Source: Warburgia ugandensis (Eukaryota > Streptophyta > Magnoliopsida > Canellales > Canellaceae). Taken from it: a stretch of DNA of 64,000 nucleotides. The notes below the pieces were generated by a model. That model ran no database searches, had not been told where the DNA came from, and saw only the letters and a program-made list of their open reading frames with translations. A program made the translations under genes and the position numbers. Within the stretch, counting starts at the first letter, position 1. Each line of letters starts with the position of its first letter. The stretch is from positions 77,757,944 to 77,821,943 of the forward strand of contig CP141130.1 in assembly GCA_035236585.1 (NCBI GenBank). The letters are read 5' to 3'. Below, piece by piece: positions 1-64,000 of this stretch.

Positions 1-3000
1 CTTATTTAATAAATCCTCCCCTCTTCATCTAATGGCAATTACCAAATGGACACCCAATCCCTACAAATCAGATCATATCAGCATTGACATTGATGGTACC
101 AAAGCCTTCTAGCACAGTGGGACAAGGATAAGTCTCCCACCTGGGTGACAAGGGTTCAAGGCTGTGCATCTGGTGTGTGTGTAACTTCCAAAAAGAGGGA
201 AAAACAGTGCAGACACAGATCAGAAAATGAAAATAAATGGAGAAGAAATGAAACTATGAAAAGAAACGCCCATTTCATTCAAGAGATATTAACAGATAAT
301 AAGAAAAACCAACAAGAAACTCAACAGAGATAGATTACTAGAAGAAATTTTTGCCAGAAAGAAGATCCTCAACTAAAAAAATGATAAAAAAATGGAAACA
401 TAGAAGTACATCTATTCAAAATGAAAATACCCATTAAAAAGCAGTTAATTATATTGACTATCACAGGCGTTCTACCATTAATAGAAGAAAAACATGGTAT
501 CTTTCTCCCTATTCATGACCGATCGATATACAACAACTTGGCACCAACTTTTGCCCTCCTTTAGCATTCACCTGGCTTTGAGCTAGAGTAAGCACATAAT
601 TGGATGAACTGATAGTAAATGAATTCCTTGTGTTTCATTCAGATTGTTGCTTCAAATTTCAAATGTCTAAATGCACCAGCAAGTTCTGAAACATAAAGTT
701 AGCACTAACATCGTAGCTTTTGTATTTTATCTAGGCTTGGGCCTTGTATATCAAGAGCCAATGTCAGTATTCTGTTTAGCTAGTTCCTTTCTTACAACAC
801 TCTTGTTGACTTGCACACTAAAATTCTCAACAAACACATATATGCTCCTAGCAGTATTCAACATCCATACATGTTACCCAATGCAGTCAACAAACCCATA
901 ACTTGGTACCTCTGGTCAACAGTAGAAGTGTGCATGGATCTTGATGCTCTCCACTTCTCTATTTTAGCGTTTCTACCATGTATTTCATCATCACAATTTT
1001 GTAACTTCGACCATCTATAACAAGATCACGAACTTCTCATCATGATACCCTGCATGGGAAAGATTGTTGATATGAGGCAGATCACCTAAAGCTTGAGGTT
1101 TACCTCAACAATGCTTGTTCCTTCATTTTCATAAATGGTCTCTTCTTTTAGAGTTCAGCCATACATCTTTATTTGTTGATTCATGATACTCTTTCCCTTC
1201 TTAATAATAATCTTTGTCAGTAGATAATAACATCTACATCCTTTATTGAGCACATACAGTGAAGCAATCACTCATCGTTTGCACTTGGAGCAAATGCACA
1301 AGACTGATTTGGTGTTGCAGGTTGTTATTAATTTGAGGGAGGACCAGGAGCAGTTGTGCTACCAGTTGACTCTTTTCAAATGTAGAAAAGTTGTGCAGCA
1401 GTTGAATTGAACCTGTTATACAGCCTAGTCAGGTTGATCCAGTCCTTTCTCAAGACTACTTTGATCATGACGAGCAGACTACCTCAATCTCCATCGCAGT
1501 TGAGTTTCTCCTTGTCCAGCTGTATGAAACCGATACTCAAACCCCATTGTACCTCTACAAGCTTTTGGAGGAATACATGGAGAACACTGGAGTAGTACAA
1601 AGAGCACCTTATGAAGCTAAAAGTATTTTTTCCAATTCTGGAAGCATAGCATGCTTCCCTTGCAGCAACAATCATTATTGTATTGGGACACACTGAACTT
1701 TTCTCAAAATTTAATTTTGTCAACAAGAAAAGATCATAATTATTGGAACAAGTTTACGTTGGAGACATTTTCCTTGTCACAAGAAGAAACTTTTCCTTTA
1801 TCCAACTACAACCTTATAGCTTATATTTGCTCTTTAGTTAAACCATGTACCTTATAATTGTTCTTGCAACCTTCTGAATGATCCTTAAGCTTCAGAATGG
1901 TAAGCTTATTCTAGTCAATCCAAGATTTCCCCAACATCTTATGGTCAAAATCACAACTATCAACCTTACTTATCTCAAGTTCTCCTCTTACTACAGGGAG
2001 AGACACTTCCTCCTAAATATTGAGATCACATTTTTGCCTTGTGCTTTTGCAGCTTCACATGGGAGCTTGATGTGGGCGAATTAGTTGGTGGACTTGCTGC
2101 CAGAGTTGCTCGTCTCAACTATCACATTGTGTCCTCAAAAATCTAAAATTCCTAATCCACTAATAAGTACCAGTGATGGTTGCAAGTCATGCATTTTCTG
2201 GCTCAACGTGCAAAGCAACTGAAGAAATTATATTCATTTCACATGTTCTAGCAGGTGACAACCAACAGTATGCTGTAATGAAAACTATAAGTGCACAAAA
2301 TGACATACCAAAACTACCTCATAGGATAAAAAACAGAGCATAAGTGATATAAACTTCAACTAACAGAAGGAAAATGCAGGACTAAGAATCTCACATAAAT
2401 CTGATTATGCAATCGTAAAACAGAAAATTTTGAATTCTTTTAATTTGTAAAACATTTAAAAAATAAAATGAAGCAAGAAACTTTAGATTGTCAAGTTCCA
2501 TTCCTTAACTTCTCTTCTTACTATTTGATTTACATTTCAAGCCAAAACAATGTTCTGAATCAAGAATTTTCTTCTAATGAAGCTTCATAGAGAAACTTAT
2601 CAACAAGAAAACTAAAGCAGAACCCAATAAACATATGTTGAGACTTCTGAAAATTACTCTAACAATTACCAGAACCGAAGTTCAAGTATCAGATACTTGG
2701 AGAGAAACAAGTGAAGAAATCCTGACAATTTCTTCAGTCCTTTCTCCATTGTTTAATAACCTCTGCATCAATCCTCAGCTTGCTGAATCGATGAGGTCAT
2801 AACTTGAGTGCCTGCTTTGACGTTCTATCATATCAAGACATTCAAAATCATTTTAGACCTTCCAAGTTACTGGAAAATTGACCACATCAATTATTGACAG
2901 CCTGAATCAAGTGAATTTTAACTTGCCCAGATGTCATCTAAGCCCGAATTTTTTGAACATTTTTACCTTGTTCAGTTGTTATCTAAGTCCGAAGTAGTTT

Positions 3001-4575
3001 ATTTGACTTAGCAAATTTCTCATGAGGTTGCATTTGGCAATTGGAGATTATGAAATATGGTCTATCACAGTTTCACCATTCATAAGACACGAAGATAAAA
3101 TTGAATTTGTTAAATTAAATATGAGTCTCCTTCTTTATCCAATGATTCAAAATTGTGATAGGTTAAGAACTTAAAGTGAAGGCTACAGAAAGCACCATTC
3201 ATAAACAAACGAATTAAAAAAGGAAGCCACTGCTTAGAACAAGACAACTGTATCTTTTTAAGATCAAGTCTGAGAGAGGACGAGATATTAGTCGGCTCTT
3301 TCAGTTTTATCAGGGACCCTTTTATCCCAATGTTGCTGAGGTAAAACTAGAGAACTTCATACGCAAAGGAATCCACAATGCTTCTCTTTCTTTCCTTTTT
3401 CTGCTACAAGGGAAGAACTTTACAAACATAAAACTCCGCACCCTATTACTGACACCATTGGGCTATTGAGGCTTTTGTGCGCTCTCTTCCTGCTAAAATA
3501 CGATTCATCTGGCGACTATTCATTGACTTAAATTGCAACTTTATTGAATAAGAGTCCCAGTTGTGTGCAACCCAATTCCATATTGGATCCATCCTAGAGT
3601 ATTACCACCAAACCCATTTAAGTTGCTAACTCCATTCGGTCAGGGTCACTGCCACCCATGAGTAAAACTAGTCGGTCACAAGCTGGTTACACCAAGTCTT
3701 AATGGAATTCAAACCCGAATAAAATCCAGAATCATGGACATGTTGAACAAACCAATTCATTCTAGATTTAAAAAATAACAATAAAATGGGAGGCGAATTT
3801 TTCTTACAGAGGGGAAGCATCGGATTCCTAGGTTCTTCGGTGGCGGAGAAATTTCTGTTACTTTATAGGGATAGCTTTCGCGGGGCCGATCTTTCTCTCT
3901 CTTCTTGCAGAAAACTTGAGGCCCATAATTCTGCAAATTTTGGATTATTTACAACAAAGGCAGATTCTTTACGTGAAAAAAAGCACCAGTACAAAGGATA
4001 GAAAGCTCGGAATGGCAGGCCAAGGGAGAAATGTATGAAAACCTTCGTTAAACGGTGGTTTTCGCACCTTCTGAAATGTAATCCTGTTCGACGCCAACGC
4101 CATTCTCTCTCTCTCTCTCTCTCTCAAGCTGGTCTCCGCATTTGTTTCTGCGTGGATGGCAAAAAGAAAAGAGACCAGAAAACAGTCTTTGGATTTCTCC
4201 AGCCTACTTTGCAGGGATACCCCTTTCTTTTTAAATGACAATCGTGTCCCCAAGATTTAGGCGTTCCAGTGCTGCACGCTGGAAATCTAACAATGGGACC
4301 CACGTTTGGTGATCTACACCGTTATTTGCTCCTCATCGTCTTAGATAGAATTGTTGAATGATCCTGATCACTGCTATACTAGAATTGATGGCCCGAAATT
4401 GGAAGCCCACTCTCCAAGCGGACATGTTTGGCAACAGTTAGAAAGACAAGGACAAAGGAGAGATACAAGAAGGATGTGGTGGCCATGAGAGTGTTGGTCG
4501 AGTGGCTAAAGTTTTCCCAAGGGAGGTTGGATATTTCCTTGCAACTAACAGTTCAATTGCTTGGCTACGTAAAAC
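1..4575. other. Intergenic DNA, no supported gene
   Basis: Apart from the SINE at 96-190 I find no gene here. Frames are short and broken. The longest suggestive one is an ATG-less + strand frame of 95 codons at 1412-1696, which I do not recognise. A short CT microsatellite sits at about 4104-4125. Confidence 0.6.
96..190 (+). mobile_element. tRNA-derived SINE fragment (family 1)
   Basis: An A-box-like stretch (tagcacagtgg, near 112) is followed about 40 bases later by a B-box-like stretch (gggttcaaggctg, near 151). That spacing is typical of a pol III promoter in a tRNA-derived SINE. A second copy with the same order of motifs lies at 49103-49190, which supports a dispersed family rather than chance. 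Confidence 0.5.
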
Positions 4576-4741
4576 AGGCCCCATTGCACGAAGCTCCCTC
4601 CTATGCAGGGTCCAGGGAAGGGGCAGACCATATGGGCTTAAAGTACACAGCCTTACTTTATATTTTTGCAAGAGCCTGTTTCCATACGTAGAACCCGTGA
4701 CCTTAAGTGACGACAACTTTTACTGTTGCGCCAAGGCTCAA
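4576..4741 (-). mobile_element. Au SINE, nearly full length
   Basis: Read on the - strand it has the Au SINE landmarks in order: a head close to ttgagccttggcgcaac, the B-box region around gaccttaag...gggttc, then gcaaaa...taaggctg, a segment on the gggcccttccctggaccctg theme, and the end gcaccggggc. This is one of 21 copies noted in the window. Divergence is moderate. Confidence 0.75.
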
Positions 4742-4859
4742 TTGCTATGCTATGTCTTATACTAAAACAATGTCTCCCCTACTCCCTCCTCCCTTTTAAG
4801 GAAGATGAGTTTAATATGTTTCTATTTAGGCTTAAGTTTTAAGTTGGATCGAGCTTACT

Positions 4860-5075
4860 TTATCATTTTCCTCATCAAGACCTTATCCCAATTAGGTGTT
4901 AGCAGCATAAATATTGTTCCTCCATCCCTCTATTAAGTATTGTCTTCATTTAGTTTCAAAGTTTTTAAATCATTTTTCTCCACTTTTATCCATGTTCTTT
5001 TGGCTCTTTTTCTTGCTCTTTAAACCTTCAAACTTATTTTATCTTAAAAAATTTATTTATTTTGTATTTAATTAT
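4860..5075 (-). mobile_element. RTE-type LINE 3' end fragment
   Basis: The - strand translation gives a decayed version of the C-terminal RTE tail (KRAKRTWIKV...NDLKTLKLNED), followed by the usual 3' tail reading as 'ctaattgggataaggtcttgatga'-like DNA. The same piece occurs at 29195-29560 and, on the + strand, at 27030-27315. Confidence 0.6.
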
Positions 5076-5512
5076 CTTTTAGATATTATTATATATGTGT
5101 ATATTTATTTGATTTCAAATGAGATTCTCTTCTCTCAAACTAAGAGGTAGTTGCCAAACTACCACTTCTAGCACACAAGTATCTTGCCTGTTCCTTTTTA
5201 CTTTTAAGAGACTAGAAAAACTTAATTATAAATGGTTTTGGTAATCGTGAATGAAAAAAGCAACTTCCCTTTTTCCTTTCTAGAAACCATCTATTGAAAC
5301 AATTTCTTCCCCCTCTTTCAAAATAGATGAGGTGAGTATTTACTTTTTTCTTTTCACATTTTTTTGACGAAGATGTGAGCATAAAAAGTGTTTGGAACTC
5401 TCTTTCTATGTTATTTTTTGAGTTTCTTCTTTATTCTTTTTTCTTGAGAAACTATCGATGGTGTTCGCACAAAGAAAAAGGAAAAACATATAGCACAACC
5501 AAAGTACTTAGT

Positions 5513-5678
5513 GTTGGGGTCGACCCGCATGTTGTCCATACTCATGTGAGGATACCTGATAACAATAGAAAACTGTCAGGATAAGTTTCAAACATGATGA
5601 GGATCAAATAAATAATGATTAATCAAGATACGGATCAATCCATATCCTTGTGAGCAATATATATGATGTTAGGATTTG

Positions 5679-5715
<37 letters not shown>

Positions 5716-5898
5716 AGAGAGTTGAGGAGGGCTCCTCTTGCTCCTCCTCATCCATGTAGTCTAATCAAATCATAGTGGAATCCTCCTCTCCCGTGAACAT
5801 AGGTAGAGTTTGGTCGAACCACGTAAATCTCCTTGTCTCCTTTTGTATGTGTGATTGAATCGATCATGATTGTTAGATTTATAAAATCTAGCACAACA
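5513..5898 (+). repeat. LTR of a + strand Copia-like element (5' LTR)
   Basis: The segment begins with tgttgggg and ends with gcacaaca, so it has TG...CA termini. It is followed three bases later by a good initiator-Met tRNA primer-binding site. Near its end it has the frequent Copia LTR stretch gtgaacatagg...tcgaaccacgtaaatc. It carries a (GT)n tract at 5681-5712. A partial second copy of the same LTR lies at 11759-11990. Confidence 0.7.
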
Positions 5899-5901
5899 AA
5901 G

Positions 5902-5913
5902 TGGTATTAGAGC
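5902..5913 (+). other. Primer-binding site, initiator-Met tRNA type
   Basis: tggtattagagc differs by one base from the canonical tggtatcagagc site of plant Copia elements, and it lies directly after the LTR ending at 5898. Only about 27 bases of this element's interior follow before another LTR begins at 5941. Confidence 0.65.
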
Positions 5914-5940
5914 TATAATGGAAGATCTGATCGATATTAG

Positions 5941-6343
5941 TGTTAGAGTAAAAGGATCACACACATATAGAGAACATCGGAGTTTTATGTGGTTTGACAC
6001 AAACTTGTTTACGTCCATGGGCTGCTGCAGCTTCTTTACTATAAGATTGATAAGTTACAATGGAGGAGGCTACTGCCTCTTTTCTCACAGACTGTATCTC
6101 TCTCTTACAATTCATCTTCTCTCTGTGCTCTCAAGCTCTAAACTGAGCTCTTTCTATCTATCTCTGCAGTTGTTGGTAAAGATTAGGTTCATATGGGTTG
6201 GTGGAATTAGTCACCTCCTTTTGACATTCTAGCCAAGTTAAGTACCATTAAAGAAGAAAGGAGAAAAATCTAGATGGCTGCTTGACCGATCAGCCCACCT
6301 CATTTGAAATGTTGCCTCCTCTGCCCACTCTTATTGACCAACA
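5941..6343 (-). repeat. 3' LTR of the Copia element (403 bp)
   Basis: It aligns along its length with 10311-10845 but lacks the CT/CA expansion and about 69 bases after gcagttg. Termini are TG...CA, and it abuts the polypurine tract on the interior side. Confidence 0.8.
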
Positions 6344-6414
6344 ATCTCCCACTTGAAGACTGATTTCAATCTGTCTTCACACCTCGATCACTGCAGCAGC
6401 TCTTTCTGGTGTCA

Positions 6415-9400
6415 TCATTCGTGCAGGCAAATTGAAGCTGAACATAGCTTCAGTTTGTCCATAGTCACTGTCTTTGTTAACATATCTGTTGGATTCTTAT
6501 TGCCTGGGATCTTTTTAAGTGCTAAGACTCCATCCTCTAACAGAGATCTGATGAAGTAGTAGCGAATACTAATATGCTTAGTTTTGGCATGGTATGCAGA
6601 GTTCTTTGCAAGATGAATTGCACTCTGACTGTCACTATAAAGAACATTTTTCTCTTGTTTGAATCCTAGCTCAGTTAACAAACCTTGAAGCCAAATCATT
6701 TCCTTACTTGCTTCTGTTACAGTTACATACTCAGCTTCTGTAGTGGATAGAGTAACAATCTTCTGTACTTGCGACATCCAACTAACTGCTGTTGTACTAA
6801 CTGTATACACATAACCAGTGGTGCTTCTTCTGTGATCAAGATTGCTAGCAAAATCATCATCTACAAAACCTTGAATCTTCAAATCTCATTTGCCATGTGT
6901 TAAGCACTTGTCAACTGTGCCTTGTAAGTACCGTAAAATCCACCTCATTGCTTCCCAATGAGACTTCCCTGGATTTGACATGAATTTGTTGACAACTCCC
7001 ACTGCTTGCCCAATGTCTAGCATGGTGCAGACCATGGCATACATGAGACTTCCAGTAGTTGAGGCATAAGGAAACTTAGCCACAAAGTTTCTCTCATCAT
7101 TTGTTTTGAGAGACTGTTCCTTGGATAGACGAAAATGATTTGCCAAGCGTGAGACACTGGCTTGGCTTTATCTATGGAGAATCTCTGCAAAACACGATTG
7201 ATATACTTTGCCTGAGATAACTATAATATTCCTCATTGCTTATCTCTGGTGATCCTCATCCCGAGAACTGTGATTTGCAGGGCCTAAGTCTTTCATTTCA
7301 AATTCCTTCCACAAATGTTGCTTCAATTTTTTTATGTCAGCCATATTAGAGTCTGCAACTAACATGTCATCAACATAAAGGAGCAGTATGATATAACTGG
7401 ACTTGTACCTCTTGACATAGCAACAATGATCAGCATTGCAACTCTAAAAATTGTTCTTGTGCATGAAATGATAGAACTTTCTGTACCACTGCCTTGGAAC
7501 TTGTTTCAACCCATACAAGCTTTTCTTTAGTCGGAAAACATGATCCTCTTTGCCTTCTATTGAGATTCCTTCAGGCTAGTATATGTATATTTCTTCTTTT
7601 AAGTCACCGTGAAAAAATGCAGTATTTACATCTAGTTGCTCTATATGAAGATTTTCTGTTGCAACTATACTTAGCACTGATCTGATGGTTGTAAGCTTCA
7701 CAACTGGAGAAAAAATGTATGTGTAGTCAATTCCTTCCTTCTATTGGAATCCTTTGGCTACTAGACGAGCTTTGTACCTCTTTGAACCGTCATTCTCTTT
7801 TTTGGTTCTATACACCCATTTGTTGTGAAGTGCCTTCTTTCCCTTAGGTAACTCAACTAAGTCCCAAGTCTCATTGGAGGTTAAAGACTTCATCTCATCT
7901 TTCATGGTTAGCTCCCACTAACTAGCATTATCTACCTGACATGCTTCATCATAGTACTCAGGTTCTGCTCCATCTGAAAGAAGCAGATAATTCATGTACT
8001 TTTTATTGGGTACATGAGGCCATTCTGATTTTCTAAGTTGTGGAGCTGCAGCAGGTGATTTTGGCACATTGTTCATATACTTTCTGTTAGGTACATGAGG
8101 CCATTCTGATCTCCTAGGTTGTGGGGATGCAGCAGGTGATTGCAGTGCATCATTCTTTTTAGTGCTGCTTTGTGCCATATGCTCTTCTGAATGGGACTAC
8201 ATAAGATTATCTTTTGTTGTTGGAGATTCTGGAATATCATTAATGTCCACATATTCAAAATCACCCTTTACTGAGTCACTGTGACATGTGATATTCCTTT
8301 CTTTATACATCACCTTTTCGTTGAAGATCACATCTCTGCTGCAAATCACCTTCTTGTTTTCTTCATCCCAAATGCAATAGCCAAACTCATCCTCACCATA
8401 GCCGATGACTACTTCTGCCCAAAACTGCTTTGGTAGAACTGACTATATATGAATGCTTCTGGCTCTTTCTGTCAACATTCAGTTCATACGCTCAGCTATA
8501 CCATTGTCTTAAGGCGTACCTAGCAAGGTTCTCTCCATTTTGATCCCGTGCTCATAGCAGAACTTCTTGAATTTGGTGTCTTCATATTCGTCACCATTGT
8601 CGGTTCTGAGCTTTTTGATTTTCAAACCTGTCTCATTTTCAACCATAACCTTCTATCTCCTGAAATCATCAAATACTTCAGACTTTATGCTTTAAAAAGT
8701 AAACCCATACCTTTCTAGAGTGATCATCAATGAAAGTCACAAAGTAGTGTTTCCCACCAATGGATGAGACAATCGTTAGTCCCCAGACATCAGAGTGAAC
8801 AAGTTCTAGCCTCTCATTCTTTGGGGTTCTACCACTTGTCTAAAAGCTGACCCTCTTTTGCTTTCCAAGTATGCAATCTTCACACTTGTCAATCTCTACT
8901 GACTATAGACCTGGAAGTTTCCCCTTTAAGTGCATAATCTTCATCCCTTTCTCACTCATGTAGATGAGTCTCTAGTGCCATAGATTGGAGTTTTCGTTTC
9001 CTGTTGCAACTGCAATAGAAAAGCACTCCCCTACTTTCATATAAAGAGTACCTCTCTTCTTACCCTGAGCAATTGTCATTGCGCTCTTTGAAATCTTCCA
9101 ATCATCACCACAAAAGATCGTGGTGTAACCTTCACTAGCCAATTGCCCTACTAAGATTAAGTTCTTTCTTAGGTTGGGAATGTGTCTGACATCCTTCAGG
9201 TCCCATATAGACCCATTCAACTTAATCTTCACAATACCTTTACTAATAATGACACAAGGTTGGTCATCACCAAGGTATACCTTTCCAAGGTTTCCAAGGA
9301 CATACCTCTCAAAGAGTTCTTTCTGTGAAGTAGCGTGGAACGATGCTCCATAGTCTAACACCCAAGACTCCTATTTGCTTTCCAAAGAGCATATCAATGC

Positions 9401-10212
9401 ATCATCTCCTCCTGAGGTGGAAGTAACATTTGCCTCTGCCTCTTTCTTTGGACACTTGCATTGATTTTTGTAGTGTCCTGTCTTCCCACAATTCTAGCAC
9501 TCTATATTTTTCGGGTTCTGGGATTTATTGGAATTTTTGGATTGATGCCCCTTGCTCTGTTGTGGCTATGTGATCTACCATAAACATTTCCTCTTTTGGA
9601 ACTTTTGCCTCTGCTATCAATGTTCAGAGCTAACCCTGAACTGACAGGTTCACATGACTGCATCCTAATTTCTTCTGTCAAAATCATGCTGACGACCTCG
9701 TCAAATTTCAAATTTGATTTTCTTGTGGAACTACTGATTGCAGTAACTGTGCCTTTCTAACTTTTTGGCAACTGGCTAAGAATTAGCAAAGCATGTATTT
9801 CATCACTGAAAGTGATCTCAACTGAAGCTAGTTGATCAATCACTTCATTGAAACCGTTCATGTGCCTTCTAAAACTCCCACCTTCAGGCATTTGTAAATT
9901 AAAGAGTCGTTTGATCAAATGTACCTTATATGCTATAGACGGTTGTCCATACATGCTTGATAAGGCTACCATAAGAGATGTGGTGGTCTTCTCATTTTTT
10001 ATATTGAATGCCACGGACTTTGACAATCTCAATCTTATGGTGCCAAGTGCTTTTCGATCAAGTAACGTCCACGCGGAATTATCCATGCCTTCTGGCCTTC
10101 TTTCCAATGACAAGTGAAGATCCTTTTGATATAGGTAGTCTTCAATTTGCATCTTCCATAAACTAAAATTAGTGCCATCGAACTTTTAGATCTTCTCTTT
10201 ATCTGAAGTCAT
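6415..10212 (-). pseudogene. Copia gag-pol polyprotein, broken by many stops
   Basis: On the - strand the domain order is Copia-like. Gag starts near 10212 (FDGTNFSLWKMQIEDYLY, after an early stop). A CCHC zinc knuckle near 9500 reads C-stop-NCGKTGHYKNQC, followed by the protease region WVLDYGASFHATS at about 9361. Integrase and reverse transcriptase lie across 9000-7150 and are too interrupted to read as one frame. Conserved RT tail (YATS..GSLMYAMVCT) is at about 7080-7000, and RNase H with STTEAEY, YSDSQSAIHLAKN and AKTKHI lies at 6882-6415. A segment of about 27 codons around SEWPHVPNRKYMN is tandemly duplicated at 7990-8140. The product would have copied and integrated the element; it is dead here. 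Confidence 0.85.
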
Positions 10213-10310
10213 ATCAAAGGAGCACTCATACCTAGACAGAATTAGCAAATTCTGTCACCGCGGTTGGATTCGAACGGCTTCGATGACTGCTATTAGGCTC
10301 TGATATTAGT

Positions 10311-10464
10311 TGTTAGAGTAAAAAGATCACACACATATAGAGAACACCAGAGTTTTACGTGGTTCAATACAAACTTGTCTATGTCCACTGGCTGCTGTAG
10401 CTTCTTTACTATAAGATTGATAAGATACAATGGAGGAGGCTACTGCCTCCTTTCTCACACATTG

Positions 10465-10545
<81 letters not shown>

Positions 10546-10845
10546 TCCTCTTCTCTCTATGCTCTCAAGCTCTAAACTGAGCTCTTTATATCAATTTCTG
10601 CAGTTGTACTCTACTGCCTTTGGATGATTACAAATGAGAAGAGGGAATCTTATTTATAAGCCTCAAAAAGTGTGGTTGGTAAAGATTAGGTTCATATGAG
10701 TTGGTGAAATTAGACACCTCCTTTTGACAATGCAGCCAAGTTAGGCACAATCAATGAAGAAAGGAGAAAAATATAGATGGCTGCTTAACCCATCAGCCCA
10801 CCTCATTTGAAATGTTGCCTGTTCTGCCACTCTTATTGACCAACA
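10311..10845 (-). repeat. 5' LTR of the Copia element (535 bp) with CT/CA microsatellite
   Basis: It matches the 5941-6343 LTR and contains a (CT)n(CA)n compound microsatellite at about 10467-10542. On the - strand it is followed by the primer-binding site taatatcagagc, a 10/12 match to the usual initiator-Met tRNA site. Confidence 0.8.
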
Positions 10846-11758
10846 CTCAAACCAATACAAAAAAATATGGAGAAAAGGGGGGAAAAGATGTAGCACTCCA
10901 TAACGGAGAGAGAGGAGGAAAACATACCCTTGGAGGTGAGACACTGCCTGTTGGTGAAAGAACCCGAGTACTCCTAGAAATCATTGATAATCAAGCTTAC
11001 TGAAATTGTAGAATCGAATCTGTTGATCAAACTCAACAGTAGCTATGATAAGATAGTTGAGGAATCCCAAAAGCGATGATTCACTCGTGCCATCAACCTG
11101 CTGGGTGGCCAAGTGAGACTGGGAACAACGCTCATCAGAGAGGCGCTAGAAGACATAATGATTTGCAAGCAATAAAAAAGAATGGAGCGTAGACACCAGC
11201 AGAGCGGTGAGGAAGAGAATGGGGACGATCTGAACCTGTACAAACTAAGATCACCAAATAAAGGAAAGGTGGGCAGCTGGGCTACTGCGCCCACTGGTCA
11301 ACAAATGGAGACAATGAGCGGCAGTAGTAGGATGACTCGATGAATAGTGGTGGGATGGCTGGGTGAATAGTGGTAAGATGATTCAATGAAAGGTGTCTGT
11401 GATTCTGAGTGGACTTGGTGACCATTCAGAGTGACATTTATGAGAATCTAATGATGGTGGCAGACGAGGGCGGGTACGGGGCATTGACAGGCTTTTAGGC
11501 AGCAAGCTTCTAGATGCTTATGGTACACTCAATGGCTTATTAACATTTAAACTCAGCAGAGAGTGTTGAACAGGGGGAGCAGCAACCTTCTAGGAGAAGC
11601 TACAAATACATTCAAATTGTTGATAGAGTTGCTGAAAAGCACAGACAATTATTGAAGGGAGAGCTGATTGAAAGACATACTTGTAATTTGGGAGAGCTAA
11701 ATCAAATTGAAACTATTTTGTGTATCCTCCTCCCATGGGCATGGAGAGAGATATAAAT
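10846..11758. other. Possible interior of the outer LTR element; no coding recognised
   Basis: This 0.9-kb tract lies between the - strand Copia element and the partial LTR copy at 11759. It may be the remaining interior of the element whose 5' LTR is at 5513-5898. It has no recognisable gag or pol, and only a weak purine-rich stretch (catggagagagat) lies just before 11759. Confidence 0.35.
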
Positions 11759-11990
11759 TGTTAGGGTGGACCCACATATGGTCCATACCCATGTGAGGAA
11801 TCCTAGCAACAATAGAAAACTATCAAGATAAGTTTCAAACATGATAAGGATCAAACAGATAAAGATTAATCAACAGTCAATCAGATAAGGATCATTACAT
11901 ATCCATGTGAGGAAAATTCTACATGCATACATACATATGATGTTAGGATTTGGTGTGTGTGAGGTGTGAGGGTGTAAGAGTTTCTATTTA
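11759..11990 (+). repeat. Partial second copy of the 5513-5898 LTR
   Basis: It starts tgttagggtggacc and follows the first LTR through gtgaggaatcct, caatagaaaactatca, aagtttcaaacatgat and gatgttaggattt to the GT-rich part. After that the similarity is lost, so the copy is truncated or diverged. It shares orientation with the first LTR. Confidence 0.65.
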
Positions 11991-12144
11991 GAGAGGCTTA
12001 CATCCCATGAAAAATGGTATAGGTGTTGCATAGAGTTCTTCACATGCCCCTCAGTGCATATGGGCTTGGGACTCTTCCCACATTGGTCATTTTAACAACA
12101 TCGAATAATAGTTTCTTTGCAAGAGAGATATGAATGTTGAAAAT

Positions 12145-12267
12145 AGAAGGGGAACCTTTGTACAATGGTTGAGTTTTCGCCTGTGATCTAGAGGTCACAG
12201 GTTTAAGGTGTGGAAACAAACTCTTATAAAAATTCAAGGTAAGATTGCATACTATAGACTAGTGCCC
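12145..12267 (+). mobile_element. Au SINE, 3'-truncated, with 17-bp target-site duplication
   Basis: The element opens with agaaggggaacctttg, continues through ggtcacaggtttaaggtgtgg, and stops after the tactatagac stretch. The flanking direct repeat atatgaatgttgaaaat occurs at 12128-12144 and at 12268-12284, so this shortened copy is probably the original insertion unit. Confidence 0.75.
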
Positions 12268-12655
12268 ATATGAATGTTGAAAATGGAGAGAAGACTGGTT
12301 ATACGTAAACCCAAAGTCCGATTAGGGTAATGTCTGTTTCGAGATGCTCCCAGAACAACCAACTTATGAGGTTTTTGGAATAATCTCCAGCATCAGAAAT
12401 ATTTCCCCTAGAGTACATTTGTGACCTATCTTGGACTATAGGTGTCGTGGTGTCTCCTTGTTGCAAATATGAAAACTAGTTTTATTTACAAGGTTTCATG
12501 CAAATGTGTGTGGATGTTTGATGGAGGCAGTACACATCCACATGAGGTTTTAGAGAAAATGTGAGCATAAAGAATGTCTGAAAACAGTGTTTGTCATTGG
12601 GTGAAGTTATGAAAAACCATGTGTTTATGCAGTTATATTGGCAAATTACGCAGTT

Positions 12656-12814
12656 TAAGCAAAGAGAAGATTACATGGCATGATTCACCTCCTACCATAG
12701 GCCCTTGTGGTCCACCCTTTTCCCGGACCCCACATAGGCAGGAGCTTTGTGCACTAGGGCGGCCCTTGATGCGGTTAAAGCAAAGAGAAGATTACATGGC
12801 GTGATTCACCTCCT
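12656..12814 (+). mobile_element. Au SINE 3' segment inside a 37-bp direct duplication
   Basis: The insert at 12694-12777 holds only the 3' part of Au (taggcccttgtggtccaccc ... gcactagggcggccc). It is flanked by two copies of a 37-base host sequence, 12657-12693 and 12778-12814, differing at one base (tggcatg versus tggcgtg). A duplication of this length is long for a SINE target site. Confidence 0.65.
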
Positions 12815-13089
12815 TTCCCTTCGTTTTGTGTAAAAAAAAAATGAAGTTAAGAAAACTAGCCTGGTTCTCGCCCATCCCTTCTCACCAAGTAGTTCGAATT
12901 ATGACTAGGTTTGCCATAATCTTGATAGTATTACATAACTATTTATCTAGCTATTGCTTCAATAATACCCCAACCAATGGCATCAATCACAGTATAATCA
13001 AACTTGTCAAAGTATCTAGCTACTGTTTCAATAAACTAACAGCATCTTAAAACTAGCTACAACGCTTTAAAAGGAATGTGGATCAACCT

Positions 13090-13378
13090 TGTACGGTATA
13101 TAGCATAAAGAGCATATGACATTTGATTGGTGGAGAAAAGGTTTCTAACTACCGTTTTCTCTAACTTTTTTATGTTTCTACTTTTACCTAGCCAATCACA
13201 TATTGTGTGTGTGTGCAATAATTTTAGCTGTTTCATGCAAGTATAAAGAGCAGGTGACATGTGATTGGTCAGGAAAATATTTGTAATTGATATTTCCTCT
13301 AATTACTTGCTTTTTGTACTTGCGTTACAGAGAGAGAGAGAATGGCAGTTAGAAACCTTTTTTTAGCCAATCAAATGT

Positions 13379-13419
<41 letters not shown>

Positions 13420-13790
13420 GGTTTGCTAATTTCAGCTATTTCATGAAGGTGCAAGGAGGAGGTGACATTTTATTGGCTGAGAAAAAGTAGAAAATAGAAA
13501 AAGTTAAAGAAAATGGTAGCCAGAAACATTTTTCCTACCATTCGAGTTTCACCTGCTCTTTATACCTGCATGAAACAACTAAAATTAACGCTCTTATATA
13601 CACATATATGTAGGAAATAGCAGTTACAAACTTTTTCCCGACCATGTCACCTACTCTTTATACCTGCATGAAAAAGCTAAAATTACTGCATATATGTTTA
13701 TACATATCAGTGCTAATTTCAGCTTTTTATGTAGTTGCATTGAGTAAGTAACATCTGATCGGCTGGGTAAAAGTAAAAATATAAAGGGAT
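13090..13790. repeat. Cluster of direct and inverted copies of a short module
   Basis: A module resembling tttcatgcaagtataaagag followed by caggtgacatgtgattggc occurs in + orientation near 13105, 13227, 13438 and 13720, and inverted near 13546 and 13640. Several copies are spaced about 200 bases apart, with gccaatcaca and GT tracts between them (main tract 13381-13417). It may be a stacked MITE or a decayed satellite; I cannot assign a family. Confidence 0.55.
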
Positions 13791-13978
13791 TTACAAACAC
13801 CAGAGGGAAGTACTCTTAAATGCTTTGATAACCATATAAAAGTCTAAATGGAGATGATTAAGGCTACATATCAATGCTGCAACTCATCTACTTTTCTTAT
13901 GGTGGAACCCACGTATCAGGATCCACGCCATTCATCAACTCCTCTGCCTTAATTTGGATATAGAGTTGCAATAAATGG

Positions 13979-14161
13979 AAGGGGAGCCTTGGCGCAACGG
14001 TAAAAGTAGTTGTCATGTGACCTTGAGGTCACAAGTTTAAGGCGTAGAATTAGCCTCTTGCAAAATGCAAGGTAAAGTTGCCTACTATAGGCCATTGTGG
14101 TCCACCCTTTCGCTGGACCCCACATAGGAGGAATCTTCGTGCACCAGGACTGGCCTTTTTT
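13979..14161 (+). mobile_element. Full-length Au SINE with 15-bp target-site duplication
   Basis: This is the best preserved copy. It has head ggggagccttggcgcaacgg, gaccttgaggtcac, gcaaaatgcaaggtaa, a variant of the gtggtccaccctttcgctgg block, and gtgcaccagg, then a run of T. The flanks agttgcaataaatgg at 13964-13978 and 14162-14176 are identical. The T-rich 3' end is typical of Au rather than of poly(A) SINEs. Confidence 0.85.
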
Positions 14162-14860
14162 AGTTGCAATAAATGGTGGCAGAAGCGCTATGGGAGTAAA
14201 TATGGTTCCTCTACGCCAGATGCATGTATTTTACTTAGAAAATAGAAGCATTCTAAGGTATAAGTAGGACCCATTATTTCAACGATCACAATCATTCATC
14301 TAGTTAGGCATGCTATGGATGAGAGCCAACAACATAAAAGTTAACCATCGAGTGAATGATCATAACCCTTAATATGCGGTGCTTCTGATGAGGAATTTAT
14401 TTTGCCCTTTCTAACAGTAATTTTGAAGTCTTGAATCCCTATATTGGCTGTAATTTTAACAGATGAATCATTCGCAGAATGATCTAGGAGACAGATGATT
14501 TGGATCGTCGGAAAAAGTGGGCCATCATGGAAAATATAAGCATCTACCATATAGAAACTCATCAAAGGTCTTATAAGTCAGATGAACGGTCCAGGTCGAT
14601 GACATCAGTGGTCCACGAAAGAAAGGTCGGCCGGCGTCCCTCCAAGATTGAAAGCCAAGTAAAGGGAGGGAAATTCCAACGGCTTTCCCGTTGTTTTCTT
14701 CGCTTCTGAACTTGCTCTCGTTTTCCCTCCTAAACAACACTAGAAAACACGGAATTTGCTCAAAATTCTTCTCTTTTTCTTGTTCGGATCATATCTGAAA
14801 ATCTTCCCTCCGTCTCTCTCTCTGTTTTGATCTCTTCTTGTCGATCTATTCCTTTATCAG

Positions 14861-15142
14861 GTAGTTTTTTCTGATCTTTTCTTGAATTTTTCTTTTCTTT
14901 CTGTAATTTCTAGCGCTCTGATGATGAATGCTATGTACATTAATGGCGGAGGGTTTCGTTGTAGATGATTATTCTTTCTTTCTTTCTTTTTTATCTGCTG
15001 AAATCTAGCCGCTTTTACGCCTTCTTTTTCCTTTTCTTCTGGTTTTATCTTTCGGCGGAATTCTTTTCAATCCGGAATTCTTTGATATTCAGTTGAATTC
15101 TGAGCCAATCCTCATGCCCTTTGTTAATCTATTGTTCTTTAG
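14861..15142 (+). other. Probable 5'-UTR intron of the kinase gene
   Basis: A consensus donor (ttatcag/gtagtt) follows a CT-rich leader, and a T-rich stretch ending in ttctttag gives a good acceptor at 15142. Splicing would leave a 96-base leader exon directly before the kinase ATG. This is inferred from splice motifs only. Confidence 0.45.
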
Positions 15143-15145
15143 GTC

Positions 15146-15157
15146 ATGGAATTCTAG
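15146..15157 (+). promoter_or_regulatory. uORF 1, three codons (ATG GAA TTC TAG)
   Basis: It lies at the start of the inferred leader exon, 81 bases before the kinase ATG, and is out of frame with it. A uORF this short often permits reinitiation. Confidence 0.45.
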
Positions 15158-15203
15158 AAGTATCTGAGATTCGGTGAAATCTGATCAACGTATCGATCCA
15201 GCT

Positions 15204-15209
15204 GATGTA
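15204..15209 (+). promoter_or_regulatory. uORF 2, minimal start-stop element (ATGTAG)
   Basis: A start codon is followed at once by a stop, 29 bases before the kinase ATG. Start-stop uORFs such as AUGUAA can stall ribosomes and destabilise mRNA, as known for Arabidopsis NIP5;1 under boron. Whether AUGUAG does so here is unknown. Confidence 0.45.
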
Positions 15210-15238
15210 GAGAGAGCTTTCCATTTCCGAAGTGTTTG

Positions 15239-18200
15239 ATGGCTATGGCTGCATCGAATGTCGCGACTGCATCCGGCAAGAATCTGTGTGTTCAGTTGAA
15301 TTATAGTTCAATTCCTACTCCGAATTGTGCAAGGGAAACGATAGCTACTTCTTTGTCGGAACCTATCGAATTGGCAAACTATGATCGGTCTGGTTTTCCT
15401 CTTCATCCCCAATCGGGATCTCTCAAACAACAGCTTGTAAAAGAAGTCGTTTGTAGTACGAACAAAATGACACCTGGAATTCCTAATAAGAAGCATGTTC
15501 CTCAAAAGATTGATTCTTGCGCCCCTCCGGCACAAAAGCAATCAAATCAATATTTTCCTCCTTCGAAGAAATCTTCCAAACCAAGTAAGGTACAATCGGT
15601 TGTAACGGGTGCAAATAATCCTGCTAAAAGGGGGAATGTATCTTCACGGATGCATGCTTTACCGAAAGGTGCAGATGAGTCGCCCCAGATGTGCATTAAA
15701 TATCCTCTTGTTCTTTGCGAAAGCTGTAATTCGAACCGCCCGTTGAAACTAGCGGATTATGTTTTGGAAGATGCAGCTCCTTCTAGTCATGGTAAAGAAG
15801 GATTAGGAGAAGGGAATGACAGATTGACTAGTTGGGCATCGGTCAGTCATTACCAGAGTGTGGGGAGTAGTTTTGGAAATCAGTGTTCGGACACGAAGGG
15901 TAGCTTTGTAACTGCCAATGTCAGTGACGATAGCAGTAGCACGGGGATGACTAGTGGAAGCATCAAAGCTGGTGATGTGCATGGAGATTCCGTCGAGAGC
16001 AGGAATAGTATCTGCAGGGGCAGCACTAGTAGCAATGTTAGTGATGAGAGTAGCTCAAGCAGTTTTAGCAGCAGCGTTAACAGACCTCATAGGGCGAATG
16101 ATTATAGATGGGAAGCCATTCAGGCCATTCGGTTGCGTGATGGAGTTCTGGGGTTGAACCATTTTAGGCTTTTGAAGAGGCTGGGGCGTGGGGACATCGG
16201 CAGTGTTTATCTATCGGAATTGGATGGAACTAGGAGCTTTTTTGCTATGAAGGTTATGGACAAGGCGGCCCTTGCAAGCGGAAAGAAACTGCTAAGAGCT
16301 CAGACAGAAAGAGAGATATTGCAATCCCTGGATCATCCTTTTCTACCCACATTATATACACACTTTGAGACGGAAAAATTTACTTGCTTGGTAATGGAAT
16401 TCTGCCCTGGAGGAGACCTGCACGCCCTTCTTCAAAGGCAGCCAGGGAATTATTTTCCTGAGCAAGCAGCAAGGTATCCATACTTTTTGAAAGTTTTTTA
16501 ATTTGAAATCATGTGTCAGTCTAGTTTTGCTCACAAAATCTGCTTGGACAATGTTTTAGTGGTTGTATGTTCCTAAATTTACCAGGATTTTTCACTTTTT
16601 CAAATAAGTTGTAAAATGTGAAAATTGCATATCCTCAAGAGGACAAAAACATTAATCTAACATGAGCTGAAAAGAAACAAATTGGGGAACAGTTAAGGTT
16701 TGTTTGCTTGTTTTTTATGGGTCACGGATGCTATCTGAGTTGCAACATGTTTCATATTTGAAATCTTGCCATACAGCTAATTTCGGAAGATCATACTGAA
16801 TAGTACAATCTGAAATAGGATTACCTTGCAGTGCAGCTAATTTTGAAAGAGGATTACACTGGATGCATGCGGACAAGGTTATTGCTGCAAGGTCCTTCAG
16901 TGAAACAATACTTGCTTCCTCATTTATATCACGAGAACTAAAGCTAGAATTTTTAGGATTGATGAAATCAGTCGTAAAGGATATAAATAGTTTGAGCAAA
17001 GTAAAATCTCCTAGATCAAACATGGCTAGCAAGAAACTGAAACCTGAGTAATAGGATCTTTGTGAGTATGTATGTCTGCTCTTTTGCAACCCAAGTTGCA
17101 GAAAAATTTCCTCAGGTAAAGGATGGTTTTAACAAGGGTCCATTTGGAGTCGCACTTGGTAACTAACTGTCTCTCATAGGTAAAGGGCTCATATTTGAGA
17201 ATTTAGATTGGATCTCCATCAGCTAGTGGGTAATATTTTGTGGGAAATAATTTGCAGAGCTGAGTGACTGAAAATAATTTTGGATTCAATATTGCCTTCG
17301 TGCATAAATGTTTTAGAAACACTTGAATCAAGAGTGTCTTAGCATTGACTTCTGGCGTGCACTGTGAATCGGCAGATTTGATCTGATTTTTGGTTATTTA
17401 TAATCATCCATCCTCAATTTCTGCATCACACACCTTTTTGTGGCAACTCATAAGATGAAATAAAATATGCTTCTGCTTCAGTGACATGACTACCTTAGTC
17501 AAAGCCTTGTCATCTAATTTTTCAGCGTAGTTGTGTAAATCCTGTAGCTGTTCCCAACACGATATGAAAACTCAAATAAAAGAAGACTTACAAGAGATTT
17601 TCTATGGGAACAAGAGGAGGAAGGACGAGGGGGAGGATGGATTGCAAGGATGCCTCTAGAAGAGAAGCCTATGGGATCATGGTTTCAAATGGTCAAGTCA
17701 AAGCGAGGTATGCTTCTGTTAGTACTCCATAGGTTGGTTGTGTTAAGGGTTTATCTTATGGAAGATTGTTTTGGAACAGGAGGAAAGTTTCTGTGTAAGT
17801 TCTTTTTGTAAAGTGAGGTCTGCCCTTTTAGACTTGTTCTGATTGCTTGGACATGCACGTAAGATTCCTTGTCTGTTTGCATCATGAGATTCTCTTAGAG
17901 TCTCTTATGGGAAAGGTGATACCACCTCTCCACTTACGCAAGTTTGAAAGGCATTCTATTCCCCTGGTGTTCAAGCTTTTGCTGAAGGATACTTTAGGGA
18001 AGACACCCTCTTGAAGATTTGGAGAAAGATCATCATTGGCATACAAGAATAGGGTGTTTTTCCACAGAATGCATAATTAATTGTTCTCATCCATTTTAAG
18101 GTGATTTCCATGGTTATAAGCATCATGAGATTCTCTTAGAGTCTCTTATGGGAAAGGTGATACCACCTCTCCCCTTGCGCAAGTTTGAAAGGCATTCTAT

Positions 18201-21181
18201 TCCTCTGGTATTCAAGCTTTTGCTGAAGGATACTTTTAGGGAAGATACCCTCTTGAAGATTTGGAGAAAGATCATCATTGGCATACAAGAATAGGGTGTT
18301 TTTCCACAGAATGCATACTTGATTATTCTCATCCATTTTAAGGTGATTTCCATGGTTATACGCTTCTAGTGTCCCAATAAGAGTTAAGTCGGGAAAAAGT
18401 GTGAAGATTAGATGTAGATTATATCACTAAGATGTTTCTGTTTTTCATATTAAATTGTCAACTTGGTATGTGAAACACCACGGTTATTAAAATATAAGTT
18501 AGGAAATTTTGAGTTTTTGTTTCAAAGAAATTTGAAAACCTTTCTCCCTCTACTCTTTTCTTCTTTTCATCTCCTTAACGAATGCCATCTAAACTAAAAC
18601 AATCTTCATACTGCCGGAAGCAGATATATAACTATTGCTCAGTGTATTCTTGGATAAAACTGCCAATCTGAAACCTCATCAAATGGTTAGTGCATGCATC
18701 TAATTGTTAAAGCTCAGTTGAAAGGATGCTTGTGGTGATAAGTTGATTAGAAGACCCTACAACTGAGTTCACTGGAAAGGATGCTCGTGGTGATAGCTTG
18801 ATTATAAGAACCTAATAGTTGTTTTGCATGGTTCGCTTGCTAGAAGGGGTGTAAATAGTCTCAGCAAATGTTACAGCTTTTGCACTCAGAAGTTTGAACT
18901 TTACAATTTATTCTGTCACAATGAAGAGCTTGATTTGATGTGTGAGCAGCTTCTAGCCAATCAGCAGCATCATACTCGAGCCAATCAACAACATCATACT
19001 CCAACTCAATCTACTTGGGGTTCAGGTTGGTGTCTTTGCACAAGCTTATTACCTTTGTCAGAGACCATTATGTAGAAGAGAAGGAAACTCAGGATGAGGG
19101 TTTACAGAAAATCATGGAGGTCAAAGTTCTCTAACATGAATTTGCCCATGAAGATTATAGGAGAAGGTTGCTGCTTGGTCATGCTACATGTCACAGTATG
19201 AAAAACCCGAGGATTATCTATGTCATGACATATTTTAAGTTTGAGTTTTGGTGAATGAGGTGTGTTCTCATTTAGCTACTTGTAATGAACTGGAGTTCCA
19301 AGTGGAGTTACATTCCACTTCCCAAATATTGTTTGCTTGAATTGTGACGAGTTAAGAGTTTCTTCCCAGTGCTCTGGTTGGTGGTTGATCGTGCTATATC
19401 AAGAATATGAACTATGAGGACCGTCTACAACATAACATATTTTAGATTTAGTAGATGGTGAATGAGAGGGAATGTGTTCTGATATACACGCTTTTTGACA
19501 AATTGCTTGCTTGAATTGTGATGTGTTCTTGTCGTCGGAGAATTGCTTGGTTGAAGAGAGCGGTAATCCAAGAGTTTCTAAATGTGATTTATTTAACTAT
19601 ATTGAATAGAAAGCTTATCTAACCATTGGAAACTTGTAAAAGTGTATCATGGTGACAAGAATGCTTACAAACCATACAACTGATATTGTACCCACAAGAT
19701 GGATTTTGATGAAAAGATACAACAGCACAAAACCCTCAATAGCCCAGTGGTCGGCTGAACAGGCGCATTCCCTGTTTGTATGCTGGGTTGCTGATTTGAG
19801 GTCATGCAGGATGTGTTAGTGGGCTTTAGGAGGGTGTGTGAGTGTTATGTGTCATATGCACTTATACCAAGAAGACAAAAAAAGAAAAAGAAAGATGCAA
19901 CGAGTTAAAAATGATGTTTGAGATCAACAACAGCCTTGGATGGGAGAAAAGCTTAAGAAAGGACAAGTGAAAGAAGAAGTGCTGCTTAGCTATCATAATC
20001 ATCCAAACCACTTTTTATCCATAAGACATGTAAATCTAAAACAACAAGATGAAGTCAGTTTAGCATTCCTCCTTTTATTAATGTTATCTATCCATAGATG
20101 CTTTCTGATTTTGTGTTTGGGTTGAAATTATAGATATAAATAGGTGTATGCGAACTGATTGTTACATAGTGTGAAAACTTGGAGATACTACGACCGTTGT
20201 CTAGAACTTTGAAGTTATGACTAGATATCAATGGGAAAATTAATGTATTAGGAAAGTCTATGTTATTAGTTATAGATTCACTGCATTAACCTCTAGTATT
20301 CATGCAGGTTCTATGCGGCAGAGGTTCTCCTTGCTCTGGAGTACTTACATATGCTTGGGATCATTTACCGGGACCTTAAAACGGAGAATGTCTTAGTTAG
20401 AGATGACGGCCATATCATGCTCTCGGACTTTGATCTCTCTCTAAGGTGTGCCATCTGCCCAACTCTGGTGAAGTATGCAAATGCCGATATGGATTCATCA
20501 AAGAAGATCTCGGCCAACTGTGTTCAGCCTGCCTGCATCGAGCCAACTTGCATCCAGCCTTCATGCATACAGCCTACATGTTTTACACCGCGATTCTTGA
20601 CAAGCAGGTCGAAGAAAGAAAACAAAGTCAAACGAAAAACTGACGTCTTTAATCAAGTGAGCTCACTTCCTGAGCTCATTGCAGAGCCTACATGTGCCCA
20701 ATCAATGTCTTTCGTGGGTACCCACGAATACCTGGCCCCTGAGATAATCAAAGGTGAAGGCCATGGGAGTGCTGTTGATTGGTGGACATTTGGCATTTTT
20801 GTTTATGAGCTTTTGTTTGGGAAGACCCCATTCAAGGGGTCAGGAAATCGTGCTACGCTGTTCAATATTGTAGGGCAACCCCTACGGTTTCCGGAAACCC
20901 CTATTGTGAGCTTTGCAGCAAGGGACTTGATCAGAGGTTTGCTTGTGAAAGAGCCTCGGCATCGGCTTGCGTATAGGCGCGGGGCCACTGAACTGAAGCA
21001 GCATCCATTCTTCCAGGGTGTGAACTGGGCACTTATCCGATGTACCATTCCACCAGATGTGCCGAAACCATTTGAGGTAGATTTCCTGCCAAAAGAGGTC
21101 CAATCGGCATCAACAAGGGAGAAGGCACCGGCGGTTGATGTGAAGACTTACGATAAATGTTTGAAGATTGATTTCTTTTGA
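15239..21181 (+). CDS. D6PKL: AGC VIII protein kinase, D6PK-like (two exons)
   Basis: Exons are 15239-16473 and 20308-21181, joined in frame at the junction AG/G (Arg412), giving 702 residues. Start is the ATG of MAMAAS; a TTG lies just upstream. Residues 1-300 are Ser-rich and disordered. The kinase domain begins near Phe309 with glycine loop [13 protein letters not shown] lysine K338 (FAMK), catalytic D434 in [14 protein letters not shown] (452-454, usual for plant AGC VIII) and GTHEYLAPE at 549-557. Between DFD and GTHEYLAPE is a long insertion with five Cys-x-x-Pro repeats (483-503) and a basic patch (about 510-522) of the type that binds D6PK to the plasma membrane. The C-terminus IDFF resembles the PIF motif. 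The single intron is where D6PK relatives have theirs. Family members phosphorylate PIN auxin exporters. Oddity: Thr437 replaces the usual Pro of KPEN. Confidence 0.93.
17879..18360. repeat. Tandem duplication, two 241-bp units, in the kinase intron
   Basis: Units 17879-18119 and 18120-18360 both begin gcatcatgagattctc and end near catggttata. Differences are few (for example cacttacgca versus ccccttgcgca, and one extra t in acttttaggg). No convincing coding content. Confidence 0.8.
19738..19888 (+). mobile_element. tRNA-derived SINE (family 2) in the kinase intron
   Basis: It has A-box-like tagcccagtggtcgg and B-box-like gggttgctgatttgagg about 40 bases apart, then a unique body and an A-rich tail (agacaaaaaaagaaaaagaa). 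It is sense to the kinase gene and distinct from the Au family. Confidence 0.55.
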
Positions 21182-21984
21182 TTCTATAATTCTATGACGA
21201 AATTCCTGTTTCCTGACCTCTGTATTGTGCTTTACCATTCCTTTCCTGGGTCATAACGGTCCCCGAAACAGGTGTGGTGAACACTGCAAAAAAGGCACCA
21301 AAGTTAGGAATGAATTGTTGGTCATTCTTTCTCGTATTCACTTGATTACTGTGCATGCTATTCAATTAACTTCTGTACAGTACCAATTTCATTATGTCAA
21401 TGAAATGAATACCTGCTCCCTATCTGGGTGCAACTTTTACTTGGACAACTAATGAGAAGTACCTACCCTTGCTGCAGGGAAAAAAATGCACCTAGCCTCT
21501 ATGATGACCATGACTAAGAGCATAAGCTTGAGTGCCTGCTCTGCCCTTCAGATTCCGAAATCCAAGTACCCCAGTTACCTAGTTAGTGAAAGAGTTCCCC
21601 TTTTTACCAAGGAAAGAGAGTTCTTGTTTCTATACAAAGTGAACAGTGATAATGGACTCAGGATTTCCATTCCATCTGCGCAAGGGGTACTTCCTTAGGA
21701 ACGAACTTTATATGTTTTCTTCTCTCTTCTTCTCTAGGGTCTAGTGTGCGTGTGTGCGAGCCCTGTCAGTTCTTCAAGAAATGGTGGTTTACAGCTGAGA
21801 AAAAGAGTAAATTGCTCTGGAGCAGCTAAGTTTGTTTACTGAAAGTGCCGGAAAGCAACCATGTGTAAGTTACTGCACACCTGTTAGCTTGCAAGAGAAA
21901 GTCAAATACACTTTCCTACCTGTATTCATGCTATGCTCATCTGCCTACCCATAGTTTCTGTGCATGTTCCACTAGTTAAGCACC
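21182..21984. other. Kinase 3' flank and probable 3' UTR
   Basis: No coding or repeat signal is clear. The first part probably holds the kinase 3' UTR; I could not choose one poly(A) site. Confidence 0.35.
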
Positions 21985-22171
21985 AAAAAAAAGAGCACAA
22001 GAGGGCAGTCTGTTGCATGAAGCTCCTGCATATGCAGGGTTTGGGAAGAGGAGGACCACATGGGTCACTAGTATGCAGCTTTACTTTGCATTTTGCAAGA
22101 GACTGTTTTCATGTCTTGAACCCGTAACCTTAAGGTCACACGACGCCAACTCTACCGTTGCGCTAAGACTG
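21985..22171 (-). mobile_element. Au SINE with imperfect target-site duplication
   Basis: On the - strand all Au blocks are present, from cttagcgcaacggtagag to the A-run that is the complement of the T-rich end. Flanks gttaagcacc (21975-21984) and gttaaacacc (22172-22181) match at 9 of 10 bases. Confidence 0.78.
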
Positions 22172-23074
22172 GTTAAACACCTCCATAGTAAAAATTCCCT
22201 GATCAGTACTTGCATGTTTTATAATTTCACCGATGAACAGTTACCCAAATTGCCGAAACTTCGAACATGAAAGGAAAATATAAAGGTAGATCTGACCTGT
22301 ACTTGCTTCAACAGCTTATGAAGCTCTAATAGAAGAAACTTTGGTCCCAAACAGAACGTTATGATATAAACTTATTACAATTGTTAGTAACCAAATGAAT
22401 CATTTGGGGCTGTTTTGACCAATTCGTGATGCTCTTTTAACCAATAATAGCCGTCCCGCCTCTTCAAAAATATAACTTTAGCAGCAGCTCAAAGTTTTGT
22501 TATTTCTGTAAGGTTCAAAAGGTTGATATTCTAGTACTAAGAAATAACAAAAGATACATAATGGTAGAGTTGTTATTTCTGCTTGGCCATTTTAAAAAGG
22601 CACAATATTTTATAAGCATAGGGGAGATTTTATGCACATGTACCATCTTTGTAGACCTCAAAGAAATTTGCCTGTCAAGCATTTGAACTGGAAGAAATTC
22701 CTCTCAAGGGATTGGTACATTTTGTAGTTGGGTTCTAGGACTCTTGGCACTTGATGTCGGAGATGAAGATTCTAATACTGACACCCCCTGGTTCTCTGAA
22801 ACATTTTTGCCATCACAGATGATGGTGACTTGACAAAAGTCTGGTGCATTTTTCCGGACGAATTCGCTCGTTCCTAAACCCTTCTTTAGCAGCCTTTCCA
22901 AACATCCCAAACACTTGAAAGTGTAACTTTTCATCATTTACAGCTGAAATGAGGAAAGGAATGGTGGCTTGTACATTAACACAGAATGGTAAATGAATAT
23001 ATTTAATTTGTTAAAGCCATGGGACCCATACAATTGGGCAGATGATGGAACCCAAATGGTGGTGAATCTATGCC

Positions 23075-23078
<4 letters not shown>

Positions 23079-23131
<53 letters not shown>
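23079..23131. repeat. (AG)n microsatellite
   Basis: About 26 uninterrupted AG repeats. Confidence 0.95.
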
Positions 23132-23134
<3 letters not shown>

Positions 23135-23464
23135 CCCAGAATACGAACGGTTGAGATCACTGGGTGTGGATCCCACCTGGGGATAACAATCAGCGGATTA
23201 AATTATTCATGGACAGTTAACTTTTGCAGGTGAATGCTCCATTACCTGGCTTGTTACTGCTTTAACAACATTTCCTATCAAAGTAACCATTCATCTGTCA
23301 CTAACTCTGTACTCTTTAACTGTGAGTCAGATTGTATTACTGACTCTTAATTGATAGTACACACCAATGGACTTTCTTGTACAACTAACTAATAGTTGGC
23401 ATAATTAACTTGCAGTATTAATAACTAGACCAACTATTCAGCTTGTATTTAGCATACTATTGAC

Positions 23465-23530
23465 TCTTGTAGTCCGTCCTTTCCCTGGATCCTGCATATG
23501 CAGGAGCTTCGTGCAGCAGGGCTGTCGTGC
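23465..23530 (+). mobile_element. Au SINE 3' fragment
   Basis: Only the end of the element is present: cttgtagtccgtcctttccc, tggatcctgcatatgcagg, agcttcgtgcagcagggctg. Confidence 0.65.
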
Positions 23531-24374
23531 TTGCAGATATTTGATGCCAATGTATCTTTGAGGAATGGGAGCAGATTTAAAGTTGGGCCAACTTTTTATG
23601 ATTGGAGTAATTTATTTGTAAGGTCAGGCTATGCATAAGTCATAGACCCAAGTTCAACCTCTAACATTTTCAAGCTTTTAAATGTGGCTGATAAATGGGC
23701 ATTTGGAAACAAGGCAGACGTGGTTTCTATGTTATGCAGACAACTGCACCATCAAACAATGGATGGGCAGAATGCCAAGACAACTATGACAGTCAGAAAA
23801 TATAAGTAGAATCTACTTGTTTATCACTAATACGATTATGCTCTAAGTTTGCAATAGATGTTAATTTCTTCTTTATAAACATTTTATTTAGACCAACAAA
23901 GTGATCTGCTTCTCAATTCTGATCCTATTCACGAGAAAGTTCCCATTTTAATTCATAATGGGAAGGCTGTTTGTAAGTCCACCAGTAGTGTGAGGTATCG
24001 CAAATGGTTGGCCTTCTCCAGTTTTACAGCTTCCTTGCTCCAATGGAAAATCACAGGCCATGAATCTTGAACATAGCGAAAATGGTTGTGGTACTGTAGG
24101 GGGTAAGCTGGATGGTAGAAAAGACAACCAACTTCTCTTCTTTTCTTCTTGCCTATCAATATTTCCAGAGAGAAATTTAATCCAAAATGAGACTCATAAG
24201 TTGATAGAACTTGAGTTGGAACTCATAATTGACGTTGAAAAGCTATCAGTGCGAGCTCATAACCAGTAATCACACTAGCACAAGCCTTAATGCGCCAAGT
24301 TACCAGTATGGTCATGAGTTCCCAAACTCTATACCCTCCTGGAATTGATATTTATATAATTCCCTAGCCATGTT

Positions 24375-24432
24375 TTATTTTGGAGCCAACCCCTAATCAG
24401 GATAAGGTCTGCATGATAATGATGTTTTATTT
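24375..24432 (+). mobile_element. RTE LINE 3' tail remnant
   Basis: gagccaacccctaatcagga followed by taaggtctgcatgataatga matches the terminal segment seen intact at 27270-27315. Nothing of the coding part remains. Confidence 0.5.
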
Positions 24433-24938
24433 TGGAGAATACAATAGGATGGGTGAAAATACCATTCATTGTTTAGTACTTGATTCCAACCCTCTTTATT
24501 TGCTTAGTGAGAATGAGAATGCAACCCCATCTATCAATTATTGGCCTACAAATTTCAGTCTTTAAATGGATGGTAGAAAAATAGGAAAACTTTTATATGC
24601 ATGAAAAGAGTGCCCTTAAAGTAAATTGGGACCAAGTTGCACTCCTAGGTGACTAATGCTTCTCAAGCACGGTCCTTTTTCTAATTCTACTTAGAAGGCC
24701 TCCATTATGTTTGATCCCCTTCATCTGATTTTTCCCACAATGGGTATATATGGATAGATTTGGCAAGTTATAAAACAAGGGGGAGAAGTTAGAGATCTAT
24801 TTGCCTCCCTATATTTATCACTATATATACCATAAAGATGAGATTTAGTTTATTATCCACCACAACCAAGAAAAGAAGGAGACAGATGAAATAGGAAGAA
24901 GAAGAAGAGTTCAATTTATATACTACCAAACTCTTTGC

Positions 24939-24944
24939 TTTATT
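24939..24944 (-). terminator. Polyadenylation signal for the defensin-like gene
   Basis: AATAAA on the - strand, 45 bases after the stop codon at 24989. Confidence 0.5.
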
Positions 24945-24988
24945 ATCCTGGCTTGTAGTAACATACTCTTCTATCATTAATCCCTCAC

Positions 24989-25333
24989 TCAGAGTGGCGA
25001 ACAATTGTAGTTACAGACGCATTGAAATGCACCCTTTCCATTGGTAACACAAACTCCATTCCCCTTATACTGTTGAAAGCATTGCTGCCGGCAGCTTGCG
25101 AGGCTGCACCCGCTTGGGTTCAGCACTGCGGAACATCTTTGGGCCTCCACCATCATCCCAGCTGCACAGTAAAAACAAGTAAAAGAAACCCACCATCAGT
25201 TTGAAGAAAGAGAACAGTCAATGTAGGTTGTCTGAGAAGATGTAGGAGGAAAGACAGACAAAACAAGGGAAAAACCTGAAGAGAAGGCAAGGACAATGAG
25301 GAAAAAGTAGAGAGTGCAAGAGAACTTGGCCAT
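24989..25333 (-). CDS. Defensin-like secreted cysteine-rich peptide (two exons)
   Basis: Exon 1 (25333-25276) encodes a start and a hydrophobic stretch, MAKFSCTLYFFLIVLAFSS. A 114-bp intron with donor CAG/GTTTTT and acceptor TGTGCAG/C follows, and exon 2 (25161-24989) ends at TGA, for 76 residues in all. The first 20 or so residues are a signal peptide. The mature part has eight cysteines at 29, 38, 43, 47, 57, 67, 69 and 73, i.e. C-x8-C-x4-C-x3-C-x9-C-x9-C-x-C-x3-C. The CxxxC...CxC pair is the mark of the cysteine-stabilised alpha-beta fold, and an intron just after the signal peptide is normal in plant DEFL genes. Such peptides are secreted and act against microbes or in cell signalling such as pollen-pistil contact; which applies here cannot be told. 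The sequence differs from classical PDF1/PDF2 defensins. A possible TATA box and a poly(A) signal frame the gene. Confidence 0.88.
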
Positions 25334-25395
25334 CTTTGCCAAACAAACTTGTATCCTTAGGTGAAAGATGTAGACTTTGTTGTACTCTAGCAGGT

Positions 25396-25404
25396 ACTTA
25401 TAGG
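25396..25404 (-). promoter_or_regulatory. Possible TATA box of the defensin-like gene
   Basis: The - strand reads cctataagtacc about 65 bases before the ATG. Position and sequence fit, with no further proof. Confidence 0.4.
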
Positions 25405-26357
25405 ATTTGAAAAATAGATGCATTTAATTGACAGTATCTGTTACAGATCAGCCTGAATCCACTCTCTTTCATATGCATATCAATTTAGTGATTATATATG
25501 AGGGTTAAGAGGATCTTCCTTCAAGAGCAAAGGCATAAAATAAGAAGGAAATTTAATTGTTGTGACAGGTTTAGGCTTGAATGGGGTTGCTTACTATATA
25601 TACCCAAAGCTGCCTTGGGAAGGATTACCATCCTCCTTTTGGTATTGCCTCTTTCTAAGAATGAAAGCATAAACTGAGAAGAAATTAAATTTGATGGAGA
25701 AGTTTTAAGTAACATGGTAAATGATTACCATATATATATATAAAGGCACCTTCTAATTTTAGAAAAAAAATAATGAAAAATTGGCTATGGAGATTCCTCG
25801 CGGTGAGAGATTTATACAGACAAGAAAGTTGTTTTGATCCAATCAATTCTTAGCCTAGAGCCTTGAGCATTACGTCAAAACACACCGTAGGAGTAACCCA
25901 TTACCTTCTGGGTAGAATTGCCACTATATACTAGTTGTATACATGGAAGAGGTAAATTGCAATTTGCCTCTTCCCTATTCTGGGTGATATAAACTGGTCC
26001 CATGTAAGATTCATGTTGACCATCCATTAGATTTGACAGAACTTATAATAGATATCCAATGGCCACAGGAGAGTATATATGGGGATTTTTACTTGTCCTT
26101 TTTCTTCCGATAGGGGGCTTCTCTCTTGATTGCGAGGGTGACTTATCTTAATACTTTTATGTTACTTTGAATGTTAAACTCTCGAGGTGACTCTACTCCG
26201 TAACAAAAAATTGGGTCACTCATCGAGTTGAATCACTGCATAATATATTACATTGAGTTGAGCTAGAATTTGAACACTAACCTCCAAAACATATTTTAAC
26301 TATATCCGAACCAAATCACCTGATAATTAAAAATATATGTAAGAAAAAGAAGAGGTA
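25405..26357. other. Upstream of the defensin-like gene; no gene seen
   Basis: AT-rich DNA with a short (TA)n run near 25730. No motif or frame stands out. Confidence 0.5.
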
Positions 26358-26420
26358 TCCCGGTGCACGAAGCTCCCGCATATGTGAGTCGGGGGAAGGG
26401 GTGGACCACAAGGGCCTAAT
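26358..26420 (-). mobile_element. Au SINE 3' fragment
   Basis: cccggtgcacgaagctcccg and ggggaaggggtggaccacaa, the complement of the Au end block. The 5' half is absent. Confidence 0.65.
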
Positions 26421-27029
26421 CAAAATTCACACCTGACTGTGAGTGGCCTTGAGTAAACTTGACTTGCTGCAGTGGCTCCATGCAAATGACAATGGCTAAT
26501 TTGCTCAAACTTTTGTCTTTTCTTTTCAAATTTTCATTTGAGTCACCTTAGGAAAAAAGGAACCGATATTCGTACACCCCTTTGGTATTAATATACACCC
26601 TCTTTTGGAGTTTAATAAAAAAAGCACTTGCGGGGTTCTTCTTCTTTTTTTTTAATGATAAAACTGTTCATCTTAGCTGTTTTTTAAAAGATGATGAGGT
26701 CAAAGCGAAAACTTATATATATTGGATGCTTGCACCATTGCTTTTTTTAATTTCTAAAATCAAAGGTAGAAAATTTAATAATATTAAAACAACTAAAAAA
26801 ATTAATGTTTATATCATTTGAACTTATGATAAATGATTTGGTCACTCAAAAAAGTGAACTCGGCATATACTAATACCCCAACAAAAGGTATGGCATCAGT
26901 AAAGGGGTGTGGGTAAACCAGCTCTCTAAAAGGATTCAAAAAATAAGTTTTTATTCTAACTATACATGGGCTCATTAGTTGGGGCTTTCAATTATTGGAA
27001 TTGAGATATATAATATAGGGGTCGGACTT

Positions 27030-27315
27030 GAGTCATGAAAGAGGCACTAACAGGTAACAAGATGAGGGAGATTAGACTTAGATGGTTTAGACATGTTCAA
27101 ATGGGCACTGGTTAAAAGGAGTGAGGCAATACAAGTAGAAGGTTCTAAAAGGGCAAAAGAAAGGCCCAAAAGAACGTGGATAGAAGTGGTGCAAAAATAT
27201 TTAAAAACTTTGGGACTAAATGAAGCCATAGTACTAAATAGAGAGGAATGAAGGAATAAGATTCATGTGGCCGACCCTTAATTGGGATAAGGTCTTGATG
27301 ATGATAATAATGACT
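27030..27315 (+). mobile_element. RTE-type LINE 3' end with tail
   Basis: The + strand decodes to the RTE C-terminus (RLRWFRHVQMG, KRSEAIQVEGSKRAKERPKR, TWIEVVQKYLKTLGLNEA). It is followed by the 3' UTR ggccgacccttaattgggat and a tail of simple repeats (gatgatgataataatg). It is heavily 5'-truncated, as is usual for LINE insertions. Confidence 0.8.
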
Positions 27316-27747
27316 GGAGTCATGAAAGAGACTATTGGAATTAAAGCCGTAGAAGGTCCACTTGTTTAACTTTTTTCAAATATCCTACCATTCATTGGAT
27401 TTTTCTGTTCTTGATGTCTTATTTACCAAGACCAAGAAAACTGAGATTCTGTGATAGACTCCGGACTCTGCTAGGCGAACTTGTTGCAATAGTCATGCCC
27501 ATCAGATGCTTCTATCTATTAGTTTTTTCTGTAAAAAAAAATTAAGATTACGTTAAAAGAACTTTTCACGACAACGCTAAAATCATCTAATAATTATGAA
27601 TTTTGATATTTAGCCAATCTAAAAAAGCTGAACATAGTGGGTGTGGAGGATCATGTAAAGCTATAGTTTAGCTAGCAGGTCCACAGTCAGTCTGGATAGC
27701 TTTTAAAAAAAATATATTTAGCTATACAAAGGAAACTTTTCACACAC

Positions 27748-27878
27748 CCATGCCCTAGTAAGATAGAGGGCTCTAACCTCGAATCCGCAGCCCAGCTTCA
27801 ATGTAGAAGGTGCCGGGTTTGGCCAGTATTGTGCCAGTAGGTAGGTATTTTGGCCTTTAAAAAATAAAAAATAAAAAA
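27748..27878 (+). mobile_element. Possible tRNA-derived SINE (family 3)
   Basis: A-box-like ctagtaagatagaggg and B-box-like acctcgaatccgcag are about 30 bases apart. The segment ends in an A-rich tail (aaaaaataaaaaataaaaaa). Only one copy is seen, so the family is not confirmed. Confidence 0.4.
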
Positions 27879-28560
27879 TTTGATGGGGCCAAGAAAATGA
27901 GCGATTTGAAGTCTACGGCTAAATCATGTACTTCTTCGCATACAAGTAAGCGCATTGATTTATGGTAAGTTGCTGTGTGGCCAATCCATTGCTTTCACAT
28001 GACGCGTCTCACCCGTTTGATCCGGGCTGTTCATCTGACCTCCCTGATTAACGGAGATCTCTTAAATGAAGGATCATGATGGTAGTGGATAGTTCTAGCA
28101 TTTGAAAAGGAATCATATTTTTTTTCCCTTTAGAATGCGGATAGATGTTTATACATCTAACCATCGCTTTCTAGTGATCAGAACTAGACCGTCCACTGAA
28201 ACCATTTTTGGGCTAGTACCATATTCAAATACAGAGTAAAATCCGATGAATGTGTTGGATCAATAAAAGATGAGTGCCATCATGTACAGTTGGGCTGCCT
28301 TAGATAGCCGGAAAAGCCTGGCAGCATTCCTTGATGGAGTTTCTATTTCACATTTGCGAATTTTCCGGTGGTACTCAGCTAGGATGTTATATTGATGATG
28401 CACCTAATGGATGTTCAAGGCTAGGCCACCTAGTACATTGCATTTGCCAAGAAATGAACGGCTCAGATCATCAACCATCTGGGTCCATGCATGCTTTCTA
28501 AGTTCCAATTTAGCCCCCGATTTATATTTTAATTTTGTACAATCAAAAGCCATAATCTAG

Positions 28561-28718
28561 AAAGGAATCTTGTGCAATAGTAGAGTTGTTGTCGTGTGAC
28601 TCAGAGATCACAGGTTCGAGGCATGAAAACAGCCTTGCAAAAATGCAAGGTAAGGTAGACGCTTTGTAGTCTGTCTTTTTGTGAACCCCACGTATGTGAG
28701 CTTCTGCACTTGCTGCCA
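28561..28718 (+). mobile_element. Au SINE, diverged
   Basis: Recognisable from ggaatcttgtgcaatagtag through atcacaggttcgaggcatg and gcaaaaatgcaaggtaagg to gtgagcttctgcacttgctg. It has several small indels. Confidence 0.7.
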
Positions 28719-29194
28719 TCCAATCAACATCCAACAGCTGTCATCCAAAACAAGGGAGTCCTAGGTTAGCAGACTTGCAAAATAATCAGTTCTTGTAATA
28801 TATATATTTTTTCTCATTTTTCTTCTTGCAGACAATTTTCAGATAATGTAAATGACGTTATAGTCTTCTGCTCTAAGATGTTCAACTTTTGAAGGGAAGA
28901 ATTCATTTTTTCACCAAATGAACCGTCTGATTAGTAGGCATGGGAACTAAGAGACATGTAAGGAGGTGGGAGGTGAGAGGGAGAAGTGGAGAAAGAGAGT
29001 GATGAGAGATCCCACCTAAAATGGATCAAACACAGCGATTGAATGATATGAACCCTTCAGACTTTCGATATCTTGTAGAAGAACCATGCGAATGAGATGA
29101 TTTGGCTCTGAAAAGCTGTAATGACGGTTGGAACTTTTTATGAGTAAGGGTCCACATTCAACAGCCACAAACAGTCTTTTGCAAGCTAAAATTG

Positions 29195-29560
29195 TCGAAT
29201 CTTGTTCCTCCATTATTCTTTATTAAGTGTTATTTCATTTGGTTTCAAAATCTTTTCTCACCATTTCGATTCATGTTCTTTTGACCCTTCCTCCTACTCT
29301 TTTAAAAGCTTCAACTTGGATTATCTTACTCCTAATTGGTGCCGTTTTCAGTCTCCATTAAATATGCCCAAACTACGCAAGTCTAATCTCCTTATCTTGT
29401 TATCTATTGGTGTTATTCCTAAGTTTTTTCTAATGTTTTCATTTCTAATTCTATCATTTCTTATATTGTCACTCATTTATCTCAACATCTACATTTTAGT
29501 GACGCTCATCCTATGTAAATGTTGTTCCTTAATTGCCTAACATACTGATACCCAAAGTTA
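29195..29560 (-). mobile_element. RTE-type LINE 3' end fragment
   Basis: The - strand gives the well-known RTE stretch as IKEQHLHRMSV followed by IRNDRIRNENIRKNLGITPI, with stops. The degraded terminal region of the kind in the + strand copy at 27030 comes after it. Confidence 0.75.
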
Positions 29561-29577
29561 AATATCTTCTTATTCAT

Positions 29578-29582
<5 letters not shown>

Positions 29583-29638
<56 letters not shown>
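29583..29638. repeat. (TC)n microsatellite
   Basis: About 28 TC repeats. Confidence 0.95.
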
Positions 29639-29640
<2 letters not shown>

Positions 29641-30404
29641 GGAAATCCATGGAAAAGAATGCACACTGGGCCACATTTTTATTGTTTCACTGACCAAAAC
29701 CCTCCATCAGATTCGGCCATTCTCAGATGACCTAGGGACCAAACATCTTAGCTATTGGATACTTCCAAGATCCTATTTCCTGAACTTTTGTGGTTGTAAA
29801 AATAGATGTGTAACATAAAAACAAATAGATCAAATTTATCTTTTTTACAACTGCAAGCGATTAGAGAACCAAAGGCCTTAGAATTATCAGCAGATAAAAT
29901 GTTTGGTACTGAGGATATCTAGGACAGGCCAGATCAGATGAAGGGCTTGAATTACCGACAAAAGAAATAAAAAAAAGGAAAAAGGGCGGCCCACTATGAA
30001 TGATTAAGGAACTCCGTGAAGGAATTGCTTGAAGTTAATACTGGCTACTGAGCAGGAAGGAATTACCACCACTTCTTCACCCTTCGAACCAGCAAACACT
30101 TTGAACTAATTACTCAGCCAATGAATTAAGATACTACAAGGAACACCTAATAGTTTACCAGACCTACACAACCACGGTTGTTCCTTCATTCATTCGCTAG
30201 CTCACGTTTACCTAAAAGTTAACGGAGCTGGGCAAAAGAAAAAAGTAACAAAGCAGGTGCTGTTGTTATCAACCGTTAATGGTACCCATACAGATGCTCA
30301 CCCTATACGCATGCCAAGTAGGTAGTCTGTGAGGCCGTTTCAAAGGCAAAAGCTTGCAGTTATCTTTCTCTTATCAATTTTTACTGTTAGTAGTTACTGT
30401 GTCA

Positions 30405-30565
30405 AAAGGGGAGTCTTGGGGCAACAGTTAAGTTGTCGCTGTGTGACTTAGATGTCACAGGTTCCAGGCATAGAAACAGCCTCTTTGGAAAATGACATGC
30501 AAGGCTATGTACTACAGGCCCTTTGTGATTAGCCCTTTCCTAGAACTTGGGCTGCCGTTTTTTAG
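30405..30565 (+). mobile_element. Au SINE with internal deletion
   Basis: Head ggggagtcttggggcaacag, then tgtcacaggttccaggcata and aggccctttgtgattagccc, ending ttgggctgccgtttttt. The segment between ccctttcctagaac and gggctgcc is shortened, removing most of the 3' block. Confidence 0.7.
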
Positions 30566-30775
30566 CTATTCAAGAGCTCAACTCCTGATCCGAATCCACC
30601 AAGTTTTAGCGTCAACAATCCTTATTTCCATTAATCGTCAATAAAGAAAAGGTTATTACATGGATACATGCTTTGTCCCGCATGGGTCTTGGCCAGAAAT
30701 GGCACCTATATAAACTGTTTCTGGCACTTCAAGATCCATAGGAAAACAAAATGTAGCAAGAACAAAACTGACCTT

Positions 30776-33700
30776 TCAAGCTGACCTTCTGCGGAAGGAA
30801 TAAGCCACAGCAACTGATGCCAGTACTCCTACGACGGTGAGAGCGACAAGAGTGTCACACTTCTCCCAAGTGTTAAACCGTGTTTTCAGTGACCCTACAC
30901 CTCGCTTGCTCGAACAGCTTGCACCCTTGATGCCATTTTGTACCTCGCTCTCACATCCAGAACTCCCCTTGTTAGTTTCCACTTTTTCATCCCTACAACA
31001 AGAAAACCCATTGGCTTCCTGACAACAGCCACCATCCCTTGATTTGTCGTTCTTGCTGCGAGCTAATGGTTCTTTGTCACCATTTGGTTGAACCCTTCGC
31101 TCATGAACTTTTCTCTGTTCTTCCTTTGACAAACCCATTTGACCCCTGCAATTGATATCTCAGTCAGATCTTTGCCTTTAAAACATCGTAATTCAGAGAA
31201 GAACAATTAATTTCACCACCTATAAATGCCTTCATGTAGAATACTCAATCAACTACATTTTTGGCTTCATAAGTGAATATAGATGCACTTCCCTGTTTGC
31301 CTATCAAATTGCACAAACTAAAAGCAGTAGAGAAAGGGAGCAATGCAGTCACAAATATAGACCACAACACAAAAGTGCAGATAACATTTATTTGTGAAAA
31401 GAGAGAGAAGACTTAGTCCGCTAAATATAAACAATTAGCACACTCCTAGTAGAAGGCTTATATTTGTTACTTAACAGTAATTGTTCTTATTCACCAACAT
31501 CTTAGGTTCACTTCTCGACAAGAAATTATCAGAAAATAAGAGATAAAACTAAATACACAAAAATGTGGTTTTAGATCTTGAACATGTATGCAGTTAGGAC
31601 ATTGTGGCACTGTGGCACAGACAGTAGGGAAAACATCGTCCCTGGATGGTTCTCTTGTCCCCCAGCAACTCTGATCCATAGAGCATGGCCGGCCTTATGG
31701 CCATTCTATAGAATTTTTCTTTTAGTTTGAGTAGCACCAACCGATCACACAAAACTCCAGATGCACATCTCCATTTGTTCTAACCCGCTTGGATTCTCTG
31801 GATAACCTCCCTCTCAATCTCTCCACTCTCATGAATCATTAATCCTAAGTACTGAAAGTGGTCTTTTACGGGGACTTCTTGGTTATTAATCTTGGTTGGT
31901 GTTCCACTCCTACTCTCCTTGCTAAAATTGCATTCCATATATTCTGTCTTAGTTCGGCTAATTTTAAATCCTTTAAATTCTAATGCTTCTCTCCATAACT
32001 CTAGCTTTATGTTTACACCTTCCCTTGTCTCGTCAAGTAAGACTATATCATCTGCAAATAGCATGTACCAGGGAATATCCTCGTGCAAATGTTTTGTTAA
32101 CTCATCCATAACCAATGTGAAAAGGAATGGGTTCAATGCCGATCTTTGGTGCAATCGTACAGTGACAGGAAAATCACCAGTCTCACCACTAGTGGTCTTA
32201 ATATTTGTTACCGCTCCCTCATACATCTATTTAATTATGTCTATATACCCTTACAAAACCCCTTTATTGCCAAACACCTTCTATATTAACTTTCTAGGGA
32301 CTCTATCATAAGCTTTCTTTAAGTCGATAAAGACAATGTGGAAGTCTTTCCTCCTCTCCTTATATTTCTCTACTAATTGTCTTAATAAGAAAATAGTTTC
32401 CATGGTAGACCTCCTAGGCATGAAACCAAACTAATTCTCCAATACACTTGTTTCATGTCGTAGCCTCTTCTTAATCACTTTTTCAAAAAGTTTCATAGTG
32501 TGGATCATAAGTTTAATCCCTCGATAATTAGTGTAGCTCTGTATGTCTCCTTTATTCTTATAAATTGGTACAATAAAGCTTTTCCTCCACTCATCAGACA
32601 TTTTCTTTCATTTTATAATCTTGTTAAACAACTTAGTCAACCAAACCACCCTAATATCTCCCATATGCTTCTAAACCTCTATTAGTATACCATCAGGCCC
32701 CACGACCTTTCTTGATTTCATCTTTTTTCAAGGCCTCATTCACTTGAGGTATTCTAATCCTACGTTCATATCTATAATATCCAATGTTATTTAGATTTAT
32801 AGTATTTTCAATCCTTATATTCTTAGAGCTATTGTCATTTAACAATTTTTGAAAGTATGTTTCCCACCTTTGTTTGATCTCATAATCTTTGACTAATACC
32901 CTTTGATCATCGCTTCTAATGCACCTAACATGATCTAAGTCCTTACTCTTCTGTTCTCTTACTTTTGCAAGTTTAAACACATCTTTCTCACCTTTTCTTG
33001 CTCTTAGTCTATTATAGAGCTCATCAGATGCTTTTAGTCTCACTTACTATTTTCTTAACAACCTTTTTAGAATTCTTATATTGTTCATAGTTTTCATTAT
33101 TTCTAATCTTCTGCCATGCTTTATAATACATCCGTTTTTCTTTAATAACTTTTTGCACTGTTTCACTCCACCACCATGTTTCCTTTGCTAATTGCCTTTT
33201 TACTTTTAGATACTTCTAAGACATCTTTTGTCACTTTCTTAATGAACTCAGCAATATTAATCCACATGGTATTTACTTCTGTTTTATAGTTCCAATTTCC
33301 TTCTACCATCAATTTATTTGTGAACGAGGTTAATTTCTCTCCTTTTAAGTTCCACCACTTAATTTTTGGATACTTATTAAGTTCATTTCCTTTCTTCCAT
33401 CTTTGGATATGGATATTCATAACCATTAACCTATGTTGTGAGGTTAAACTCTCACCTAGTATCACCTTACAATCCTTACACATAGATCATTCATTATTTC
33501 TAAGTAGAAAAAAGTCTATTTGGCTTTTATGAAGCCCACTTTTAAAGGTTATTAAGTGTCCATCCCTCTTCTTAAAGAGTGTATTTGCAATGGCCAGGTT
33601 ATATGATAAAGCAAGATCGAGGATATTCTCCCCCATCTCATTTCGTTTACCTATATCATACCCTTCGTGTATTCTATTATATCCTTCCTTTTCTTTTCCT

Positions 33701-36700
33701 ACATAGCCATTTAAGTCTGTTCCTATAAATATCCTCTCAGTGTTGGGAATTTCCTGCATGACTCTCTCCATATTTTCCTAAAATTATCTTTTGATTATAT
33801 CTTATAACCCTACTTGTGGTGCGTATGCACTTATAACATTTATAATCTGCTCTCCTAGAACAAATTTTATTATTATAATTCTATCACTGATTCTTTTAAC
33901 GTCCATAACTTTATCCTTTAATTCATTATTCACTATTATTCCTACGTCATTTATGTTATTATCCTTTCCTACATATCATAATTTATACTCATCTATTTCT
34001 CTAGCTTTAGCCCCTTTCCACTTGGTTTCTTGAATACAAGCGACGTTGACTCTCCTATGTTTCATCGCGTCTACTAACTCCAAACTCTTACCTGTCAATG
34101 TCCCTATATTCCATGTGGCGATAAGAATCTTATACTATGGAGATATCCTATTTACTATATCCTTTCTTGACCTCTATAGCATGAACCCATGTCCACTTTT
34201 CACTGCACTTGGGTTATGATGTAGCACGTCGCTTCTGAGGGAACGCTCAAGCAGCCCTTGCCCTTTTTCACTATACCCGGGATCCGATGTAGCATGTCAC
34301 TTCTGAGAGAATACCCTAGCAACCCTTGCATATTTTTCACCTGGGTTTTGACAAGAGCTAGCATGTGAAACGTAATTGTATGTACTGAGCAAGGCCAATG
34401 GTTGAAGTCCACATTGCCAGCCATTAAGCATGAATGGCCAATAAATTCGGAATATTTCACATAATACCTAGACTCTGGCCATGGCAAAAACAGCTATCCT
34501 ACTCTATTTTAGTACAAATTCATTTGACAATATATGAACACTTGGTGCAAAAACTAATCCAGTCAAATATTATAGCAATCCTATATTAGATAACCATAGC
34601 ATGGTGCCACTGCAAAACAACATAAATTAGTCTTCTGAAAATTTTCAAGATTAGTCCAAAATCAATTTATCTCAAACTCACACATTCCCAGAAATTATGA
34701 CTTCACCAATTAATCAATCTAAAGAAGTGATCCCCTAAACATACTAGAGGGCACAAAGGATGGTATCCAATTATGCAGCAAGCACTGAATAAGTTGTAGA
34801 ACAACACATCTTAAAAGAATCATGTGCATCATGTGCAAAGAAAAATACTAGAGGGCACAAAGGATGGTATCCAATTATGCAGCAAGCACTGAATAAGTTG
34901 TAGAACAACACATCTTAAAAGAATCATGTGCATCATGTGCAAAGAAAAATAAATCTAATTCTCAAGTGAATCACCTAACTCCAAAAGACCTCTTATTAAC
35001 ATGAACAATAAATGACCACAAGTTCATGCTCCAAAGAGAAATGCTACTGACAACTTACATTGATCAGGCCACATAAAACATTTTGACTTGACTTCAATGT
35101 TACCTTAAAAGTAACCTACACCTAGAGAATCTCAATACCAGCCGCTAAGCATTCTCCATGTGATTTCTCAGAATTCCAAGAGTATTTACCTTATAAAACA
35201 AAAGGAAAATACTCGGAAGAAAGTAATTAAGATGTCTCGTATCACTCTTACGATGCTCTTGCATTAGATTTCATGCTTTTTGGGTCAAAATTTGATGATC
35301 TATTGATCTCATGGTCCATAATAAGACATGTATAAGCAATAATCTGACGATCCACACAATTGCCTAAAGAAGTTGAATTATTTTTTATCACAATCCATCT
35401 CAAAATTTTATGTTTTCTATTGCATTATTTATTTTTGGCCTACCCCTGATTGGGATAAATGATGATTGCACTATTTATTTTTCCAGTAGTCTCAAAGGTG
35501 ATCAATATGGTCTTAATTTTCTTTCTTTGTCATCTGGATGGATAAGGGCCTACACATGACATGTATGGGTAGCAACAGTTTACCTATTTTGCAATACATG
35601 CATGTATTTTGTTCTCAAAATTACAATGAGAAACAGAAAACAGATGACCAAACATTGGAAAACCATGAACCAAAGCTTGTCACTAAATTTAAGACTGTAA
35701 ATATTGTTATCAAGTAAGGTGATCCAGGCGCAGACATTTTGAAAGCAACAAAGAGCAAATGAGTGTAAAGTTGACAAACCTCCAAAGATGATCAATGATC
35801 TCCCCCTTACTGATGTGCTGATCAAGTACAACAGGGACATCATCTGGGGTTACGTAACCATACCTGAAAACAAGACAAAGAAGGTTGGTCATAAGGGATT
35901 CAGGAGCATAATCATCCATGTGCAACCTCATTAAATGAAGAAGGAAAAAAAGAGGTGGAGTGAAGACTGGTGACTTTTAATAAGTCACTTACTATTGCTT
36001 GTTGGTGTGTTGTTCCAGTAAACTCTTGATGAGTTCTATTTTTCATTTGGGTAAAAGACTTTTGCGGGTCCTGTGTAGGAAAAGCACTCAAATAGGTAGG
36101 TAACTTACCACTTGGGAGTTTCTAACATCTCAGATAGGCGACTTTTGGTTTGCAATTTGAGATGAGTTATGACTGTGGGAGTTAATTTAGAGATATTTTG
36201 TTTTGGAATGCTCCACATGGAAATAGGTACTCAGGTTATGTTTTAGGAGAACTGCATGCAGGTATGCGGGCATACACTGACATGCAAACACAGGCATGCA
36301 CATAACTTAAAAAATACAAGCACACTGGGAAATGATATGCATTCCCCTGTTCGATAATGGCACAGTTCAATATATTAAACATCTCCTGCATTGGCACTTG
36401 TAGCATTGTGAGAATTGTGAAATCCTTTTAGAAGAGCATATTAGAAGAAACAGAGTGCCTTTATTAAGCAAAGATTGCAGATATAATGTAGATATACTAT
36501 GGCCTCTGGCCTTTTATGGTACGACAGCTAAAGGTTTGGGATCCAACCAAACCGTGATATAAGCATTTCACTCACCAGTGAAATCACAATTGGATAATAA
36601 ATGCATAGTCGTAGTTTTTAGTGTGTCTGATTTTATATTTTTATTTTTTGCGGGTGGGTTGGGGGATAGTAGGGGCGTGGCTCTATTCTGTGTAATCCAG

Positions 36701-39566
36701 TTGGATAATAAATGCATAGTGATAGTTTTTAGTGTGCCTTTTTCCTTTTTCTTGTGGGTGGGTTTTTGTTTTTGTTTTTGGGTGGGGGTTTGGGTGGCGG
36801 CTCTTCTCTGTACAATACACCTAAGTTTTATATTTCCAAACGTATGAAACCTAGTTCTGAAAATGTGCTAGAAATCTTTGTCTATAACCTCATTCGCTTC
36901 CTCTAGAACATCTTTCTCTTCCTCAAAAAAAGGAAATGACCATGCATTCACATGTGCTACTTACTAGGGTACCAAATTTGAAGTATGAGTACAGTTACAG
37001 CACAAAATGGGTACAAATATACTCTATTCATTACAAACTTTGAGAAATCATAGATCCCAACAAGTTAAATGGCCAGTATCACAACTGCATGGCTTCCAAT
37101 CAAAGATGCTTAAAATTCCTTAAGTTGTATAAGAGAGCAACCTGATCCTATTTTTCCTTCACTACATTTGTTTGTTCTTCATAGATTTCTCATGCAACGA
37201 GTGTATGCGATGTCCATCTGAACTTTATTCAAATCAAGCATCAAAAAGCTAAGCTGAATGCTAAACCAATAGATCAAAGGTCAATAAAAGGCCTTGAGAT
37301 CCAGTCCAGACCAAATTACTTCGCCAATTTTACAAGGATATCTGTCAATGACAGAACAGGTCGGACTACATAAGTAGCAACTTGTGAGGACCAGATGAAC
37401 TACATAAGGTCCACAGAGATATAACGGGCAACAATTGACCTGAATCGGATTTTGTTTGTCAGAAAATGAACTGCTGGGCCAGCCCGGTTGCAAGATAAAT
37501 TTTCAGTCTGACTAGCATGTCAAGTTCCATATTCACACATAAACACAGTCATATGGGCCAATAAGAGCAATAAATATCTGTTTGGCACTAACCCGTAGGT
37601 GAAATATGCATAGTTCTATATTCTAAACCTTGATATAGAATTTTTACATGACAATGGAGGAGCAGCAATTATCCTTAATTTATGGCGTGCACTTTTTAAA
37701 AAACTCATCCCTTGAAGGTACAGAGGTCTAAGTCACTTGATCCAGCTTGCCTTATTAGTTTAGGACTGCCATACAGGTCAATACTCCTATTTCCCAGTCC
37801 CATTCTTGTAATGGAAGAGAATTCAATATCAAATTTGAAGGATTAATGTTTTAAATTTAGACATTGTTTCCTTACCATAATGAATTCAGATCAAGTTGGC
37901 AGAACAAGTGAATTTTCTGCATTTAACTATTAGCAAAGCTGATCTTCCATATTAGTAAACTAAACTATCCTTCCTCAAAAGATACACTAAAAGCTACTTG
38001 TCTACCAAAACGATAGGGCGTGATAGGGGCAATAATCAGCAGAGCTAACAAAGAGTTTACGTCCTGTCTAGAGCAGTTTGTTTCTGTCATTCTGTAGCTC
38101 TTCCTTTTTTCCTTTGTTCTATTTTTTCGAAATAGCATCAGTATGCAGTTTTCCAAAATAAAAATGCTATCAATCTTACCAGTGGCCCTCAACTTTTCCT
38201 TGGGCATTCGAGCTAAATATCACCAAATTCCCAGCATACTTGTGCCCACCAATGTGAGAGCATGGACTAACAAACACCTGATCCTTCAGCCCTCGCAATT
38301 CAATCTCCTCCTGGAACTTCGTAATGAGGACAGGACCGCAGACACCACATCTCTTATCTCTGCTAGCATGAGCACATACAAATACATGCGAACCCATTAA
38401 TGGTTCTGTCATGCCAGGCAGCCACTCTTTCCCATGAACAATAACATCATCAACAAACTTATCTACATCATGGTCTGATAAACCCCTGCATCAATTAAAC
38501 CAAATCTCAAATCAGCACCACAACTTAAGGTAGATTAACTCAAAAGAGACGAAGGGTTACAAGCTGTAACTAACCTGTAACGGATCATATCTGGGAACAT
38601 GAGAACATCTCCATCCGAACCCTCTGGCCCATCCCGTCCCTCACATACTGTCAACCGAATCTGTATGAAGAAACTAAAGAATAAGGACTTTTTTTTTCCG
38701 AAGAAAATCAATCCCGGAACCTGACTAAACATTTCCTTCTATTACACTGACAAGCGAGAAAGATAAAGAAAGAATGAGGAAATAGAAAAGGACAAGAAAC
38801 AAGATTCTCAGGAATCGATTAACCAATTCTAGGTGCAGAAATTGAAAAGTCAATAACGTCCTTTTGCTGATACTCATTCCAAAACGAACCTAAATACTAC
38901 ACTTTCCCCAATTCCACACTCAACTGAACTTAATAAAAAGAGAAGATTCCTAGCAGTCATTATCAAATCTCTTCCACGAACTAGACAGATCAAGGAATTT
39001 CATTTCTCACACTCATCTTAAATGGCTTCCATACTTCTAAATAAAATGTTTTCTCCGGTTCTACTTCCCATTGAACTGAAGACAAATGAAACAATCATTA
39101 CAGAGGCAGTCCAAACGCCTAGGCACATCAATGACCTTTATTTTCTCACATTCATCTCAAATCAAACCCTAACTAAAGTATTTCCTATGATCCTAAACTC
39201 AAACTCGAATAGATAAGAAATCCACCGGAAAAAGACAAGAAATAAAGAAAAAAAATCAAATTCAGTGAGCAAACCGACATCTCTCGGTGTATCATTTCTG
39301 CGAGATTTGAGCGCAGCGGCAAGAAACTTCGGCAGTCCATCAGATTCGTGTCCTTCAACACGAGCAGGCCAGCTCTGAGGATCCTTATAGCAGAGAAAAA
39401 GATGACAATCGTAAAGATCAACAGTTCCAGCCAGCGGATCCTTGTACATCTCCGGCCGTTGAAATCCATGCTTGAGATCGTCGGTTGAATCCGGACCGCC
39501 AGTTTGAGAATGGGAGGAAGGATCTGCCTGAAGAGACGCCGGTAGCTCTTGCTGTGCTTCCGCCAT
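30776..39566 (-). CDS. Suc_Fer-like (Apd1/Aim32-type) iron-sulfur protein, five exons
   Basis: Exons on the - strand are 39566-39279, 38660-38575, 38485-38180, 35863-35780 and 31145-30776. All are bounded by GT-AG and in frame, giving 377 residues. The start is MAEAQQ. The protein has the thioredoxin-like ferredoxin signature of the Suc_Fer family: CYKDPQSWPARVEG in exon 1, GDVLMFPDMIRYRG across exons 2 and 3, then C162AHASRDKRC171 and H202IGGH206KYAGN. Yeast Apd1 and Aim32 bind [2Fe-2S] through two Cys and two His with this C-x8-C and H-x3-H spacing, so cluster binding is expected. The last 28 residues contain a hydrophobic span (about 353-370) followed by RRRSA, suggesting a tail-anchored membrane protein. 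The older name 'sucrase-like' has no enzymatic meaning here. Intron 4 (4.6 kb) holds an RTE LINE and a tandem duplication; intron 3 holds another duplication. The protein's physiological role in plants is not established. Confidence 0.93.
31600..34345 (-). mobile_element. RTE-type LINE, near complete but dead, in a host intron
   Basis: Read on the - strand: a 5' region at 34196-34345 with two copies of an approximately 75-base repeat (gatgtagca...cttctgagg). An APE-type endonuclease follows from about 34150 (WNIGTLTGKSLELVDAMKHR, QETKWKG, DLNGYVG, GLHKSQIDFFLL). A linker (RWETYFQKLLND) comes next. Reverse transcriptase includes RLHQRSALNPFLFTLVMDEL and the catalytic FADDIVL near 32050, ending in FYRMAIRPAMLYG near 31690. 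Many stops and frameshifts are present. The C-terminal segment and 3' tail are missing, so the 3' side is cut off. It has the same orientation as the host gene. Confidence 0.88.
34741..34948. repeat. Perfect tandem duplication, two 104-bp units
   Basis: Units 34741-34844 and 34845-34948 start atactagagggcacaaagga and appear identical throughout. The lack of divergence means a very recent duplication or an assembly artefact. It lies in intron 4 of the Suc_Fer-like gene. Confidence 0.9.
35436..35472 (+). mobile_element. RTE LINE tail remnant
   Basis: ggcctacccctgattgggat followed by aaatgatgattg resembles the RTE terminal block. It is very short and therefore tentative. Confidence 0.3.
36588..36830. 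repeat. Diverged tandem duplication of about 120 bp
   Basis: ttggataataaatgcatagt followed by gtttttagtgtg occurs near 36591 and again near 36709. Each copy is followed by a T- and GGGTGGG-rich stretch and ggctctnttctgt. It lies in intron 3 of the Suc_Fer-like gene. The G-rich tract reads on the + strand, antisense to the gene. Confidence 0.7.
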
Positions 39567-39939
39567 GGAGGAAATTAGACTATACAGAGGAAGGAGGGAA
39601 GGAGGAACAGGAAGGATTTTCACGGACGAGGAGAGGATTTGCCAGTTTTCTCAATCAGCTGTGTTTTACTACGTAAGCAGTCGATTGTATTATTTCTTTC
39701 GCTTTCAACCACCTCTGGCAAGCGTGAGCAGCAAGCCCAACCCCCAGCTCGGAACGGAAACGGATAGGATCCGCGCGGGTAAAGAATCATGTGATCTGAA
39801 CCGTTCATGTTCACGCATGATTGCCTCTTGGATGATCCTGCCCACTATATTTTGTGGAGTTGAAAATGAGGAGAAGCTACCTTTTCATTACAAAACATAG
39901 AGGAGGAAAGGTGAGGATATCTCACAGGTATCAAAATGA

Positions 39940-40015
39940 AGTATGGATAATGGAAGAATAAGATTCATGCAGCCGACTCCTAATTAAGAAGAAATCTGAC
40001 AATGATAAGAATAAT
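39940..40015 (+). mobile_element. RTE LINE 3' tail remnant
   Basis: aatggaagaataagattcat, gcagccgactcctaattaag and the simple tail gacaatgataagaataat mirror the end of the copy at 27240-27315. Confidence 0.5.
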
Positions 40016-40664
40016 ATCTTATAAGTGGAATGGTCAGAGTCATCAACCATCTTCACCAGGTACAACCACATCCGCCCACTATGGATGGCAATGGGCTGAG
40101 TTGAGGCAAATCTTTAGCCGACCCCACTCTGACTCTAATGTTTTTATCCTACCCCTAATCCAATTCTAATTGACTTTCGGTCATGTATTTTTTGCCCCCA
40201 ACATAAGTCAAAAACTCATGTAAGGGAGAATCAACAATCCTGCTGAAGAATAGCAAGAGCACAGGTTAGGCTAGATTTTTTGCTAGCCCTGTCCCCAGCC
40301 TATCTAACTAACTTTGGGTCACGCATTTCTATCCCTGATGTTGTTCATGTTAAAAATTATGCTTCAAACACCGACTCATACGGGTCAAGTTCTGATAAAT
40401 AACTCAACCCGTTTCCTTCACCGGGCACTAAGAAATTCTGTAGCTTCCATGATAGTTCCAAGAAATATTATTCTCAACAGAAAGCAGGGCCGAAACCCAT
40501 CCTTGTCAGGAATCATGGCGACTGGTTTCGGTCAGCAAGGGAATCATCTCTTGGGCATCTGTATGTCCTCACTTTGCTTTTCTCTGCGTTGTCTCCCTTT
40601 CTTTCTCTGTCAGTTTCTCATCTGTGCGCCTGAACCCAGACTGCATCTATGATCACCGACCTCG

Positions 40665-40755
40665 TTCCGCCATCATCATTGACCCCTCTTCGGCTCCAAT
40701 GCAGGGATCGCAACTTCGTGTGGCTTATAAAGGAGTTCCAGGCGCATACAGCAAA
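40665..40755 (+). pseudogene. Arogenate/prephenate dehydratase (ADT) gene fragment
   Basis: One frame reads [20 protein letters not shown] preceded by IIIDPS. This matches the start of the catalytic domain of plant arogenate dehydratase, the last step of phenylalanine synthesis, which usually reads like [20 protein letters not shown]. After Tyr-Ser the similarity ends; the frame runs on about 30 codons without any ADT motif, and no catalytic TRF motif or ACT domain is seen nearby. It is probably a fragment captured or left by a deletion. Surrounding DNA (40016-42120) shows no other recognisable gene. Confidence 0.6.
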
Positions 40756-42128
40756 GTTCACTGGCTTGATTATGAATCTTCGGGTTTCTGGATGGATGGA
40801 TGTCACTGTTCTTATGCGGTTTACCTCGTTACCACCGATCTCACGTGATTTGCCTCCCCCAGCATTGAGATCGGCCAAGCCCCCCAATTTCTTAGACCAA
40901 TTACTAGTATAGAGGGATTGCAACTGTGTCATTTAGTTTCCTTATCAAGAGATCAATCCCGTAAAAGTTGTTCAAAAAGCCTGCAATCCGTCATCTTTTG
41001 GTGAATTAGGCATTCAAGCTACCATTGATCGTCCTCGTGTTCTCATGGATCATCTTGAATCGCTTCAATTGACATTCAATTTTATGATCAATGCTCAGAG
41101 ATATAATGTCCATTACCAAGGATTTTTCTTTATTTGGATGAAATCAAGATCAATTTATTACAAATGACATCGGAAGTTTAGATTGACTCAATATTATCCT
41201 CTTTAGTTAATTATTAAGGAAGCAATCCTTCAATTGCATTATTTTATCAGTAAGCTAATGCCAAAATTATCTTTGGATTAGCTTGAGGAGGATGTTAGTA
41301 TAGGTTGTAGTCATGGATTACAACCGATATCTCCTACTATAATTACAAGATTACAATAGATATTTTATGTTATAATCACCATTGATAATCAATCAATGCA
41401 TTAAAGATGTAGATTCCATCAGAAAAGACCTCTTGAAATTTTACCTATCCAAAATGAAACCAAGACAAACGATTCATATCACTATCTCAACCTAATATAG
41501 TTTTAGCATGTAGGGCTCCTAAAGCTTCAGTTTTTCACGAATAAACATGAACCAATTAAGATGATGCTAAAGGCTTCATCATAAAATATCAGCCAATTGA
41601 TCCGTTGTTGAATGGATCGAACTTGAAATATATTCTTGAAAACATGACCAAAATGGTGACTTACTTGTGTTTGGTGTACACTTGGAAGAGTGGGTTAGCA
41701 CTCAAGTATTCAGAATCGATGGCATTGTTCTACAAGCAATATTCACACAAGTTCTACAAGGATTTTAGTTCAAGGCAAGCTTCCTTCAGTTTTCACTCTC
41801 TCAACTTTGCCCTATAGCCTTCTTCATTGTAACCACAAAAGAAGTAAAAGGAGCATCTTATGAGGGTCACTGGAAGCGTGTAACATGAATAAGAGCTTCT
41901 ACAGAATAACCTGTGTTCAAGAATAAGTTGGTAGTGCAAAAAAGGCTGTAAAATTAAAGAGCATTGAGGAAAAACTCGAGAAAAAGCATGACAAAGATGT
42001 AATGCTAATATTGTAATTTGAATTTATAACTAGATTTACAAATAAATTTGCAATTTTTGACAAATTATAGTTGCATAAAGTCATGTTTAACTAGGTAAAT
42101 ATGCACGGAATTTGAAATATTTAAGAAT

Positions 42129-42471
42129 TGATGATGTCCATCTCTATAATCACATCCGAAGAATCCTACAAAAATAAGGCAAATCAGTTAAATGTAATCT
42201 TAAACCTGATTAGGAGTCCTAATCAGAGAAGAAAAAGGAAAATAGGATTAGAATCCTACTAAGGAACTTGTACACTGTCTTTGGCCTCTATAAATAGGAC
42301 CAGAGGCAGAGCCAAAAGCATCAGAACAGAAATGGGTATAATCTCATGGTAAAAATATTCCCCTCCTCCTCTCGTGGACGTAGGCTATACATAGTCGAAC
42401 TACGTAAATCTTATAGTGATCTATGTGTGATTGTGTTTTTGTGACTTTGAACCTAACTGCTATGCCTAATA
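42129..42471 (+). repeat. 5' LTR of the Copia element (343 bp)
   Basis: Starts tgatgatgtccatc and ends cctaata, where the other LTR has cctaaca, so the terminal CA has mutated to TA. A TATA-like tctataaatagg is present at about 42287. Confidence 0.85.
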
Positions 42472-42483
42472 AGTGGTATCAGA

Positions 42484-43171
42484 CCAGGTGAACACAGAAG
42501 AAGACTGTCAAAAACAGTACCAGTAATGTAGGAGATCAACTAGATCTGGGCCAAGTGGGGCCCAGATCCACATCTAGACTTGGGTCAGGAGCAGCCCAGA
42601 TCCACATCCAGACTTGAGCCTGGTACGACCCAAATCCACGATCAGATGCAGCCCAGCTCAAGTCCAAGCTCAAATTATGTTTGGACACAGACAGGCCCGA
42701 CCAAGATCTTGTTTAGACTCAGGCCGAGTGGAAGCCCAAATCATAAGGAAACCCTAAATCTGAGGGCTCAGATTGGTTGATCATCAAACGACCCAGATTG
42801 TCCAACCAGAGAAAGATCCAGGTTGTCCAATCAGAGATCAACCCAACCTAAGATCAATTAGAGAAAAACCCTAAGCTAGAGAACCATTCTCCTGTAAGTT
42901 ATTCTCACTAAAAAAACCAAAAACCTAAGGAGGGGTACTAGGTTCCGGTTGGTCAAAGAAAAACCCGATCGGAACCCCTTGTTGCTGTAGCCAGAACAGA
43001 GGGAGAAAAGGGTTTAGTCGGCCGATAGAAAAACCGTCAAAAAATCCTATTTTTAGTAGACAAAAAGAAGAAATAGAAACCAATGACCACAGCCAGCTCA
43101 GACAAGGAAGAGAAGCTTGGGTTTTAGCTAGCAGATGGACTATCGACCGAAACCCATTTTCGGCAAACCTG

Positions 43172-43211
<40 letters not shown>

Positions 43212-43938
43212 AGAAGAAGAAGAAGAAGAAGAAGAAGAAGAAGGAGAAGGAGAAAAAGGGTTTTTTGGCCAGACGGTGGAAAAGCCGCCCAAAAGCCCCT
43301 TTATAGATCTAAAAGGAGGGGAGAAAAGGAAGCTTGGTTGGGTGGCAACTACTGATCAGAACTAGAAGAGGAAGAAAAAAGAATAGAGGAAATGAAGAAA
43401 TGGAAAGGGGGGAGACTTATCTACGTTTTTTCATCAGGATCGTCAAGTTTCAATCTCTCCGACGAGCTCCAGTATGTAGCTGATGATCGTTGTCAGTAGA
43501 GGAAGTAGTGCTGATCGTCGCCTCAACCAAGGGAAGTAAGATGCTACCGCTTACCCAACCTAGGAAAAGGAAGGAGAGAAGAGAATGTTAGGGTTTTTTT
43601 CTCTCTTATGAACTTTATCTTTTATGTCAGGTATCTAAAAACTCAGACACTTGTTTGATATTGACACCCCTAGTGCCCAGACTTAGCAGACCAAAAAATT
43701 GATAATGACACCCTCTCTACGGTCTGAAACAAAACCTTGCAAAATGACAGAGCTCACCCCTACGTGCTCAATCAACACCCCCCTAAATTGATAAAGACAC
43801 CCCCTTGAACAGAAAATTTAGGGCACCCCTAAAATTGTCAAAAATACCATTCATAAGAGTTTTGACTGTTCTGGACTCATCCGTATACTCCATTCTTCCC
43901 AATTCTACTTAAAAAAGATAGAAATAAAGCTTGAAACC
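42484..43938 (+). other. Long untranslated leader of the Copia element
   Basis: It contains imperfect repeats of a cccagatccacatcyagact theme (42540-42640), then a run of A at about 43171-43209 leading into (GAA)n to about 43243. No gag-like protein is recognised before 43939. Near 43630-43850 are several variants of gacacccc. Confidence 0.6.
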
Positions 43939-46900
43939 ATGGAAGAGACCAGTTTTGGGAATATCGTAGTTGGGGCCATGATAAAATTAAACGTCACAAA
44001 TTATATATTGTGGAAACCTAGAATGGAAGTTCTTTTGCACTGTAAAGATCTTCATGACCCCTTAAATTATCATGAAAAAAGACCTGAGGGAGTTTCTAAA
44101 AAAGACTAGATAAAAATGAATAAGAAAACTATAGGTCAGATCCGACAGTGGATTGATAGTAGCATATTTCATCACGTTGCTTAAGAAGAAAATGCCTATA
44201 TTCTCTGAAAAAAGTTAGAGAATATGTATCCGGCTAAGACCGCTTAAAACAAGGCTTTATTGATAAAAAAGACTTGTTAATCTAAAGCTAAAGAGCGGAA
44301 TGATTGTGGCGAAACATACCAATGAATTTCAAAATCTAGTTAATCAGCTAGGAACAATGACATGACAACTTAGAGATAAATGGCAAGCTCTACTATTGCT
44401 AAACTCACTACCTGAAAGCTAGGAGACACTAGTAATTTCACTTAGCAATTCAACATCAGAAGGAAAGTTAACAATGGCTATAGTCAAAGACACATTATTC
44501 AATGAGGAGACCAGAAGGAAAGAAGCCGGCATAGACCAGACACGTGCCTTGGTAACAGAAAATAAGCACACTGGGAGAGATAGGCAAAGGGGGAGGAGCA
44601 AGAGTAGGCCAAGAGGGAAATTGTCGACTCACAACAAATCAAAAAGTCAACTCAGAGGACAGTTCAAGTTTTACCACTACAGCATTCTAGAGCATATGAA
44701 GAGAGATTGTTGAAAACTGAAGAAAGAGATGGCTCATGGCAAGCCAAAGGAGGACAATGGTGAGACATTAGTCATCATTGCTTAGGACATAGCAGTGCTC
44801 ACTACTAAGGAAGAGTCATGCCTATATGTGATCAAGAGTGAAGTATAGTGGGTAATAGACACATTAGCTTCCTATCATGCCACTCAACACAAGGACTTCT
44901 TTGTCACATACAAAGAAGGAGACTTTAGCACTATGAAGATGGGGAATGACAGTTCCTCAAGAATAGTTGGGATCGGTGATATGCAGATAAAGACAAACAT
45001 AGGTTGTACAGTAGTACTCAAGGATGTGCGACACATATAAGAACTCAGATTGAACCTGATATTAGTCATGGTTCTTGATAAACAAGGCTACACTAACTAC
45101 TTTGGCAACAATACCTGAAAATTGATGAAATGCGTTATGATCATGGCTAAAAGACACACATGTAGCACACTCTACAAGACCCATACAAGAATATCTAAAG
45201 ATAGCCTTAACGCAGTGGAGGATGAAGGATCTCCAAACCTTTGGCACAGAAGACTCGGCCACACGGGAGAGAAAGGTCCGTTCACACTTGCAAAGAACTA
45301 GCTCATCAAACTAGCCAAAGGTATAGCTCTTAATCCATGCAATTACTGTTTATTTGGCAAACAACATAGAGTTGTCTTCTCCTCTTCTAATAATAATAAT
45401 AATAAACAAAATATTAAGTTTAGTGTACTCGGATGTATGTGGTCTCATGGAAGTAGAGTCACTAGGCAAGAACAAATATTTTGTAACATTTATAGACGAC
45501 ACATTTAGGAGGATATTGGTATACTTTGTAAAGAACAAAGAATAGGTATTCGAATGCTTTAAAAGATTTCATGCGATGGTAGAGCGACAAACTCGAAAGA
45601 AGCTCAAGAGCTTTAGAACAGACAATGGAGGAGAATACACATCAAAAGAATTTAGGGCTTATTGTGCAACACGCAGCATTCGACACGAGAAGATAGTTTC
45701 ACGTACCTCACAGCACAATGAAATAGCTGAGAGAATGAACCAAACCATTGTGGAGAGAGTAAGATGCATGCTCAGTATGGCTAAGCTACCTAAGCCACTA
45801 TGGGGTGAAGCTGTGAAGATCACTTGCTACTTAATCAACAGGTCACCATCAGCACCACTTGACTTCGAAGTTGCAAAACAGAAGTGGACCGGCAAGAAAG
45901 TGACCTATGCACACATGAGGATATTCGAGGTGCATAGCTTTTGCACATGTATCTAAAGAGATGAGACAAAAGCTAGACCTAAAATCTACCCCATGTATCT
46001 TCATCGGGTATGGAGATGAAGAATTTGGATACAGATTGTGGGACCCTAAGACACGAGGAATCATTCGTAGCAGAGATGTAATATTTCAAGAGAATCAGTT
46101 CTATGAAGATCCAAGAAAGGCTAAAGATACTATCATTCCAGCTACAGTACCAGATTTAGCACTTATTTAGATCAACTCGAACCAGAGGCAAAGGAGTTCG
46201 AGCAGGGGGAGCATCAATCCCCTATACCAGAAGTTATTACAACATCAGATATTGAATCATCACCTTAGCTTGAAGCAAAAGCTCAACCAAAGATGTCAAC
46301 AAGAGGACGTATTCTGATTCCATCACAGAAATATTCCGAATCAAAATATACCATGCTTACTGATGAGGGGGAGCTAGAGAATTTTCAACAAGCCCTGGCA
46401 CATGTAGACAAGGGCAAATGGGTACAAGCTATGCAAGAAGAAATTAGCTCATTAAAAAATCAGACATATGAGCTAGTGATACTTCCCAAGGGAAAAATAG
46501 CACTGAAGAACAAGTGGGTCTTTAAGGTAAAAAGAGGAGGCAATGAAGAACCAGTTAAGTACAAAGCGCGATTGGTCGTCAAAGGTTTTGAGTAAATTAA
46601 AGGAATAGACTTTGAAGAGATCTTTTCACTAGTAGTGAAGATGATATCAATCAGGATTATATTCTGATTGGTTCCAAGACACAACTTGGAGCTTGAATAG
46701 ATGGATGTCAAGACACCTTTATTACATGGAGATCTAGAGGAGGAGATATACATGGAACAACCAAAGGGTTTCAAAGTAAAAAAGAAGAAGCATCTATTAT
46801 GCAAGTTGAAGAAATGCCTCTATGGCCTCAAGCAAGCGCCAATACAATGATATAAGAAGTTTGACTCATTTATGACTAGTCAAGGTTTCAAAAGAACAGT

Positions 46901-47927
46901 TGCAAATTAGTGTGTGTACATCCAGAGATTACTCGAGGGTAAATTTGTCATTCTACTATTCTATGTAGATGACATGTTGATGGTTGAACCAGATATGATC
47001 ATAATCAGCAGGTTGAAGAGAGAGTTATCTAAGTCTTTTGACATGAAAGACTTGAGGGTAGTTCAACAGATTTTGGGGATGGAGCTTACAGGTGACAGAA
47101 AAACAAGGAAGTTGTGGCTGTCATAGGAAAAATATGTTGAATAAGTAATCAAGAGGTTCAACATGGAGAGCATCAAGCCAGTCAACACTCCATTAGGCAA
47201 TCATTTCAAATTAACCAAGAAGATGTGTCCCTACACACCACAGGAAACAGATAGGATGGCTAAGATTCCCTACTCATTAGCAGTTGGGAGTCTGATGTAT
47301 GCAATGGTGTGCACAAGGCCGGATATTGCTTATGTACTAGGAGTTGTAAGCAGATTTCTTTTAAATCCAGATAAAGATCATTGGGAAGCTATAAAGTGGA
47401 TACTACAGTACATGAAGGGCATATCTAAGTTGTGCACGTGCTTTAAAAATACTGATACACTCGTGGAAGGTTACACATATGCTGATACGGCTGGAGATTT
47501 TGATGGAAGAAAGTCAACATCATGGTTCATTTTCACTTTTGCAGGGGAAGATGTATCATGACAGTCCAAGTTGGAGAAGTGTGTAGCTCTATCGACAATA
47601 GAAGCTAAATATATTGTCATAGCTGAAGCAGCTAAGGAAACGTTGTAGATAAAGCGCTTTCTTCAAGAGCTCGGTATCACACAGGAACAATACAAGATAC
47701 ATTGTGACAGTTAGACTGCTCTTGACCTAAGCAAGAACTCAATGTATCATGCGCACACCAAGCACATTGACATACTGTATCACTAAATACGAGAGGTGAC
47801 AGAAGAACAGATGCTAAAGCTAGAAAAGATTCACACTGATGAAAATTCTGCAGATATGTTGATAAATGTGGTAACCTATGAGAACCTGCTGCTATGTAAA
47901 AACATAGCAGACATGAGTTCAGACTAG
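43939..47927 (+). pseudogene. Copia gag-pol polyprotein, broken
   Basis: The ATG at 43939 opens gag (ETSFGNIVVGAMIKLNVTNY), interrupted by stops. A basic stretch and a degraded zinc knuckle end near 44713. Protease-region WVIDTLASYHATQHKDFF is near 44850. Integrase at 45576-45956 keeps RTDNGGEYTSKEF and AERMNQTIVERVRCML. Reverse transcriptase begins near 46400 (WVQAMQEEISSL, LKNKWVFKVK), with YVDDM at about 46965 as the catalytic motif. RNase H follows at 47460-47830 with several stops (DSQSALD is replaced by a stop-containing version), and the frame ends SSD-stop at 47927. A frame change lies between integrase and the following segment near 45956. Confidence 0.85.
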
Positions 47928-47959
47928 TAGAGTATGGCATGGGGATGGAGGGGGAGAAT

Positions 47960-48303
47960 TGATGATGTCCATCCTTATAATCACGCCCGAAGAATCCTGC
48001 AAAAATAAGGCAAGTCAGTTAAATGTAATCTTAAACCTAATTAAGAGTCCTAATCAGAGAAGAAAAAGGAAAGTAGGATTAGAATCCTACTAGGAAACTT
48101 GTACACCACCTCTGACCTCTATAAATAGGACCAAAGCAGAGCCAAAAGCATCAAAATAGAAACGGGTGTAATCTCTCTCATAATAAAAATATTCCCCTCC
48201 TCCTCTCGTAGATGTAGGCTATACATAACCGAACCATGTAAATCTTAGTGTTCTGTGTGTGATTGTGTTTCTGTGACTTTCCACCTAATTGTTGCACCTA
48301 ACA
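47960..48303 (+). repeat. 3' LTR of the Copia element (344 bp)
   Basis: It is collinear with the 5' LTR with scattered substitutions, so the insertion is not recent. Termini TG...CA are intact. Confidence 0.85.
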
Positions 48304-48361
48304 AGAACTTCTCGATCATTTGGGGTTTAGGAAATTTTCAATTATAACTTGCTCGTCCTAA

Positions 48362-48541
48362 AAAGGGGAATCTTAGTGCAACAATAGAGTTATCGTTGGG
48401 TGCACTTAAGATCACAGGTTCAAAGAGTAGAAACAGTCTCTTCCAAAAATACAAGATAAGGCTGCGTATTATTGACTCTTATGGTGCATTCCTTTTTAAT
48501 ACCCTATATACACCAGAACTTCACGCACAGGGCTGTCCTTC
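48362..48541 (+). mobile_element. Au SINE, strongly diverged
   Basis: aaggggaatcttagtgcaac, agatcacaggttcaaagagt, acaagataaggctgcgtatt and cagaacttcacgcacagggc keep Au order. Confidence 0.65.
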
Positions 48542-48923
48542 GTACATGCTCATCCTATTCTCGCTCTCATCAAAATCTTCATTTATCTACAACCTGTGGC
48601 ACACGAACTTCTATGACGACGCCCCATGTTCCACTTGAACAGCATCTCGACTTTATGGAATCTCCTTGCAGTGAAATAAGCGAAAGCAGTTGAAATATGG
48701 CGTCTTACAAGTTTTCAAGCCACATAAACAAAATCACAGTCATTAATTGTCCACAGACTTTACACAACCATCAATGTCTGCGATCAATGGTCATAATGAA
48801 CTGTGATAAACTATCCGGTCGCACAACACGCGTATAATGATCTACACCATCCATATAACAGACCTCACAAGTCCCTTGATTACACAAACAAGCTATTTAG
48901 CTATTTAGTCCATGCAGCTATAA

Positions 48924-49062
48924 AGGGTAGCCCTGGTGCACGATGCTTCATATGGGGAGTCCAGGAAAGGAGCAGACTCTAAGGGTATGTAGAAGGTTAT
49001 TTTCACGCCTTGAATCGTGACGTCAAAGTTACACGACGACAAATTTACTGTTGCACCATGCA
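48924..49062 (-). mobile_element. Au SINE, internally shortened
   Basis: Reads on the - strand from ggtgcaacagtaaatttgtc to gcaccagggctacccttt, with the middle block reduced. ccatgcag occurs on both sides and could be a short target duplication. Confidence 0.65.
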
Positions 49063-49102
49063 GCCATGCAAATACATATTCGAAACAAAAAAAAATACGG
49101 GC

Positions 49103-49190
49103 TTTTGCACCAAAGCCTTCTAGCATGTGGTACAAACAGTCCCTTACCGGGTGATCAGGGTTCAAGATTGTGCATGGGTATGTCTGACTC
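49103..49190 (+). mobile_element. tRNA-derived SINE fragment (family 1)
   Basis: caccaaagccttctagcatg (A-box region) and gggtgatcagggttcaagat (B-box region) match the copy at 96-190. Confidence 0.5.
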
Positions 49191-49934
49191 AATAAGATTA
49201 AGAAAGGGCTATTTAACATGGCGAATAGTAAACTGTAAACAAGCTTATCCAATGGATGATCTCTCTGCTGCTACTAGCACCCTAAGACAGACAAAACGGC
49301 TCCAAATATGCTGTTTATCAGGTCTGTGAATAATTTTATCTATTTGTTTAGGCTGCAAGTACCAGGGAGCTCACACCACTATCCATGAAACCGTGGGTTG
49401 TCATCCTTGTGCGAAACATCGACTCCTTGAGATTTCCATGGGCTATCATTGGTTTCAGTACCCAGCTGTAATCAGATCTACTTTATTTTGCTAACAATAT
49501 CCGGAAGAAAGCAAAGCCATCACTAGTCTTGGAATTTACATATAACCTGCTTCGACTGCGAGGACAAAGTTGTGATGAAAAGAATAACATGTACAAATCT
49601 CAAAGAAATTGCATGATACCAATCCACAACTGCTGTTTCTTACTGTGGGTCCCTGAGTGAGCTTTCAACCCCAAACTTCTCCAGTGGTTGCAAGTTACAG
49701 ATCATCCTTGTGGCCACCATATAACACTTTCCTTTGGCATTTTCTTCTGCATTCATGTAATTTCCTTTGTTGGTGGGTTAGCCTTTCATTCATACCTGAT
49801 CACTTTACAACAGAAAGCACACATTCTGATGAACTGAATCCAGTTACACATATGAAACAGAACGTTATTCGTTGATGAGACCCATGGAAGATATCCGGTT
49901 ATCATAAAAGACAGAAAGCTCCTGAGCACCATTT

Positions 49935-52900
49935 TCAGGTGAGGCTATCATGTGCCTTTGCAAAATGAATTTCCCTTTCTGCCAGTTCAAATATTTCTCT
50001 TACACGATGCCTGAACTTCTCCGATATGTTCCTGGTGATCCTGTCCTTGAATTTGGTGCTTTTCAGCCATGCAATACCTATGTATACGTCACAATGACAT
50101 GCATGCGGGACTGATGCAGGAACCTCAATCTGATATCTCATATGGACCTGTTAGATGAAGATAAAAAATGAACAAAGAGCTATGTTTAATGCTGATTGGT
50201 AGTGTTATGAGGAAAAAAGAAGAAAACCCATGCAAATTATTCGAGTAGAGCATACACGGAAATGGTCCCCAAATGGAACATCCTGTAGAGTTGAAACCTC
50301 ATCCACCAACCAACCATTACCATTCAGAATGGGAGATTTTTGCTGTGTGCTAGTAACTTCCCCTCCAAAAGTTGAAACATAACGGTTGAACTTGTAGCAG
50401 ATATGTCGTTCATATATATCAGGTGTTACAGCTTCCCATGGAGTTGTTGTGTAATTAAAACAGCCAACTTTCTCCATTAATTTATGGTCCAACGTGCCTC
50501 CATCAAAAATTTCCATAAGTGAGTATATCTGTGGAGCATCAACCACAATGTTTCAGCGTGGGAACATGCATTTAAGATTTATTTTATTGAACACAAGGGG
50601 ACATATTACAGAACAGATAGCAGCAAACCGCATCATATCATAAAATAGTGGGCTAAATGAACAAAGAATAAACCACTCACATCAACAGGAAGTTCTGCAG
50701 AATAAATCTTCAGCATATTGGCATCTTCAACACCTAAAAGGGATCCAGTATCTTCCAGTTGGGCAGCTCTTTCATCTTGATCCTGCTGGTCCTCTGCTAA
50801 ATGTGCTTTCTGTTCAGGGGTCAAGGTTCTAGCTCTCCATAAAGCCATGATTGTCCTGTTTAGACACGCATATTACTAGGCCCAATTTCACTAATTACAA
50901 TTCCAAGAAAATGGCAGGACTTCATACTTTCCAAATACTTCAAGGTAAAGATGATTACTTCACCTGCTAGCTACGTTGAATGAAACAAATGATTGAAAAT
51001 GGAATCTTAGCCTCCCTTCTTCATCTTGAGCCTTTGCCCCGTGCCTAGCATCAAGGCCCCGCCCCTTGCGCAGGATAATAGCCAGTGTTGGGCTGCCAAC
51101 TGAGGCCAGGGATGGGGGAACCACTTGAATATCTTCAATGTCCACCCAGAGGAAGAAGAATTTGGTTTTATGCCCAAATAAGTTAGCATAAAACCCAATT
51201 ATTCTCGTTGACAGAAAAATTCGTCCCTGCACCAAAAACCTTTTATTGTCTACAATACAGAGGATTTAATCAATAGAAATGTCACATGTACACACACACA
51301 CACGAGCATACAAAGACTTCAGACAAACCCTAAAAGGATTCAGATTAGAACTATCATTCCACAAAAAACCCCATCCTCTACTCTAAGTTTACTAAAATAT
51401 AAGTGTTCCCACATAGAATTGTAAAGTTAACCAGGTAGTGAATCCTATGCAATCCCAACTCATATTTTAATTAAAACTATGAATTACCAAATTGCCTGCG
51501 GCAAGTTGGTAATTTTCTTCTAGATTTTAGTTTCCAATGCAGAACCAGTCCAAAAGTTTTGACGGCTTAAGAATAACAAATAGTACCTGCAAAGGCATCT
51601 TCCGCTTTAAGCAGCATGAGAAGTCGCTGATCAGAAATTCTTCTGGTGGTAACCCAAAGAGCTTCTGGAAGGTTGAATTCCTGTGAGGCGAGCGAAGGTT
51701 TAGCTGCAAACAGGATACACAAATTAAGAGTTAACAAATAGACAACAACAAACAAAATAAAACATGGTTCAGTCTGTTTACCTTCTTTCCGACCTCCTTC
51801 TCCATCTTTGTCAAGTATTCTCTGATGGTTTCAACACCTTTATTATTGTCCAAAAAAATTCTCAAGTGTAGTTTGGTTTCAGATGCTTGGGCTAGTTTTC
51901 CCTCAAGGGGAACCCACATATCTGCTAGTTCTACCGCTGTATGTTTTAGGAAATTGATCTCAGCATGTCCAAGAGAACTAGCATTGTCAAATGTTCCATC
52001 AAAATCAAACACCTCCACATCAAGGACAGAAGGTGGCTCGTCCATTGCATCAAACTCCAGTATTTCTGCATATTACTTTTGTTAGTGATGGAACAAGAAT
52101 GTTAGAATAGAATGACAAACACAAGTGATCTCTGAAAGTTACAGAATTTTACCATTCCATTTAGGACTAAAAGTCTGAAGCTTGACTGAGCTTCTCCTTG
52201 TTTTTCCGTTGCAGGTGAAAACCACATAAGGATCCAATGATCCATTTGAATCCATAGATGTGAAGTTATCCCCTTCAATCAAAGCTACCGTAAGCAACCA
52301 TCCATGGCCTTGAGCTTTGACTCCATGATCATTTGCTGTAGAATAAGAGGAATGTTACCCAGCTAAGTTATAAATGTTAAAAGAAAAGCAAAACAAAAAT
52401 TGGCTGCATTGGAGACGCACTAAGATACAGCTGTAGAGAGACTTCCTCTTCATAAGTGGGTAAGGATATTATATTTGTAGCCTATTAAAGAAAAGCTAGA
52501 AATTAGAGAAGTTCGAAGTTTGTGTTCTCCAATGGTTATTACCTCTTCTCAGTCGAGCTTGTATGAAATGTGAAATCATATTATAAACACACTCTCCTTG
52601 AAGAAAAAAAATGCCGGAGATGATCAACTCTCCAAAGCTATCAGGCAAATCCAGACCACTAAATTCCAGGCCCTTGAGCTGGCTAGGCCCTGAGAGAAGA
52701 ATATGTAAGAGGATATACAAGCCCATGAAGATGGTGGAAACTACAGTAAAATTCCAAAAGTACTCAATTGCCAGATCCCAGTCTGACTGGTGCTCCATCT
52801 GTAATGAGGCCAATATCTGCTGCTTATCCAACAGCTCTGCGGAATCCACTGGTCTAATGTTTTGAGCTAGCAAGTCTGCAAACTGTTCATAACTTTCCTT

Positions 52901-55900
52901 GAGTCCCTGCCGAGCCCCTGCTTCAATCATACCTCTCATAACTGTGCTATGATGAAAGTTTATATTCCATGATATGACCAGATGGGCTGATTCTTCTCCT
53001 GATAATAATTCTGCCCCAGGCATTATCCTAAAGAGTACCTCAACCTTAAAACAATTGCCATATGGGACATCTGGTGCGGTCACACTTGATAGAACAGCAA
53101 AATTGTTGCCATCTGCTTTAAGATAGGTTTGCTCCTCACTAGCTTTCACAGCTTTAACTAACTTTGTTGCAGCATTTGTGTAGGTGACAACTCTTCTTAA
53201 ACATGGTATCTCTTCACAGTCCCATGTCCACGGACCCTCTTGCAGATCTGTTGTTCCTTGCAGTTTTGCCAGGTCTTTCCTGAACTGTGAACTTGGAGCA
53301 AAAAGAAGTCTGTTTACGTCTTTGGGTGCTGCCATATATGTCTGATTACAAAGGACACCCCCTTGAAGATTTTCTGGCATTTCATGTTCATTTCTCGACT
53401 GCATCTGTTCAATAGCCTCTTCAAAGTTACAGCTACATGGTGTTTCATTTTTTCCATCTTCATTATATATTGGTACATTTGATAACTCCCCTAGATCATG
53501 GTTTGTTGATACAGTCAAAGAGTTAGAATCATCTGTACATTCAGTACCTTCATTTTTATTGAGAAGCTTCTGAATCAAACTGCCTGCAAAAGCCCGTACA
53601 GATTGTTTCTCCTCTGAAGCAGGTATGAAGCATTTCTCATCTGACGTTGTCTCGCTACAAACACTCTGAGATGCATCAGCTGAGTACGATAGTTCTTTCA
53701 GGGTTTCATTATTGGAGAGCCTTGAATAAGTTGGAGAAGGATGACAGGCATGATTCATGTCGCCTCTTCCATACAAAGACATGCCGAGAAGTATCTTTCC
53801 TGCATTGTCTAAGAATCATGTCATGCCCATGACATCAAATATTTCACAATGATACATCATAACGACTGTATTAGGCCTGACATATGGGAAGTGAAATATT
53901 TAAGCAAATGAAATTCTCCTCAAACCCATCTTTCGATAGAATCAATTGATGCCACTGCATGTCAAAGGAGACTACAGAAATAGAAGAATGGCCAGCTCCT
54001 CAAGCAATTTGGTAGAAAAGAAAGGTATAAACCTAAAAAAAGAAGTATTACTCTAATTGACTAAAAGGTCATCATCATGAATAATCTAGATTGAAGAAGG
54101 TGGATAATCAGCTCTCGTGAAGAGGTGCTGCATGCTTGGGGTTAGAGCAATAGGAAAATTGAGAGCTGCCAGATTAGATTGTTCAATGCCAGAAACTAAC
54201 ACTAGAGTTCTTTTAATAGACGGTAAACAAAAACTGGATCCATCCCAAGACTTTGAATCAGGTATGTGTAGATACCATAAGGACCATATTATTACAGAAT
54301 TTTATGTTTTGCGATTGGACAATAGATCGTGCTAAGCCCGCCCACATGAAAGCTTCTGTTTTCACATGCCCATGAAAAATAGTAACTGTTTGCCAAGTTA
54401 AGATTTAAGATACGTTCGGATTAAGAGGACAGTCTATTAGTTCTGTGTACCATTTATGTCCCAGCACTATCTATGACATTGTTTTTTTATAAACAATGTA
54501 ATTCTATAAAGGCCATTTAACTCACATATTGATGACTAGTCTGCTTCTCTTTCAGCTTAAGTTCTCCAGTGTTATATCTGCTCTCTTCTGCAACAAAAAG
54601 GCAAAGCTCAAGACATGTGAGGTTGTCGTTCAATTTGGCCAGGTAGACCGCCAGGCTATAGGTAAAGGAGGTTAAATTTGCCGACACTTTTTGAACATGT
54701 CAATTCAGGAGTATGCATGTTGCACTTGTTCACTAAACAACCTACTGTATTGGGTGTTCCTCTGCTTGATGGTGATGTTAAGCCCACTATTGTTATGTGT
54801 AATATCCTTACTCCAGTCAAGTGCATAGTTTAAGATCTCTGGGTCAGAGGAAGCGGCAGACCACAAAGTGTAAGCCGACTTACCTTGATTTTTTTGTAAG
54901 AGGCTCTTTCCCTGCCTCAAATCTGTGACCTCCAGGTCACACGACAACAACTCTACTACTACGCCAAGACTCCCCAACTGGTAACAAAAAGGATGCTAAG
55001 CCAAAGTTACATCACTGGTTATGAGAAATAGCCGTGCAACCAAAGATCTAGTTGCAGCTGTTTCATTGCTAAGGAAAGACTCTTGTGCAGCATGATGATA
55101 GGAAGCCAATGTCTGGAGGTTTGATATCAACAATTGCATGACATTTAAATCACCTTCCTCCAATTAAGTGGTGGTGAGGATTCATGTAAGATTTTTAACA
55201 AGTTGAACCAACACTAGAATGCTAATAATCTTATGAAAAATATTACCATCTGTCAACTAAAAATTTGTATAATGCTTTTATGTAATGCATTAGTGTTATT
55301 GAATATATAAAAGCCATTTTACAGTTCACCTCCATGTTTATAACCCAGATTCGATAAGTGCATTATGACCATTCAAGGTACGATATAGATTCAAGTTTTC
55401 AACCTTCTAAGGTGTCTTATTTCCTAATTCCTTGTCCTTAGATAGAATAAGTGATAATTATGTTGGATGTTAATCCATACAGACAAGAAATTACGCTGGA
55501 TAAGCAGAGGTTAACGCTATGTAGCCTTAATGCAGGAACCATCAGTGTGTGAGGAGTAATTGGGAATGGAACAGAAGCCAAGGACACATGAACTTTTGCC
55601 AAGAAAGAGCCGCAGCTAGAAGCAACGAGAAGGTCATAAAATAAACTTTGTTAATAAAGATAACCATCACATGTTTCTCCGCAAGAACCTCACTCCTGAA
55701 GTCATAAACTTTGACCCGGTGGCATCACAAGCTGTAAGGGGGAGAAACGTACAAAAAGTGCCTAGTAAACGAAACACAGCCGTATGCAGGGTCTGGAGAA
55801 GGGGTGAATCACAAGGGTCAATAGTACACAGTTTTACCTTATATTTGGTAAGAGGCTGTTTTCATGCCTTGAACCTGTAATTTCAAGGTCGTAAGACAAG

Positions 55901-56780
55901 AACTCTGACCTTGCGCCAAGACTTCCCTTCAAAATGGAAACTACTACAACAGTGATAAAGAAATTGAAAATAATAAAAATCATTTTAAAAGACTGTGCGT
56001 ATACAAGGTCTGGGGAAGGAGTGGACCACAAAGGTGAATAGTACACAGCCTTACCTTGCATTTTGCAAGAAGCTGTTTCTACGCCTTGAACCTGTAATCT
56101 CAAGGTCACACAACAACAACTTTACCATTGCTAAAGTTCACCTTCTCTACCTACCCTTACAAATTTATATAGGCTCTCCTTCTCTACCTACCCTTACAAT
56201 TTTATATATTTTTTCGACTCTCTTATATCCACGTGCCCTTTCAACAGCGGAAAGGAGAACCCCCAAATCAGCCTTGTTCAACAGTACCCAAAATTTCATT
56301 CCTTAAGCTATTCCTTCATCACAGTGATCCACTACAAGCAAAACCAATTTGTGTGAAATGAAAAAGAAGGCAAAAAAGAGAAACCATTAACACAAAAGAA
56401 AGAACTTTGATGTAGTAAGAAAATATATAAATACCAGAGTCTTTGGGCGTGGATTTTCCTGCATTAGCTTCCAATGAAAACCAAGTGGGTGGCAGTGTGT
56501 GTTTCTCCTCTTCAAGGGCCATCCAAACAGGAACTTGAACCTTACCCAGAAAATCTCCTTTACCATCTTCGTGAAAGATCCAGATAATAAGTTCCTCGTC
56601 TAAGTCATGCACCCTGAAAACGAATTCCTCATTCCAAACCGGGTTTGTGCTTTTCCTCACAACACTCGTTCTCGATTTACATTTACCCAGCTGTAGTTTG
56701 GCGTAAATCCCTGCAACTTCATCCAAATCCTTTTCCAACGGTAATTCATGCGCTTCCAAGACATAAACATACAGCTTCAT
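49935..56780 (-). CDS. C2-VASt-TM-C2-GRAM-VASt protein, At5g50170-like (nine exons)
   Basis: Exons on the - strand are 56780-56435, 53799-52543, 52335-52153, 52065-51782, 51703-51587, 51226-50964, 50855-50681, 50528-50256 and 50147-49935, all GT-AG and in frame, giving 1036 residues. Start is MKLYVYVLEAHELP. Order: C2 domain (1-110), Ser/acidic linker, VASt domain (about 262-435), hydrophobic span (about 464-485, FTVVSTIFMGLYILLHILL), second C2 (about 545-665, LDPYVVFTCNGKTR, VFDFDG), GRAM (about 700-815, FQKLFGLPPEEFLI, GLDARHGAK), second VASt (about 860-1030, FGGEVTSTQQKSP). Length and order match Arabidopsis At5g50170. VASt domains bind sterols and GRAM and C2 bind membrane lipids, so a role at membrane contacts is likely; no enzyme activity is expected. 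In the first C2 the usual SDPYV is replaced by AGIYA, so its calcium site looks impaired, while the second keeps DPY. Intron 1 (2.6 kb) holds three Au SINEs. Confidence 0.94.
54836..54977 (-). mobile_element. Au SINE, 3'-truncated, in intron 1 of the C2/GRAM gene
   Basis: - strand ggggagtcttggcgtagtag, tgacctggaggtcacagatt and taagtcggcttacac are clear; the block before the 3' end breaks up near 54838. Sense to the host gene. Confidence 0.7.
55780..55930 (-). mobile_element. Au SINE in intron 1 of the C2/GRAM gene
   Basis: - strand aagggaagtcttggcgcaag to accctgcatacgg. The last dozen bases of the family are missing. Confidence 0.72.
55990..56136 (-). mobile_element. Au SINE in intron 1 of the C2/GRAM gene
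   Basis: Very close to the previous copy in orientation and break point: - strand ttagcaatggtaaagttgtt to agaccttgtatacg. The pair may come from one duplication rather than two insertions. Confidence 0.72.
56137..56205. repeat. Short tandem duplication (about 33-bp unit)
   Basis: cttctctacctacccttaca followed by a(a/t)tttatata is present twice in a row, differing by a few bases. Confidence 0.75.
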
Positions 56781-57242
56781 TTCTCTGGTGAGAAGAAGAA
56801 GAAAAAGAAGGGAAAATTGTTTCCAAATTGCAACGAGAATGGTTAAGGGAAAGAAGCATTTGAAGGAGGGATGATTTGAGGTTGCAGAGAATGAAGAGGA
56901 GGAAAAGCGTTTTGGGTTCTGGCCATTGAATCGTTTTTTGTACGTGGAAGGAGAAGGGAAAGACACGAGAGCAAGAGAAAGAAAAACTAACTGGGTTTGA
57001 TGGCGGTTGCCGTACATTCAAATCCCATCTCGTGCTTAATTTCCTCACTAACATAACCGTCCGGACTATGGACTCTTGGTTTACGTCTTCCTCGTTGTCT
57101 GTGATTCTGATAGCTTTCTGACAAAGTGTTGGATAAAGAGTGCCTTGCTCAAGGCTTCATGCTTCCATCGGTTGCTGCCTTGCTAAAGGCTTTACGCTTC
57201 TGTCGGGTTCATTTGGTTGATCAATACTAAACCAAAGCTCAA

Positions 57243-57318
57243 GCTCCCACTTTTGCAAATGAAATGGCTCACATTTGGATGCTCCCACTTTTGCAAATGA
57301 AATGGCTCACATTTGGAT
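57243..57318. repeat. Tandem repeat, two 38-bp units plus a partial third
   Basis: gctcccacttttgcaaatga then aatggctcacatttggat is repeated exactly; a third copy fades after atcccacttt. Confidence 0.85.
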
Positions 57319-57377
57319 GATCCCACTTTCGTGGATCGAAAATTATGCAGATTAATCAAAATCAAATATTTTTGGAT

Positions 57378-57561
57378 GTTGGATGAGTTTGGTGCAACGG
57401 TAAAAGTTATCATCGTGTGATCTTGAGGTCACGGATTTAAGGCGTAAAAACAGCCTCTTGTAAAATGCAAAGTAAGGCTGTGTACTTTAGGCACTTGTGG
57501 TCTGCCCCTTCCCTGGACCCCTTATAGGCGGGAGCTGCGTGCACCGGGGCTGCCTTTTTTA
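57378..57561 (+). mobile_element. Au SINE, first of a head-to-tail pair
   Basis: tgagtttggtgcaacggtaa to gctgcgtgcaccggggctgc and the T-run, well preserved, and followed at once by a second copy. Confidence 0.8.
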
Positions 57562-57724
57562 AGATGAGTTTGGTGCAACAGTAGAGTTGTTGCGGTATGA
57601 TCTTGGTGTTAGAAAACAGCTCTTGCAAAATGCAAAATAAGGTTGTGTACTATTAACCCTTGTCGTCTGCCCCTTCTTCAGACTTGCATAGGCGGAAGCT
57701 TGGTACATCAGGGCTGCCCTTTCA
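57562..57724 (+). mobile_element. Au SINE, second of a head-to-tail pair
   Basis: Starts agatgagtttggtgcaacag, repeating the same pre-head word gatgagtt as the first copy, and runs to catcagggctgccctttc. It lacks about 15 bases around the B box (gatcttggtgttag). Confidence 0.75.
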
Positions 57725-58142
57725 TTTGGATGTAAAATTAGGTAGAAGTGCAATTGATTACAACTACAGAAAGCAATTTCTAGCATCTACATATAAATTC
57801 TTTTTTCAGTGAAAATTGAATTGCAGGTCCATTTTACAAAATGTAAATAACTTACAAACTAATTTACTTTTAAGATTACAACTCTTTGTTCTTTAACAAA
57901 TTTGTTCAATTTTATTAAAAAAAAAAAAAGGTTTGTAATATGATCGATATCCATAATTTTCAATAAGTGGCTGTAGATGCATTTTCTCTAGTTGTTTCAT
58001 GAGCAAGATCATCAAGCCACTAGGGTTTGTTATGATGAGTCACACACCAAACTTATCTCCTACTATTAATTCCGACCGTCTTCGTTGTTGATGATTTGTT
58101 GAGCAACGTCGATGTTTGCATTTAATTTTCCAGCCCTTCATT

Positions 58143-58303
58143 TGGGTAGCTTCGATACATAGGATTCGGAGAAGAGGTGGACCACAAGGGTCTATATTAT
58201 GCAGTCTTACCTTGCATTTTTGCAAAAGACAGTTTCCACATCTTGAACCTATGACCTCAAGGTCACACGACGACAACTTTATCATTGCGCCAAGGCTCCC
58301 CTT
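58143..58303 (-). mobile_element. Au SINE
   Basis: - strand aaggggagccttggcgcaat, gaccttgaggtcataggttc, tgcaaaaatgcaaggtaaga. The 3' block is shortened near ccgaatcctatgtatcg. Confidence 0.75.
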
Positions 58304-58599
58304 CTAATCAAAGAGTTAAAAAGATGCAAATCCACCAACATCACAAGAAGAGGGTTTAGAAGGGAAGTACAAATTCATAAAACCAACTAGGTATAAAAAA
58401 AAAATTTCTTTCAATGTTATGATTCAGCTAAATATATGGTATTATTGTATTTAAACTTGACGGAAAAAATCTGCTGAATGTGCCTTGGCTGCTTGTTTTC
58501 CTTTTTGAAAGTTAGACGCACATTTCCTTGCAACAATTGGCTTTCCTAGCAAAGGGAAGCATAGAAGACTTGGCATTAAATGCAAACCATAGTCTTAAC

Positions 58600-60420
58600 A
58601 TGATCAATAAATCATAATGTCCGAGCTTCAAATGAAAATTGGACATGAAGAACGCATTTGATAGTGTTGAATGGAGACTGATAGATGTGGTTCTCCTTGA
58701 GATAAATTTCCGCATCAACTGGAGAAATTGGATCATCAACTGGAGAAATTGGATCAAGCAATGCCTTAGATAGGCTCATTTTCAATCCTTGTAAATGGTA
58801 CACCTAAAGGCTTCTTGTGAAGATCCCCTTAATTGTTTTTACTCGTTGCCGAAAAAGCAGTCGCTTCGTACCTTTATGAAGAATTTAGAGTCTCTAGCTT
58901 GAAGGGGAGCTTTGACACAACGGCAAAGTTGTCATCATGTGACCTTCAAGTTATGAGTTTAAGGCGTGAAAACCAGCTAGTTTTACTTGCCATTATCTCG
59001 AACTTTCTTTTCAAAGAGCCGAACTCTTCCCTGGAGAAGGTTGTTGAAAGAAATATATTCAACTAAACAAAATTGGTGGATTGATAAAGAGGAGGTGACG
59101 AATGGTTCCAGAACATGGAAAGCTACAGCGAAATACTCGAAATTATTTCTGGGCAATATCAAATGGAGCTGAGGTTAACTTTTCGACATATAAATGGATC
59201 AGTTCTCAAAGTTTAAAACAGACATTTTCGAGACAACATAGAGCTGCAAGACGTTCTTATGAGAGGATGATTCTATTTTATTGATTGGATGCTGGATGGT
59301 GCCAGTTGGAAGATCCCTCTCCAGAGAGATTTAACTTACGAAGAAGATCAATACCAAAGATTGTTATCCATGCTGAATTCGGGGGTGACTTGTCCATGGG
59401 ATCAAGACAGGAAACCAAGCCACAAATGGGATTTTTTCAGTAAAATCAGCAGTTAACATCACCTCTAACTATGGAGGAGAAGCTTGGTCCCACTGGAAAA
59501 TTGTTTGGAGAGACTAAAGTCAAGATCTTCACATGGTCCTCAGCCCTTGAAAAAGTAATAACTTCCGATTATCTCATGTCAAGGCGCTGGCAAGGCCCTT
59601 CACGCTGCTACTTTTGTCACTGAGCTTCTGAAAATAGGACCCATTTATTTCTTCAATGTACAGCGGCTCAAAGGGTTTGGCAAGGCATTTTTGGAATCTC
59701 TTGAACGAAATGGGTTCTTCCTAATACTTTTGAACATCTTGGAGCAATGGAGCCAACCGTATCTTGACGAGAGACAGAAGATCTTATAGCACTTGTCCTT
59801 CTTAGCCGCGGTCTGAACTGTCTGGTTGGAGAGGAACACAGCTTGCTTTAATGACAAGTGCCCATCATCTCGTATGTGAAAAGAGATCACAAGGTCGACT
59901 GCTGTCTGGGCTCCATGTTTACCAGAGTTTAAAGACTACTCTGCAAATGATATCCAACGCCAGTGGCTGGAATTGCATCAACTAGAAAGACTAAACAAAT
60001 GAATAAGCCTTAAGTGGAGACCACCGAGTGAGAGATACTTCAAGCTCAACTTCGACAGATCCAGAGTGGGAAATCCAGCTGTCTTGGGCATGGTGGAGCC
60101 TTGCTTGATCACAGAGAGCAGATTATATTCGACTTCGCCGGCCCTTTAGGCATCACGGATTCTAATGATGCGGAGATCCAAGCGATCCTTCAAGACATGA
60201 TGATCTACAAAGAAAAAAGAAGAACCCGGCTTATGGTGGAAGAAGACTCAGCAAAGGCGGCAGGTTGGCTGAAAGGCGACTCATTGATTGTGGGGCGACT
60301 TAGACATCTCATTCTCTCACACGGCACAATCAGCAAATGACTTAGCTGACTCATTAGTTGGAGAGGGAGCCCTCTAACTCATTGAGAAATTTAACTCGTT
60401 GAGAATCATCAGGACGTAAT
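58600..60420 (+). mobile_element. L1-type LINE fragment: RT, zinc-knuckle and RNase H remnants
   Basis: The + strand decodes, with many stops and shifts, to a reverse-transcriptase piece (KLDMKNAFDSVEWRLIDVVL at 58638-58700). A zf-RVT-like segment follows (KIFTWSSALEKV near 59527, CYFCH...LFLQC near 59610-59665). An RNase H end includes FKLNFDRS near 60040, IIFDFAGPLGITDSNDAEIQ near 60124 and SANDLADSLVGEGA near 60328-60370. The RT piece carries a 21-base tandem duplication of atcaactggagaaattggat plus one base near 58711-58752. A partial Au SINE (58902-58980) has landed in the middle. Confidence 0.8.
58902..58980 (+). mobile_element. Au SINE 5' fragment inside the L1 remnant
   Basis: aaggggagctttgacacaac, atgtgaccttcaagttatga, aggcgtgaaaaccagct; the rest of Au is absent. 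Confidence 0.65.
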
Positions 60421-60463
60421 TTTTAGATGAGAAATTAAATCCTTATACTTTTATTTACATCGA

Positions 60464-60600
60464 AGAGGAGCTTGGCGCAATGCTAGAGTTTTTATTGTGG
60501 GACCTTGAAGTCACGGGTTCAACGAAAATAACCTCTTGCACTATTGATTCTTATGTTCAAGGGAGCTTTGGTGTGGCTACCCCATTATTATACTTTTATT
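60464..60600 (+). mobile_element. Au SINE, broken
   Basis: gaggagcttggcgcaatgct, gaccttgaagtcacgggttc, then a jump to ctattgattcttatg. The 3' block is missing, and a second head-like word (gggagctttggtgtggc) follows at about 60560. Confidence 0.6.
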
Positions 60601-61094
60601 TACTGTCTCTCCCTTTTTTCTATTGCGCATCTCTGATGACTTCGATCGAGTGTAAGGTCTCGGCGAGGGCTATTCTCCCATTATCAATAAAATGATCCTT
60701 CATTAATATCTTTCCGTGTTAATCTTCATGTGAAGATATTTATTTGTGATTTTAATTACTAAATATTTCCTATACATCCTATCTCTCTCACAAAGTCTCA
60801 CTGCCGATGTAGTTTGAGTCCGTTGTCAGGTTATTTATGTCTCATGTGCGTGGGAATCACTTTTTAAATTATTATAAATAGTTGTTTTTAATTAAAAGTT
60901 GTTGTTAAGCACACCAAACAGATAAGCATCGATCGTCACTTGAAGAAATCCTTAACATATTCCCATTTGAACCGTACAAACACTTCGATATGTTATAGCT
61001 AAACTAGCATTCAGCGAGTTGGAACCTTTTTCTTTTTTTTTTGGAATTTTGATGAGAATGTGGGCATTCATATAAAATAAATTAATAAGTCATG

Positions 61095-61263
61095 GTTGAA
61101 ACATATCGAAGTTGTTGTCATGTCACCTTGAGGTCATGGGTTCAAGGTGTGGAATCAGCCTCTTGCAAAATGCAAGGTAAGGCTGCCTACTATAGGCCCT
61201 TGTGGTTCACCCCTTCTCTGGATCCTGCATAGGCAGGAGCTTCATGCACTGAGACTGCCCTTT
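61095..61263 (+). mobile_element. Au SINE with short target-site duplication
   Basis: The first 20 bases are altered, but gaccttgaggtcac-like, gcaaaatgcaaggtaaggct and aggcaggagcttcatgcact are all present. gttgaaaca flanks it on both sides (about 61085-61093 and 61264-61272). Confidence 0.75.
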
Positions 61264-61969
61264 AGTTGAAACAGATGCTTGTGAGTGTCACAATTTAGAA
61301 GAAGTAGAAGCTGTCTTTTCTCATTCATGTTGATGAATTTATAAGGATCCGAACATCATGTCTGAAATGACTTAGGTAGGCTATAGATCAAATTTCATGT
61401 CCATATGTTTCATTGAGTCAAAATCACCATGGTACAATTTTATTAGTCTCTGTAAAGATTTAAAACAAGTGGTTAATGGCATTCAAATGCATTATTTTCT
61501 CTTGGAATACCTAATTTCTACATAGCAAACATGACGAGTGGCTTAGATATTCTAGGAAAGGGCTCTAGAGGACAGCATCGACTTCTTCAGACTATAATAA
61601 TGCCAATGTTGTAGGTCGAAAGCGCAATAGGTATTTTTGAAAAGGAGTCAAAAGAGCAGGCAATCTTGTTTAAAGCTTTTATTTTATTTTACTAGAGTTA
61701 CATGCAAAAGCAAGATGGGATAGTAAAGAGGGATCACTTAAAGGAAGTGCTCGTTTTCATTTATACGGTTCAATTTTTTTTTGCTGAGAGTCATTTGACA
61801 TCCCCTACTAGTTCTGTTGTTCTTTTCTTCTTCTTTTTTCCTTTTTTAGAGGTCCTATAGAAAAAAGATAAGCTATTTCAATTGCAATCTTCAGGGGAAG
61901 CCTAGGTTATTGTCTTGATCCAGGCAAAAGAATGGATGCATTGGTCACCTCTCAAGTTCTGGCATTAAG

Positions 61970-62347
61970 AGAACAAAAAGGGAATCCTATCAAATTGTTC
62001 CGACTTAGGATAATAAGCTCATGAGCTTGGTCTTACTTCACTATTGAGAAACGAAAGAAGACTTCCATCTCCAAACTTAGCCTTATTGGTTATTAGTAAG
62101 GGCGTAGCTCCTTTTTTTTTCTGATGTGAAGAAGTGTCAAACCAAAATACCCTACAAGCATTAGCTATTCCTGAAAAGGAGGTGATCCAGTTGCACCTTC
62201 CAATACGGCTAACTTGTTACAAGTTTACTGTAGTCACTAGCCCCGCCTTTGACATCTCCGCCTTGCGATTAAGGTAATAACTTCGGGCATAGCCAGCTCC
62301 TATAGTGTGATGGGTGGTGTGTATAAGGCCCGGGAACGAATTCACCC
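61970..62347 (-). other. Plastid DNA insertion (NUPT): 16S-trnI spacer and 16S rRNA 3' end
   Basis: On the - strand, 62347-62174 matches the 3' end of plastid 16S rRNA, including cgttcccgggcc, the variant of acacaccgcccgtca, and the terminal ggatcacctccttttcag with the anti-Shine-Dalgarno core. Continuing to about 61970 is the start of the 16S-trnI spacer (ttggagatggaagtcttctt, accaagctcatgagcttatt). Many differences from plastid sequence are C-to-T on the + strand, as expected for an old, methylated nuclear copy. Whether the T-rich DNA left of 61970 is also plastid is unclear. Confidence 0.88.
62174..62347 (-). pseudogene. rrn16: Plastid 16S rRNA 3' end, nuclear copy
   Basis: This is the last 170 or so bases of the plastid small-subunit rRNA, with internal substitutions and small deletions (for example around ccgcctttgacatctccgcc). 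It is truncated at 62347, just before the tgaattcgttc region would lead further into the 16S gene. Not functional. Confidence 0.85.
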
Positions 62348-62574
62348 AAGGGAAAAAAGAAGATAAGAATGAAAGAGGGACGTAAGAGGTTAGAATTTTT
62401 GAAAACCTTAAATTCTTTTATCTGGTTTGCAACGAAAGACTCTTGAATTGGTGTTGAACCACGCTTACGTATTGTAAAATTCAAAATCTGCAGAATAAAT
62501 GAAGACATTGCAGATGGTGGTTTCACGGCCTGCAGGCCACAATAGTTGAGCAGATAGACCAAGTCACCCAAGGC

Positions 62575-62736
62575 GAGTCACGCCCACATCGTATGATTTT
62601 GAAGTCACAGGTTTTAAGGTGTGAAAACAGTCACTTGCAAAATACAAAATATGACTGCATATTATTGACTCTTGTGGTCCACCTCTTCTCCGAACACTGC
62701 ATACACAAAGCTTCGTGTGCCTGGGTACCATTTTTA
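62575..62736 (+). mobile_element. Au SINE, diverged
   Basis: gattttgaagtcacaggttt, gtgaaaacagtcacttgcaa, cttgtggtccacctcttctc, gcttcgtgtgcctgggtacc. The head is degraded. Confidence 0.65.
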
Positions 62737-64000
62737 CGCTTCTGAGAATATAAGCTTGGATCATCAAGGTAGAATATTCTCAAGGCATTACCTACCTAAG
62801 CAGAGCCCACAAGATTAATGACACAAAAGTATGGGCTCCGTTATACATTCAGCCATTGTAGTAAACTTGTACCTTTGACCATTTATTTTCTTCCTTTTAA
62901 GGACCAACGACGAGGACAATGCCATTGGATCTAGCATGACACTTAACCTTGTGCATGTTGCCACATGCCTGGCTACGCGCAAATTTACGTCTACTTGTGT
63001 GACAAGTGAACTTCAGACTATCAATGGTCCGACCATGGTCCCATGCCAAACAGATGTCACATTGACAAGAGCTTGACATCCACTGTCTTTCTTACAGTCA
63101 TGCCGTCTGGCACATCTAATCCTGAACGTGGTTAATTTGTTAGCATAAATTGTCGCAACCAGTGTCTTTCTCAATCTTCTCTCTTTTGTACCCACCATTA
63201 CCAGGCCTCCCCTTGTCCTTCAGTCATTATTATCGGTGCCTTGTACTTGGTAATGCTTTCTACTAGCAGATGTTATCCCTAAACAGAGGATTGAAGCATT
63301 AAGCAGGCTCCTAATGGTTCTTCTAATAAATATCTCGTTCTCTCAATCACCGACACACATTGACAATACTCTCGCTCCAAATAATTCATTCATTTTCCCC
63401 ATAAAACACCAACTTTACCATTCAAGAAAATAAATTTCAAAAAAATCCTGAAAGTCCTCCTAGATGCTTCCAAACTGAAAACAAAGAAATCACATCTGTG
63501 GATGAGGAAACGTGTGGGGTCTAGCCTTCATCAGCTTGACCCATCTTGGATAGGCCACGTTGCAAAGATCTCATCAGTAAGACCATCTTGAGCCTTCAGA
63601 TGCTGAATATTTGGTTGCAATTGTTTGCAAACCTTGTGAGCCGTCAATTTCAATTTAAAACTAAATGGTTAGGATCACTCAGGGAGAAAAGTTTTGGTAC
63701 ATGGCATATTTGAATTAGAAAGTGAATGGTTGAGCTTCTAAACGCCTTACTGCATGTGTTTGACATTTGCAAACACCATATGATCAAAGCATAGTCCCAG
63801 TTCTATACTTCACATTGTTTACAAGGAGAGCTGTTCAAGCTGACCTTTTCAAGAGGTTCCGACAACCTAACTCTTTAGAGAGGGTGTTAAACTTTCAATG
63901 AGCTGACCACACCCTTCCCTTGGGAGATAATTGTGAGAAACAGGGTAAGTTCTGTGAGCATTTTACTTTGTCAAAAGGTTAATCTTGCGAGGTTTCATAC
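62737..64000. other. Intergenic DNA, nothing recognised
   Basis: No gene, tRNA or repeat family could be assigned. A + strand frame of 55-60 codons near 62903-63076 has no known motif. Confidence 0.5.

Follow-up and report, generated by a model that had tools for sequence, protein, structure and literature searches.

The window, a 64,000-nucleotide stretch of the Warburgia ugandensis genome (C5:77757944-77821943, in an assembly of 1.12 Gb and 14 contigs), carries on its minus strand a small two-exon gene for a secreted-type, cysteine-rich peptide. By direct reading, exon 1 (25276..25333, 58 nt) opens with the ATG at 25333 and encodes, in 19 codons and one base, a signal peptide (MAKFSCTLYFFLIVLAFSS) whose hydrophobicity was judged by eye. 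A phase-1 GT-AG intron of 114 bp (25162..25275) separates it from exon 2 (24989..25161, 173 nt including the stop), which supplies the end of the signal peptide, the mature peptide and a TGA stop ending at 24989. The spliced product has 76 residues. Cleavage would follow Ala26 and release a mature peptide of 50 residues (24992..25141). Its eight cysteines are separated by x8, x4, x3, x9, x9, x1 and x3 residues, and it contains the motifs CxxxC and CxC as well as a GVC-x9-C stretch, which we take to be gamma-core-like. The mature peptide is basic (four Lys or Arg, no Asp or Glu, pI 8.74). The initial annotation, which did not name the strand, had described the same two exons, intron, precursor length and cysteine spacing, and the reading bears it out on each of these points. 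The AATAAA polyadenylation signal that it proposed is likewise in place on the minus strand (24939..24944), some 45 nt beyond the stop codon, and is conserved in a duplicate of the gene on contig C9. The proposed TATA box is present as a TATAAG (25397..25402, minus strand) about 69 nt before the ATG; however, the C9 alignment sets TATAAGTAC against TATTTAGTAC, with a GATAAG just upstream in C9, so that this element, not being conserved letter for letter, is only plausible.

The window has other features as well. A protein kinase gene occupies 15236-21181 on the plus strand, the kinase domain being divided between two or more open reading frames (ORFs), and a cysteine- and proline-rich insertion in it gives a keratin match below the cut-off. 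One of its ORFs (20351-21181) has a counterpart on C9 that is 88% identical. A VASt domain (52496-53782) and a C2 domain (56319-57017) are encoded by minus-strand ORFs within 52496-57017, which perhaps belong to a single gene for a C2-VASt protein. Retroelement remnants were found at 6415-10152 and 31780-33483 on the minus strand and at 45576-47561 on the plus strand; they comprise ORFs that, by eye, resemble pieces of a copia-type polyprotein, one of which (45576-45956) has an rve match below the cut-off, and a reverse transcriptase fragment at 31780-32226.

Exons and introns as short as these can arise by chance in AT-rich DNA, and a chance assembly of ORF and splice sites was considered for the two-exon model. 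Against it, the window protein matches PF07333 (SLR1-BP) with an E value of 1e-12 and 48.7 bits, 26 bits over the cut-off of 22.7; the match runs from residue 26 to 73 of the protein and covers positions 8 to 56 of the 56-position profile. The mature stretch alone scores 46.3 bits. The published, loose eight-cysteine pattern and the exact pattern of this protein are both found a single time when all six frames of the window are scanned, and neither occurs in 60 simulated windows of equal length generated from an order-2 Markov model. Together with a duplicated copy on C9 that has a matching gene model, these results lead us to reject a chance origin, the probability of which we regard as negligible. 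The sequence almost certainly represents an intact two-exon plant gene, whose secreted product has eight cysteines and belongs, within the defensin-like superfamily, to the PF07333 (SLR1-BP; PCP-A/DEFL/LCR) branch.

PF07333 is the sole family given by Pfam for this protein at E<=10. PF00304 (Gamma-thionin) is absent among its matches at E<=10, an absence to be read with the fact that HMMER filters discard most matches above an E value of about 0.1, and membership in the classical defensin family was rejected on this ground. The initial annotation had raised the possibility of a lineage-specific DEFL subgroup marked by this spacing. The proposal is unsupported, because the spacing falls within the A. 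thaliana PCP-A/DEFL/LCR pattern CX(5-12)CX(4-8)CXXXCX(9-16)CX(3-14)CXCX(0-5)C, as given in Table 2 of PMC9856046, and because PF07333 covers the protein. A search for homologues of the window protein among some 5.8 billion predicted proteins retrieved none (no candidate shared three words with it); this collection may hold few plant proteins, and the result is no evidence of novelty. A PF07333 search of 14 control genomes gave no match, which has no bearing on other plants. The gene is an ordinary new member of a known family, apart from being easily missed by gene finders. The initial annotation was right that ORF scanning misses such genes, but this is already documented: two databases that rely mostly on single ORFs are described as holding too few of the two-exon plant cysteine-rich peptides (PMC3924332).

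A profile search of the genome scored 23 candidates and yielded nine PF07333 matches, all above the cut-off. A protein search gave five matches, two of which (L004 and L005) lie outside these nine, and the genome thus holds at least 11 distinct PF07333-type loci. Both L004 and L005 seem to be damaged: the frame of the former ends after about the fifth cysteine, and the latter has a stop within the matched stretch. Stops were also counted by the protein search in the C9 copy (L002), where the stop lies within the intron, and in L003, where it is the end of the frame, three codons short of that of the window gene; no exon 1 was recognizable in the 1.5 kb upstream of L003. For L009 a two-exon model is clear, its phase-1 intron following the signal peptide; L011 allows a model of the same kind, with more than one possible acceptor. 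At L008, L012 and L013/L014, several exon models are possible and none is clearly best. L013 and L014 (G000:C4:58774633-58806309) encode identical mature peptides about 28.5 kb apart and are evidently a recent local duplication. The claim of a defensin-like secreted peptide in two exons is thus upheld by the PF07333 match, by a duplicate of the same structure and by paralogs in which a phase-1 intron can be placed behind the signal peptide.

Eight mature peptides from the 11 loci were aligned, leaving out the damaged L004 and L005 and also L014, whose peptide is that of L013. Ten positions are invariant in all eight, namely, the eight cysteines and the two glycines of a GxGxC stretch, and each of the eight matches PF07333 at E<=1. 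Two of them match PF00304 weakly (best E value, 0.37), and one weakly matches Toxin_3. Their pI values range from 4.5 to 8.7.

The best other match in the genome is the copy on C9 (G000:C9), with its ATG at 5921896. It keeps the start, the splice sites, the frame, the eight cysteines and the stop position (TAA in place of TGA at the same codon), with exons free of insertions and deletions: 50 of 58 bases are identical in exon 1 and 145 of 173 in exon 2. Its intron, of 107 bp, differs at 21 of 107 ungapped columns and has 7 gap columns, both splice sites being kept. The flanks contain many gaps; directly upstream of the ATG, 52 of 59 ungapped bases are identical. The two proteins share 60 of 76 residues, including all eight cysteines, three of whose codons differ by silent changes. 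The charge of the C9 peptide is near neutral (one Lys or Arg, one Asp or Glu).

When the window was compared by blastn with the 120 kb surrounding the C9 copy, 383 matches at E<=1e-10 were obtained, 332 of which were set aside because their coverage marked them as repetitive. Among the remaining 51, 47 fall on one inverted collinear run from 2 to 63942 of the window and 4 lie off it; the whole window (2-63942) is therefore collinear, in inverted orientation, with G000:C9:5865900-5960000. The gene therefore belongs to a large duplicated block, most simply explained by a segmental or whole-genome duplication, and because this inverted collinearity extends over the window, the pair looks like an old duplication in which both copies were retained. 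Within this block, a stretch of the kinase gene (17721-18366) matches two adjoining places at 83985-84911 of the compared C9 block, which suggests a small local duplication on C9.

The comparison of the two copies indicates constraint on the protein. The Nei-Gojobori method (NG86) gave a dN of 0.11 and a dS of 0.46, LWL85 gave 0.10 and 0.44, and a maximum-likelihood option gave 0.11 and 0.35, so that dN/dS lies between 0.23 and 0.33 by the three methods. When 35 changes were placed neutrally in 228 bases (20000 trials), the frame stayed open in 29.8% of the trials, all eight cysteines were kept in 3.7% and at least 60 of 76 residues remained identical in 0.25%. With the intron as a yardstick the constraint appears weaker, dN being about half of the intron divergence. 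The nearby kinase ORF pair has a dS of 0.20 over 275 codons, below the 0.46 of the DEFL pair, which has few sites, and this gap may be small-sample noise. That the gene is out of use, with little or no transcription and slow decay after duplication, would fit the damage in two close relatives (L004 and L005) and the missing exon 1 of L003. We nevertheless hold this to be very unlikely, as the frame, splice sites and cysteines are intact in both copies, silent changes are in excess between them and the sequence just before the ATG is well preserved.

What the retained gene does is best approached through what family members do elsewhere. The Pfam name SLR1-BP derives from Brassica proteins with a stigma glycoprotein as binding partner, and SLR1-BP1/2 are described as pollen coat proteins binding the stigma glycoprotein SLR1 (PMC5217362) and are counted among the gametophyte-derived pollen coat proteins (PMC7410184). 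In three Brassicaceae, 72 proteins with the PCP-A/DEFL/LCR cysteine pattern are reported from pollen coats (PMC9856046). Most Arabidopsis DEFLs are reported to be expressed in inflorescences (PMC3601123), and a grouping of these genes places their transcription predominantly in pistils (PMC5731061). In maize, two genes with an SLR1-BP domain appear in a table of an embryo-sac transcript study (PMC4269116), and the defensin-like ZmES4 is reported to open a potassium channel of the pollen tube (PMC2879413). From these published roles, a floral peptide ligand is our best guess for the window gene, with about an even chance of being right, the flower expression being borrowed from other species. 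Exon 1 provides the signal peptide of the precursor, and the mature peptide of about 50 residues probably folds into a cysteine-stabilized alpha-beta (CSab) unit with four disulfides. It would most likely be an extracellular, short-range ligand of floral tissue, working between pollen coat and stigma or in pistil and ovule, and would use its variable loops to bind a receptor or a wall protein; the gene would be one of two copies retained after an old segmental or whole-genome duplication. Taken as a whole, this account of a retained PF07333 duplicate encoding a secreted floral ligand is the best explanation and is somewhat favored.

Its main rival is a role in defense, in which the product would be an antimicrobial defensin-like peptide that flowers, seeds or infected tissue secrete and that acts on the membranes or wall components of fungi. 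The basic mature peptide (pI 8.74), with its presumably gamma-core-like GVC-x9-C stretch, would suit such a role, and the family profile weakly finds antifungal plant defensins in the PDB (antifungal protein 1, 1ayj, E=0.087; PDF1.1, 2m8b, E=0.072). Some DEFLs are reported to serve reproduction as well as defense (PMC9856046), but the pathogen-responsive ones are described as a small set (PMC3601123). Against a defensive function stand the absence of a PF00304 match for the window protein at E<=10, the weak matches of just two of the eight family members and the lack of conservation of net charge: the window peptide is basic but its C9 duplicate is nearly neutral, so charge is not the conserved feature, and the eight family peptides spread widely in pI. 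We therefore regard defense as the less probable role, with perhaps a minor share of the likelihood.

The difference in charge also allows the two retained copies to have split their roles, the window copy having turned basic and acquired a new target and the C9 copy having kept its near-neutral charge. With L003 as the outgroup, simple parsimony assigns 5 of the 11 differing mature positions to the window branch and 1 to the C9 branch, leaving 5 unassigned, and three of the five window-branch changes (D34N, N52K and Q62K) add positive charge. However, L003 is a distant outgroup, sharing 23 and 27 of 47 residues with the two copies, its silent sites are saturated and it is itself basic (five Lys or Arg, one Asp or Glu). 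Such a divergence of roles is unlikely. With this gene a known peptide family gains an intact member, and its two copies are an example of duplicates held under constraint; it is of use for the annotation and comparison of the PF07333 family across plants and changes no general picture.

Set beside classical plant defensins (PF00304; PDF/RsAFP), the window peptide is alike in being small, basic and of the secreted type, with eight cysteines and the CxxxC and CxC motifs, and unlike in having no PF00304 match at E<=10 and in its first cysteine spacings, x8-x4. In PDF defensins these spacings are x10-x5. The best relatives of solved structure are the defensin-like domains of brazzein and Art v 1, found with the family profile (2kpy, E=0.0023; 7w8h, E=0.0059; 1brz, E=0.011); this kinship is remote, the best chain found with the single window sequence having an E value of 0.32. 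The C9 duplicate has the same two-exon structure and differs in charge, with one basic and one acidic residue versus four basic and no acidic residues. As for the SLR1-BP (PCP-A/DEFL/LCR) family itself, location in the pollen coat and binding to stigma SLR1 are features of the founding Brassica proteins, SLR1-BP1/2. The window gene resembles the family in its signal peptide, in its eight cysteines spaced within the published ranges, in a mature part of about 50 residues and in a Pfam match over the cut-off. The resemblance extends to gene structure, with the signal peptide on exon 1 and the mature part on exon 2 in both the window and C9 copies, an arrangement with which L009 and L011 are compatible.
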